Source: Bacillota bacterium
Lineage (GTDB): Bacteria > Bacillota > Sulfobacillia > Sulfobacillales > JAIMBI01
Direction of reading: 5' to 3'
Assembly: GCA_021846505.1 (NCBI GenBank)
Contig: JAJZWV010000025.1
Location: 1 to 47,255, forward strand
Length of the DNA stretch: 47,255 nucleotides
Below, piece after piece: positions 1 through 47,255 of the stretch. Both the position numbers and the translations under genes were made by a program. Position 1 is the first letter of the stretch; each line of letters starts with the position of its first letter. The notes under the pieces were generated by a model. It ran no database searches. It was not told the origin of the DNA and worked only from the letters and a program-made list of their open reading frames with translations.

Positions 1-523
1 TAATCGCGGCAAAATGGGGCCCGGGCTCGATGCCCGCCGCCTCTAAGGCCTGCCAGTAGTAGCGCTGGAAGTTGTCGGGCTCCGTGGTGGTGCCGGACTT
101 GGATGCCACCAAAAACACGGTGTGTTGAAGAGGGAGCGTGTCGCGCAGGTTCGCGACCGTCTCTGGGTCGGTGGAGTCCAGCACTCGAAGCGTGAGTGCC
201 TCGGGCCCGGGCGAGAACACCTGGGCCCACACGATCGAAATCAGGCTCGAGCCGCCCATCCCCAGCAGCACGGCATGGGTGAAGCCCTCTCGCCGGAGCG
301 CCTGGCGGAAGTCTACCAAGTTAGGCCAGAGCGGGCCCATGGTTTCCGGCACCTTGAGCCAGCCCAAGCTTTGGCCGATTTGCCCCTGCACCTCGATGTG
401 CGGGCTCCAGAGACTGGGGTCGGGGGCCAGCAGGCGCTCGACGGCACGCTCTTCCACCAGCAGCGCCACCGCCCGCTCGCACTCGCGCGCGATGCCATCC
501 CATCGGGCCTGCACGTCCGTCAT
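1..523 (-). CDS. pgi: Glucose-6-phosphate isomerase, N-terminal part (cut by window edge)
   Basis: Interconverts glucose 6-phosphate and fructose 6-phosphate in the cytoplasm. The first 174 residues are visible and the gene runs off the left edge. They hold the family's sugar-phosphate (SIS) motifs: GMGGSSL, then VLDSTDP, then ASKSGTTTEP. The ATG overlaps the transaldolase stop by the ATGA arrangement (stop 520-522, start 521-523), so the two are translationally coupled. In several actinobacteria and Sulfobacillus-like organisms isomerase and transaldolase are fused; here they are separate but overlapping genes. Assignment is firm for the family; full length cannot be judged. Confidence 0.93.
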   Translation of the reverse strand, partial: MTDVQARWDGIARECERAVALLVEERAVERLLAPDPSLWSPHIEVQGQIGQSLGWLKVPETMGPLWPNLVDFRQALRREGFTHAVLLGMGGSSLISIVWAQVFSPGPEALTLRVLDSTDPETVANLRDTLPLQHTVFLVASKSGTTTEPDNFQRYYWQALEAAGIEPGPHFAAI

Positions 524-1701
524 CGGGCACCTCCCCGCGCAGCAGCCTGGCGGAGCTTGGCTTCCAGGCTCGCCATTAGTGTTTCAAACGACTTCTCGAA
601 CGACGCCACGCCGTCCGCCTCCAGCTGGTCCGTCACCGCGGCCAAGTCGATGCCCGCCTGGGCGAGGGCGGCTAGGCTGGCGGCGGCTTCGTCGAGGTGT
701 TGGTCCACGGTTGGAGCCGCGCGGCCGTGGTCCAGGATCGCCTCGAGGGTTTTGGGGGGCACGGTGTTGACTGTGTCGGCCCCCACCAGCGGGTCCACGT
801 ACAGCAAGTCTGGATAGGCCGGGTTTTTCGTGCTGGTCGACGCCCACAGCGGCCGCTGCCGCCGTGCGCCCGCCGCGGCCAGCGCGGTAAAGTCCGACTC
901 CCGGTGGCGCTCGGCAAACGCTTGGTAGGCCAGCTTGGCATTCGCCACTGCGGCTTGGCCATGCAGCGCCGCCAGCCGGTTCCGGTCCGCCGGGTGGGCG
1001 GCCGCGCGCTCGTCCAGCCGCCGGTCCACCAGCGTGTCCATCCGGCTCACAAAAAAGCTGGCCACGGAGCGCACGTGGTTCAGTGGCTGGCCTCGCTGGT
1101 GCCGCGCGGCCAGCCCGGCGATATAGGCGTCCATCACCTCCCGGTGGCGCGCGATGGAAAAAATCAGCGTGACATTGACATTGAGGCCATCGGCGATGAG
1201 GGCGGTAATGGCCGGCAGCCCGGCCGGGGTGGCGGGCACTTTGATCATGACGTTGGGGCGTGCCAGCGCGTCCCAGATGCGGTGGGCTTCGCGCACGGTG
1301 GCGGCCGTATCCCGCGCCAAGAGGGGCGACACCTCGACGCTGACATACCCGTCATCGGCTTCGAGTGCCTGGTAGCGCGGCAGGAACAAATCGGCGGCGC
1401 GCCGGATGTCGTCCCAGGTCAGCCGGTCGTAGGCGTCCTGCGCGGTCGCGCCCGGCCGCTCCCGCACCAGCTCCTGCAGGGCCAGGTCGTAAGCATCGCC
1501 GCCTTCGGTGGAATCGATGGCCTGCTCAAAAATGGTGGGATTGGACGTCATGCCCCGGAGGCCCTCGGCGATGTGGCCGGCGACCCGGCCGTCCGTCAGC
1601 CAGTCGCGCCGGATGAAGTCCAGCCAGATACTTTGGCCCAAGGCGGCCAGCGCCTCGACCCGGTTCGCGGGGCCGCCGCTGCCGCCGGCAACATTGCTCA
1701 T
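520..1701 (-). CDS. tal: Transaldolase
   Basis: 393-residue transaldolase of the non-oxidative pentose phosphate pathway, moving a dihydroxyacetone unit between sugar phosphates. Visible motifs: [11 protein letters not shown] near residue 53, [10 protein letters not shown] with the expected Schiff-base lysine at about residue 154, VNVTLIFS, and [15 protein letters not shown] near the C-terminus. The ATG at 1701 is chosen because it overlaps the transketolase stop as ATGA and because homology begins there; a longer reading to 2220 is only the open frame across transketolase. It is the middle gene of tkt-tal-pgi. Length fits the longer bacterial transaldolase class. Confidence 0.95.
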
Positions 1702-3746
1702 GACTTGCCTCCTGCCTTCTCTGCCTTTTGTGCCGCCACTTGGCGCCCCAAGGCCACCACGTGCTCCACCGTCAGGCCAAACTCCGCGTAGAGGCGCTCG
1801 TAAGGGGCCGACGCCCCGAAGTGGTCGATTCCCAAGATGGCGCCCTCTGGGCCCACCCACTCGTGCCAGGGCTGTGGGCTGGCCGCTTCCACGGACACCC
1901 GCGCGGTGATAGACGGGGGCAGCACTTCGTCCCGGTACTCCTCGGGTGCCCGCCGGAACAGCTCCCAGCAGGGCAGGCTCACTACGCGCGTGGGGGTGCC
2001 CGCCAGCTCCAGCTGCTCCTGGGCGGCCAGGGCCAGCGACACTTCCGAGCCGGTGGCGAGCAGAATCAGCGCGGGGGACCCGGATGACGCCTCGCGGAGC
2101 ACGTAGCCGCCCCGGGCGGCCAAGTGCACGGGATACCGGCTCGGGTCCAGCACCGGCAGCTTCTGGCGCGTGAGCGCCAGCGCCACGGGGCCGTCCTCGC
2201 GCGCCAGCGCCACCTGCCACGCCACTCGGGTTTCGTTAGCATCCGCGGGGCGAAACACGTACAGCCCCGGCACACTTCTGAGCCCGGCCAGCTGCTCGAC
2301 AGGCTGGTGGGTTGGCCCATCTTCCCCCAGGCCGATGGAGTCGTGGGTGAATACATAGATGGTCGGCAGGTGCATCAGCGCCGCCAGCCGGATGGCTGGC
2401 CGCATGTAGTCAGAAAAAATCAGGAAGGTGCCGCCATAGGGCCTAAGCCCGGCCAGCGCCATGCCGTTCAGCGCCGCGCCCATCGCGTGCTCCCGCACGC
2501 CAAAGTGGAGGTTTCTGCCGGGCGTGCCCGGCTCGAAATCGCCCCACTCCTCCACGCGGGTGTCGTTGGAGGGGGCCAAGTCCGCCGATCCGCCCACCAG
2601 GCCGGGCGCATCCGCGACGGCGGCCAGCACCTGGCCGGACGCCGTCCGGGTGGCCACGCTGTCGCCGGCGTGCCACACGGGGAGGGCCTCGGGGCGGGTT
2701 TCAATCACATGGGGCCCCCGAAAGAGCTTCTCGGCCACGGGGGCCATGTCGGGATGGGCCTGGCCGTACTGCTGAAACAGCTCCCGCCACTCTTGGTGGG
2801 CGCGCTGGCCGCGGTCCGCTAAGCCCGCTAGGTGCTGCTCCACCTCGGCGGGCACGGCGAACGGCGGCTCGGACCAGCTATAAGCGGCTTTGGTCAGCCG
2901 CGTTTCCTCGGGGCCGAGCGGCGTGCCATGAGCTTTGGGCGTGTCCTGCACGTGCGGGGCGCGGTAGCCGATGTGGGTGCGCACCCGAATCAGCGAGGGC
3001 CGAGGGTCCAAAATGGCGGCCGACAGTGCCTGGCTGATGGCATCTAAGTTCTCGGCGTCGTCGACGCCCACCGTATGCCAGCCGAGCGATTGGAACCGAG
3101 CCTCCACGCCCTCCGTGAACGCGATCTCGGTGTTGCCTTCAATGGAGATGTGGTTGTCGTCGTAAAGGTAAATCAGGTGGCCGAGCTGCAGGTGGCCAGC
3201 CAGCGAGGCAGCCTCGGCGCTCACGCCCTCCATGAGGTCGCCGTCCGAGACAATTCCAAACACGCGCCAGTCAACCACCGGAAACCCGTCGCGGTTCAGC
3301 TGAGCCGCCAAAAGCCGCCGGGCCATGGCCATGCCGACGCCGGTGGCAAATCCCTGCCCCAGCGGGCCGGTGGTGGTTTCCACCCCCGGGGTCAAGCCGT
3401 ATTCGGGATGGCCGGGAGTTTTGGATCCCCACTGTCGAAAGCGCTTGAGCTCCTCGCGCGCCAAGTCGTAGCCGGTAAGGTTCAGCAGCGCATACAGGAG
3501 CATCGAGCCGTGCCCGGCCGACAAAATAAAGCGGTCGCGGTTGGGCCAGGCCGGGTCCCGGGGGTCAAATCGCAGAAAGCGGCTCCACAAAGCATACGCC
3601 ATGGGAGCCGCCCCCAGGGGAAGTCCCGGGTGCCCGCTTTGGGCCTGCTCCACGCCATCGATGGCCAACATGCGAATGGCCGTAACCGCTCGCGCATCCA
3701 TCTCGCGGTCATAATGTGGGGGCTGCTCCTCCAAGTTTACTGCCAT
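1698..3746 (-). CDS. tkt: Transketolase
   Basis: 682-residue thiamine-diphosphate transketolase, close to the usual length. N-terminal pyrophosphate domain: [41 protein letters not shown] and the diphosphate/metal motif [19 protein letters not shown]. The pyrimidine domain has [16 protein letters not shown] and [20 protein letters not shown]; a C-terminal domain follows ([12 protein letters not shown]). An AGGAGG Shine-Dalgarno sits 7 to 8 bases before the ATG at 3746. First gene of the leftward tkt-tal-pgi operon, which shuttles carbon between pentose phosphates and fructose 6-phosphate. A small inverted repeat (TGGGG/CCCCA) lies about 20 bases upstream of the start. Confidence 0.97.
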
Positions 3747-3985
3747 CTAACCACCTCCTGCCATCCGTGGGGGCTAGGCTCCCCAGACAGCATGCCTCTT
3801 AGAGAAAATGGTAGACGTCTTCCTGCCGGACGTAAAGGCTCGGCCGAGCGACCTCCGAGGGCTGGGCAGAGGCCGATGCAGGCGCAGCCACCGTCCCTGC
3901 GGTGTCACGGGCCGCAGAGGGGGGAGTCAAGTGCTGGAGGCAACCGGCGCCCCACCTCTAGACGGGCGCGGCCGCCGCGGCAACC

Positions 3986-4573
3986 TTAAAGGTGGACCCA
4001 GGCCTTCAGGACGAGCAGCACCAAGCCCACCAGCAGCCCCCACTGAAAGGAGCGCGTTTGGGCAAATCCACGGTCCATGCGCGCGGTCAGGTCGTCAAAG
4101 CGGCGGTTCACGGCCGAAAACGCCAAGTCTGTGTGGTGGATGTGGTCGGATGTGCGCTGGTCCGCGCGCTCCGCCATGTCGTCGAGGCGCTGGCTGGCGG
4201 CGGCAAAGCCCTGGTCCATGCGCGCGGTCAGGTCGTCAAAGCGGCGGTTCACGGCCGAAAACGCCAAGTCTGTGTGGTGGATGTGGTCGGATGTGCGCTG
4301 GTTCGCGCGCTCTGCCATGTCGTCGAGGCGCTGGCTGGCGGCGGCAAAGCCCTGGTCCATGCGGGCGCCAAGTTCGTCAAGGCGCTGGTTGACTTGCAGG
4401 GACACGTGCGCGGCCGACGTGCTGGCCTCCGCCCGCGCATCATCGACGCGATGGAGCACGTCGGCCAACCCCTGATCCACGTGCTGGCCCAAATCGTCCA
4501 GCCGGTGGCCGGTGCTTTCGATCTGATGCTTTAGGGCCAACAAGTCAGCGCCCGTGTCGGAAGGGCTGCTCAC
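3986..4573 (-). CDS. Repeat-built coiled-coil protein with C-terminal membrane anchor
   Basis: 195 residues, function unknown. Residues 10 to 170 are heptad-rich and charged (QRLDDMAERA, RRFDDLTARMDQGF), suggesting a long alpha-helical coiled coil. Residues 71-117 and 118-164 are two almost identical 47-residue units. The C-terminus (about 178-193, GLLVGLVLLVLKAW) is one hydrophobic helix, so the protein looks tail-anchored with the coiled coil in the cytoplasm. GTG start at 4573 with GAGGAGG 7 bases upstream; a good promoter precedes it at 4670-4699. It is monocistronic and convergent with nothing. I recognise no family; apolipoprotein-like or DUF1640-like coiled coils are alternatives. Coding status is supported by the promoter, ribosome site and conserved repeat frame. 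Confidence 0.75.
   Translation of the reverse strand: MSSPSDTGADLLALKHQIESTGHRLDDLGQHVDQGLADVLHRVDDARAEASTSAAHVSLQVNQRLDELGARMDQGFAAASQRLDDMAERANQRTSDHIHHTDLAFSAVNRRFDDLTARMDQGFAAASQRLDDMAERADQRTSDHIHHTDLAFSAVNRRFDDLTARMDRGFAQTRSFQWGLLVGLVLLVLKAWVHL
4072..4353. repeat. 141-bp tandem repeat, two near-identical copies
   Basis: Copies at 4072-4212 and 4213-4353 differ at about two positions by eye. The period is 141 bases = 47 codons, so the reading frame of the coiled-coil gene is kept. A short diverged third start follows after 4354. Near identity at synonymous positions too points to a recent duplication or ongoing gene conversion. Confidence 0.9.
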
Positions 4574-4669
4574 GCCAACGCCTCCTCAGATCTTTGGGTC
4601 TCGATCAGGACGCCTGAAGGTGTTCCGCCGTTCGACGTCGGCCTCATCGCCCATGTATCCTCGAACGCC

Positions 4670-4699
4670 ATGATATGACTGGGAAAGCGCCCGCGTCAA
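4670..4699 (-). promoter_or_regulatory. Sigma70-type promoter for the coiled-coil gene
   Basis: On the minus strand TTGACG (4694-4699) and TATCAT (4670-4675) are separated by 18 bases, about 95 bases before the GTG start at 4573. The two hexamers match consensus at 5/6 and 5/6, one of the best matches in the window. Inferred from sequence only. Confidence 0.55.
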
Positions 4700-4849
4700 T
4701 CTAGAACCATTCGACGTTTTGCGACATATCGGCTCATTGACTGATCACAAGGCTCGGCGGCTCACGGGCAGGGAGTCACTTCGGATTGCGGCTGCGGCCA
4801 GCTCCAAGGAGTCCCTTTCCGACACATATAAGGCACGGCTCCATGCGCT

Positions 4850-4891
4850 GGAAAACGGCCCCCCAACGACGGCGGTGGGGGGCCGCTTTCC
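4850..4891. other. Long hairpin upstream of the ROK kinase
   Basis: Inverted repeat with 16-base arms (4850-4865 and 4876-4891), one mismatch and a 10-base loop; the arms are GGAAAACGGCCCCCCA and TGGGGGGCCGCTTTCC. It lies in the 389-base gap between divergent genes (4573 minus, 4963 plus). No T-run follows on either strand, so it is not a classical terminator. It could be a leader structure of the kinase mRNA or a DNA site. The rest of the gap holds only the leftward promoter and a short CTCC-AA-GGAG palindrome near 4803. Confidence 0.6.
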
Positions 4892-4962
4892 GCATCCTCA
4901 GGTACAATGAGGCAGCATTAGCCAAGGCGCTGGCCGTCAGCCGGCATGAAAGAAGGCTCAGC

Positions 4963-5901
4963 ATGCGCTATGTGTACGCGATTGACGTCGGAGGCACCAA
5001 AGTGGAGCTGGCCGTGGGGGACGAAACCGGGCGGCTTCTGGCTACCGACCGGGTGGCGACGGGCGATTTGGGCCGACAAGACGCCATCGTGGCGGCACTG
5101 TCGGAACGCTTGCGCACACTGACGCCGGTGGGCATCCACCCCGACGCCGTGGGGGTGGGGTCGCCTGGGCCGCTGGACAGCCGCGCGGGGCGCCTCCTGA
5201 AACCCTCCAATCTGCCCGGATGGGAATTTCTTGAGATCGAGAACAAGCTGTCGGCGGCCATGGGGCTGCCCGTAACCTTAGAAAACGACGCCACGGCGGC
5301 GGCGCTCGGCGAGTGGCAGTATGGCGCCGGCCAGGGGACGGACGACATGGTGTATGTCACGGTGTCCACCGGGGTCGGTGCCGGCATCATCGCACACGGG
5401 GACCTGATTCGCGGGGCGGCTGCCAACGCGGGGGAGCTGGGCCACGTCATTGTGAATTTTGAAGGCGTGCCCTGCCACTGCGGCCTCACGGGCTGCCTGG
5501 AGACGGAAGCTTCGGGCACCGCGCTGGCGCGCATGGCGGAGGAGCGCCGCCGCGAGTCCTCATGGCTTCGCGCCCACGCAGGGCCGCTCTCGGCCCCCGA
5601 CGTGTTTGAGGCGCTGCGGGCGGGAGATGCCACCGCGCGAGAGATTGTGGATCATGCGGCGGACCGGCTGGCTTGGGCCTTTGGCACCCTGGTCAACCTC
5701 ACGAACCCCGAGCGCATCGTGGTGGGGGGCGGCGTCGCCGCCGAGGGTGACTGGCTGCTGGACCCGATTCGCCGGGCCATGCCCCGCTACGCCATGCCGG
5801 ACCTGCTGTCGAGCACCACCGTGGTGCAATCTGCGCTGGGTGCGGACGTGGGCGTGGCGGGAGCCGTGGCGGTGGCGCTTAGGGCGGGGCGGAAGGCGTA
5901 G
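4963..5901 (+). CDS. ROK-family sugar kinase (glucokinase-like)
   Basis: 312 residues, normal for ROK kinases, which phosphorylate glucose or other hexoses with ATP in the cytoplasm. The N-terminal phosphate loop is IDVGGTK (about residues 7-13); the catalytic aspartate is in ENDAT (about D109). STGVGAGI marks the nucleotide fold. The zinc motif is complete: H161 then CHCGLTGC (about 171-178) followed by E. No N-terminal helix-turn-helix is present, so this is a kinase rather than a NagC/XylR repressor. The ATG at 4963 is chosen because homology begins there and an AGAAGG site lies 7 bases upstream; the open frame continues back to 4786 without homology. The 3' end overlaps the convergent esterase by 23 bases. 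It could feed hexose phosphate into the neighbouring pgi-tal-tkt genes. Confidence 0.92.
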   Translation: MRYVYAIDVGGTKVELAVGDETGRLLATDRVATGDLGRQDAIVAALSERLRTLTPVGIHPDAVGVGSPGPLDSRAGRLLKPSNLPGWEFLEIENKLSAAMGLPVTLENDATAAALGEWQYGAGQGTDDMVYVTVSTGVGAGIIAHGDLIRGAAANAGELGHVIVNFEGVPCHCGLTGCLETEASGTALARMAEERRRESSWLRAHAGPLSAPDVFEALRAGDATAREIVDHAADRLAWAFGTLVNLTNPERIVVGGGVAAEGDWLLDPIRRAMPRYAMPDLLSSTTVVQSALGADVGVAGAVAVALRAGRKA

Positions 5902-6532
5902 TCCGGCGCGCCTGGCGCAGCCGAGCCTTGAGGAACAGGTCGATGTCGGCCAGCTCCTGCGGGCTGATGCCGTGGCCGTGCTGATACATGCGGCGCATCA
6001 GGCGGGCGCCCGCTGTGGCCAGCCGATCCGCCATCGCCCGCCCGCGGGCGTATTCGATGACGGCGTCGTCCTGGCCGTGGCCCAAAAATACCGGCAAGCC
6101 CCGCAGGGGCGGCACCGCGACCACCTCGGGCAGATAGCCCGACAGCAGCACCAAACCAGCCAGCGGCGGATCCGGCTGGCGGCAGGCGTAGGCGACGGCC
6201 ACCACCGCGCCCTGGCTGAACCCGCCAAGAAAAATCCCGGGGGGCCCATCGGCTGCGGCCGCCCGAGCCAGCGAAGTCACCGTCTCGTGGAGGGGGGTCA
6301 GGGCCGCCGCTAGCGCGGCCTCAGACGGCTCCCCGCGCGAGAACCACTGGAATCCTCCGTCGATGTCGGGCACAGGGTGCGGCGCGCGCACAAACACCAC
6401 CTGGAGGCGGCGATCCAGCCCGTCCGCCATCGGAGCCAAGTCCGCTTCATTGGTGCCCAGTCCATGCAGCAAAATCATTAGCGGGTGCGGCGCGTCTCCT
6501 TCCGGGGACGGGCCCGCGCGCGTGAGCAGCAA
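5879..6532 (-). CDS. Phospholipase/carboxylesterase-type alpha/beta hydrolase
   Basis: 217-residue serine hydrolase of the YpfH/carboxylesterase group. Seen: LMILLHGLGTNEADLAP (oxyanion-hole region), GGFSQGAVVA with the nucleophile serine, GQDDAVI with the likely acid aspartate, and QHGHGIS with the catalytic histidine. No signal peptide, so cytoplasmic. Start is TTG at 6532, preceded by GAGGTG about 7 bases upstream. It lies about 125 bases after the MFS gene at 6658 on the same strand and may be the last member of that leftward unit. Substrate unknown; small acyl esters are usual for the family. Confidence 0.88.
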   Translation of the reverse strand: MLLTRAGPSPEGDAPHPLMILLHGLGTNEADLAPMADGLDRRLQVVFVRAPHPVPDIDGGFQWFSRGEPSEAALAAALTPLHETVTSLARAAAADGPPGIFLGGFSQGAVVAVAYACRQPDPPLAGLVLLSGYLPEVVAVPPLRGLPVFLGHGQDDAVIEYARGRAMADRLATAGARLMRRMYQHGHGISPQELADIDLFLKARLRQARRTTPSAPP

Positions 6533-6657
6533 ACTATTTCACCTCACCTGTAGGATGGGCAGACGTCTCGGCAGCGCGGCCCCGGCGAATGCCGCCTGCA
6601 CCACGACTGGTTGGCCTCATGGTATCACCGCCGCCCGCCGAGGGAAAAGGGGACCGT

Positions 6658-7899
6658 TCAGCCGGCCCGCAGAGTAGGCTGGCGGCTGTGCCGAATCGCC
6701 ATCAAAAAGGCCAGCCCGCCGCCCAGCCGAAAGCCAAAGGGTATCCAGAACACCCGGGGCATCGGGATAAAAACGGCCAGCCCGGTGGCCATCAGCGGTC
6801 CGACCACGCCGGCCGCGCCCACCAGCGTGTTGGCGACGCCCATGCCGACAATGCGATCTTCCTCCGGGACGACTTCCATTTGCCGCAGCAGAAGCATCTG
6901 CGTCACCCCCGACCCCATGGCGCCGCCAATCACACTTTGGATCAGCAGCTCCGGCAAGTTGGGGTGGAGGGCAAAGGTAAACGGCACAAAGGCTAGACCG
7001 ACAATCGCGATGGGCAGCGCCAGGCCCACTCCAATGCGGTTGGCCACGCGAATCCAGGCGCGGCTGGTGAGCGCGCCCGCCAGCCCGTTGGTCGCGGCAT
7101 AGGCGGCAATCCAAAAGTTGTTGGCATGAGCGATGTTGACCTCGTATCGCAAGAACAGCGGCCAGGCCATCACCCAGCCGAGGTAAAACGGCAAGCTGGC
7201 CAGCGTATAGCCGCGAAAGGCTGGCCGGCGAAACAGGCGCTGGGCCGCATGCCACAAGTTTGGGGGTAGGGTCTGCACCCGCGGGTCGCCGCGAAGCCGA
7301 CTGAACAGCCGGACTTCCACGACGGCGACGGCGGCGCCCAGCAGGAACAGCCACCCGTAGGCGACGGTGCCCCGAGCCCCGCCAATCAGGATGCCGCCCA
7401 GCATGGTCACGCCCACCGTCACGAAGCTGGCGGCGCGCGTCCGATTGCCGATGGCCTGCCCGCGCACCTCGGGGCGAAACAGCGCGGTGATGATGGCCTG
7501 CCAGCTCACCGTCGAGATGGCCACGGGAACGCTCATCGCGCCCACCAGCAGCACGAACAGGAGCGGCGTCGCGGGGCCGCGTGCCCAGTTGAGCACCACG
7601 AAGCCGAGGAACGCGGCGCGCGCCGCTGCGAACACCCAGGTGGTGACCCGGCTGGGATGCTTCGTACTGCCAATCCAGCGAGCGCCGACCAGCGTTGAGA
7701 TGGTGCTGGCCAAGGGCGGCAGCGAGCTCAAAAGTCCCACTTCAAAGTCGCTGCCGCCCAGCCGGAGCAAATCAATCCCGAGATACGGCTGCACCAAGCT
7801 GATGGCCGCATTTTGCGCCGCGCCATGCCATGTGTTGATGCGGAGGTTAAACGGTTCCTCGGCGGCCACTTCCGAAATACTCGGGGGCTCGTTGCTCAT
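6658..7899 (-). CDS. MFS transporter
   Basis: 413 residues with about twelve hydrophobic segments, a 12-helix major facilitator. The N-terminus (LRINTWHGAAQNAAISLV) and GGSDFEVGLLSSLPPLAS resemble uncharacterised MFS permeases found in many Bacillota. The cytosolic loop after helix 2 is weakly conserved (RWIGSTKHPSRV), so the substrate cannot be inferred. It follows the DHA2 exporter gene on the same strand with a 66-base gap and may share its transcript. Confidence 0.85.
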   Translation of the reverse strand: MSNEPPSISEVAAEEPFNLRINTWHGAAQNAAISLVQPYLGIDLLRLGGSDFEVGLLSSLPPLASTISTLVGARWIGSTKHPSRVTTWVFAAARAAFLGFVVLNWARGPATPLLFVLLVGAMSVPVAISTVSWQAIITALFRPEVRGQAIGNRTRAASFVTVGVTMLGGILIGGARGTVAYGWLFLLGAAVAVVEVRLFSRLRGDPRVQTLPPNLWHAAQRLFRRPAFRGYTLASLPFYLGWVMAWPLFLRYEVNIAHANNFWIAAYAATNGLAGALTSRAWIRVANRIGVGLALPIAIVGLAFVPFTFALHPNLPELLIQSVIGGAMGSGVTQMLLLRQMEVVPEEDRIVGMGVANTLVGAAGVVGPLMATGLAVFIPMPRVFWIPFGFRLGGGLAFLMAIRHSRQPTLRAG

Positions 7900-7965
7900 T
7901 CAACTATCTTCGACACGCGTTCCGGGTTTCCTTCGCGCTGAAGGCTGGCGAAATGTGGACCGTGG

Positions 7966-9303
7966 CTAGGCGGACAGCGCGCGCACGGCCGGCCCTGGGC
8001 GCTTATAGGCGAAGCTGAGGATGATGCCTGCTAGGGCCACCGCGCCCAGCACCAGAAGGTACAGCGCGGGCCGGGGAACCAGCCAGGCCAGCGCGGCGGA
8101 AGCGGCAATGCTGCCCAGATAGCGCGACGTAGAGTAAACCCCGGACGCCGTGCCGGCTTGGTCGCGGTCCGCGGCCATGAGCGCGGTGGCCTGCATGGCT
8201 ACCGTGCCGAGGCCGGATCCCAATCCCGCGGCAAGCAGCACCGCCACGTCGGAGCCAAGGTGGGCGCCGGCCGGCAGCCCCAGCGCCAGGGCGATGGCGA
8301 AGGCATCCACGCCAAACGCGACGCGCACCAGGGCGCCGCGAGAAATCCAACCGCGCGACAGCAGGCGCGACCCGCCGAAGGCGGCCGCGGACGACATGAG
8401 GGAAAAGCCCAGGAGGATGGAGCCTACCGTGGTCAGGGGCACGTGGCGCGCCCGGAGAAACAGCGGTGTCCACAGCAGCAGCGTGTACATGAATCCATTG
8501 GCCAGCAAGATGGAGCCATTGGCGGCTGCAAATCCGGGCCGGCGAAACAGTGGCAGACTCACGACCGGGTCGGCGGCCGCCCGCTCGTGCCGCACAAACC
8601 CAGCGGCGGCCAAGGCCGCGGGAATCAGGAGCCAGGCCCAGGTGGCCAAATCCTTCAGCGCGAGCGTTATACTGACCAAGATAGCCCCCAAGCCCACCGC
8701 GCCTGACACGTCCAGCGGCGGCCGGGTGCGGCGGGGCGTGTCCTGGGGCAGTACGCGGAAGCCCCAAATCAGCGTCATCGCCAGCACCGGCAGGTTGATC
8801 CAGAAGATAGACGGCCAGCCAAAGTGGGCAATCAGGATGGAGCCCAACAGCGGCCCCACGGCGGCGCCGAGGCTTTGCACCACCCCGACGTTGCCCAGCA
8901 CCTGGGACAGCGTGGCCGCGTAGGTGCGGCGCAGGATGGCGCTGCCGTTGGTGGCCGTCGCACCAGCGCCCAGCGCCTGCAGGCACCGAGCCACGATCAG
9001 GGTTGGCAGCGACCCGGCGCCCGCCCCCAAAATGGACCCCAGCAGGAAAACCAGTGCGCCGCCCAGAAACAGGCGGCGGTGGCCGTACACGTCGCCCGCC
9101 TTGCCGCCCAGCGGCTGCACCACCGCCATCGCGATGAGATACGCGGCGACCACCCACACCACCGACGCCACCGACAGGTGGAGCTGGCGGGCGATGGCGT
9201 AGAGCCCCACCGCGATCATGGTGGAATTGAGCGGCACCAGCACCATGCCCGTGAGCATTGCCGAAACCAGGCCCCGAGGCGGTGCCGCGTCAGCGGCGGT
9301 CAA
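7966..9303 (-). CDS. DHA2-type multidrug efflux MFS transporter
   Basis: 445-residue membrane protein of the EmrB/QacA group, proton-driven exporters of toxic compounds. Seen: MVLVPLNSTMIAVGL (motif of the first helix), WVVAAYLIAMAVVQPLGGKAGDVYGHRR (motif A), and many hydrophobic helices to the C-terminus. The start is probably TTG at 9303, overlapping the phosphotransferase C-terminal gene by 14 bases; a downstream ATG is possible. Overlap with a rifampicin-phosphotransferase-like pair suggests coupled modification and export of an antibiotic-like compound (inference). Slightly short for 14 helices, so the helix number is uncertain. Confidence 0.87.
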   Translation of the reverse strand: MTAADAAPPRGLVSAMLTGMVLVPLNSTMIAVGLYAIARQLHLSVASVVWVVAAYLIAMAVVQPLGGKAGDVYGHRRLFLGGALVFLLGSILGAGAGSLPTLIVARCLQALGAGATATNGSAILRRTYAATLSQVLGNVGVVQSLGAAVGPLLGSILIAHFGWPSIFWINLPVLAMTLIWGFRVLPQDTPRRTRPPLDVSGAVGLGAILVSITLALKDLATWAWLLIPAALAAAGFVRHERAAADPVVSLPLFRRPGFAAANGSILLANGFMYTLLLWTPLFLRARHVPLTTVGSILLGFSLMSSAAAFGGSRLLSRGWISRGALVRVAFGVDAFAIALALGLPAGAHLGSDVAVLLAAGLGSGLGTVAMQATALMAADRDQAGTASGVYSTSRYLGSIAASAALAWLVPRPALYLLVLGAVALAGIILSFAYKRPGPAVRALSA

Positions 9304-10945
9304 CGGTGACGGTTCCGGCGCTGCCGTCCACGGTCACCACCATGCCATCGGCCAGCGCCGACGTGGCAATGCGGGCGCCCACGACGGCCGGCAGCCGATA
9401 TTCGCGCGCCACAGTGGCGGCGTGGGACAGCACGCCGCCCGCATCCGTGACGATGGCCCCGGCCACGGTAAAGAGAGGTGTCCACGGCGGGGTCGTGGTC
9501 CGGCACACCAGCACTTCTCCCGGCTCCAGCGCTCCAAACTCCGACGCATCCCGCACAATGCGCACGCGGCCGCGATACCGGCCGGCCGATGCTGGCTGCC
9601 CCTTCAGCACGCGCTCGTCCCCGGTGAGGGCCGGCCGATCGGGCTCGCCAAAGACCAGCACCTGCAGCGGCGCATCTTGCTCGGGCCGCGTGCCAAAGTA
9701 GGGGGTTGGCGTCGCTTGCTGCTGGCGGACCCAGGCGGCGCGGCGCTCGGCGGCCAGGACCCGCTGGTCGGATGGCTCTCGCAGCACTGCCTCCAACTCG
9801 TCCCGGTACAGGAACCAGATGTCGTTCGCGTCTGCGAGGGCACCGGCTTCCACCAGCAAGGCGCCGACTTTTAGGAGCAGCGGCCGCGTTTTGGCGGGCA
9901 GCATGGCATCAATGTAAAAGTGGTGGTCCTCGTCGACGCCCCAAAACTGGAGCGCCATCTGATAGAGGCGCACGAAAGCTTCCCGATCCCTGCTGGGCGG
10001 CATTTCGGCCAGCAGCGCGGCCAGGGCATCCTCTCGGGCAGCCGCGACCTGCGCGAAGTGGCCATCAAAGTCAAAGTCTTGGCCCAAATAGGTGCGGATC
10101 AGTGCCAGGGGCTGTGTGGGGTCGTCAATCCACGTAGGTTCGACAAATTCATGGGAGTGCGCCACCCGATGGCCGTACTGATCCAAAAACGACTCCAGCC
10201 GCGCCAGAAAGCTTAGGCCAGACTCCGTTTGCGCCAGGCGCGCCATCCACTGGCTGCGGGGTCCGGAAAGTGCCTCGGCCACCTCCGGGGGTGCCGACTC
10301 GGCGAGCTGCCGGAGTGCGCGGTCGGACTCCAGCGTCTTGGTCCATACGCCAGCAAAAATCCGATGCAGAATGGAAGGGTCCTCCCGGCCGGTGATGCGC
10401 TTGATAAGGTCCTCCAGCGCCCCCCCGGCCGCCAAGCGCGGCACCACCACCTCAAAGTGGCGCTGCCAAATCAAGTCATACGCGTCGCCTACCGCCTGCA
10501 GGGCGGCCGAGGCATCCGCGAGGCTGGCCAGGCTCGCGCGCCGGCGGTCCAGGTCCGCGTAGACCGGCAGCAATTCATCCTCCACCACGCGGCGAAAGCG
10601 CTCCGCGGCCGTAGGCATGATTTCGTCGGCCATCAGGTGGCGCTGGCGCTCTGCGCGCGCCTCGGCATCGGGCGCATCCACGGCCCACTGGTAGAAGTAG
10701 CCGTCCACCAGCCGCGCCCGAAACTCAATGATGGGCATGGACAGGGTCTCAAAGGCTCGGCGGGTTCCCTCGGTCAGGGCCGGCAGCTGGTACGACGCAA
10801 ACAGCGGCGTCAGCGGATGGCCGAAGTGCACCTCATCTTGTATCCAGTATCCCGTGTGGCGCTCGTCCTCGCCCAGCTGCAAGGTTTCGGCCAAGGGACC
10901 CTTCGCCACTCCTGGGGCGTCGGTGTCTTGGGGATGGTGATTCAT
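9290..10945 (-). CDS. PEP-utilising-type protein: substrate domain plus swivelling phosphohistidine domain
   Basis: 551 residues. The last ~100 form the mobile phosphohistidine domain shared by PEP synthase, PPDK and rifampicin phosphotransferase: VLVCRTTTPPWTPLF, then TDAGGVLSHAATVARE with the phosphorylatable histidine. The first ~450 are helical and include FLDQYGHRV followed by a W-DDP motif, as in the middle domain of rifampicin phosphotransferase and related enzymes. There is no C-terminal TIM barrel for pyruvate. ATG 10945 is preferred over the open-frame start at 11029 because AGGAGG lies about 9 bases upstream. The ATP-grasp half is the preceding gene (11044-11982). Phenylphosphate-synthase-like subunits are the main alternative. 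Confidence 0.82.
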   Translation of the reverse strand: MNHHPQDTDAPGVAKGPLAETLQLGEDERHTGYWIQDEVHFGHPLTPLFASYQLPALTEGTRRAFETLSMPIIEFRARLVDGYFYQWAVDAPDAEARAERQRHLMADEIMPTAAERFRRVVEDELLPVYADLDRRRASLASLADASAALQAVGDAYDLIWQRHFEVVVPRLAAGGALEDLIKRITGREDPSILHRIFAGVWTKTLESDRALRQLAESAPPEVAEALSGPRSQWMARLAQTESGLSFLARLESFLDQYGHRVAHSHEFVEPTWIDDPTQPLALIRTYLGQDFDFDGHFAQVAAAREDALAALLAEMPPSRDREAFVRLYQMALQFWGVDEDHHFYIDAMLPAKTRPLLLKVGALLVEAGALADANDIWFLYRDELEAVLREPSDQRVLAAERRAAWVRQQQATPTPYFGTRPEQDAPLQVLVFGEPDRPALTGDERVLKGQPASAGRYRGRVRIVRDASEFGALEPGEVLVCRTTTPPWTPLFTVAGAIVTDAGGVLSHAATVAREYRLPAVVGARIATSALADGMVVTVDGSAGTVTVDRR

Positions 10946-11043
10946 CGTGCATGCCTCCTGTGTAGTGATGTGCTGATTAATGGTGATGATGCTGGAGATG
11001 CCGGTGATGCTGGCGAGGTGATGGGTCATGCCGCCCCGGGGCC

Positions 11044-11982
11044 TCAGGTGGCTTCGGCGGCCATTGCTGTGATGGGCCTCGCTTGCAGGAGATACAGGCG
11101 GCCGGCCATCCAGGCAAACTCCACATCCATCGGACGGCCCGCGTCCTCTTGCAGCGCGGCCACCAGCCGCGCGACCTGCTGCACGGCTTCTGGGGGGAGC
11201 GCCGGCCGTGCCCGCTCTTCCGGGGTGGTGGGCACGGTCGCGAGGCGGCCGTCCCGAAACACCACCTGCTGGTCCTTGTCGCCCAGCTCTGCCGCGACCG
11301 CCCCGGTGAGCCAGTTCACCGTGTAGGCATCCGGGATGACGGTGCCCGACACCACCGATTCGCCCAGACCCAGACTGGCATTGATGACGCAGCGGGAGGG
11401 GTCGCCCGTCACGGGGTCCACCCCGAAAGCCACGCCAGCCGCTTCGGCCGCGACAAGCAACTGCACCAACACGCTCATCTGCGCCACGGTCGGGGCCAGT
11501 CCATGGCGGGCCGCGTAGCTCTGCACATGCGGCGCCGCCGCCGATGCCCAGCAGGCTTGCACCGCCGCAGCCAGCGCCTCGGTGCCCACGACGCCCAGGA
11601 CCGTGTCGTACTGGCCCGCAAACGAGCTGTCGGCCAAGTCCTCCAGGGCACCCGAGGAGCGCACGGCCACCGGCGGACAGTGCGTCTCCAGCGCGGCGTA
11701 GGCGTCGGACAGCTTCTCGAGCAGCGGGGCCGGCATAACGCCTCCGGCAAGCGCCGGCGCGTCCCTGGCTGGCTGGGCGGCGGCAAAGGCGGCATACGCC
11801 GCCGGGGTGACCACGAAGCCTGGCGGCACGGGGTAGCCCGCCCGCCGCAGGCGCGCCAGCTCGCCCGCCTTGCTGCCCAGCCCAGTGGCGGGTCCGTACG
11901 CCGCATCGTCAAGGGACACAATCCAGCGGTCATGATCCAGGGGCCTCGCCACGCTGTCCGTCACCCCGTCCGTCAATTTCAT
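11044..11982 (-). CDS. PEP synthase/rifampicin phosphotransferase-type ATP-grasp protein (stand-alone)
   Basis: 312 residues, only the nucleotide-binding part (PPDK_N) of the PEP synthase family. In order: GLGSKAGELARL, GYPVPPGFVVT, AVRSSGALEDLADSSFAGQYDT, GVAFGVDPVTGDPSR, LGLGESVVSG and the closing YLLQARPIT. These are the ATP-grasp motifs that transfer phosphate to the histidine of a partner domain, here in the next gene. Together the two genes give about 860 residues, the length of a single-chain rifampicin phosphotransferase. The ATG lacks a clear Shine-Dalgarno. First gene of the leftward unit; see the palindrome at 12046-12058. Confidence 0.85.
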   Translation of the reverse strand: MKLTDGVTDSVARPLDHDRWIVSLDDAAYGPATGLGSKAGELARLRRAGYPVPPGFVVTPAAYAAFAAAQPARDAPALAGGVMPAPLLEKLSDAYAALETHCPPVAVRSSGALEDLADSSFAGQYDTVLGVVGTEALAAAVQACWASAAAPHVQSYAARHGLAPTVAQMSVLVQLLVAAEAAGVAFGVDPVTGDPSRCVINASLGLGESVVSGTVIPDAYTVNWLTGAVAAELGDKDQQVVFRDGRLATVPTTPEERARPALPPEAVQQVARLVAALQEDAGRPMDVEFAWMAGRLYLLQARPITAMAAEAT

Positions 11983-12043
11983 GGATTTTCAGTGAGTCAG
12001 GTTCTGCATCCCACAATCCCGCGATCGCGCGATCTTAACCGGC

Positions 12044-12058
12044 ATCATATCTGATATG
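12044..12058 (-). promoter_or_regulatory. Palindrome overlapping a -10 element upstream of the ATP-grasp gene
   Basis: CATATCTGATATG (12046-12058) is a perfect inverted repeat around one base. On the minus strand it runs into TATGAT (12044-12049), a 5/6 match to a -10 box about 60 bases before the start at 11982. The matching -35 is weak. A dyad on a -10 box is a usual repressor-site layout. A second palindrome, GCGATCGC, lies at about 12021-12028. No sequence resembling the rifamycin-associated element was seen. Confidence 0.4.
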
Positions 12059-12110
12059 CCTGCCGGCGGCTACAGTGCGCGGGCCAAAATGTTGCAGTCG
12101 CGCCGCCCTC

Positions 12111-12950
12111 TCAGTAAAGCGGCGTGCCGCCGCCCAGCACCAGCAGCGCGCGGAACGCGAAGTAGGCAGCCTCTGCCGTGGGGGTGGTGATGGCCACCGT
12201 GCGGCCGTCAACCCGGCGCGTGCCAGGCATCAGGCAGGCGGTGTCCGCAGCCTGCGTGGTCATAAAACCCACCTCCAGCTCAAGGGGGCCGGTCAGAGTG
12301 ACCGGCTTCGGGCCCGTCCCCGCATGGAGGCGGTCCATGGCGCGCGCGGTGGTCGCTGCGAGTCGATCGGCCAAGTCGGCGGGCGACGGCAGCAGTGCGG
12401 AGCGGCGGCTCAGCGCTTCCTTGGTGATGACGCAGTCCACCTCCGGCAGCAGCGCGCGCGCCTCGGCCACCAGTGCCTGGTCGCCGGTCACCAGTGCCAC
12501 GGGCACACCGTAATACCCGGCCACGTACGCGTTCAGCCCCACCTCGCCCAGCTCTTGCCCGTTCAGCGCCAGGTGGTGGACGTCGCCGCTGTACGTGTGG
12601 TCCATAACGGCCTGGGCAGTGCCGGCTCGCGCGTGATAGCCCACGAACATGATGGCCGCGCTGCCCGGCAGCCCTTGGCCCATTGACAGGCGCTTGCCCG
12701 TGCCCGAAATCAGCTGGGTGCCGCGCGGCAGGTCGGCTAGCTCCGACCAGGCCAGGTTCAGCATCCCGTCGTGCGAGTCGTTCACCACCACCTCGGTGGC
12801 GCCATGTTCCCATGCCGCCCGCACGACCGCCTTCATCTCGGCCACCATGTACGCGCGGCTCTCCTGATAGAGCCGCTCGCCAGGAATCAACTGCACGCGG
12901 TCGACAATCCCTCCGATGCCTTCCATGTCAACGGAAACCACGATGCGCAT
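12111..12950 (-). CDS. M55-family D-aminopeptidase (DppA-like)
   Basis: 279-residue zinc peptidase like Bacillus DppA, which removes N-terminal D-amino acids from short peptides. Metal and active-site motifs: VSVDMEGIGG (residues 5-14), NDSHDGM (about 58-64), GYHA (about 105) and HTYSGDVHHLALNG. No signal peptide, so cytoplasmic. The ATG at 12950 has AGGTGG a few bases upstream. Monocistronic; divergent from the MFS gene at 13136. It may act in cell-wall peptide recycling, but no peptide transporter is adjacent. Confidence 0.9.
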   Translation of the reverse strand: MRIVVSVDMEGIGGIVDRVQLIPGERLYQESRAYMVAEMKAVVRAAWEHGATEVVVNDSHDGMLNLAWSELADLPRGTQLISGTGKRLSMGQGLPGSAAIMFVGYHARAGTAQAVMDHTYSGDVHHLALNGQELGEVGLNAYVAGYYGVPVALVTGDQALVAEARALLPEVDCVITKEALSRRSALLPSPADLADRLAATTARAMDRLHAGTGPKPVTLTGPLELEVGFMTTQAADTACLMPGTRRVDGRTVAITTPTAEAAYFAFRALLVLGGGTPLY

Positions 12951-13045
12951 GGGGCCACCTGCCTCTCTTGATAGCTGGGGGAGCTAAGGACCTCCGATTC
13001 CATCCCCAGTGTAGCGGAGGCTCGCGCGGAAAGCGGAGGGGGAAT

Positions 13046-13061
13046 CCGCCGGCCCCGGCGG
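13046..13061. other. GC-rich inverted repeat in a divergent promoter region
   Basis: CCGCCGG-CC-CCGGCGG lies between the divergent M55 peptidase and MFS genes (12951-13135). No T-run follows. It may be a leader hairpin or a regulator site; nothing else distinctive is seen in this gap. Confidence 0.3.
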
Positions 13062-13135
13062 GGCCCGCTCTATTTCGGAAGATTCGTCGAATGAACGTAT
13101 GAGCAGTGGTACACTCGCGGCGGGAGGTATGCACA

Positions 13136-14467
13136 TTGGCAAGCGTGGAGCGCCTCGGAGGCGCCCGATGGAATCAGCGCACAACCTGGATGTTTGTGTC
13201 GTTCGCGCTGGGCTTGGCTTTGGAATCTTACGTCTTTGCCCTGGGCTCGATTGCGCTCGCGTGGGTGGTCATTCCGAAAGCCCTCGGCGAGCTGATGCTG
13301 GCCTGGGCGCCCATCTGGCTCATCATTGGGATTATCGTCGCAGGCCCGTTTTCGGACAAATACGGCCGCAAGGTAACGCTGTATCTGACGCTGGTGCTGT
13401 ATGCAATCGGCGGGATCGTCCTGTTTTTTGCTACGAGCTACGTGCTGCTCCTGATCGCCCTGGCCCTGATGCTGATGGCCGGCGGCGGCGAGATGAACTC
13501 CATCATGGTGGCCAGCCACGAGCTGATGCCGCGGCAGCACCGCGGCAAAGCCACCATGCTGATTATCAACGGCATCAACTTTGGCGGGATGGTGCTGGCC
13601 ATCGTCGCGCTGGCGACCGCTGCTATCAGCGGCCAGGCCGCCATTGCGGTCCAGCGCGATGCGGTGGCGGTTGCCGTGCTGCTGGTGGTGGCAGTGCTGT
13701 TTGCTACCCGCGTTCAGATGCCTGAGTCGTTTCTGTGGCTCCAGAAAAAGGGCCGCGCTGAAGAGGCGGAAGCTACGGTGGCGCGGTACTATGGCCCCGA
13801 GTGGCGCAGCGAGGTGGATCTCCATCCGGCCCCACCCGCCACAAACACCTCGGGTGCTTATATGTTCTTCACGATGGTCATCATGGTGGTCATCGCCGCA
13901 GCCAACACCATCGGGTTTGGCTTGATGGCCTACGCGCTGGCGTTTGCGTTTTTCCCGCACCTGCAGCCCACTATCCTGCTTATCTTTGAAGGAGCCGGGT
14001 TTGTCGTGGGATTTTTGGGTCTCATCGCTGACCGTGTCTCGCGGAAGAAGTTTCTCTTCTGGACGTTTCTCGGCACCTTCGCGGTAACGGTGGCGGTTGC
14101 CGCGACCACCTCCACTTGGCGGCATGACATGGGCTTGTTTTGGGTGCTGCTGGTCATCTTGGCGGGCGTCAACTCCCTATGCTATCTGACGGAGGACACG
14201 ATGAAGGCCGAGGTGTGGCCCACACTGCAGCGGGGTACCCTGACCGCCATCGCCCGGTTTGTTTCGATTGGCCTCTACATTCCCAGCATCTATATCTCGG
14301 CGCACATGGGAACCCAGCAGTACATCACGTTCAACGCGGAGGTGTGGGGCGTGGGGCTGTTGGCGGCCATCGCTTGGCTGATATGGGGCCGGGAGACCGG
14401 ACTCGGCCTCAGCATTCAGCAAGCCTCGGGCGAAGAGGCCACATCACCTCAGCTTCAGCAGGCCTAA
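13136..14467 (+). CDS. MFS metabolite transporter (sugar-porter-like)
   Basis: 443 residues, twelve probable helices. The loop after helix 2 carries GPFSDKYGRKVTLYL (motif A) and the central loop has MPESFLWLQKKGRAEEAE, the PES-x-x-WL-x-x-KGR signature of sugar porters and related carboxylate or aromatic-acid carriers. The TTG at 13136 is chosen because GGAGG lies 8 bases upstream; the open frame begins at 13106 without such a site. It stands alone on the plus strand and ends in a strong hairpin shared with the convergent MFS gene. Substrate unknown. Confidence 0.86.
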   Translation: MASVERLGGARWNQRTTWMFVSFALGLALESYVFALGSIALAWVVIPKALGELMLAWAPIWLIIGIIVAGPFSDKYGRKVTLYLTLVLYAIGGIVLFFATSYVLLLIALALMLMAGGGEMNSIMVASHELMPRQHRGKATMLIINGINFGGMVLAIVALATAAISGQAAIAVQRDAVAVAVLLVVAVLFATRVQMPESFLWLQKKGRAEEAEATVARYYGPEWRSEVDLHPAPPATNTSGAYMFFTMVIMVVIAAANTIGFGLMAYALAFAFFPHLQPTILLIFEGAGFVVGFLGLIADRVSRKKFLFWTFLGTFAVTVAVAATTSTWRHDMGLFWVLLVILAGVNSLCYLTEDTMKAEVWPTLQRGTLTAIARFVSIGLYIPSIYISAHMGTQQYITFNAEVWGVGLLAAIAWLIWGRETGLGLSIQQASGEEATSPQLQQA

Positions 14468-14481
14468 GCGATCGGGCACCC

Positions 14482-14512
14482 CGCAGGGGGCCGGCTATGC
14501 CGGCCCCCTGCG
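14482..14512. terminator. Bidirectional terminator hairpin between convergent MFS genes
   Basis: Perfect 14-base arms (CGCAGGGGGCCGGC and its complement) around the loop TAT, 14 bases after the stop at 14467 and 26 bases from the convergent stop at 14539. There is no strong T-run, as often in GC-rich genomes, but symmetry and position support a terminator acting both ways. Confidence 0.75.
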
Positions 14513-14538
14513 CCTGCCCAAGTTCGCCTGCCCGCCGC

Positions 14539-15705
14539 TCACGCGGCCGCGTGCTCTCGGTACAACAGGGCCAGCGGCACGCCCACCAGCGCCAGCGCGG
14601 CGGTGGTGTACAGCGCCGCCGGAATGCCATAGCGCCCGGCCACCAGCGACAGTCCCGCCACAGCGAGGGCCCCCAGCGCGTTGCCCAATCCCAGCGCGAT
14701 GCCCGACGCCATCCCGCGACTTTCGGGAAACAGCTCTTGGCCCATCACCATGGTGACGGAGGTGGTGGACTGACTGAACAGCCCCACCACCGCTACCAGC
14801 AAAATCGCGACCACCCCCGTGGTGGCGGTGAACGCCCCCAGGGCAATGGCGGAGCCGATCGCCGCGGCCATCAGGATAAAGCGGCGCGGAAACCTATCGG
14901 ACAAGGCACCCCCAATGCCATTGCCCAAAGATCCCACGAACAGCAGCACCCCCAAATACACCGAGCTTTCGAGCGCCGTGCCGCCCCGAGCGTGAAACCA
15001 TACCGGCAGCAGCGCCACCAAGGTAAACGTCACCAAGGCGCGGGAGCCCGAGAGGCCCAGCAAAATCGCCAGCCGGCGCCACCGGCTCAGGAGAAGCGCC
15101 ACCACTGCCGGCCCTTGGCCCCCCGCCTTCGGGGCGAGCGTGGCCGGCACCGCCGTCAGGGCGTAAGCGCCCAGGGCCAGCCCCGGCAGCGCCACCACCG
15201 ACACGCCGGCGATGCTGCCAATGACCGTGGCGAGGCCGCTGGCCATGAGGGGGCCCACCGCTCGCCCGACATTGCCCGAGACCAGAAACGTCGCCACGCG
15301 CTTGCCGCGACTTTGATTTTTTCCTTGCCCCACCAGCGCCAGTGAGGTGGGGTGGAACAAAGAGCTGGCGGCGGTGCCCACCAGCAGCAGCACCACAAAC
15401 AAAGTGTAGCTGCGTGTGAGTGGCTCAAACAGCGCGGTGGAGGATACGAGCAGCAGGGCCGCGCCCGTGTACCGCCGACTGGGCCGCGCATCCACCAGCC
15501 GGCCCAAAAAGGGCTGAGCTCCCTGCATGATGCTGCCGACGGCCCCCACCAGCGCCGCAGCGGTGACCGACCAGTGCAGCAGGCCCATAAAGAGAGGCAC
15601 CAGCGCCGGATAAATCGTGCTGTACGCATCGTTCCAAAAGTGGGCGATGGACAGAAGCGTGACCGGCGAGCGCGGCGCGCTCGCCTCAGCGGCGGCGGCC
15701 GCCAT
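14539..15705 (-). CDS. Fosmidomycin-resistance-like MFS transporter
   Basis: 388 residues, about twelve helices. The N-terminus LLSIAHFWNDAYSTIYPALVP closely follows the first helix of Fsr-type exporters, as do LGRLVDARPSRR after helix 2 and FHPTSLALVGQ in helix 4. Fsr exports fosmidomycin in E. coli; here the drug is unknown. The start overlaps the cyclophilin stop as TGATG (ATG 15703-15705, TGA 15705-15707), so the two form one leftward unit. Confidence 0.85.
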   Translation of the reverse strand: MAAAAAEASAPRSPVTLLSIAHFWNDAYSTIYPALVPLFMGLLHWSVTAAALVGAVGSIMQGAQPFLGRLVDARPSRRYTGAALLLVSSTALFEPLTRSYTLFVVLLLVGTAASSLFHPTSLALVGQGKNQSRGKRVATFLVSGNVGRAVGPLMASGLATVIGSIAGVSVVALPGLALGAYALTAVPATLAPKAGGQGPAVVALLLSRWRRLAILLGLSGSRALVTFTLVALLPVWFHARGGTALESSVYLGVLLFVGSLGNGIGGALSDRFPRRFILMAAAIGSAIALGAFTATTGVVAILLVAVVGLFSQSTTSVTMVMGQELFPESRGMASGIALGLGNALGALAVAGLSLVAGRYGIPAALYTTAALALVGVPLALLYREHAAA

Positions 15706-16400
15706 CAGGAGCCAGACAGCGGCTGGCTCTGAATGGTCACGCTGTCCACCGTCACAGGCGAGACGGGCATCGAGTCTTCCTGGGTGATGGGGTTGACCTT
15801 AACCGGCACCGCCGCGATTTTTTTCACCACGCTCATGCCGGAGGTGACTTGCCCAATCTCGGTGTAGGTGGGGGTGGAGTTGAGCTGGCTGCTGCTGCTG
15901 CCCGTGCAGACAAAAAACTGGCTGCCGTAGTCGGTGGAGGAGGCTGTGTGGGCATACGCCACGACGCCCGGCGCATAGGGCACGGGAATCGGAAGCTCCG
16001 CCGGCACCTCATAGCCGGGGCCGCCCATCCCGGTGTTTTCCGGATCGCCGGTCTGGAACACAAAGGACTTCAGCACGCGAAAGATGCGCTCGGTATTGAA
16101 AAACTTGTGGTCGGCCAAAAAGACAAAGTTGTTGACGGCCTGGGGATCCCGCTTGGCAAATAGGTGGATCGCGAACGTGCCCAGGCTGGTTTTGACCGTG
16201 GCGGTGTATTGGCGCCCGGAGTGAATGACGGTCGGCGGTGGCGCGCTGAAGTGCGTCACGCGCCCGCTGGTGGCCGAGGCGCCCGCTTTCGGGTGATGTG
16301 CGTGCGTGGCGGCTGTGGGAGTCGCCCCGCACGCGGCCAGCAGCAGGCCGCTCAGCGCGAGCCCTACCCCGCGCGCGTCGATGGTTCGTCTCGAGGCCAT
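15705..16400 (-). CDS. Lipoprotein peptidyl-prolyl cis-trans isomerase (cyclophilin type)
   Basis: 231 residues. The N-terminus has a lipoprotein signal ending LLLAAC (cysteine near residue 24), then a linker rich in A, T and H, then a cyclophilin domain from about residue 65: SLGTFAIHLFAKRDPQAVNNFVFLA, RIFRVLKSFVFQTGDPENTG and YGSQFFVCTG. These match Pro_isomerase, including the QTGDP and SQFF stretches. It should fold proteins outside the membrane. The usual FHRV is IFRV here, so one conserved histidine is changed. First gene of the unit with the Fsr-like transporter. Confidence 0.9.
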   Translation of the reverse strand: MASRRTIDARGVGLALSGLLLAACGATPTAATHAHHPKAGASATSGRVTHFSAPPPTVIHSGRQYTATVKTSLGTFAIHLFAKRDPQAVNNFVFLADHKFFNTERIFRVLKSFVFQTGDPENTGMGGPGYEVPAELPIPVPYAPGVVAYAHTASSTDYGSQFFVCTGSSSSQLNSTPTYTEIGQVTSGMSVVKKIAAVPVKVNPITQEDSMPVSPVTVDSVTIQSQPLSGS

Positions 16401-16572
16401 GGCGTGGCACCTGCCTTTGCTCTGCTATGAGATAGTGAAACGGGCATCGCGACATTTCGTCAAGCTCTGCAGTGAACCTCCGCGGCCCGACCTATTGTAA
16501 CCGAGCCCGGCGCGTCGGCAAGATGTGTCTGCCGGCCAGGCGCTGGCTCACAGCCAGTCGGCGGCGGCGGTG

Positions 16573-17904
16573 TTACGGCGACGTGGGGTGGCTCGACACC
16601 AGGGCGCCTTCTGCGCGGGGCTGGGACAAGTCCAGCAGGGCGCCGCCTAAGTCGAAAAACTCCAGCACGTCGGCCACCAGCGACTGCGTGCCCAGTGCGA
16701 GCACCAGGTCGGGGTGGGTGTCCACCACCCAGTGCCACGCGGTGCCGAGGCTGTCCGCCCAGCGGCTGCCGGGAAATTCCCTGTGCGGCTCCTCGGGGAA
16801 GTGGAGCCGCGGATTTTTTGCCGCGACAAACACCAGCGGGCCCAGAGGCGCCAGCACCCGGGCGACGCCGGCCCAGTCTTTGTCGGCTGGCACGCCCACG
16901 ATGGATGCCAGGCGCTGGCCGCCAAATCGCGCCGCCACCGCCTCGGCCACAGCGCGGGCCGACTCCCGGCGCACGGCGCCATCAAGGAGGATGGGTGGGG
17001 TCGTGGGCAGCAAGTCGCCGCGGCCAGGAAAGCGGGCCTGCCGGAGCGCGGCGACGGCCACGGCCAGGGAGAACCGGGGCCCCAGCCATCGGTGCGCCGC
17101 CAGCAGCGCCTGATGGGCGTTCGCTGCCGCAAAGGCCGGCACCGCGGGCAGGCGCGCGTGGTGGACAGCGCCATCCGGCCGAAGGGCGAGCGTGAATTCG
17201 ATGTCGCCCCGGCCGGCGGGCACTGCGCGGCCGATCCGCAGCGCATCGCCCACCCACTCGGCGCCGGAGGCTCCGAGCCAGGGGAGCAGGTGCGGGTCGT
17301 GCGGGGCTACCATCCAGCGGGTCTCGGACCGGACGACGCCGGCTTTGTGCCAGGCCACGTCGGCCAACGTGGGGCCGAGCTCGCGCCGGTGCTCCAGCAA
17401 AAGGCGCGTGATGATGGCGCCTTCGTGGTGCACCTCGGCCACGTCGTCAAATAGAGCGCCGCGGCCCGTTTCGTACACGGCCACGTCGGCGCCGTGGCGC
17501 CGAAAGTGCCACGCGGCCAGCGCTGCGAATACCCCCACGGGGCCCAGGTATTGGTCGTGGGGGATGGCAGCCGTGAGGCGATCCAAAGCTGGCTTGATCG
17601 CGGCATATGCTTCCAAAAACTGGTCCGCCGATATCGCGCGCCGGTTGAACCGGATGCGCTCGAGGTTGTCCACCAAGTGCGGACTGGAAAAGAAGCCGAC
17701 ATTCAGTCCGTGCGCTTCCAGCACGGAAGCTAAGTAGAACGCGGTCGAGCCTTTGCCCTTGCTGCCGGTGACCATGATGGCCGGGCAGGCGTCGTCCGGG
17801 CGCCCCAGTGCCTCCAGCAGGCGGCGCGTCCACTCAGGATGGCGCACCAGCTGGTCGGGTCCCGGGTGGCGCCTCCCATTATACAGTCGGTAGATGGCGG
17901 ACAT
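16573..17904 (-). CDS. folC: Folylpolyglutamate/dihydrofolate synthase-like Mur-family ligase
   Basis: About 443 residues of the FolC family, which joins glutamate to folates using ATP. Seen: RRLLEALGRPDDACP, the P-loop VTGSKGKGST, SSPHLVDNLERIRFN, AVYETGRGALFDDV (for E-GLGGR-D), WHKAGVVR, and the C-terminal half with DGAVRRESARA and ALGTQSLVADVL. The usual loop is G-T-N-G-K-G-S; here it is G-S-K-G-K-G-S, and the D-GLDH motif is altered, so substrate use may differ. ATG 17904 is chosen from homology; GTG 17931 is an alternative, and neither has a clear Shine-Dalgarno. It follows the pirin gene on the same strand. Confidence 0.8.
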   Translation of the reverse strand: MSAIYRLYNGRRHPGPDQLVRHPEWTRRLLEALGRPDDACPAIMVTGSKGKGSTAFYLASVLEAHGLNVGFFSSPHLVDNLERIRFNRRAISADQFLEAYAAIKPALDRLTAAIPHDQYLGPVGVFAALAAWHFRRHGADVAVYETGRGALFDDVAEVHHEGAIITRLLLEHRRELGPTLADVAWHKAGVVRSETRWMVAPHDPHLLPWLGASGAEWVGDALRIGRAVPAGRGDIEFTLALRPDGAVHHARLPAVPAFAAANAHQALLAAHRWLGPRFSLAVAVAALRQARFPGRGDLLPTTPPILLDGAVRRESARAVAEAVAARFGGQRLASIVGVPADKDWAGVARVLAPLGPLVFVAAKNPRLHFPEEPHREFPGSRWADSLGTAWHWVVDTHPDLVLALGTQSLVADVLEFFDLGGALLDLSQPRAEGALVSSHPTSP

Positions 17905-17947
17905 CGGCTGGTCCAGCCGTGGGTCTTTCACCGCCGGACGCTGTGGG

Positions 17948-18661
17948 TCACAGCTCGGGCACCTCCACCAGCAGAAAATTGCCGGGTTCTTGGCAGTCAA
18001 CCAGCAGGGCCAGCGGCTCGTGCGCGGGCGCGGTGGCTTCCAAGGCATCATCCGCCATCAGGCCTAGACCCTCGACGGCGGCGCTGGCGTCCACCGCATG
18101 CAGGTACGCGCGGTGGCCGGGCCGCACCACCCAGCGGGCTTGCTGGCCGCGGTCCAGCCGAGCCCACGCCACTCGCGCATCTTGGTAAATCGGCAGGGCC
18201 GCCCCGGTGTCGGCGCGAGCCGCCACCACCGTGAAGCCCGCCGCCAGTGCAGCCGGGTCCGGCCGGCTCTGATGGTGGGAAGGCGTCAGGTGGCTTTCTT
18301 GGGGCAGAATCCAAATCTGAATGAACTCCGCGGGGACGGTGCCGCGGTTGACTTCGGCATGCTCAATCCCCCGCCCCGCGGTCATGGCCTCCACTTCGCC
18401 GGCGGATAGGACCAGCTCACGGCCGGTGCTGTCCTCATGCGTCAGCTCGCCCTGCAGCACCACCGTCACAATTTCCATTTCGCGGTGGGGATGTGTGGGA
18501 AATCCCGATCCGGGGGCGATGCGATCGTGGTTGTAGGCGCGCAGTGCACCAAAGTTAACCCGCAGCGGGTCAAAGTAGCGGTCGAAGGAAAAGTGCCACC
18601 GGGCGCCCAGCCATCGGTTGCTGAACTGATAGTGGGCCTGGGCCGGGATTCTCACGAGCAT
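17948..18661 (-). CDS. Pirin-family protein
   Basis: 237-residue bicupin of the pirin/YhhW family; some members are metal-dependent quercetin dioxygenases, others regulators. The N-terminal cupin keeps the metal ligands HPHREME and IEHAE (H-x-H ... H-x-E) after FGALRAYNHDRIAPGSGF. The C-terminal cupin is weaker. ATG 18661 is chosen because GGAGGT lies 7 bases upstream; the open frame starts seven codons earlier. Upstream of folC by 43 bases and probably cotranscribed. Biological role not inferable. Confidence 0.88.
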   Translation of the reverse strand: MLVRIPAQAHYQFSNRWLGARWHFSFDRYFDPLRVNFGALRAYNHDRIAPGSGFPTHPHREMEIVTVVLQGELTHEDSTGRELVLSAGEVEAMTAGRGIEHAEVNRGTVPAEFIQIWILPQESHLTPSHHQSRPDPAALAAGFTVVAARADTGAALPIYQDARVAWARLDRGQQARWVVRPGHRAYLHAVDASAAVEGLGLMADDALEATAPAHEPLALLVDCQEPGNFLLVEVPEL

Positions 18662-18731
18662 GCGCGATACCTCCGCGGCCATTGTGGCAGAAAGGCGCCC
18701 GCGGTGCCATGTGGGTGTGCGGCACCCAGGC

Positions 18732-19115
18732 TTAAGGGGCGGCGGCCAGCCGCCCCAGCGGGCGCGAGCCTCCGCCGCCCGAGTGCCGATAAAGGAGAAA
18801 GCGGCCGTTGACCGTCACCGAAGCCCCCGCTGGAACGGGCGCCACCAGGCGCAGCTGCTCGCGCACGGTCGCCAGCGTCCCGCGCACCATCGGATGGTCC
18901 GGCTCCAGCGCCTCCACCTCAACTCGCAAGAATTTGGCAACCATCTGGCGCGCCAAGTCGGTGGGGGTTAGCCAGGGCTTGTCCACGACGACCGCCACCG
19001 CTTGGGGCAATTCATGTCGGAAGCACTCTAGGTGGGGAGCCGCCGCAGACACCACCACCCATGCATCATGACCGCATCCACACGGAGGAGTGCCGATAAC
19101 GCCCAAAACCTTCAC
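18732..19115 (-). CDS. Unknown protein, 127 residues
   Basis: I do not recognise this protein. It begins MKVLGVIGTPPCGCGHDAWVV, with a CGCG cysteine pair, then a helical middle (PTDLARQMVAKFLRVEVEAL) and a beta-like end (VTVNGRFLLYRHSGG). No membrane segment or signal peptide. A weak GGGGTGG site precedes the ATG. It lies just upstream of the pirin gene on the same strand, about 70 bases away. The regular codon pattern and lack of a competing frame make it a probable gene. Confidence 0.5.
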   Translation of the reverse strand: MKVLGVIGTPPCGCGHDAWVVVSAAAPHLECFRHELPQAVAVVVDKPWLTPTDLARQMVAKFLRVEVEALEPDHPMVRGTLATVREQLRLVAPVPAGASVTVNGRFLLYRHSGGGGSRPLGRLAAAP

Positions 19116-19935
19116 GCGCCGCCCACCCCTGATTCATCAACGTGGATTCACCTGGAACCACCTGGAGCCATCTGGCTCTCTCTGAGTTCCGCTTGAGTCC
19201 AGTGGTTGCAGTTCGCCTCGCTGGCGCGCTAACCTCTTTTCGCGAAGGAAAAAGTCGCGCCGAGCCCGGCAGCCAGGCGCGGCTCGCGTGCGGAGATGGT
19301 GGGGCTGGAGGTGGCCCTCGCCTCGGCAGCCTTGGCCATCACCCGGGAGGGGCGGCGGGATTGGCGGCTGCCTTGGCCGGCCGCCACGGGGTGCCCGCCG
19401 TGGCGGTGGTGGCGGGGTGGGACGCGGCGGCAGCCGGAGGAACACTGGCGGCGGTGCTGGCCCTGGACAGCCGTGCACCAACCCTGGCGGGGCAGCGGGC
19501 AGCGGTCGGGGCGCGTCGCGGGCGCGCAAAGGGTTTTCCGGGGCGGCCGCGTGCAGTATGGTGCTAGCTGACCAGCGCGATTCGCCGGTGGGCCCGAGAG
19601 AGGACGGGGACACATGCACGGGTCTGCCTTGGTGTCGGCCGGCTGCCCCACTGTGGTGAGCTTGGGGCTGGGCACTGTCTTTGTTCCCCACTGCCGCGAT
19701 CGGAAGCGGCCGCCTGCGCTGGCCCGGAGCCCCTCGCTTGCGCCCATCGGGGCGGTCACCCGCCGGGCGCTCAGCCGGGGCCGCGCGGCCCGCAGGCTGG
19801 TGTTTTCCCCGGCGGAGCGCTGGCGGCCTGGGGGATGCCGGCCCGGTTGTTCGGGGCGCGGATGTGCTGGACCATGGGGACGAGCCACGCGCCGCACCTG
19901 GCGGCGGCGGCCGCGAAGTCGGAGGTGACTTCCTG
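19116..19935. other. 820-bp tract without intact gene; coding-like fragments in shifting frames
   Basis: No complete open frame is convincing here. On the plus strand protein-like stretches appear in different frames: VGLEVALASAALAITREG (from about 19299), LAAALAGRHGVPAVAVVAGW (about 19360 on), and FPGGALAAWGMPARLFGA (about 19810 on, running to a stop near 19938). This is what one or two frameshifted genes would leave. The long minus-strand open frame over 19137-20024 looks like a GC-rich shadow (rich in R, P and A). No family was recognised. Confidence 0.35.
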
Positions 19936-20316
19936 ATGGAGACCCCGCTGTACCGCCGCTGGCAGGCAGCCCATGCGGCCGCCGCCGAGTGCCTCACCGC
20001 ATGGCGCCCGGAGGTTGAGGGCATGCCCGCTGAGCTGTCGGAGGCTTTAGCGTTTCACCGCACCGTGGAGGAGCGTCTGTTTTTCCCCCGGCTGGCGCGC
20101 TACTTTGTGGGGGGTGGGCCGATCCCGCTCATGGAGGCCGCGCACGCTAAGCTGTCCCAGGGCCCGGGCCGCGATCCGGACGCGTGGCGCGACGCCTTTT
20201 TGCTCCATCTGCGCCAAGAGGACTTGGTGCTGCTGCCAATCGCCCGCCTGCGCTTCACCAGCCGCGAGTGGGCGGCCCTGGACGAAGAAGCGGCCGTGCT
20301 GTGGCCCAGTGGCTAG
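19936..20316 (+). CDS. Hemerythrin-like (HHE) domain protein
   Basis: 126 residues, one HHE domain. Candidate di-iron ligands fit the four-helix pattern: H13, H41-x3-E45, H70 and H91-x3-E95. Such proteins bind oxygen or nitric oxide or store iron in the cytoplasm. ATG 19936 has GGAGGTGA about 7 bases upstream; the open frame reaching back to 19681 adds only low-complexity sequence. It ends in a 4-base convergent overlap with the DUF89 gene. Confidence 0.72.
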   Translation: METPLYRRWQAAHAAAAECLTAWRPEVEGMPAELSEALAFHRTVEERLFFPRLARYFVGGGPIPLMEAAHAKLSQGPGRDPDAWRDAFLLHLRQEDLVLLPIARLRFTSREWAALDEEAAVLWPSG

Positions 20317-21179
20317 GGGGCTGGCGCCCGCCACCAAGCCACGGAGCTTTCGGGGGGCACCCCCAACAGCCGGGCCGACGGCGGGCACTTGGCGCGGTAT
20401 AGAAACAGCACCGGCCCCCGGCGCGGCTCGTGCGACAGCGTCTCCAGATGGGCCAGCCCCTTGGCCACCACCAGATCGGCGGCCTCCCACTCCGCCCACA
20501 CGGCGTCGGGCACCCGCCCGCGCATGGTGCCGTAGCGAGCCGCGCCGGTGTCCCAGACGGTGGCCACGCTGGCCAGCCCTAAGCGGTCCGCCTCGCGGCG
20601 CGTCACGTCATTGATGATCGGGCGGCCTTTGACCACGGCAGTGACGGCGAGGCCGCGCGCAGCCAGCGCCCGCATGCACTCGCGGTCAAGCACCGCCTCG
20701 CCCGCGTTGTCCAGCAGGTACAAGACGCGAGCGCCCGGGTGCTGGGCCACCCACGCGGCGGCCACCGCCCGATCATCGCGCGACAGCGGCTCTGCCGCCG
20801 CGGCGGTGAACTGCTGCCACGTTGGATCCACGCGGGTGTCCACGCCGGCATCAATGGAATTGCCGGCCACCGCCCATGCCAGCAGCTGAGCCAAATCGGG
20901 CTTTGGGCCGCGAGCGGTCTCGGCCCACCACGCCTCCATGCGGGCGTTGGCCTCATCTTTCACTGCGGCATAAGGGTCCTCGTCCTGCAGGCGGTCCTCC
21001 AGCGCCTGGTACATCCGCTCCAGGGCCACGCCGGGGTGGGGGGCACCGGCCATCGTGCCGGCGGCCTCCGCCAGCACGGGGCCGAAGTGCGGCCGCCACC
21101 CATCGGCGCTTGTCCGATGCGCCAGCGTGCGGGTCAGGAGCACGGCGGTGCAGGCTCCACATTCGACATCCACTTGCAT
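20313..21179 (-). CDS. DUF89/ARMT1-like metal-dependent phosphatase family protein
   Basis: 288 residues of the DUF89 family, archaeal AF1104-like type. Members are metal-dependent phosphatases proposed to remove damaged phosphometabolites. Seen: C-x2-C near the N-terminus (ECGACTAVL), LLDNAGEAVLDRECM with the metal-binding D-N-x-G-E, VVKGRPIINDVTRREA, and DLVVAKGLAHLETL. ATG 21179 has GGAGG 8 bases upstream. It lies 74 bases after btuD in the same direction and may be cotranscribed with the B12 importer. A 6-bp hairpin (CCCGCC/GGCGGG) sits in that gap near 21211-21230. True substrate unknown. Confidence 0.83.
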   Translation of the reverse strand: MQVDVECGACTAVLLTRTLAHRTSADGWRPHFGPVLAEAAGTMAGAPHPGVALERMYQALEDRLQDEDPYAAVKDEANARMEAWWAETARGPKPDLAQLLAWAVAGNSIDAGVDTRVDPTWQQFTAAAAEPLSRDDRAVAAAWVAQHPGARVLYLLDNAGEAVLDRECMRALAARGLAVTAVVKGRPIINDVTRREADRLGLASVATVWDTGAARYGTMRGRVPDAVWAEWEAADLVVAKGLAHLETLSHEPRRGPVLFLYRAKCPPSARLLGVPPESSVAWWRAPAP

Positions 21180-21253
21180 TCATCGCGCCTCCATGCCGTA
21201 GGACGTGAGCCCGCCCGCCTTCTTGGCGGGGCTGCCGCTCGGCCAACGGGACG

Positions 21254-22033
21254 TCATCCCCGGTGGAACACCAGCGGCCGACCGGTCGAGGGGTGCGGCA
21301 TGACGCCTAACGGCGTGCGATAGACCCCTGACAGCTGCTCGGCCTGAAACACCTCATCGACTCCACCATACGCCTGAACCTGGCCGTCCGCCAGCAGCAG
21401 CACCGCCGAGCACGCTTGAGCCACGGTGGTCAAATCGTGGTGCGCCATCACCACCGTGTGGCCCGCCTGCACCAAAGAGCCCACCAACTCAAGAAATTGG
21501 CGGGCGTGCCCCGGATCCAGCGAAGCGGTTGGCTCGTCCAGCAGCAGCAGCGGCGCCCGCTGGGCCAGCGCCATCGCCAGGAGCACCCGCTGCTGCTCGC
21601 CTCCCGACAGCGTGCGAAACGAGCGGCTCCGGAGCTCCGCCGCATCGGTCTGCTCCAGGCACGCCTCGACCAGCTGCCGCTCGGCCGGCGCCAGCGGCAG
21701 CAGCCGATCGGCCCACGGCAGGTGGGACAGCCGTCCCAGCTCCACCACAGCCGACACGGGGAGGTCAAACGGCAGCACCAGCCGCTGCGGCACGACGGCG
21801 CGGCTGTGCGAGCGGGCTCCAGGCGATAGCGCCGCCAGCGGCTGGCCGTCGTACCACACGTGGCCGGCATCGGGTGGCTCTGTTCCCGCCATGAGGCGCA
21901 GCAGGGTGGTTTTGCCGGCCCCGTTGGGGCCGACAATCCCCAGCCACTCGCCGCGGCCCACGGCGACGGACAGCGGGCCCAGCTGAAACCCTGAGGGGTG
22001 GCGGCGGGAGACCCCCTCCACGCGGAGATTCAA
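21254..22033 (-). CDS. btuD: Vitamin B12 ABC importer, ATP-binding protein
   Basis: 259-residue ABC ATPase of the FecE/BtuD/HmuV group. Walker A is GPNGAGKTTL, the signature is LSGGEQQRVLLAMAL, Walker B is LLLLDEPTASLD, and the H-loop is VVMAHHDL. The TTG start overlaps the permease stop (TTGA, 22030-22033) with GGGGTGG just upstream. Last transporter gene of btuF-btuC-btuD; the cobalamin riboswitch upstream of btuF gives the substrate. Confidence 0.9.
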   Translation of the reverse strand: MNLRVEGVSRRHPSGFQLGPLSVAVGRGEWLGIVGPNGAGKTTLLRLMAGTEPPDAGHVWYDGQPLAALSPGARSHSRAVVPQRLVLPFDLPVSAVVELGRLSHLPWADRLLPLAPAERQLVEACLEQTDAAELRSRSFRTLSGGEQQRVLLAMALAQRAPLLLLDEPTASLDPGHARQFLELVGSLVQAGHTVVMAHHDLTTVAQACSAVLLLADGQVQAYGGVDEVFQAEQLSGVYRTPLGVMPHPSTGRPLVFHRG

Positions 22034-23007
22034 AACACCACCCCTTCACGCTGAGTGCGCACCAACAGCCACAGGAAGTAGGGTCCCCCCAGCACGGCCG
22101 TCAGCAACCCCACGGGCACGGCGCCCACCACCGGCACACTTTCCGAAACGGTGTCGGCCAGAATGAAGAACGCGGCTCCCCACATGACCGCCAGCGGCAG
22201 CAGCTGACGGTGATCGGCGGTCGTGAGGCGGCGCACCACGTGCGGGATGACCAGGCCGACAAACCCCACCAAGCCCGCCAGATATACGGCGGCCGCCGTC
22301 ATGACGCTCGCGAGCCCCAGCAGCAGCAGCTGCAGCCGGCTGACGTGCACGCCCAGGTGGCCGGCCGCCTCATCGCCCAGCAGCAGAGCGTTCATGGCGG
22401 GGGTCAGCGGGAACAGGAGGGCGGCGGCGGGCAGGATGAGGAGGGCGGCCAGGCCCACCGGCGCCCATGTCATGCCGTGGATGGAGCCGGCCTCCCAAGC
22501 AAACACGGTTTCGAGGCTGTGCTGGTTGAGCAACAGGATGAAGGTTTGCACCGCGGCCAGCATGATGCCCAGCGCGTAGCCCGCCAGAATGAGCGTCAGG
22601 GTGGCCACCTGTCCGCGGGTGCGGGCCACCGAATAGGTGGCGCCCACGGCGGCCAGCGCGCCCACGAAGGCGCCGGCTGGCACCAGGCTCCCAACCACCG
22701 TGGCAGTGAGGACGGCGCCGAGGCCAGCACCGGCCGACGCGCCGACGATGTAGGGGTCCGCCAGGGGGTTGCGGAGCAGCGCCTGCATCGCCACCCCCGA
22801 CCCGGCCAGCCCTGCGCCGACTAAGGCGGATGCCACGACGCGCGGCATGCGGATTTGCCACACGATGACACTGGCCAACCGCGAGCTAGGGTGGACCAGC
22901 ACCGACACGATGGCGGACAGGGGCAGAGGCGTGGGCCCATGCACCAGCCCCACGAGCACGCTGGCAGCCAGCGCCAGGCCGGCCAGCGCCAGCCGCCGGC
23001 CGGCCAC
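22030..23007 (-). CDS. btuC: Vitamin B12 ABC importer, FecCD/BtuC-type permease
   Basis: 325 residues with about ten transmembrane helices, as in BtuC/FecCD. Characteristic stretches: WQIRMPRVVASALVGAGLAGSGVAMQALLRNPLADPYIVGASAGAGLGA, and FVGLVIPHVVRRL with the conserved GL(V/I)-PH motif that contacts the ATPase. GTG start at 23007 directly abuts the btuF stop (TGAGTG), so translation is probably coupled. Family members move B12, haem or siderophores; riboswitch control supports B12. Confidence 0.9.
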   Translation of the reverse strand: MAGRRLALAGLALAASVLVGLVHGPTPLPLSAIVSVLVHPSSRLASVIVWQIRMPRVVASALVGAGLAGSGVAMQALLRNPLADPYIVGASAGAGLGAVLTATVVGSLVPAGAFVGALAAVGATYSVARTRGQVATLTLILAGYALGIMLAAVQTFILLLNQHSLETVFAWEAGSIHGMTWAPVGLAALLILPAAALLFPLTPAMNALLLGDEAAGHLGVHVSRLQLLLLGLASVMTAAAVYLAGLVGFVGLVIPHVVRRLTTADHRQLLPLAVMWGAAFFILADTVSESVPVVGAVPVGLLTAVLGGPYFLWLLVRTQREGVVF

Positions 23008-23946
23008 TCAGGACACCCAGTGCGGGTGCAGGATGTGGGCCAGCTCTTTCACCCCGCGGACCAGGCCGATGGACGGCTCGTCCAGATACGAGGAGTTGGG
23101 GGCCACCAGCACATGGTGGTCCTTGACGGCCCGCGTCGCCGAAAAGCCGGCCAGCTTGCTTTCTTGGGCGGCCGTGATGCCGGCGCCGCTGTCCACCACG
23201 ATATAGTCGGGATTGGCCCGCACCACCTGCTCAGCGGTCACTTGAGGCCACGGCGCCTTTACATAAGGTGCGAGGGCATTTTTGCCGCCTGCCAGGGTGA
23301 TGAAGTCGGTCAGAAAGGTGCCCCGGCCCGTGGTGTACAGATCACCCAAATCGTAAAACACCGTGGGGTGGCGGCGAATGTGCCGGAGCTTCGCCTCCAG
23401 AGATGCCAGCTGCGCTTTCAGATGCGCCACCAGCACCCGGGCGCGGGCGCTGGTGCCTGTCACGGTGCCCACCAGCGCGATGTCGTGGTACACCCCCTGA
23501 ATAGAGGTCGGGTTGAGCACCATCACCGGAATGTGCCGGCGTGTGAGCGTCTTCAAGTCACTGAGCGGCTCGTCGGTGATCACCAGCTGGGGGCGCCGAG
23601 CGACCACGGCTTCGGCCGATGGCTCGGGGAGGGCGTTGCCGATGGAGGGGAGGCCGTGCGCAGCTTTCGCCCAGGGGGCGGGCGTGTACTGCGGCACCGA
23701 GCTGTCCACGCCGACAATGTCGCGCCGAAGGCCCAGCGCATTCACAATCTCGAAGTTGGAGGGCGCGATGACGACGAGGCGGTGGACCGGTGCGGAAAAA
23801 GTGAGGTGCTGGCCGGCGTCGTCCACCACGTGGATAGGTCCGGAGGGCGCCGCCGAGCCTGCCGCGCCGCAGCCCGCAGCGGCAGCCAGCACAGCGGCGG
23901 CCATGAAGCCCGCGAGCCATCGGCCCGCACGAAAAGTTGGTGTCAT
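23008..23946 (-). CDS. btuF: Vitamin B12 ABC importer, lipoprotein substrate-binding protein
   Basis: 312 residues. A lipoprotein signal (VLAAAAGC, cysteine about residue 26) would tether it outside the membrane. The mature part is a type III binding protein: APVHRLVVIAPSNFEIVNALG, then VGVDSSVPQY, then PTVFYDLGDLYTTGRGTFLTDFITLAGGKN and PDYIVV. ATG 23946 has AAGGAG 9 to 10 bases upstream. First gene after the cobalamin riboswitch, with its promoter at 24178-24206. The riboswitch makes cobalamin the best substrate guess over iron siderophores. Confidence 0.9.
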   Translation of the reverse strand: MTPTFRAGRWLAGFMAAAVLAAAAGCGAAGSAAPSGPIHVVDDAGQHLTFSAPVHRLVVIAPSNFEIVNALGLRRDIVGVDSSVPQYTPAPWAKAAHGLPSIGNALPEPSAEAVVARRPQLVITDEPLSDLKTLTRRHIPVMVLNPTSIQGVYHDIALVGTVTGTSARARVLVAHLKAQLASLEAKLRHIRRHPTVFYDLGDLYTTGRGTFLTDFITLAGGKNALAPYVKAPWPQVTAEQVVRANPDYIVVDSGAGITAAQESKLAGFSATRAVKDHHVLVAPNSSYLDEPSIGLVRGVKELAHILHPHWVS

Positions 23947-24019
23947 TGGTCGGAGTCTCCTTATGGCAGGTGACAGCCGACGCCAGCGCGGCGACGTCCT
24001 GCCACCCGCAGGATTCGCC

Positions 24020-24160
24020 CATTCGCCGGGTAGGTCTCCTGGCTGCCGGTTCTTCGCCGTGTGACGTGCCTTCCCGCGTGAGCAGTGGCTGGCGTCGGCT
24101 CCCCGGTGACAGTGGCGGGTGCCGCTCAGGATGTTCGCCTGATTCCCTGTTATGCACCCA
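24020..24160 (-). promoter_or_regulatory. Cobalamin riboswitch
   Basis: On the minus strand the order of conserved blocks is as in the cobalamin family: GGGAATCAGGCGAA, then CACCCGCCACTGT, then GGGGAGCC, then GCCAGCCACTG, then GCGGGAAGGC, and finally the B12 box AGCCAGGAGACCTACC (24029-24044; consensus ends CTGCC). It sits in the leader of btuFCD, which should be turned off when B12 is abundant. A 13-nt segment of the aptamer (24088-24100) is exactly complementary to 23975-23987 just before btuF. Boundaries are approximate. Confidence 0.93.
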
Positions 24161-24177
24161 ACGATTAGGTCAGCTCC

Positions 24178-24206
24178 AGTGTAAGCCGTGCGCAGGGCGC
24201 CGGCAA
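24178..24206 (-). promoter_or_regulatory. Probable promoter of the B12 uptake operon
   Basis: Minus strand: TTGCCG (24201-24206), 17-base spacer, TACACT (24178-24183). Each hexamer matches consensus at 4 of 6. The start of transcription would fall just before the riboswitch. Confidence 0.45.
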
Positions 24207-24309
24207 GCCGAAGCCGCCGAGCGAATCGATGGCGGATGTCTGCGGGACGAGGGGCCCTTCATCCGCCGGGAAGTCGTTGGCGAAGGGATGGGGCTGTCTG
24301 GCTGACGGG

Positions 24310-24664
24310 ATGGCGGACGGGGATGAGGCGAAGCGCTGGCTGTTGCAAGGGGCCATGGACCTCGAGACGGCGAGGGCAACGTGGACACGCATCCCTATGC
24401 CGCGTGCTTCTTCAGCCAGCAGGCCGCCGAACAGGCGACCAAGGCTTTTCCCTCGCGCAGGCCGGACACTGCCAGCGCCCCCACGACATTTTGGGCACGC
24501 TCAAGGCGTCCCCCGCCCTTCAGCAGGTCATTCAGCTTCGTGACGCGTCGCTACAGGATGCCTTCGACACCGAGCCAGCGCGGGAAGCGGTTCCCAGTGC
24601 CTCCGGCATCCTGGCCGCGTGCGGCCAGCTTATTGCCGCCCTGGAGGCCGCCGCCGGGCCATAG
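24310..24664 (+). pseudogene. HEPN-domain protein, frameshifted remnant
   Basis: Three frames together read as one HEPN protein. MADGDEAKRWLLQGAMDLETA starts at 24310 in one frame. DTHPYAACFFSQQAAEQATKAF follows from about 24382 in a second. FSLAQAGHCQRPHDILGTLKAS continues to the stop at 24664 in a third. HEPN proteins share an opening K-x-W-L-x-x-A-x-x-D-L, a central A-C-F-x-x-Q-x-A-E-x-A-x-K-A and a later H-D-L, all visible here. Two shifts (near 24378 and 24450) break it. HEPN proteins are usually RNases or toxins paired with an MNT nucleotidyltransferase; no partner is adjacent. It is divergent from btuF. Confidence 0.65.
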
Positions 24665-24679
24665 GCCTTTCGGTGGGTG

Positions 24680-25288
24680 TCAGATGCGCCCCGCCTCCGC
24701 CAGCGTGATGCGCCAGCCCCGCGGGCTGGCGGTGAGCAGCAGCTGACCCAAGTTGGGCACGTCGATGCGCCGAGACTGGGGGCCGGACACCCCCAAGAGA
24801 TGAACCATGACGCCCTTTAGGCAGTCAGAGTGGGTGCTGGCCACCACCAATTCCCCCGGCGCACGCGGCAGGGCGTCCAGCGCGGCCATCACCCGCTGCC
24901 CTACTTCACTGATGCGCTCTCCCCGCGGCGGGGGGCTGGCTTCCGGATCGCGGCGCCAGGCGCGCCAGGCCTCGGGGTCGTCGCGGGCCAGCTCGACCAA
25001 GGGGTGGCCGTCCCAGCGGCCCATGTCCAGCTCGGCCAATCCGGGCACGTCCGACACGGACAGCCCGCGCGCCTCCGCCAGTGGGATGACGGTTTCGCGG
25101 GCGCGGCGCAGGGGACTCGACACCACCGCGGCAATGGGCACACCGGCTAGGTCGGACACCAGGGAGCGCGCCTGCTCCCAGCCGAGCGCCGTGAGGCCTG
25201 GGTCCCAGCGGCGAAAGGCGAAACGGCCCAGCGCGTTGGCTTCGCTGTGGCCGTGGCGGACCATCAAGATGCGTGCGAGCTCGGTCAC
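24680..25288 (-). CDS. Histidine phosphatase (phosphoglycerate-mutase-like)
   Basis: 202 residues of the histidine phosphatase superfamily. The catalytic RHG is in LMVRHGHSEANALGR; SSPLRRARETVIPLA follows, then AELDMGRWDGHP, and the second histidine is in VASTHSDCLKGVMVHLLG. The MSMEG_4193-like pattern fits a broad phosphatase rather than a true mutase. GTG 25288 is chosen (GGGGAG about 6 bases upstream, homology begins there); an upstream open frame to 25480 has no homology. Divergent from the next gene. Confidence 0.87.
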   Translation of the reverse strand: MTELARILMVRHGHSEANALGRFAFRRWDPGLTALGWEQARSLVSDLAGVPIAAVVSSPLRRARETVIPLAEARGLSVSDVPGLAELDMGRWDGHPLVELARDDPEAWRAWRRDPEASPPPRGERISEVGQRVMAALDALPRAPGELVVASTHSDCLKGVMVHLLGVSGPQSRRIDVPNLGQLLLTASPRGWRITLAEAGRI

Positions 25289-25449
25289 AGGCGCTCCCCA
25301 TCCCTTCGGCGGCCTCTTGCCTAGGGTAGCGGGCTCCTTTGCCGCCTGCAACGGCAGGCGCGCGGCTCTCCTCCTGCCGCGAGCTTTCGGCGGCGGGGGC
25401 GTCGTGGGAGAATGGCAGGCAGAGGCACTGGCGATAGAGGGGGGATTCC

Positions 25450-26400
25450 GTGGACCACAGCGTGACGTGGATTTCGGCACCCGAGCTGGAGTGCCTGCTC
25501 ACGCCCCGCTGGGCGCGAGCCGCCGTCAGCCGCGCGCTCGAGGCCGGGCGAGGCCAAGAGGCGCATACGCCGCTGCGGCAGCTGGTGCCCATGCCCCGGG
25601 GCACGCTGTTTGTGATGCCGGGATCGTGGGCCGGGTCGCTGGCGGTCAAGCTGCTGAACGACCGGCCGGGCCAGGCGGACACCCTGCCCGGGGTGGTGGT
25701 GCTGTTCGATGATGAGACGGGCCAGCCCCGCGCTATTTTGGATGGACCCGTGCTAACGGCGCTGCGAACAGCCGCTTTGGCCGGGTGGGCGACCGAGCGG
25801 CTCGCGCGGGCCCGCCGCCGGGTGGCGGTGGTCGGTGCCGGCTTTCAGGCGTGGTACCAGGTGGAGGCGCTGCTGGATCTTGGGGGCGTCGAGGCGCTGG
25901 CCCTTTGGAACCGCACCGGAGGCCGCGCTCTGGCACTGGCCGAGCGAGTTCGGGCCTGGCATCCTGATCTGGCGGTGTCGGTGGCGGAGTCGGTCTCACA
26001 GGCGGTTCGCGCGGCCGACGTGGTCACGGTGGTGACCCGCTCGCCCTCGCCACTGCTGCACCGCAGCATGCTGGCCGCTCATGCGCACGTCAACGCGATG
26101 GGGGCGTATCGGCCCGCCGACCGCGAGTGTGCTTCCGATGTGATGCAGGCGGCCACCGTCTACGCCGACACGCGAGAGGCCGTGCTGGCGGAAAGCGGAG
26201 ACGTGCGGATTCCGATCACCGAGGGGCGGCTTGCGCCCGAGGCCGTCCTGCCGCTGGCCAGCGCGCCCCCCCGGCCGCCCGCTGGCTTGACGGTGATGAA
26301 AAGTGTCGGCGCGGCTCTCTTTGATGTGGCGGCGGCTCAGTGCGCCTGGGAGCGGCGCCAGGAGGACCGAAGCCGCACGGCGCCGGGCCCCCGCCATTGA
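25450..26400 (+). CDS. Ornithine cyclodeaminase/mu-crystallin family protein
   Basis: 316 residues, typical for the family, whose members include ornithine cyclodeaminase, archaeal alanine dehydrogenase and ketimine reductases. Seen: SLAVKLLNDRPGQADTLPGVVVLFD, then DETGQPRAILDGPVLTALRTAALAG, then the Rossmann nucleotide site VAVVGAGFQAWYQVEALL, and a late VNAMGAYRPADRECASDVM. The lysine and arginine for substrate carboxylate binding appear to be kept. GTG start at 25450 with a purine-rich GAGGGGGG upstream. Monocistronic. The actual amino acid substrate is not evident. Confidence 0.88.
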   Translation: MDHSVTWISAPELECLLTPRWARAAVSRALEAGRGQEAHTPLRQLVPMPRGTLFVMPGSWAGSLAVKLLNDRPGQADTLPGVVVLFDDETGQPRAILDGPVLTALRTAALAGWATERLARARRRVAVVGAGFQAWYQVEALLDLGGVEALALWNRTGGRALALAERVRAWHPDLAVSVAESVSQAVRAADVVTVVTRSPSPLLHRSMLAAHAHVNAMGAYRPADRECASDVMQAATVYADTREAVLAESGDVRIPITEGRLAPEAVLPLASAPPRPPAGLTVMKSVGAALFDVAAAQCAWERRQEDRSRTAPGPRH

Positions 26401-26436
26401 CCGCGCCCGCCCAGGAGTGCTAAGGATGCTAGATCT

Positions 26437-26466
26437 GGATAGAGATGGATAGTGATGGATAGTGAT
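26437..26466. repeat. Three tandem 10-bp direct repeats upstream of marR-like gene
   Basis: GGATAGAGAT, GGATAGTGAT, GGATAGTGAT follow each other without gaps at 26437-26446, 26447-26456 and 26457-26466, so every copy presents the same DNA face. They lie just before the ribosome site (26476-26482) of the MarR gene. They may be an operator for its own product or for another regulator. Confidence 0.6.
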
Positions 26467-26487
26467 GCAATTTCGGAGGAGGCGAAC

Positions 26488-26925
26488 ATGGCGGAGCAGG
26501 ACATGGGGATGGACGCCGCCCGCGACTGGCTGGTGTGGGATTGGGAAGTGGGCGCCGTGTTTCGGGCGCGTGCCGGTGAACCCACCGCCACGCAGTGGCA
26601 AATTCTAAACCTCCTGAAGGAGTCGGGGCCGCTCCCCTTGATGGCCGTGGCCGGTCGACTGGCGGTCACCGGGGCCACGGTGGCGCGGGCCGTGGCCGCC
26701 GCTGCGGCCCACGGCTGGCTGGTGAAGGACCGCGATCCCCACGACCGCCGGCTGGTGTGGCTCCGCACCACTCCCAGTGGAGAGGCGGCGTGCCAGGCGA
26801 CCGCGGCGCGGGTGGCGGTGCGGCTGTCGGAAGTGGCCGCGATGCGGCCTGAGCTGCGGCGTGGGACCTCCGGGCCGCCGCACCGCGGGCCGGCGGCAGG
26901 CCCGGGGGTGGCGGGCCTCCGATGA
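26488..26925 (+). CDS. MarR-family transcriptional regulator
   Basis: 145 residues with a winged helix-turn-helix: TATQWQILNLLKESGPLPLMAVAGRLAVTGATVARAVAAAA is the DNA-reading region, and WLVKDRDPHDRRLVWLRTTPSGEAA is the wing. MarR proteins bind as dimers and often sense small aromatic compounds or stress. ATG 26488 has GGAGGAGG 6 bases upstream; the frame could reach back to 26452 but without a ribosome site. The last 25 residues are Gly/Pro-rich and probably disordered. It overlaps the next gene by ATGA, so it likely controls that gene and itself. Confidence 0.85.
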   Translation: MAEQDMGMDAARDWLVWDWEVGAVFRARAGEPTATQWQILNLLKESGPLPLMAVAGRLAVTGATVARAVAAAAAHGWLVKDRDPHDRRLVWLRTTPSGEAACQATAARVAVRLSEVAAMRPELRRGTSGPPHRGPAAGPGVAGLR

Positions 26926-27905
26926 GCGGCGGCATCGGGCTCGTGCTGAATCCGCGTGCCGGCCGCGACATACGCCGGCTCGTCGCTCGCGCGGGCATGG
27001 TGTCGGGTCCGGATAAAATGCTGCAGCTCCGGCGCATCATCGCCGGCACCCAGGCTCTCGGCGCCGTGCCGGTGTACCTGGTGGCCGACGAAGAGGGCCT
27101 GGCCGAGCGGGTGAGTGCCGACGAGCCCGCCGCGGCGGTGCTTCCGGGCCGCGGCCAGCTCGGGGAGGCGGAGGCCACCGCCGAGGCCGTGCATCGGCTG
27201 GAAGACGCGGGGGTGGATGTGCTGGCCGTCATCGGCGGGGACGGTACGCAGCGCCAAGTGGCGAAGGCCGATCCCGGGGTGCCGGTGCTGCCGCTGGCTG
27301 GTGGCACCAACAACGTGGCGTGCTGGCTGGGCGAGGACACCGTGGCGGGGCTGGCGCTGGCCCATGTGGTGCGGGATGGCCCCCCCCCACTGCCCCGCGG
27401 CAAGGTGCTGGGGGTGGAAACCGAGAGCGGGCAGCGCGATATCGCGGTCGTCGACGTGGCGTGGGTGGCTGCGCCGTTTGTGGGTGCCCTCGCGGTGTGG
27501 GATGGCGGGTTAGTGTCGCGCCTGGTGCTGGGCGTAGCCGATCCGCTCCGCGCTGGCCTGTCCAATGTGGGAGGGCACGTGGACCCGGTCAGAGCCACGG
27601 ACGATGCCGTGCTGGAGCTGGTGCTGGGGGAGCGGGGACAGGTGGTGCCCGCCGTGCTGGCACCGGGGCTGCTGGCGGCCCTGACCGTTGCAAGCCACCG
27701 GCGGCATCCCCTGGAGCGGGGGGTGGATGGCACCCTGCCCGAGCCGTTTACCGTGGCGCTGGACGGGGAGCGCACGCTGACCTGCCGGCCTCATGAGCGC
27801 GTGTGCGTGACCGCCCGCCGGACCGGGCCTCGCTGGCTGGATCCGTCGGGGGTGCTGGATCGCTGCGGGGGGGTGGCATATCGGGCGGCGTCTTCCCATC
27901 TATAG
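26922..27905 (+). CDS. ATP-NAD kinase/AcoX-like protein
   Basis: 327 residues of the NAD-kinase-like superfamily, COG3199/AcoX type. The N-terminus GLVLNPRAGRDIRR is the substrate-loop region; AVIGGDGTQRQVAKADPGVPVLPLAGGTNNVACW carries the G-G-D-G-T and G-G-T-N-N motifs. AcoX proteins are encoded with acetoin or pyruvate dehydrogenase genes, and an E1/E2 operon lies 12 kb downstream, but no direct linkage is seen. The C-terminal half is beta-rich. Starts inside the marR stop (ATGA). Whether it phosphorylates NAD or a sugar or lipid is unknown. Confidence 0.82.
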   Translation: MSGGIGLVLNPRAGRDIRRLVARAGMVSGPDKMLQLRRIIAGTQALGAVPVYLVADEEGLAERVSADEPAAAVLPGRGQLGEAEATAEAVHRLEDAGVDVLAVIGGDGTQRQVAKADPGVPVLPLAGGTNNVACWLGEDTVAGLALAHVVRDGPPPLPRGKVLGVETESGQRDIAVVDVAWVAAPFVGALAVWDGGLVSRLVLGVADPLRAGLSNVGGHVDPVRATDDAVLELVLGERGQVVPAVLAPGLLAALTVASHRRHPLERGVDGTLPEPFTVALDGERTLTCRPHERVCVTARRTGPRWLDPSGVLDRCGGVAYRAASSHL

Positions 27906-27906
27906 C

Positions 27907-28446
27907 ATGGGGGGAAGGCGAGTGGCATCGGGATCCCTAGGCGATCGGCCGGCCGCATCGGAGGAGATCGCCCGCTGCATCATTCGGCTCGCCACGGTGC
28001 GCCGGGAGCTCAGGGCGCTGGAAACCGAGGAGCAGCTGCTGCGAGAGGCATTGGAGCGGTCCCTCGGCACGTGGCCGGGAGAGTGGTTTCCCATTCAGGT
28101 GGACGCCCATGAACTCCGGCGCCACGCCCGCATGGGATCCCTCGATGTAGAAGCCGCGCGCGCGGTGCTGGCGGAAGCGGGCCTCTTGGCGTCGGCGCCG
28201 ACGGCGATGCAGGTGGTGAGCGACCACGCGGCCCGGCAGTTTCCCGGCCAGCTGGAGGGGCTCGGCCTATCGAAGAAGGCGGCCGGCCTGGTCCGGCAAC
28301 TTTTTGCCGACGCGGTGGCGCCGGTGCCCGACCTGACGGCGGCCTGGGTGGGCAGCCAGCATGCCGCCGGGCGGCTGGACGAGGACCGCTGGCGCCAGTG
28401 CTTTCGCCGAGGTCAGCCACTGATTTGGGTGTGGGCCGTCCGGTGA
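27907..28446 (+). CDS. Unknown protein with N-terminal coiled coil
   Basis: 179 residues, family not recognised. Residues about 20-55 are a charged helix likely to coil (IARCIIRLATVRRELRALETEEQLLREALERS). The rest is mixed and ends in RRGQPLIWVWAVR. No signal or membrane segment. The ATG at 27907 has no good ribosome site; GTG 27922, after GGGGGAAGG, is an equally good start. It begins one base after the AcoX-like stop and about 60 bases before the rhomboid gene, so it is likely part of a marR-acoX-like operon. Confidence 0.55.
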   Translation: MGGRRVASGSLGDRPAASEEIARCIIRLATVRRELRALETEEQLLREALERSLGTWPGEWFPIQVDAHELRRHARMGSLDVEAARAVLAEAGLLASAPTAMQVVSDHAARQFPGQLEGLGLSKKAAGLVRQLFADAVAPVPDLTAAWVGSQHAAGRLDEDRWRQCFRRGQPLIWVWAVR

Positions 28447-28505
28447 GGCAATATGAAGCCAGATAGGTTAGTCTTTTGGCGAGGCTCTCTTCGGGGCACG
28501 CCGCC

Positions 28506-29132
28506 ATGACGGGGGATGACCAAGTGAATCGAGGCAAGGGGCGCGGGCTGAATGACGAGGCGCGGAGGTACTGGGCCGCGCAGCGCAAGCAGGCGCGACG
28601 ATACCGGGGCCGCAGCAACTGGATGCCCACGAGCGGGGCGCCCATCACCATGGGCTTGATTGGGCTGTTGGTGGCGGGCACGGTGTTTGGCCTGGTGGTG
28701 CCCACGTGGAGCTTTGCCGTGGCCGGCTGGCCCGGTGGCCCATTTTGGCTGGCGCTGCTGTCCACGGCCATTCCCAGCAGCATTTTGTCGCTGATTTTTG
28801 CGGGCTTGTTTCTGTGGATTCTGGGCAACCAGGTGGAAGGCATGTACGAGCCCTGGCGGTACCTGGTCATTTATTTTGGCGCAGGGCTGGTGGGCGCTTT
28901 GCTGGCCGGGATGGGCAGCTTGGGGCCAGCTGGGGGATCGCTGGCGATTTTCGGGCTGGCCGGCGCCTACGCGATATACATCGCCAAGGTGGGCAGCCCA
29001 GGCCAGGCGCTGCAGTGGGCGCTAATTTTGCTGGTGATCAACCTGGTGCTGACCGGGTTCAACGTGGCGTATCTGGCGGGCATGGCCGGCGCCTTCATCG
29101 TGGGAGCCGGGGTGGCGCGGCTGGAAGTATAG
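28506..29132 (+). CDS. Rhomboid-family membrane protein, probably inactive
   Basis: 208 residues, six probable membrane helices after a basic, tyrosine-rich N-terminus (RRYWAAQRKQARRYRGR). Rhomboid features: FLWILGNQVEGMYEPWRYLVIYF (for F-G-x-x-L-E) and GPAGGSLAIFGLAGAY, aligning with the catalytic G-x-S-G-x-x-F-G; serine is about residue 145. The helix-6 histidine is a tyrosine (FNVAYLAGMAGAF, about 189), and the helix-2 H-x-x-x-N-M is absent. It therefore looks like a pseudo-rhomboid, which would bind rather than cut membrane proteins. ATG 28506 or GTG 28524 (GGGGGAT upstream) can start it. Its end overlaps the convergent GH1 gene by 38 bases. Confidence 0.72.
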   Translation: MTGDDQVNRGKGRGLNDEARRYWAAQRKQARRYRGRSNWMPTSGAPITMGLIGLLVAGTVFGLVVPTWSFAVAGWPGGPFWLALLSTAIPSSILSLIFAGLFLWILGNQVEGMYEPWRYLVIYFGAGLVGALLAGMGSLGPAGGSLAIFGLAGAYAIYIAKVGSPGQALQWALILLVINLVLTGFNVAYLAGMAGAFIVGAGVARLEV

Positions 29133-30297
29133 CGGCCGCCCACGCGGCAAACGCTGCGGCCCCCGCCTTAATGGTGCGCGCCTGCGTGCGGCGGTCCACG
29201 GCAATCAGCCCAAAGTGCGGCCGATAGCCTTCCACCCACTCAAAGTTGTCCAAGCCGGACCAGTAGAAATAGCCGCGGATGTCCGCCCCCTCGGTCTGGG
29301 CGCGCTCCAAGGCCGCGCGGTGTTGCTCAATGTAGGCGGCGCGCTCGGACTCGTCATCCGTCGCGATGCCGTTTTCCGTCACCAGAATGGGACGCTCCCA
29401 GCGAGAGGCCGCGGCCAGCACCTGCCGAAATCCCTCGGGGTCAATCGACCAGCCCATATCGGTCGTGGGCCCAGGGGTGGGGCCGGTCAGCGCCGGGCGC
29501 CCGAAGGTTTTCGCCGACACCCACCGCGGAGCGTAGTAGTTGACGCCGATAAAATCTTGGGGACCGGCGCGCCGAATGGGCCACTGGTTGAAGATGCGGT
29601 CCGCCAGCGCCGCCGCCTGGCGGTCCCACCAGGTGCTGCGGGCGGGGCGAAAGTGCACCAGCGAGTGGGCGATGCCCACCATGGCCCGAGGGCGGACCTC
29701 CTTGATGGCGGCGTAGGCGCGCCGGTGGGCGTCGAGCTGCGCCAGCAGGACCCGCCGCGCCGCGCCGAGCCGGTGCTGGCCCGGGGGCCAGGTGCCCTCG
29801 ACATAGCCCATGAGCGCCAGCACGTTGGGCTCATTGATGGTGCACCAAAACTGCACACCATCGAGAGACCGCGCCAGCCGCTCAGCCAGCGCCTGAAAGC
29901 GGGGAGCCGCCAGCGGGGACAGCCACCCGCCGTGCAGCCAGGTGGGCAGGGTAAAATGCGACATCGTGGCCAGGGGCTCTACGCCCTCCCGCCGGCAGGT
30001 GGCCACCATCTCGCGATAGTGAGCCACGGCCTCCTCATCGAAGCGCCCCGGGGCGGGCTCAAGGCGGCTCCACTCCAGCGAAAATCGATAGGCGTTGGCA
30101 CCCAGCAGCCGAAACAGCGCCACATCCTCAGCAAATCGGTGCCAGTGATCGGCCGCGCGGCCGGACGGGTCCTGAGTGCGGCCGGCCTCCTCCCACAGGG
30201 TCCAGTCGTTGGGCGCGGGGGGGTCATTTCCGTCCACCTGGTGGCCGGAGGTGGCAACGCCCAGCAGGAACGGCGGGGCGGAGGCCGGCCAGGTCAT
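29095..30297 (-). CDS. Family 1 glycoside hydrolase (beta-glucosidase-like)
   Basis: 400 residues, a little shorter than typical 440-480. GH1 marks: FLLGVATSGHQVDG (for F-x-x-G-x-A-T-S-x-x-Q-x-E-G), WSRLEPAPGRFDEEAV, WCTINEPNVLALMGYV with the acid/base glutamate, FIGVNYY, and PILVTENGIATDD with the nucleophile glutamate, then GYFYWSGLDNFEW. No signal peptide, so it likely acts in the cytoplasm on imported glycosides. ATG 30297 overlaps the lipid-kinase stop by ATGA. Confidence 0.92.
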   Translation of the reverse strand: MTWPASAPPFLLGVATSGHQVDGNDPPAPNDWTLWEEAGRTQDPSGRAADHWHRFAEDVALFRLLGANAYRFSLEWSRLEPAPGRFDEEAVAHYREMVATCRREGVEPLATMSHFTLPTWLHGGWLSPLAAPRFQALAERLARSLDGVQFWCTINEPNVLALMGYVEGTWPPGQHRLGAARRVLLAQLDAHRRAYAAIKEVRPRAMVGIAHSLVHFRPARSTWWDRQAAALADRIFNQWPIRRAGPQDFIGVNYYAPRWVSAKTFGRPALTGPTPGPTTDMGWSIDPEGFRQVLAAASRWERPILVTENGIATDDESERAAYIEQHRAALERAQTEGADIRGYFYWSGLDNFEWVEGYRPHFGLIAVDRRTQARTIKAGAAAFAAWAAAILPAAPPRLPR

Positions 30298-31190
30298 GGC
30301 ACCTTCGGCAGCAGCAGTGAGAGAGCGCCGGGCCAAGCCCGCACCGAAATGGGCAGGTGGCCGACGATTTCCCCGTCGGCGTGGACAAAAAGCTCGGGCG
30401 GTCCGTTCAGGCGAAACGAAGGAGCTTGCAGCGTCTCTACGAGGGGATTAAACACATGGCGGCCGCTGTACGCTTGGCTCAGCAACTTCAGCGTCCCCAT
30501 CTTGGAGGTGCCGCCGACCCATACGATCTGCAGCAGACCGTCATGTGGGTCGGCGGCTGGGCAGATGCGAATGCCGCCGCCATAGCGGGCCACGTTGCCG
30601 GCCGCCAGCAGCAGGGTGAACCGCTCGCGGGGAGGGGTGCCCGCCTGGTCCACGTCCAGGGAAAACAGGTGGTTCCGATAGCGGGCCAGTGTCGCCAAAA
30701 TGCCACGCAGGTACAGGAGCTTACCCGAACCGCCCCGTCCCCGGGACTGGCGGTTGATGAGCCCCGCGACCTCGGCGTCAAATCCGGCCCCTACAACGGT
30801 CAAAAAGTACTCGGAGCCCACCTGCCCCACGTCGATGGGGGTGGGGACCCCCTGAAGGCTCACAGCCAAGGCGTCCGGGGGATGCATGGGGATTCCGATG
30901 CCGGCGGCAAAGTCGTTGCCCGATCCTGCGGGCAGGACGCTCATCACCGCGCGGCCGCCGGGCAGCAGCCCGTTTACCACCTCATGATGCGTGCCGTCGC
31001 CGCCGAGCGAAATGACCACCATGCCCGGCACATCCCGCACTTGGCGGGCCAGCTCGGTGGCATGCCCGCGCTCCCGGGTGGCGACGACTTCCAGGTCGCT
31101 CCGCACCGTCAGTTCCGGCATGAGCCCGTCCAGGGTGCGGCGCGCGCGGCCGCCGCCGGCCGCGGGGTTGTAAATCAGGCGGTAAGGCAT
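30294..31190 (-). CDS. Diacylglycerol-kinase-like lipid kinase
   Basis: 298 residues of the DagK/YegS/sphingosine-kinase family. Catalytic and nucleotide motifs: LIYNPAAGGGRA near the N-terminus, VVISLGGDGTHHEVVNGLL (G-G-D-G-T) and PAGSGNDFAAGIG. Such enzymes phosphorylate diacylglycerol or undecaprenol for phospholipid recycling at the membrane face. Begins one base after the endonuclease IV stop and overlaps the GH1 start, so the three genes form one leftward operon. Confidence 0.9.
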   Translation of the reverse strand: MPYRLIYNPAAGGGRARRTLDGLMPELTVRSDLEVVATRERGHATELARQVRDVPGMVVISLGGDGTHHEVVNGLLPGGRAVMSVLPAGSGNDFAAGIGIPMHPPDALAVSLQGVPTPIDVGQVGSEYFLTVVGAGFDAEVAGLINRQSRGRGGSGKLLYLRGILATLARYRNHLFSLDVDQAGTPPRERFTLLLAAGNVARYGGGIRICPAADPHDGLLQIVWVGGTSKMGTLKLLSQAYSGRHVFNPLVETLQAPSFRLNGPPELFVHADGEIVGHLPISVRAWPGALSLLLPKVP

Positions 31191-31191
31191 G

Positions 31192-32031
31192 TCAGCGCGC
31201 TTCCGCCAGAAGGCGGCGAATGTGGGCCATTTCGCCTCGGTATTGGGCCTCGTCGCTCACCGGGGTTTCCAGGTAGAAGGGCAGAGTGTGCCAGCTGGGC
31301 TCGGTGACCAGCCGCAGCAAGCCCGCATCCCCGATGTGGCCCTGGCCCACCAGCGCATGCCGGTCGGCGCGGTGGCCGGCCTCCACCTTGGAGTCGTTCA
31401 GGTGAATGGCGTGCAGGCGCTCTCGAAAAGCGGGAGCCTGCACCGCGGCGAGCCCTCCAGGCTCCAGGGGGTTCAGCACCCCGGCCGCAAAGGCGTGCTG
31501 GGTGTCCAGGCAGAATCCCAGCCGCTCCGGCCCCGCCAGCCCGTCCACCAGTGACAGCAGCTCATCCACCGTGGTGCCCATCTCCGTGCCCTGGCCGGCG
31601 GTGTTTTCCAGTAGCAGGCGCACACCGGTATTGTCTTCGCCGAGCACGCGCGCGAGGGACTCGCGCATCCATGCGAGGGCGGCGGGCACCCCGGCGCCCA
31701 CGTGTTTGCCGCAGTGCACCACGACGGCCTCCGTGCCCCGCGCATGCGCGACTTGCAGGTCCCACAGCAGAGCGTCGGCCGACGCTCGCCGCAAGTCGTC
31801 ATCAGGTGCTGCCAAATTGATGAGATAGGGGGCGTGCGCCAGCGTGGGCAAGCCCAAGGTCTGCGCGCGCTCGCGGCCCGCGGCGGCGTCCTCGTAGTTA
31901 ATGTTCTTGGTGAAGCGCAGCATGCGCGGGCTTTTGCTGAAGTACTGAAAGCACTCCGCACCCAGCGCCTCGGCGCGCTCCACCGCCTTGGCGTAGCCCC
32001 CAGCCACGCTGATGTGACACCCAATGCGCAA
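31192..32031 (-). CDS. nfo: Endonuclease IV (AP endonuclease)
   Basis: 279 residues, the standard length. It cuts DNA at abasic sites during base excision repair using three zinc ions. Motifs seen: IGCHISVAGG, LAHAPYLINLA, VVHCGKHVG (usual form H-P-G-S-H), LLLENTAGQGTEMG, CLDTQHAFAAG and HLNDSKVEAGHRADRHALVGQGHIG. Start is TTG 32031, preceded by GGGAGGA with 6 to 7 bases of spacing; the longer open frame back to 32130 has no homology. First gene of the nfo-lipid kinase-GH1 unit. Confidence 0.93.
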   Translation of the reverse strand: MRIGCHISVAGGYAKAVERAEALGAECFQYFSKSPRMLRFTKNINYEDAAAGRERAQTLGLPTLAHAPYLINLAAPDDDLRRASADALLWDLQVAHARGTEAVVVHCGKHVGAGVPAALAWMRESLARVLGEDNTGVRLLLENTAGQGTEMGTTVDELLSLVDGLAGPERLGFCLDTQHAFAAGVLNPLEPGGLAAVQAPAFRERLHAIHLNDSKVEAGHRADRHALVGQGHIGDAGLLRLVTEPSWHTLPFYLETPVSDEAQYRGEMAHIRRLLAEAR

Positions 32032-32228
32032 GGGGGGTCCTCCCTCAAAGCCGGAATAAGGCGTGAGACACGGGACCCGTCCCACCGAGGCTCGTGGGCC
32101 CGCCGCGGAGGCGCGATTCAGCCTTCGCAACTCTCGGGGGCAAGCCTAGCACAAAAACACGCAGAGCGGGAAGTGCCCGCAACGACGACACGCCTGGAGC
32201 GGCACAGCCGCCGGGGCCGCGGCGTGGG

Positions 32229-33122
32229 TCAGTGGTCCGGGGCCAGGGCAGTGCGCCGGGCCGCGACCCGGTCCGCCGCGCGCGCCAGCCGCGCCAAATA
32301 GTCTTTCAGGGCTTGGCGCTTGGCCTCCACCGCCGCACTCACCTGATGGTCCCACACGCCCCAGTCACGCAGAATGGGGCGGATAACCTGCTCCAGGTAC
32401 TCGGGCAGTCCGTAGCCGCCATAGTCGGACGCGCTGCGCATGCGCTGCGCAAAATCCGGCATGCCCGACCCGGGCATGGCAAACAGCGGCACAATGTCGC
32501 ACACGGTGCCCACCCGCTCCGGGTCCGCGTCTAAGTAGGCGGCCACGGCGCCTCGGTAAAAGGCGAAGTGCAGGGTTTCGTCCTTCGCAATGGTTTTGAG
32601 GATGCGGTCCAGGACCGGATCGGCGGACCGCGCCACCTGGGCCAAGTTGAGGTAAAACACCCGCGTGGCCAGCTCCTGCAGGGTGGTGTACACCATCACG
32701 GCAAAGGGCGAGTCGCCAGGCACCTCCCAGCCTACGCGCACCACCGACTGAACCAGCCGACTCCGTGCGTCGGGGTCGCCATTGCGGGACAGGACCAAAT
32801 ACGTGTCCAGCACCCGCGCGTGCCGATCTTCTTCGGAGGTCCATGTGTGGACAAACTGCCGCAGCGCGTCGGGCGCGGCTTGCATGAGGCGCACCAGCCC
32901 GGCGGTAAACCAGGGCAAGTTCACCTCGGTCAGCATCGCCGTCTCCACCGCCAGCGTGACGGCGGCCGGCAGCGTGCCCTGGCTGGCATCCCACGGGGCT
33001 TTCCCAAAATCGCGGCCTCGATCCCACGGCAACAGCCGGTGATACGCCCAATCCGTGTGTTCGGTGAGCTTTAAGTGGCGGTCATACAAGTCATCCAGCG
33101 CTGCGGCCACACTTGCACTCAC
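32229..33122 (-). CDS. Acyl-ACP desaturase-like di-iron protein
   Basis: 297-residue ferritin-like protein resembling type 2 acyl-ACP desaturases (DesA-like in mycobacteria and plants), which add a double bond to acyl chains. Di-iron ligands in order: E in TAMLTEVNLPW, EE-x2-H in TSEEDRHARVL, E in TLQELATRVF, and DE-x2-H in AKDETLHFAFY. GTG 33122 is chosen because GAGGAGG lies 6 bases upstream; the open frame continues to 33299 without homology. Monocistronic. Confidence 0.87.
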   Translation of the reverse strand: MSASVAAALDDLYDRHLKLTEHTDWAYHRLLPWDRGRDFGKAPWDASQGTLPAAVTLAVETAMLTEVNLPWFTAGLVRLMQAAPDALRQFVHTWTSEEDRHARVLDTYLVLSRNGDPDARSRLVQSVVRVGWEVPGDSPFAVMVYTTLQELATRVFYLNLAQVARSADPVLDRILKTIAKDETLHFAFYRGAVAAYLDADPERVGTVCDIVPLFAMPGSGMPDFAQRMRSASDYGGYGLPEYLEQVIRPILRDWGVWDHQVSAAVEAKRQALKDYLARLARAADRVAARRTALAPDH

Positions 33123-33323
33123 AGATTGCCTCCTCGGATTAAAGTCGTTAGGGTGCAGCCCCTGGCGGGCCGCGCCGGCTGCCTCGCTCTGACTGGCACG
33201 GGACATTGGGCGGTGGGTCACAGGGGCGAGCTGCCTGTGCCGTCGCACGCGGCGCACCGCGCGCGCCGCCGCTGGACGCAGTGTACCGGATTGTGGCAAG
33301 CTTGTCGCGTGGGTGTGCCGTGG

Positions 33324-33900
33324 CTAGCGGCGAGCGGCCGGCCGCCCGTTGCCCGTGCCAGCCCGGCGCAGCACGGTGAGAGCCAGCGGCACTTCCGGCA
33401 AATCCCACGCCGGAACCACGCAGGGCGGGCACGGGAGCGGCCCATCAGGCGCGCTGCGGCGCACGGCCACGGCGGGGTTGGTCAGAAAGATGGCCGACAG
33501 CCCCGCGCCATTCGCGCCGACAATGTCGTGCTCGCAGGTGTTGCCCACCATGACGGCCTCGGCCGAGGCGAGGCCCCACTCCGCCAGCAGCTGGCGAAAC
33601 ACCACGGGATCCGGCTTGCCCGGGCGGCTCGGGTCCAGCTCGGCGGCGGGGGCCACCACCACGTCAAACCACTCCAGCACCCCGAGTTTGAGCAGCAGCT
33701 GGCGGGCATCGGGACTGGTGGTGGCGGCGGTGTTCGACAGCACAGCCTGGCGAAAGCCAGCGGCGGCCACTGCTGCCAGCACGGCGGCGGCCGAGGGCCG
33801 CAGCGCGACTTCGGCGTACGCCGCCAGCGGCCGCAGGTCCTACCCCCCCGGGGGGCCGGGTGATCAGCGTGCCGCCCAAATCCCAGATAACACCGCGCAT
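33324..33900 (-). pseudogene. HAD-superfamily phosphatase, frameshifted
   Basis: The N-terminus is clear from ATG 33898-33900: VIWDLGGTLITRPPGG, HAD motif I with nucleophile aspartate. The frame then changes near the CCCCCCCGGGGGG tract at 33843-33855, and the rest reads in another frame: LAAVAAAGFRQAVLSNTAATT (motif II), GKPDPVVFRQLL (motif III lysine) and EAVMVGNTCEHDIVGANGAG (motif IV). Just removing one G from the run creates a TAG, so the lesion is not a simple homopolymer error. A sequencing fault or true decay are both possible. Divergent from the M14 gene. Confidence 0.72.
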
Positions 33901-34012
33901 AGTGTTCCTCCCCCGGTTGCTCATGGATGGTGGCAATGCTCCGGCCGTGGTGCTCTGGTAGCATACAAACATCACGCCCTGGCGCCAACGTGGGCGCAAC
34001 CGGAGGGAATGC

Positions 34013-35701
34013 ATGGCTCGTGCAAAATACTGGCGATACCAGGAGATTTGGGATGCGCTGTCCGAATGGGCGCGCGAGTATCCTGACTTCATCACGGTCG
34101 AGATCCTGGGGGAAAGCCGCCAGGGAAAAAAGTTGGCGGTGGCGACGCTGACGGACCGGCGCACGGGCAGCGCGGCCCACAAGCCCGCACTGCTGGTGGA
34201 CGCCAACATCCACGCGGGCGAGGTGGCCGGCAGTGCGGCCGCCATGTACTGGATGGCCACGCTGCTGGAGGGGGCCGCCGCCGGAGATCCAGGGAGCGCC
34301 GCCCTGCTCCGCGACCGGGCCGCCTATGTGGTGCCGCGGCTGGCCATGGATGGGGCGGAGCTGTATCTCACCACCGCGGAGCGCGTGCGGTCCAGCCCTC
34401 ACCCGTATCCCGACCCGGAGCCGCTCACGGGGTGGGTGGCCGAAGACATCGACGGCGACGGGCACATTTTGCAGATGCGCGTGGAAGCTCCCGATGGTGG
34501 GTTTCGTGCGGACCCCGAGGACCCCCGCCTGATGGTGCCGCGGGACCCGCTGGATCAAGTGGGGCCGTTTTACCACCTGGTGCCCGAAGGCCGGCTGGAT
34601 CGCCGCCATGAGGTGGCTCCGCGGCCTATCTGGACTGAAATGCGGCTCGCTCGGCGCCAAGGCATGGATTTTAACCGCAACTTCCCCGTGCGCTGGGCGG
34701 GGGAAGCGGGCCAGCCCGGCGCGGGGCCGTATCCGCTGTCCGAGCCCGAAATTCGTGCCCTGGTGGACTTTGTCGATGCCCACGCCAACATTGGCGCGTA
34801 CGTCGCGCTGCACACCTCAGGGGGTGTTATCCTGCGCCAGCCCTCGACGGGGGAGGACACGTCGCTGGGAGCGGAAGACCTGGGCTACTACCGGGTCCTG
34901 GGCGCCATGGGCGCACGCGAAAGCGGCTATCAGTCCCGCTCCAACTGGCAGGCGTTTGCCAGTGGGCACGAGCGCGGGACCCTGATGCCCGGCGCGGCGG
35001 ATGATTGGGCGTACGAAACGCGCGGCCTTTTGGGATTCACGGTGGAAATGTGGAACTTGGCCGGCCGCGCCGGGGCTCACAATTACGCAGAGCACGGTGT
35101 GCGGGCGCTGAATTGCCTGACGCCGGCGGAGCGGGTGGCTGACCAAAAGAAAGTGCTGGCGTTCGTGGACGCGGCCCTGCCCGGCGAGTTCGGCTTCCAT
35201 CCATGGCGGCCGTTTCAGCATCCCGATTTGGGCGCGGTGGAGATTGGCGGGCTCGAGCCCAAGTTTTTGGTGCAAAATCCGCCCCCAGCGTTTTTGGAAG
35301 AGGAGTGCCGCGCCGTGTCTGGCTTTCTGAGCGGGTTAGGCGCCGCCACGCCCCTGATTCGCCTCGGCGAGGTGCGGTGCGAGCGCTTGGGCCCCGACAC
35401 CGTCCGCGTGGGGGTGGAAATAATCAATGTCGGCTATCTGCCCACATCGGGCACCGCCAAGGGCCGCGACCTGGGCCAGGTGCGCCCGATGGCCGCAGAG
35501 ATTCGCGGCGGTGCCGTGGTGGGCGGCGAGTCGCCGGTGGCGCTTGGCCACTTGGCCGGGTACGGGGCCGCCGGGGGACAAGGCGTGCCGTCTCGCGGGT
35601 TTGCCGAGTGGACCGTCAGGGTGGCGGGCTCAGCCGATCTCACCGTAGTGGTTGAGGGGGGCCGCGCGGGACGCGTGGAAGCGCGGGTGCCGCTGCCGTA
35701 G
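34013..35701 (+). CDS. M14 zinc carboxypeptidase-like protein
   Basis: 562 residues. Peptidase M14 features: DANIHAGEVAG (zinc ligands H and E), GMDFNRNFPV (D-x-N-R-N-F-P), YVALHTSGG (third zinc ligand), and the catalytic glutamate candidate in GFTVEMWNLAG. The N-terminus REYPDFITVEILGESRQGKKL is the usual M14 opening. The last ~150 residues are a beta-rich extra domain. No signal peptide is visible, which is unusual for a carboxypeptidase and suggests an intracellular or non-classical role. GGAGGG lies 5 bases before the ATG. Confidence 0.9.
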   Translation: MARAKYWRYQEIWDALSEWAREYPDFITVEILGESRQGKKLAVATLTDRRTGSAAHKPALLVDANIHAGEVAGSAAAMYWMATLLEGAAAGDPGSAALLRDRAAYVVPRLAMDGAELYLTTAERVRSSPHPYPDPEPLTGWVAEDIDGDGHILQMRVEAPDGGFRADPEDPRLMVPRDPLDQVGPFYHLVPEGRLDRRHEVAPRPIWTEMRLARRQGMDFNRNFPVRWAGEAGQPGAGPYPLSEPEIRALVDFVDAHANIGAYVALHTSGGVILRQPSTGEDTSLGAEDLGYYRVLGAMGARESGYQSRSNWQAFASGHERGTLMPGAADDWAYETRGLLGFTVEMWNLAGRAGAHNYAEHGVRALNCLTPAERVADQKKVLAFVDAALPGEFGFHPWRPFQHPDLGAVEIGGLEPKFLVQNPPPAFLEEECRAVSGFLSGLGAATPLIRLGEVRCERLGPDTVRVGVEIINVGYLPTSGTAKGRDLGQVRPMAAEIRGGAVVGGESPVALGHLAGYGAAGGQGVPSRGFAEWTVRVAGSADLTVVVEGGRAGRVEARVPLP

Positions 35702-36259
35702 GCAGCCCGGGCGCTGCGCCAGCGCATGGCCGGGCCGTGAGGCCGTCCGCCCGCGATTCGCTCGTGGTACCGCGTGGGAGAAGTGCCGGGGCCGCTGGCC
35801 GTGGGTGCGCGCGGGCCGGCGGGGGAGATTGGCCCAGTGGTGGTGACCGACCGGTCGGCGCCCCTGCGCCCGGTGGTGCAGGGGGTGACCGGGGGCGGGG
35901 CGTGCCCCTGCGGCCGTGAGGCGCTGGCAGGCGTCATGCGGTCCGGCAGCCTGCTGAAGGGGATCGCGGGGACGGTGTACCCCACCCAACTGCTGGCGGC
36001 CCTCTTTCGCGCGCCCGGTTGCGGTGAGTCTGCCCCGCGGGTCATTCACCGCGGCCGGGACGCCGCCAAGACGCATGAGAGCTCACGATTGGGGTGGAGC
36101 CTGGCTGGGCCGAGTCGCTGGTGGCCGACGCGGCCGCGCGTCGCCGTGCATCCGCACCCCGGACCTCCGGGGCTGGCCATCGCGGACCAGCGCAAGCGCC
36201 CCCCGGCCTGAGGCGGCACCGCGGCCCGGCTGGCGCGTAGGCTGAGGCGAGGTGGCGCG
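35702..36259. other. 558-bp tract without a convincing gene
   Basis: One plus-strand frame from 35774 to 36211 is open (starting MGEVPGPLAVGARGPAGEIG) and its first 70 residues look protein-like, but the end is rich in R, P and W and no family or ribosome site supports it. It may be a decayed gene. No hairpin, repeat or promoter was recognised. Confidence 0.3.
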
Positions 36260-36790
36260 ATGCACAGTCTCTATTGGCCCGCGCTCGACCGAGCCGGCGA
36301 GCGGATGGCGCACCGGGTTGCGGCACGGGCCCCGGAGCATCCGGGATCCCGTGGGGCGGTGGCGCGCCGGTGGGCCCGCCGTGTGCGCTGGCTGGCAGTC
36401 GCCGGCGCGGTGGGCGGGCCGGCGGTGGAGGTGCCGGCTCGTGGGGCCATGGTGTGGGCGCTCTGCCGAGCCGGGGCAGAATTTTGCCGGAGCGGCCGCG
36501 TCGACCCCACGGATCCCGCCGTGCTGGTCGAGCTGCGGCGGGAAGTGTACCAGGCGTTTTGCGCGCGGCCCCATGCCAGCCAGGCGCCGATTCGGCTTGC
36601 AGGGGTGGCGGGCCGCTGGCTGGCCCCGGCGGCGCGGGTCTGGACATGGGTCGAGGGCGGCGCGCTGCTGTGGGACCTGTACGCGGCCAGCCAGGAGCGC
36701 CGGCGGGCCGAGGCCGCCTTGGGCCGCCTGGAGCAGTGGGCCGCGTCGGCTACGTGGCAGGCCGCCGGCGTGCCACCAGCACCTGGGTGA
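36260..36790 (+). CDS. Unknown protein with hydrophobic segments
   Basis: 176 residues, family unknown. It has two moderately hydrophobic stretches (VRWLAVAGAVGGPAVEVPARGAMVWALC and RLAGVAGRWLAPAARVWTWV) set between arginine-rich parts, so it may be a membrane-associated helical protein. The N-terminus is MHSLYWPALDRAGERMAHR, with GAGGTGG about 7 bases upstream. It overlaps the convergent thioesterase by 41 bases. Its coding status is less secure than that of its neighbours. Confidence 0.5.
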   Translation: MHSLYWPALDRAGERMAHRVAARAPEHPGSRGAVARRWARRVRWLAVAGAVGGPAVEVPARGAMVWALCRAGAEFCRSGRVDPTDPAVLVELRREVYQAFCARPHASQAPIRLAGVAGRWLAPAARVWTWVEGGALLWDLYAASQERRRAEAALGRLEQWAASATWQAAGVPPAPG

Positions 36791-37124
36791 TTTCCCCCTC
36801 GCCGATGAGGCCGTCCGCGCTGTGCGCGGTCACGGCAGTGACGATACGGCGCTCCTCCTGCCGCTCGAAGCGGGCGATGGCCCAGAAGGGCGCGCCGACC
36901 GGCGTCGGGCGCCGGTGCACCACCGAAATGGCATACCCCACGGCGTCCTCGGACGGCTCCAAAAAAGGGAGGATCACCTGGCGGCTGGCCCACTCCATCC
37001 ACTCGATCATGCGGGTGGTGGCCAGGACGGGGTGAATCGGCCGGCCGCCCAGCGTGGCCACCATGTCTGCCGCCACCACGGCGTCCACGCGCGCCACCGT
37101 GCCGGTGTTCAGTCCTGTGCGCAA
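36750..37124 (-). CDS. FlK-like hotdog-fold thioesterase
   Basis: 124 residues, one hotdog domain resembling fluoroacetyl-CoA thioesterase FlK. The expected triad residues fall at T36, E44 and H70, with the same spacing as FlK's Thr42, Glu50 and His76 (from memory of FlK): VLATTRMIEWMEWA then SVVHRRPTPVGAPF. The C-terminus GLIGEGEITQVLVA also fits. Family members hydrolyse short acyl-CoAs. TTG 37124 is chosen with AAGGAGG 10 bases upstream; the open frame to 37523 is a shadow of the MFS gene. The true acyl-CoA is unknown. Confidence 0.72.
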   Translation of the reverse strand: MRTGLNTGTVARVDAVVAADMVATLGGRPIHPVLATTRMIEWMEWASRQVILPFLEPSEDAVGYAISVVHRRPTPVGAPFWAIARFERQEERRIVTAVTAHSADGLIGEGEITQVLVARRRPAT

Positions 37125-37213
37125 TCGAGGCGAACCTCCTTCGTGGACCCTGAGTGGCTTGTCTCTGCTGCTTAGGGATTGTACCGGGTAGCGCACCCCG
37201 CCTGCCTTGCATC

Positions 37214-38431
37214 TTAGCCCATGACCGGTTTGGATGGGGTCGGGTCTTGCACGGGCGGCCGCCGAGATGCCACTCCCAAAATCACGGCCGCCGCCGCAGC
37301 CATCAAAGCTGCGTAGCCATACGCCACCACCGGCGACGCATGATACAGGATGCCCATGATGAGGTTGGCGCCAAAGAGGCCGAGGCTGCGTGCGCCGGTG
37401 AGCGCGCCCATGCCTTGGCCGACGGGGGCGCCCGGCGCCCATCGACTCACCAGGGTGGGCTCCAGCGTTTCGATGGCGCCCAAGGCGAATCCCAGTAGGC
37501 CCACGGCCGCCAACAGCGCCCAAAGGCCCAGGGACAGCGAGACGGCGGCCGCCAAGCCGGCAGACCCCACGGCCGCTCCCACGTAGCCGAAGCCGGCCAG
37601 CTCCGCCACCGTGCCGCGGGCGCGGAGGCCCAAGAGCCAGCCGGTGGCGGCGGACACCCCCAAAAACAGGACATACGACAAGATGCCCAGGGTGGTGCGG
37701 CCGGTGCCTTGCGCCACCGTCAAAATGGGGAAGCCCAAGTTATACGAGCTGAAGCCGTAAAGCGCCGCCGCCCACAGGATGGGATGGAGCCGCCGGCGCG
37801 GGGGCGGCGCCTCCTCAGCCGGGGGCTCCGGCGAGCGGGCGGCGGGTGCCGCCGGCGGGCGGCCCAGCCACACCAGCAGCAGCGTGGACACCGCCAGCGG
37901 CGCCAGGGTCAGCAGGAAGATGCGCCCCAGCGGCCACGCCCGCGCAAGCAGCACCAACACCCAAAGCCCGGCCAGCATGCCGCCGCCGACGTCCAGCGCG
38001 TGGAGGAATCCAAAGGCGGCCGAGCGGTGCTCGGGGTTCGGGACACGCTGGACCAGCAGCACCCGGCGGGAGGGGGTGCGGAAGTTGCGCGCCCACCAGC
38101 CCACCGACAAGAGGCCCAGCGCCGCCAGGGGGGTGGCGGCGAGGCCCGAGAGGGACAGCAGGACAATGCCGCTGTTGCCCGCGATGGCCACGCGGCGGTG
38201 GCCCGTCCGATCTCCCTGCCGCCCGCCCCACCACGCAATGACCGCCCCCGGGCCGTATGCGACGGCCATGGCGAGCCCGTACACCCACACCGGGGCATGC
38301 AGCGCCAGCACCAAAAACAGTGGGAAGCCAGCCAGCACGGCTTGGTAGCCCAGGTCCGCGAAAAATGCCGACCCAGCAATTTTCCATACGTCCGGCGTGA
38401 GCCACAGATGGCGCGGGGGGTGCTCAGACAT
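37214..38431 (-). CDS. MFS transporter
   Basis: 405 residues, about twelve helices. N-terminus FFADLGYQAVLAGFPLFLVL, then WWGGRQGDRTGHRRVAIAG (motif A) and RNFRTPSRRVLLVQRVP between helices 4 and 5. ATG 38431 with AGGAGG upstream; the longer frame to 38572 is not supported. Similar transporters often move sugars or drugs, but the substrate is unknown. Monocistronic. Confidence 0.85.
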   Translation of the reverse strand: MSEHPPRHLWLTPDVWKIAGSAFFADLGYQAVLAGFPLFLVLALHAPVWVYGLAMAVAYGPGAVIAWWGGRQGDRTGHRRVAIAGNSGIVLLSLSGLAATPLAALGLLSVGWWARNFRTPSRRVLLVQRVPNPEHRSAAFGFLHALDVGGGMLAGLWVLVLLARAWPLGRIFLLTLAPLAVSTLLLVWLGRPPAAPAARSPEPPAEEAPPPRRRLHPILWAAALYGFSSYNLGFPILTVAQGTGRTTLGILSYVLFLGVSAATGWLLGLRARGTVAELAGFGYVGAAVGSAGLAAAVSLSLGLWALLAAVGLLGFALGAIETLEPTLVSRWAPGAPVGQGMGALTGARSLGLFGANLIMGILYHASPVVAYGYAALMAAAAAVILGVASRRPPVQDPTPSKPVMG

Positions 38432-38499
38432 CTGCTGCCTCCTGGCGGACAGGCTATCACACCGCCTTTGCTGGCGGGCGATAGCGTGCGGCCGCGGGG

Positions 38500-39168
38500 C
38501 TAGCCCTCGGGGTCCGGCCCCCGGCGGGCCGTGGGCTTCAAGGTGTCCGGATCCAGCAGCCACGCCCGGCAAGGAGCCCCCCGCGTTTGCCGGATGGCGC
38601 CGGTCATCTGCTGCAGCTGGAGCAGCCGGCGAAGCTTGTCGGGGTAGGGCAGGGCCGCGAGGGCCTCCCGGATGATGGGCGCAGTTCCCTCATGGGAGCC
38701 TTCCGGCGCCGGAACCGGCCAGCCGTGCCGCGCGCAAATATTCGCCAACGGGCCCGCGCGGGCTGGGCCTTCGTCCCCCAGGAGCCGCACTCACTCCCGG
38801 TCCTTGGCACACCCCGTCTGCAGGGCCCTTGCGATTAGGTGCTCCAGCTGCAGGACGCGGGAGGGCACTCCGAGAGCCTCCACCGCTTGCGCCTGCGTCA
38901 GCGCCTCTTCCAACAAGGGGGTGTAGGCGGGGAAAATTGAACCGGCATGCCTTCCACCAGGACGTGCTCTCCCTGGGGCTCGCACCTCGCTGGCGGAGCG
39001 CCGTACAGCGGAGCCAGGGTCAGGAGACCGCCACTGCCGGCCGCACGACGAAAACGTCCAAGTCAAAGGTGGCGAGGGGCTCCCCATCGAACATGGCGCG
39101 CCCGATGGCATACCGGCCCAAAAGGCGACGCGCTCCAGTTTGTTGAGGACCGACAGCGTGGCTTTCAC
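38500..39168 (-). pseudogene. Nucleotidyltransferase (AbiEii/MNT-like), broken by frameshifts and a stop
   Basis: Read across frames on the minus strand, one protein appears. ATLSVLNKLERVAF (from GTG 39168) is followed in a second frame by YAIGRAMFDGEPLATFDLDVFVV, with the D-x-D of a nucleotidyltransferase. Then come HVLVEGMPVQF and, back in the first frame, PAYTPLLEEALTQAQAVEAL, VLQLEHLIARALQTG and KDRE. An in-frame TGA at 38791-38793 cuts this from RLLGDEGPARAGPL and a helical tail ending at 38500. At least three indels plus the stop are needed, so this is a decayed gene, not two small ones. It resembles DUF6036/AbiEii proteins found with toxin systems. Confidence 0.65.
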
Positions 39169-39492
39169 CGCACATCACGCCCGCCAGCATTATGGCACCA
39201 GTGGTGACGTGGCGTCGGTGGGCGCCACGTGCAGAGGCTTTCCGGCGCGGGTCCCATGGGCCTCACAGGATCCCTCGGCCTGCCCAGGCGGCCCGGCGGG
39301 AGCCAGCCCGCCGGGCTTAGGCTCAGAGTCGCCCGTGCCTCCGGGGCAGTGGCCGCTGGATCGGAATGGGGGATGGGGGGCCAAGCTGGTATAGTTGAAA
39401 AGTACGTGTGGGCGGCCGGGCTCACCCTCGGGGAGGGGGAGGTGTTCGGCCGGAGGTGCCTGGACTAGGGAGGGGAGAAGGGATGAGCGGCG
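39169..39492. other. Leader region of the E1/E2 operon with a strong hairpin
   Basis: No gene is seen. A perfect 10-bp inverted repeat (39291-39300 and 39307-39316, loop AGCCAG) lies about 175 bases before the E1alpha start. A -10-like TATAGT is at 39390-39395 without a good -35. The region also spans the 5' side of the decayed nucleotidyltransferase. Confidence 0.45.
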
Positions 39493-40527
39493 ATGAGTGA
39501 GAGCTGGCCGGTGGCGGAGGTGCTGAGTGGCGGGGCCTCGGATGTTCCCACTGCCATGCAGCGCCGCCTTTATGAAGACATGATTTTGCTGCGCAGCTTC
39601 GACGAGCGCGCCATCAACTTGCAGCGGCAGGGCCGCATCGGGACGTTTCCGCCTTCGCTGGGGCAGGAGGCGTCGGAGATTGGGTCGGCGCATGCGCTGC
39701 GGGCCAGTGACTGGGTGGTGCCGTCGTATCGCGATCACGGTGCCCTCATGGTGCATGGGCTGCCTCTCTCCAACGTGGTGCTGTTTGCCATGGGGAGGAC
39801 TCCCAGCCTGTCCTCCGCGCTCAGAGCGCTGCCGACGTCGATTCCCATTTCCACACATCTGCCCCACGCGGTGGGACTGGCCATCGCCGCGCAGAAGTTG
39901 GGCACCGATGACGTGGCTCTGGCTTATTTTGGCGACGGCGGGACCTCGGAGGGGGACTTTCACGAGGCCTTGAACTTCGCCGGAGTGTTCAAAGCTCCGG
40001 TGATATTTTTTTGCCAGAATAACGGCTGGGCCATTTCGGTGCCGCGGGCGCGGCAGACCGCGTCGGAGACGCTGGCGCAGAAAGCGGTGGCCTACGGCAT
40101 TGAGGGCCGTCGGGTTGATGGCAACGACGTGCTGGCCGTGTACCAGGTGGTGAGTGAGGCGGTGGCTCGCGCGCGGCGCGGCGAAGGGCCCACGCTGGTC
40201 GAGTCGCTCACCTACCGGCTGGGGCCTCACACCACCGCGGACGACCCCAGCCGCTACCGCTCCGCCGAGGAGTATCAAGATTGGAAGGAGAGCCGCGACC
40301 CCATTCAGCGCATGGCAGGCTACCTGATGGCCCATGGGCTGTTGACCGCGGAGGAGGACCAGGCGATGCGGCAAGCCGCGCAGGAGCGCATTCAGGCCGA
40401 GGTGGAAGCCGCCGAGGCACTGCCGCCGGTGGAGCCGGCCGGCATGTTCCAGCATGTATTTGCCCAGGCGCCCAGCGACTTGGCGGCGCAGCGCCGGCGC
40501 ATTGAGGAGGCGGTGCCGCATGCCTGA
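39493..40527 (+). CDS. pdhA: Pyruvate dehydrogenase-type E1 component, alpha subunit
   Basis: 344 residues of the 2-oxo acid dehydrogenase E1alpha family, which decarboxylates pyruvate or a branched 2-oxo acid on thiamine diphosphate. Seen: FDERAINLQRQGRIGTFPPSLGQEA, the pyrophosphate/metal motif GDGGTSEGDFHEALNFAGVFKAPVIFFCQNNGWAIS, and YRLGPHTTADDPSRYR near the end. Overlaps the beta-subunit start by 8 bases. The E3 subunit is not nearby. Pyruvate is the likely substrate but branched-chain acids cannot be excluded. Confidence 0.92.
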   Translation: MSESWPVAEVLSGGASDVPTAMQRRLYEDMILLRSFDERAINLQRQGRIGTFPPSLGQEASEIGSAHALRASDWVVPSYRDHGALMVHGLPLSNVVLFAMGRTPSLSSALRALPTSIPISTHLPHAVGLAIAAQKLGTDDVALAYFGDGGTSEGDFHEALNFAGVFKAPVIFFCQNNGWAISVPRARQTASETLAQKAVAYGIEGRRVDGNDVLAVYQVVSEAVARARRGEGPTLVESLTYRLGPHTTADDPSRYRSAEEYQDWKESRDPIQRMAGYLMAHGLLTAEEDQAMRQAAQERIQAEVEAAEALPPVEPAGMFQHVFAQAPSDLAAQRRRIEEAVPHA

Positions 40528-41500
40528 GCGCAATATGATTCAAGCCATCAATGTGACCCTGGATCAGCTGCTGGCGGAAGACGCCCGAGTGATGGTGTTT
40601 GGCGAAGATGTGGGCAAAAACGGCGGCGTGTTTCGCGCCACGGAGCACTTGCAGGATCGGCACGGCGAGCCGCGGGTGTTTGATACGCCGCTGGCCGAGT
40701 CGGGCATCATCGGCATGGCCATCGGCATGGCTGTGGGTGGGTTGCTGCCCATCGCCGAGATTCAATTCATGGGATTTTTGTACCCCGGCTTAGACCAGCT
40801 GATGAGCCATGCGGGCCGCCTGTCGGCACGCAGCCAGGGCCAGGTCAAAGTGCCGCTGGTGGTGCGGGTGCCGTTTGGCGGCGGCATTCGGGCTCCCGAG
40901 CAGCACGCCGACTCGATTGAGGCGCTGTTGGTCCACGCGCCCGGACTGAAAGTGGTGGTGCCCAGCACGCCCTACGATGCCAAGGGCTTGCTGACGGCGG
41001 CCGTGGACGACCCCGACCCCGTCGTGGTGATGGAGCCGATTCGCCTGTACCGCCTGGGGCGCCAGGAAGTGCCTGACGAGCGGTACACGGTGCCTATCGG
41101 CACCGCGCGCGTGGCTCGCCCCGGGAGCGACCTGACGGTCATCACGTGGGGCAATATGGTGGCGGTGGCGCTGGATGCGGCCGAAGCTCTGGCCGCCGCC
41201 GGCGAAGTATCCGTCGAGGTGCTGGACCTCCGGAGCCTCTATCCGCTGGACCGCGAGGCGATTGGCGCGGCCGTGTCCAAGACCGGCCGCGCCGTCGTCC
41301 TGCATGAAGCCCCCATGACGGGGGGGCTGGGCGGCGAAGTGGTGGCCGCCATCCAAGAGGTGGCTTTTTGGTCGCTCCAGGCGCCGGTCGAGCGCGTGGC
41401 CGGGCCGGATGTGCCGTATCCTCCCTATGCCTGGGAGGACTTTTACCTGCCCAACCGCGCGCGGCTGACACAGGCCATTCGCCGGACCCTTAAGGACTAG
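40520..41500 (+). CDS. pdhB: Pyruvate dehydrogenase-type E1 component, beta subunit
   Basis: 326-residue E1beta. Markers: MVFGEDVGKNGGVFRAT, FDTPLAESGIIGMAIGMAVGG, AEIQFMGFLYPGLDQL, PFGGGIRAPEQHADSIEALLVHAPGLKVVVPSTPYDAKGL, and LHEAPMTGGLGGEV with the E2-binding end. ATG 40520 has GAGGAGG about 9 bases upstream; the frame back to 40454 lies inside E1alpha. It forms the alpha2beta2 enzyme with the preceding product. Confidence 0.93.
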   Translation: MPERNMIQAINVTLDQLLAEDARVMVFGEDVGKNGGVFRATEHLQDRHGEPRVFDTPLAESGIIGMAIGMAVGGLLPIAEIQFMGFLYPGLDQLMSHAGRLSARSQGQVKVPLVVRVPFGGGIRAPEQHADSIEALLVHAPGLKVVVPSTPYDAKGLLTAAVDDPDPVVVMEPIRLYRLGRQEVPDERYTVPIGTARVARPGSDLTVITWGNMVAVALDAAEALAAAGEVSVEVLDLRSLYPLDREAIGAAVSKTGRAVVLHEAPMTGGLGGEVVAAIQEVAFWSLQAPVERVAGPDVPYPPYAWEDFYLPNRARLTQAIRRTLKD

Positions 41501-41551
41501 CGCCCGACGGCGCAAGCGACCGCTAGCTCTGGATGAGGGAGGAGACGCGCT

Positions 41552-42742
41552 GTGGCGTTTGAGTTTAAGTTGCCCGACGTGGGCGAAGGCATCACGGAGG
41601 GCGAAATCGTGCGGTGGCTGGTGAGCCCGGGGGACTCTGTGGTGCTGGACCAGCCGCTGTTAGAGCTGCAGACGGACAAGGCGGTGGTGGAGCTGCCCGC
41701 CCCCCGCGCCGGCGTCATTGCCTCCGTGCATGGCGAGCCGGGCCAAGTGGTGCCGGTGGGCTTTACCCTGGTGGTGATTGACGCCCCCGGGGAGAAGGCT
41801 TCCTCGGCTCCGGTCCCGGCCGCGGCGCCGCCCCCGCCGGCGGATCACACCCCGGCAGCGCCCCAAGCACCGGGGCGGCACGTGCAGGCCGCCCCCGCGA
41901 CCCGCCGCCTGGCGCGCGAGCTTGGCATTAACCTGGCCGAGGTGGCGGGCTCGGGCCCCCGTGGCCGCGTGCTCCCCGGTGACGTGCGGACGGCCGCCGC
42001 GTGCCCGGAGGCTTCGCAGCCCCGCCGCCCTGTGGCCGAGGGGCCCGAGCGCACGGCGATGGCCCTCACCGGGCTCCGCCGGGTGATGGCCGAGCACATG
42101 GCCACGTCCGCCCGCGAAATCCCGCACGTGACGGTGGTGGAGCGCGTCAACGCCACCGAGCTGGTGCGGGTGCGCACCGCCTTGAAGGGGCTGGCGGAGC
42201 AGCAGGACACTCGGCTGACCTACTTGCCCTGGGTGGCCAAGGCGCTCACGCTGGCGCTGGCCGACCATCCGCTGTTCAATGCGCGCTGGGAACACGGCAC
42301 CTGCTACCAGTATCGGCCGGTGCACCTGGGCGTCGCCACCGACACGTCCGATGGCTTGCTGGTGCCCGTGATTCGGGACGCCGGCCGCCTGTCTGTGCTC
42401 GAGCTGGCGCGCGCCCTGGCGGATAGGACCGAGCGCGCCCAGGCCCGCACGCTCAGCACCGGGGAGCTTTCAGGGTCCACGGTGACCATTACCGGCGGGG
42501 GCCCGCTGGCCGGGCTGTTTGCGACCCCCATCATCAACCACCCGGAGGTGGGCATTTTGGGGATGTACCGGATCCAGGAAGAGGCCCAGGTGGTGAACGG
42601 CAGCCTGGTCGCCTGCCCCATGCTCTATCTGTCCTGGACCTTTGACCACCGCATCGCGGATGGCGCCCAAGCCTCGCGCTTTCTGAACCAGCTGAAAGAC
42701 TTGCTGGCTCACCCGGAGAGCTGGCTCCTGCGGCTGCGCTGA
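41552..42742 (+). CDS. pdhC: Dihydrolipoamide acyltransferase (E2)
   Basis: 396-residue E2, shorter than multi-lipoyl versions. One lipoyl domain (residues 1-78) with LQTDKAVVELPAP carrying the lipoylated lysine, a Pro/Ala-rich linker, a peripheral subunit-binding domain (APATRRLARELGINLAEVAGSGPRGRVLPGDV, about 112-145), and a catalytic domain ending FDHRIADGAQASRFLNQL, the H-x-x-x-D-G motif. GTG start with GGAGGAG upstream. Completes the E1alpha-E1beta-E2 operon; the partner E3 must be elsewhere. Confidence 0.93.
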   Translation: MAFEFKLPDVGEGITEGEIVRWLVSPGDSVVLDQPLLELQTDKAVVELPAPRAGVIASVHGEPGQVVPVGFTLVVIDAPGEKASSAPVPAAAPPPPADHTPAAPQAPGRHVQAAPATRRLARELGINLAEVAGSGPRGRVLPGDVRTAAACPEASQPRRPVAEGPERTAMALTGLRRVMAEHMATSAREIPHVTVVERVNATELVRVRTALKGLAEQQDTRLTYLPWVAKALTLALADHPLFNARWEHGTCYQYRPVHLGVATDTSDGLLVPVIRDAGRLSVLELARALADRTERAQARTLSTGELSGSTVTITGGGPLAGLFATPIINHPEVGILGMYRIQEEAQVVNGSLVACPMLYLSWTFDHRIADGAQASRFLNQLKDLLAHPESWLLRLR

Positions 42743-42746
42743 GCCG

Positions 42747-43499
42747 CTAGAGGCTCTGCCCCGTGCGCAGGGCCACCAGAACGAGGAGCCCCATCACGGC
42801 TCGGCGCATCCAGTGGGCGGGGAGGCGGCGCGCCAGCCACGCGCCGCCCGCAGCCCCCGCCGCCGATTCAGCCAGCACGGCCGCTGCCACGGAGGCGTGC
42901 AGGGTGTCCGGCTGGACGGCCGGCCACTTCACCGCCAGCCCCGTCGCGGCCAGCGCCACGCCAACGGCCAGCGCGGTGCCCACGGCCGCCCGCACCGGCA
43001 AGCCGCGCAGCAGCAGGGCGGGCACCAGCAGAAACCCGCCCCCGATGCCGTAGAGGCCGCCCAGGAATCCCACAGCGGCGCCCAGCAGAGCCAGGCGGGG
43101 ACCTCGGGAAGACCCGGGCGCGGCCGCCAGGGCCCGCGGCCGCGCCAGCCGGTCCAGGGACAGCAGGATCACGGCCTCCAGCACCATGAGAATGACCACC
43201 CGGGGCAGGTGAGGGGCGGCCAGCGCCCCGGCCGCGCTCAGGAGGGCGGCCGGGCCGGCGATGCGCCGGACGATGGGCCAGGAAACGGCGTCGCGGTGGC
43301 CCGCCATGCCGATGAAGGCGGCCACCACCGTCTGGGCGCCCACCAGCACGGAAATGCTGAGGAACGGCAGCGGCGGCTGGCCGAAGACAAGCGGCCCAAA
43401 CCACAGCAGGCTGGTGAGCAAGAGGCTCCCGCCCACAAAAGCGCCGCCAACCACGACGCCAGACAGCAGGCCCATGCCGAGATACACTGCGGTCATCAC
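42747..43499 (-). CDS. TauE/SafE-family sulfite/anion permease
   Basis: 250 residues, about eight membrane helices, typical of TauE/SafE (DUF81). Hallmark repeated G-G-x-x-G-I-G-G-G-F motif seen as FLGGLYGIGGGFLLVPALLLRGLPVRAAVGTALAVG. Members export sulfite, sulfoacetate or other organosulfur acids. GTG 43499 or ATG 43496 can start it; no clear Shine-Dalgarno. The stop lies 4 bases from the convergent E2 stop. Confidence 0.85.
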   Translation of the reverse strand: MMTAVYLGMGLLSGVVVGGAFVGGSLLLTSLLWFGPLVFGQPPLPFLSISVLVGAQTVVAAFIGMAGHRDAVSWPIVRRIAGPAALLSAAGALAAPHLPRVVILMVLEAVILLSLDRLARPRALAAAPGSSRGPRLALLGAAVGFLGGLYGIGGGFLLVPALLLRGLPVRAAVGTALAVGVALAATGLAVKWPAVQPDTLHASVAAAVLAESAAGAAGGAWLARRLPAHWMRRAVMGLLVLVALRTGQSL

Positions 43500-43511
43500 G
43501 CCGGGCGGCCG

Positions 43512-44882
43512 CTATTCAGTGGGAGCCGGAGCGCCACCGGGCTGGCCGAGGCGCCAGGCGGCCAGGCCAAGCCCCAGCACCACCCACATCACCAGGAAGC
43601 CAATCATGACGCTCGAAGGTGACAAGGCGCCCACCACAAATCCGATGAGCCCGGAAAACACCGCTTGGCCCAGTCCCCGCGCCAGCGGCGCGGCGGCCCC
43701 GAGCGCGGCGCGGCGGGCGGCGCGCGCAATGAGCACATAGCCGGCCACAAACAGCACGAAGCCCAGCCAGCCGTAGTTGATGGCCACCTCCAGCCACAAG
43801 TTGTGCGCGTCCACAATGCCATACGTGTTAAAAGGGCTGTAGTGGTGCACGTAGTAGATGTACCAGCGCATCGCGCCTCGCGGACCCAAGCCCCAGGGAT
43901 TCTCCTTTAAGGCGCGGAGCCCACTGCGATACAGCGCCCAGCGAATCGTGACCGACCCTGGCGCGACGCCGGGGGGCAGCTTGGTTTGCACATGCGCCAA
44001 GCTGGTGACGAGGTCGGGAAGGCGGGCCAGCTTCGACAGCGCCAGCGGAAGGTGGCTCGCGGGCCCTTGATGCCGGGCCCAGACGATGAGCGCGGCCATC
44101 ACGGCCACCAGCGCGGCCAGCCCTCCGGCCGCCCACCGCCGGGCGCGGCCCACCAACACGAGCGGCAGCGCCAGCAAATCCAGGAAGACGGCCACTTCGC
44201 CGCCGCGGGACCCGGTTTTGACCAGCAGGTAAAACAGCAGGAGCGTCAGCACCGCCGCCGCCGGCCCGGACCAGCGCTTGAAATCAGCCCGGCGAAACGC
44301 GGCCGGCCAAAACCACACCAGCGGCAGCAGCAGCGCCAGCGCGGCGCCCAGGTCGTTCGGATTAAAGTAAAACACCGTGGGAATGGGGCGGCCGGCCACG
44401 GACGACGGGCCGAGGTGATGGCCGGTGTGAATCTCCCACCAGCCAATCGCAATGGTGGCCACCCACACGATGGGCAGGCCAATTTGCCAGAAGCGCCGAA
44501 TGTAGAGCGGATGGCGCGCCAGCACCCACGCGGCCACCAAGGTCAGCCAGCCGGCCACCTGCGTCTCCGTATAGTACCGGGTGACGGTATTGTGCGGCTG
44601 GTGCACCAGGTATGAAATGAGAACCCACACCAGCCACGCCGTGTAGAGCCCTACCACCCACTGGCCGGCGGGCTTCAGCCGCCACCAAAAATACAGCGCC
44701 GCCAGCGGCAGCGGAATGGCGACGACTTTCTCCAGCACGCTGACCAGCGACTGCCCTGGCAGCCCGGGAATGAATAGGTATCCTTCAAATAGCGCGCTCA
44801 GCAAAAACAGCCACAGCACCACGTGGGCCGCGGTGCTGAATCGACGGCTCAGGGGAGAGGTGGGCCGACCCGTGCTTGTCAT
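43512..44882 (-). CDS. O-antigen ligase/polymerase-like membrane protein
   Basis: 456 residues with about ten to twelve helices. The Wzy_C-type loop is visible: LVKTGSRGGEVAVFLDLLALPLV, then ALKENPWGLGPRG and DAHNLWLEVAINYGWLGF, matching the S-R-G and D-x-H-N-x-x-L-x-x-x-x-x-x-G-x-x-G motifs of O-antigen ligases and exopolysaccharide polymerases. It probably acts in surface polysaccharide assembly, though no glycosyltransferase neighbours are in the window. It ends 13 bases before the TauE-like start; spacing suggests an operon. Confidence 0.83.
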   Translation of the reverse strand: MTSTGRPTSPLSRRFSTAAHVVLWLFLLSALFEGYLFIPGLPGQSLVSVLEKVVAIPLPLAALYFWWRLKPAGQWVVGLYTAWLVWVLISYLVHQPHNTVTRYYTETQVAGWLTLVAAWVLARHPLYIRRFWQIGLPIVWVATIAIGWWEIHTGHHLGPSSVAGRPIPTVFYFNPNDLGAALALLLPLVWFWPAAFRRADFKRWSGPAAAVLTLLLFYLLVKTGSRGGEVAVFLDLLALPLVLVGRARRWAAGGLAALVAVMAALIVWARHQGPASHLPLALSKLARLPDLVTSLAHVQTKLPPGVAPGSVTIRWALYRSGLRALKENPWGLGPRGAMRWYIYYVHHYSPFNTYGIVDAHNLWLEVAINYGWLGFVLFVAGYVLIARAARRAALGAAAPLARGLGQAVFSGLIGFVVGALSPSSVMIGFLVMWVVLGLGLAAWRLGQPGGAPAPTE

Positions 44883-45023
44883 GCCGCTAGCATATCAAAG
44901 CGGGGACCGACATGAATCGCCGAATTCTGGCGTCAGCACAATCACAGCCCGCCCCGGATCCATGGGACCATATGGCGCTTAGAGGGTGTTGGCGCGAAGA
45001 ACACTGCCAACGGCCGGGAAGCC

Positions 45024-45040
45024 GTCGGGGCACCCCCGAC
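45024..45040. other. Hairpin downstream of the GNAT remnant
   Basis: GTCGGGG-CAC-CCCCGAC is a perfect 7-bp stem with a 3-base loop, flanked by CTGCC/GGCAG at 45004-45008 and 45049-45053. It lies just after the GNAT stop in the direction of that gene. Possible terminator lacking a T-run. Confidence 0.35.
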
Positions 45041-45068
45041 CGTCTCGGCGGCAGTGGCCGGCGGCGCC

Positions 45069-45587
45069 TCAGGGACGAAGGTCCAGCCGGTATCGCTCGA
45101 AGGCCCAGCCGGCTTCGTCCATGTCCGTGGAATCCATCACAAATCCTGCCGCCTGGAAGAGGCGGCGGCTGGCGAGGTTGTGTACCCCGATGGGTTTGGC
45201 CCTCAGTTCCGGCCAGCCCCACTCGCGAGCGCGGGCGATGAGGAGTGCCCGCACGCGGCCGCCTAGCCCGTGCCGCCTGCAGCTCGGATCCCCAATTGCG
45301 ATGGGGAGCGTGTGGGGAGCCAGCATCACGTCGCCAATAGGGCGCCAACTTTCCTCGTGGGCTCCCTCGCCGCCACCGCCACCCCGGATTTCGATCATGT
45401 AAAACTCGCCGTGCTCGGCCAGGTATTGATACATGCCCTCAACGCTGCGGCGAGATATCGGCCCGGTGCCCGGGCCCTCGGACAGCGCCAGCGTGTCGAC
45501 GTTCTGGTACCACGGTCACGCGGTGTCCACGTCTTCCGGAACCCGCGCGGGGCGGAGCCTCAGGTTTCCGTCCTGCAGAATCCGCAT
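45069..45587 (-). pseudogene. GNAT acetyltransferase interrupted by an in-frame TGA
   Basis: A single frame runs from ATG 45585-45587 (GAGAGGAA upstream) to the stop at 45069, broken only by TGA at 45516-45518 (codon 24). Upstream of it: MRILQDGNLRLRPARVPEDV. Downstream: PWYQNVDTLALSEGPG, GDVMLAPHTLPIAIGDPSCRRHGLGGRVRALLIARAREWGW (acetyl-CoA-binding R-R-x-G-x-G-x-x-V region) and NLASRRLFQAAGFV. The intact reading after the stop suggests a recent nonsense change, an error, or restart at ATG 45432-45434. Substrate unknown; N-terminal acetyltransferases of aminoglycoside or ribosomal-protein type are possible. Confidence 0.75.
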
Positions 45588-45702
45588 CGGCATTCCTCTC
45601 CCATATGCGCAGATCGTCCCGCACCGCTCTTGGCATTGTACACGGGATTCTTCCGCGGTCGCGACGGGCAACGCCCGCCGGGCTCACCGTCGGCAGACCG
45701 GA

Positions 45703-46090
45703 GCAGTCGCGGGGCAGGTCCTGGTGGAGCCCAAGACCAACGAGGCCCCGAAACGCCAGGACCTGCTCGACCCGCGGGGGCGTGGCGGCCGTGGGGTGAC
45801 CGTGGATGCCCTGGATACCCAGACGGAGACCGCCCGCTCTCTTGTAGAGGACAAACCGGCGCACGACGTGAGGACCGTCAAAGGGAGCCACCCTCCATCC
45901 ACGACGCCTGCACGGCCCTGGAGCCGGCGGATTTTTCCCCCTCCGGCCCGGACGGGGGATCGCGGCCGCAGCCGCCTTGAAACACGCGTCATTCACCCGG
46001 ACCGCGCTCAATACCGACATCAACTGGCCAAGTCTCGCCCAGGTATTTCGCGTCGACCGCCACGTCGGGGCGCGCGCGGAAACCGCCTGC
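45703..46090 (+). pseudogene. ISAs1-like (DDE) transposase fragment
   Basis: Plus-strand fragments resemble the C-terminal half of ISAs1-family transposases. Frame one reads VLVEPKTNEAPKRQDLLD, then VTVDALDTQTETARSLVE and VRTVKGSHP, matching the motifs K-T-N-E-I, T-x-D-A-L-x-T-Q and T-V-K-G-N-Q-P. After further sequence GRSRLETRVI appears, for H-G-R-x-E-x-R. A frameshift near 45995 leads to TALNTDINWPSLAQVFRVDR, for W-P-x-x-x-Q-V-F-R-V. The start and the end are missing, and no terminal inverted repeats were found. It is a dead IS remnant. Confidence 0.68.
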
Positions 46091-46607
46091 GGCACCTCCT
46101 GATGGGTTAGGCGGCCTCGCCGCCGCCGCCCCGTGCCCGGGACGGGATCGCCGTGCGCGCCGCGGCCGCGCTCTGCACCGCTCGGCCGCATCGAACCCCT
46201 CTGCGCCGCCACTTCGGCCCGGGGCGCACCGTGCGTCGGCTGACGCGGGCCCAAAACGGTCATGGACGGCCACCGACTTTGACGTGATCGTGCCGCGAGA
46301 GCCACCCGGCTTGACACCCACCGCCGGAAGTGCTACCGAGGACACGAGTGGATCATTAGGATCGTCGGTCGCGCCACAACGGGACCCCAACAACCAACAG
46401 GAGTGCCGCGGCCCATCTGAACGGCCAGCGAGCCTTTCCGCTCACTTTGTGCACCTCCTGGTCCTTCCAATTCATATGGGTGTCAACGACGGGTGCGGGA
46501 GCGGCTATCTGCAGGGAAAGTGCGTGAATGGCATTGGGCACCAGCCCAACGAATGGAGCGACAGCAAGCCGTCCTGACGGCGGTCGTCACGAAAGGCAGG
46601 GGTGGCT
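46091..46607. other. Gene-poor tract after the IS remnant
   Basis: About 500 bases with no convincing long gene. Open frames on both strands are rich in R, P and A. It may hold more decayed IS sequence. The only item with a good ribosome site is the small frame at 46356-46445, listed separately. Confidence 0.4.
46356..46445 (-). CDS. Possible small single-pass membrane protein (29 residues)
   Basis: GTG at 46443-46445 is preceded at 6 bases by GGAGGT. The product would be VSGKARWPFRWAAALLLVVG then a short basic tail PLWRDRRS: one hydrophobic helix between positive ends. No homology can be judged by eye. Listed only because the ribosome site is good. Confidence 0.25.
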   Translation of the reverse strand: MSGKARWPFRWAAALLLVVGVPLWRDRRS

Positions 46608-47216
46608 ATGCGAGCGGGACGCGTTTCGCGGGCGGTTTGGATGGCAGGCCTTATCTTCTTCGGCGCCTTCTTGCTCACGGTCACTGGCGCTTCGCCGGCA
46701 GTGCAGGCGAGCTTCACGCCTGCGTCCGCTGCGGCGGCCAGTGGCGTGGTGTATCACGGCGTCAACCAAACCCAGCTGCAGGAGTGCATCAAGAAAGGCG
46801 AAAACTGCCTGGTGGTGGTTCCGGGGCTAGAGCATTGTCTCAAGACGTATCAAGTCTGCAACCAAGCGGCCGCAGCGAACGCTGGGATCTTGTCGAAACC
46901 AGTGAATGCTGGGAGTCGTTTGCTAACGGCTGCCCAGGTGTTGAGTGACCTGAGGATCCCGAACCCCAAGGTAAAGCGGGACACGGTCCGCTTGACCACC
47001 TACGGCACGCTTCGCCGTCAAGATTCGGCGTTAGCGGCGAATTCGACCATTGCTGCGAGTCGCCCCGTGTACCTCGTCACAGTCTGGTTTGCCAAGCCGG
47101 TCTTGGTCAGCCCGCCCGTTCCGAATGGCACGCCAAGTTCCTGGTACGTTACCAGCGCCCAATACGTGGTTGACGCGGCGACCGGTCAAGTAACTGACTG
47201 GGGCGTCACGAAGTGA
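46608..47216 (+). CDS. Unknown secreted or membrane-anchored protein
   Basis: 202 residues. N-terminal signal peptide or anchor: RVSRAVWMAGLIFFGAFLLTVTG, then a probable cleavage after PAVQA. The mature part contains a cysteine trio (ECIKKGENC, HCLKTYQVC) and a beta-rich C-terminus (PVYLVTVWFAKPVLV, TSAQYVVDAATGQVTDWG), the last resembling a PepSY-like strand pair with a D-x-x-T-G turn. Family not recognised. ATG 46608 is preferred over GTG 46602; the site AGGGGTGG is close upstream. No neighbours give context. Confidence 0.6.
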   Translation: MRAGRVSRAVWMAGLIFFGAFLLTVTGASPAVQASFTPASAAAASGVVYHGVNQTQLQECIKKGENCLVVVPGLEHCLKTYQVCNQAAAANAGILSKPVNAGSRLLTAAQVLSDLRIPNPKVKRDTVRLTTYGTLRRQDSALAANSTIAASRPVYLVTVWFAKPVLVSPPVPNGTPSSWYVTSAQYVVDAATGQVTDWGVTK

Positions 47217-47255
47217 GCCACAATCGCGCAGGAGCCCGTTCCCCTCTGTGTCCGG

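Follow-up and report, generated by a model that had tools for sequence, protein, structure and literature searches.

A cobalamin riboswitch upstream of btuFCD-like genes: P13/anti-SD exchange as the probable translational switch, with an exact 13-nt complement as a candidate accessory or by-product

Introduction

Which of the helices open to a cobalamin riboswitch leader would turn corrinoid binding into a change in expression? Cobalamin riboswitches are the most widespread riboswitch class in bacteria. The route by which a bound corrinoid acts on the expression platform has been described as unknown for most of them, and as likely to be diverse (PMC10653944). The question arises at a locus of a Bacillota genome, within a stretch of 47,255 nucleotides that was analysed as a whole (hereafter the window). 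There, a riboswitch aptamer upstream of a btuF-like gene shares an exact complementarity of 13 bases with the leader downstream of it, and an earlier reading made from the letters of this DNA (the sequence-only reading) proposed the resulting helix as a ligand-dependent switch. The analysis reported here favours, with a probability of about 0.58, a repressing translational cobalamin riboswitch before btuFCD that switches by an exchange between P13 and the anti-SD strand.

The riboswitch and its operon

The cobalamin riboswitch placed before btuF by the sequence-only reading was recovered on the minus strand (24012-24176) with the RF00174 covariance model, covered from 1 to 189 at 85.4 bits, well over the gathering score of 31.5. 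The B12 box AGCCAGGAGACC is present (as AGCCAGGAGACCUACC in the Rfam alignment), the aptamer lies upstream of B12-related genes (btuF/btuC/btuD-like), and an L5-L13 complementarity is accompanied by a P13 hairpin immediately 3' of the aptamer, CACCC of L5 facing GGGUG in UCCUGC-GGGUG-GCAGGA. The pairs of the aptamer were set by hand from the sequence, guided by the Rfam match. Judged by these features, the leader is an ordinary cobalamin riboswitch, for which corrinoid binding and a structural change are predicted.

On the minus strand, 65 nt separate the 3' end of the aptamer from the btuF ATG (23946), and the btuC- and btuD-like genes follow (Table 1). Because the Pfam families of these products also cover other transporters, the substrate was read from the riboswitch and the gene order, which point to vitamin-B12 uptake as the role of the operon. 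Downstream of btuD, a gene with an ARMT1-like damage-control phosphatase domain (20313-21179, minus strand; Pfam E 2.8e-39) is an unexpected neighbour for such an operon. On the plus strand, three overlapping frames at 24188-24746 are jointly HEPN-type-like, with at least two frameshifts; one of them has a weak HEPN Pfam match (E 0.11, below the cut-off), and together they may be the remains of a gene that diverges from the riboswitch.

A genome search detected this single cobalamin riboswitch in the window's genome. Three other species of the genus (L033, L035 and L037) carry a second one, also before a btuF-like gene, which is 51% identical to the window's and differs in its platform (CCUCUGCCC against GGGGAGAGG); no copy of it was found in the window's genome assembly. 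Those relatives that bear names are Bacillota MAGs and Sulfobacillus.

Table 1. Features of the operon and its leader, in window positions
Feature	Positions	Strand	Basis
Cobalamin riboswitch aptamer (RF00174)	24012-24176	-	cmscan 85.4 bits, E 9.1e-20, full model 1-189
btuF-like substrate-binding protein (Peripla_BP_2)	23008-23946	-	Pfam E 6e-24
btuC-like permease (FecCD)	22030-23007	-	Pfam E 4e-81
btuD-like ATPase (ABC_tran)	21254-22033	-	Pfam E 3.4e-30
Shine-Dalgarno AAGGAG	23957-23962	-	sequence; 10 nt upstream of ATG 23946
P5/L5 GGCACCCGCC; loop CACCCG predicted able to kiss L13	24114-24123	-	sequence; identical in four genus members
P8/P9 peripheral domain of the aptamer	24056-24099	-	pairing hand-drawn from sequence and Rfam match
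Segment A AGCCGACGCCAGC	24088-24100	-	sequence; exact complement of A'
Segment A' GCUGGCGUCGGCU	23975-23987	-	sequence; exact complement of A
Extended hairpin P13 (GGCGA/UCGCC outside UCCUGC/GCAGGA), presents L13	23990-24019	-	platform folds with L13 blocked
L13 loop GGGUG, complementary to L5 CACCC	24003-24007	-	sequence
Segment X GCGGGUGGCAG (P13 arm, L13, other arm), proposed anti-anti-SD strand	23999-24009	-	pairs with X'
Segment X' CUGUCACCUGC, anti-SD strand; can pair with either X or SD	23966-23976	-	sequence and folds
Sequestering hairpin GUCGG-GUC-CCU / AGG-GAC-CCGAC over the Shine-Dalgarno	23949-23981	-	forms when L13 is blocked

A 13-nt complement between aptamer and leader

The exact complementarity between 24088-24100 and 23975-23987 is real: on the minus strand, AGCCGACGCCAGC and GCUGGCGUCGGCU match over all 13 bases, segment A' being placed 29-41 nt before the ATG of btuF, in line with the claimed distance of about 30 to 40 bases. 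Segment A is inside the aptamer, as also claimed, though it overlaps the GGGGAGCC and CCACTG blocks instead of lying cleanly between them, sharing the last four bases of the former and reaching one base into the latter's C run. Exact complements between the aptamer (165 nt) and the remaining 66 nt of the leader stayed below 13 in all 5000 dinucleotide shuffles, the longest being 12, attained once. In a rougher comparison with the GC-rich window itself, 13 was reached by 7 of 1566 neighbouring stretches of the same size taken from other parts of it.

The same leader occurs in three other species of the genus (L032, L034 and L036), with 92% identity; the genus comparison thus covers four close species, the window's included, and counts as one origin or event. 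In all four, the longest match between aptamer and leader lies at the same place (13, 10, 9 and 10 bases). Within the order, 22 further btuF leaders from more distant relatives were searched; the match was absent there, the longest being of 8 or fewer bases. It is thus, by comparison of these sequences, a feature of the genus that predates the window's species, though a drifting one, with the four close sequences standing for one event. The continuous helix A:A', 13 pairs long in the window, falls to 9 in L034 and to 10 plus a G-U in both L032 and L036 (a range of 9-11 in the homologues); L034 has one broken pair, and a base of segment A is absent from the three species other than the window's. 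Compensatory changes in homologues, which the sequence-only reading had named as a check and whose lack it had accepted as a refutation, were not found: there is no two-sided change in the 13-nt pair among the four sequences, a count of little power because the sequences are so few and so close.

Used as a switch, the helix would work as follows. Without B12, the 5' strand of P8/P9 would quit the aptamer, pair over 13 bases with the leader and strip the sequestering stem of GUCGG, which would let the ribosome enter; B12 would stabilise P8/P9 and thereby block this rearrangement. The rarity of the complement in shuffles and its shared position in the genus speak for such a switch, as does the strand logic: GUCGG is common to the 13-bp helix and the sequestering stem, so these two exclude each other, and the helix is likewise exclusive with P8/P9, whose 5' strand holds most of segment A. 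Folding was modelled with nearest-neighbour secondary-structure methods, run without tertiary contacts or ligand. The predicted-fold check also named earlier came out in favour of the helix in the window, where it forms in the unconstrained fold with P ~0.99, and against it in L032, L034 and L036 (P 0.00, 0.00 and 0.11), whose unconstrained folds form the X:X' helix discussed below.

Beside its near absence from the homologues' folds, the shortening and the broken pair, the models raise further points against the 13-bp helix as the switch. In the window, the Shine-Dalgarno is 0.27 unpaired with the helix formed, against 0.25 in the OFF model, and it stays at 0.26-0.27 across models of the 13-bp state; in the window it is still mostly paired because a 6-bp hairpin, GUCACCU/AGGAGAC, remains. 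The helix also requires P8/P9 to open. This domain, modelled at -15.1 kcal/mol, keeps 14 of 14 pairs in the four species, yet is invariant. The 5' strand of P8/P9, where segment A sits, belongs to the P8-P10-P11 domain, described as an optional element of the class (PMC2258182), which makes it a poor site for ligand action. We regard it as unlikely that the 13-bp helix is the switch.

P13 and the anti-SD strand

A second pairing in the same leader is better kept. The X:X' helix between the P13/L13 strand and the anti-SD strand has 11-12 pairs in four of the four genus species, with an unbroken core of 11; the four sequences differ by one one-sided change (G-U to G-C) and by no two-sided change. 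In shuffled leaders, X:X' is met with a chance of 0.004-0.023 over the four species (0.013 in the window), and in the window chance alone would produce the 13-bp helix less often than X:X' (<1/5000 vs 0.013). P13 has 9 of 11 pairs invariant, and in the sequestering hairpin one pair is changed on both sides, from U-A in three species to C-G in L036. This GUCGG..CCGAC hairpin is predicted to cover the Shine-Dalgarno and to be exclusive with both X:X' and A:A'. X:X' itself leaves the aptamer folded and excludes the L5-L13 kissing loop.

These pairings suggest a simple exchange, of which we infer the ligand dependence and the direction of control. With B12 bound, L5 (CACCCG) would kiss L13 (CGGGUG) and hold the hairpin P13, an interaction proposed here from loop complementarity and established for the class (PMC10653944). 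The anti-SD strand CUGUCACCU would then be free and, with the GUCGG/CCGAC stem, would fold back on the Shine-Dalgarno (OFF). In the absence of B12, GCGGGUGGCAG (L13 with the P13 arms) would instead pair with CUGUCACCUGC, removing the anti-SD strand and releasing the Shine-Dalgarno (ON). The 13-bp helix would be a second, mutually exclusive option, which in the window's species may either support the ligand-free state or be no more than a by-product. The sequence-only reading had mentioned neither the kissing loop nor the P13/anti-SD exchange, which account for ligand control more simply than the 13-bp helix does.

Model energies are consistent with this exchange. With the aptamer held, passing from OFF (P13 plus the sequestering hairpin) to X:X' is downhill in all four species, by 2.3 to 8.5 kcal/mol, and the modelled refolding barrier is 13-21 kcal/mol, against 28-34 for passing from OFF to the 13-bp helix. 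The Shine-Dalgarno region opens on going to X:X' in three of the four species, from 0.25 to 0.44-0.57; L036 is the exception, with a modelled accessibility that falls from 0.62 to 0.20.

A variant in which the core need not be lost together with P8/P9 also has to be weighed. Without B12, the leader's near-perfect mimic of the P8/P9 3' strand might invade the aptamer's periphery, perhaps through a pseudoknot sparing the core, and the switching strand would then come from the peripheral helix rather than from P13. In an additive estimate made before any pseudoknot penalty, the 13-bp helix with an intact core beats X:X' by ~7 kcal/mol in the window and is level with it in L036, but is disfavoured in L032 and L034. 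We consider this invasion distinctly unlikely.

At the other extreme, the complement may have no function, its strands being fixed by P8/P9 on one side and by the sequestering stem and the P13/anti-SD hairpin on the other, and complementary by coincidence in one ancestral lineage. Two elements, the sequestering stem and the X:X' hairpin's apical stem, explain nearly all conserved A' bases, the four sequences (~92% identical) represent one origin, and the helix drifts in length from 9 to 13 pairs. A 13/13 match is improbable by shuffling, however, and an outlier among 26 leaders; as the explanation of this locus, coincidence appears improbable, although it is compatible with a P13/anti-SD switch. 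Because other helices constrain both of its strands (P8/P9 the one, the sequestering and P13/anti-SD hairpins the other), the 13-bp helix is best read as a genus-specific accessory or by-product. What stands of the switch first proposed is that its helix folds in the window (P ~0.99); X:X' is more likely than A:A' to turn translation on and off.

Related leaders and the level of control

A wider set of 26 btuF leaders of the order agrees with a shared principle in which L13 would swap partners between L5 and the anti-SD strand, although this is an indirect test on related loci. Blocking L13, to imitate a kissing loop, lowered modelled Shine-Dalgarno accessibility by more than 0.02 in 15 leaders and raised it in 1 (Wilcoxon P ~5e-6, and ~3e-6 relative to blocking other sites, values that are optimistic because the loci are related). 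The window's isolated platform was unaffected (0.34 both ways). With L13 free, several sister-family leaders are predicted to fold into a long, imperfectly paired hairpin that joins GGGU of L13 to CGCC or CACC in the anti-SD strand; in L067 one pair of this hairpin is changed on both sides, from G-C to A-U. In the neighbouring genus and in the second riboswitch of the window's genus, the match between L13 and the anti-SD strand amounts to 8-9 pairs, not significant alone.

Sister-family btuF leaders, among them L045, L049 and L053 (alignment A2, columns 4-44), have an extended P13, GGGCGAGCCUG...CGGGCGCCGCCU, followed by a U-rich run, so that the hairpin could itself be an intrinsic terminator there; a strict-pattern terminator scan of L045 called nothing. 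These U-runs lend some colour to transcriptional control, whether by Rho acting on an exposed leader or after stalled translation, or by an intrinsic terminator. The window's genus has no U-run after P13, though, and the absence of a T-run after the helix, noted earlier, was borne out: the terminator scan found neither T-run nor intrinsic terminator in the window leader, and the promoter scan likewise returned nothing. Transcriptional control is thus highly improbable here, and ribosome access, an output already suggested by the sequence-only reading, is likely.

Comparison with known riboswitches

Proposed models of corrinoid riboswitches have aptamer bases forming an alternative structure (cited in PMC10653944). 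The 13-bp helix would match them in that an aptamer strand pairs with the leader, and would depart from them in employing the peripheral P8/P9 strand; a literature search, which is not proof of absence, returned no report of that strand in such a role. Since the two exclusive ON helices of this leader differ in the switching strand, a few mutants could separate them. Otherwise, the leader adds one member to the cobalamin riboswitches.

The P13/anti-SD exchange has closer counterparts. Like the adenosylcobalamin riboswitch of E. coli btuB, it would act on a B12 uptake gene, sequester the Shine-Dalgarno upon binding and involve a P13 pseudoknot, and the ON state proposed for the window would, as in btuB, be made by a helix of the anti-SD with an anti-anti-SD strand (PMC11162775). 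Unlike btuB, P13/L13 itself is predicted to be the anti-anti-SD strand, and the window has the additional 13-nt complement to P8/P9. The corrinoid riboswitch of Priestia megaterium metE offers the other half of the comparison: there the kissing loop stabilises P13, and without ligand the 3' side of P13 pairs downstream as an anti-structure (PMC10653944), much as is proposed here, while metE output passes through an intrinsic terminator and that of the window, which has none, would pass through ribosome access.
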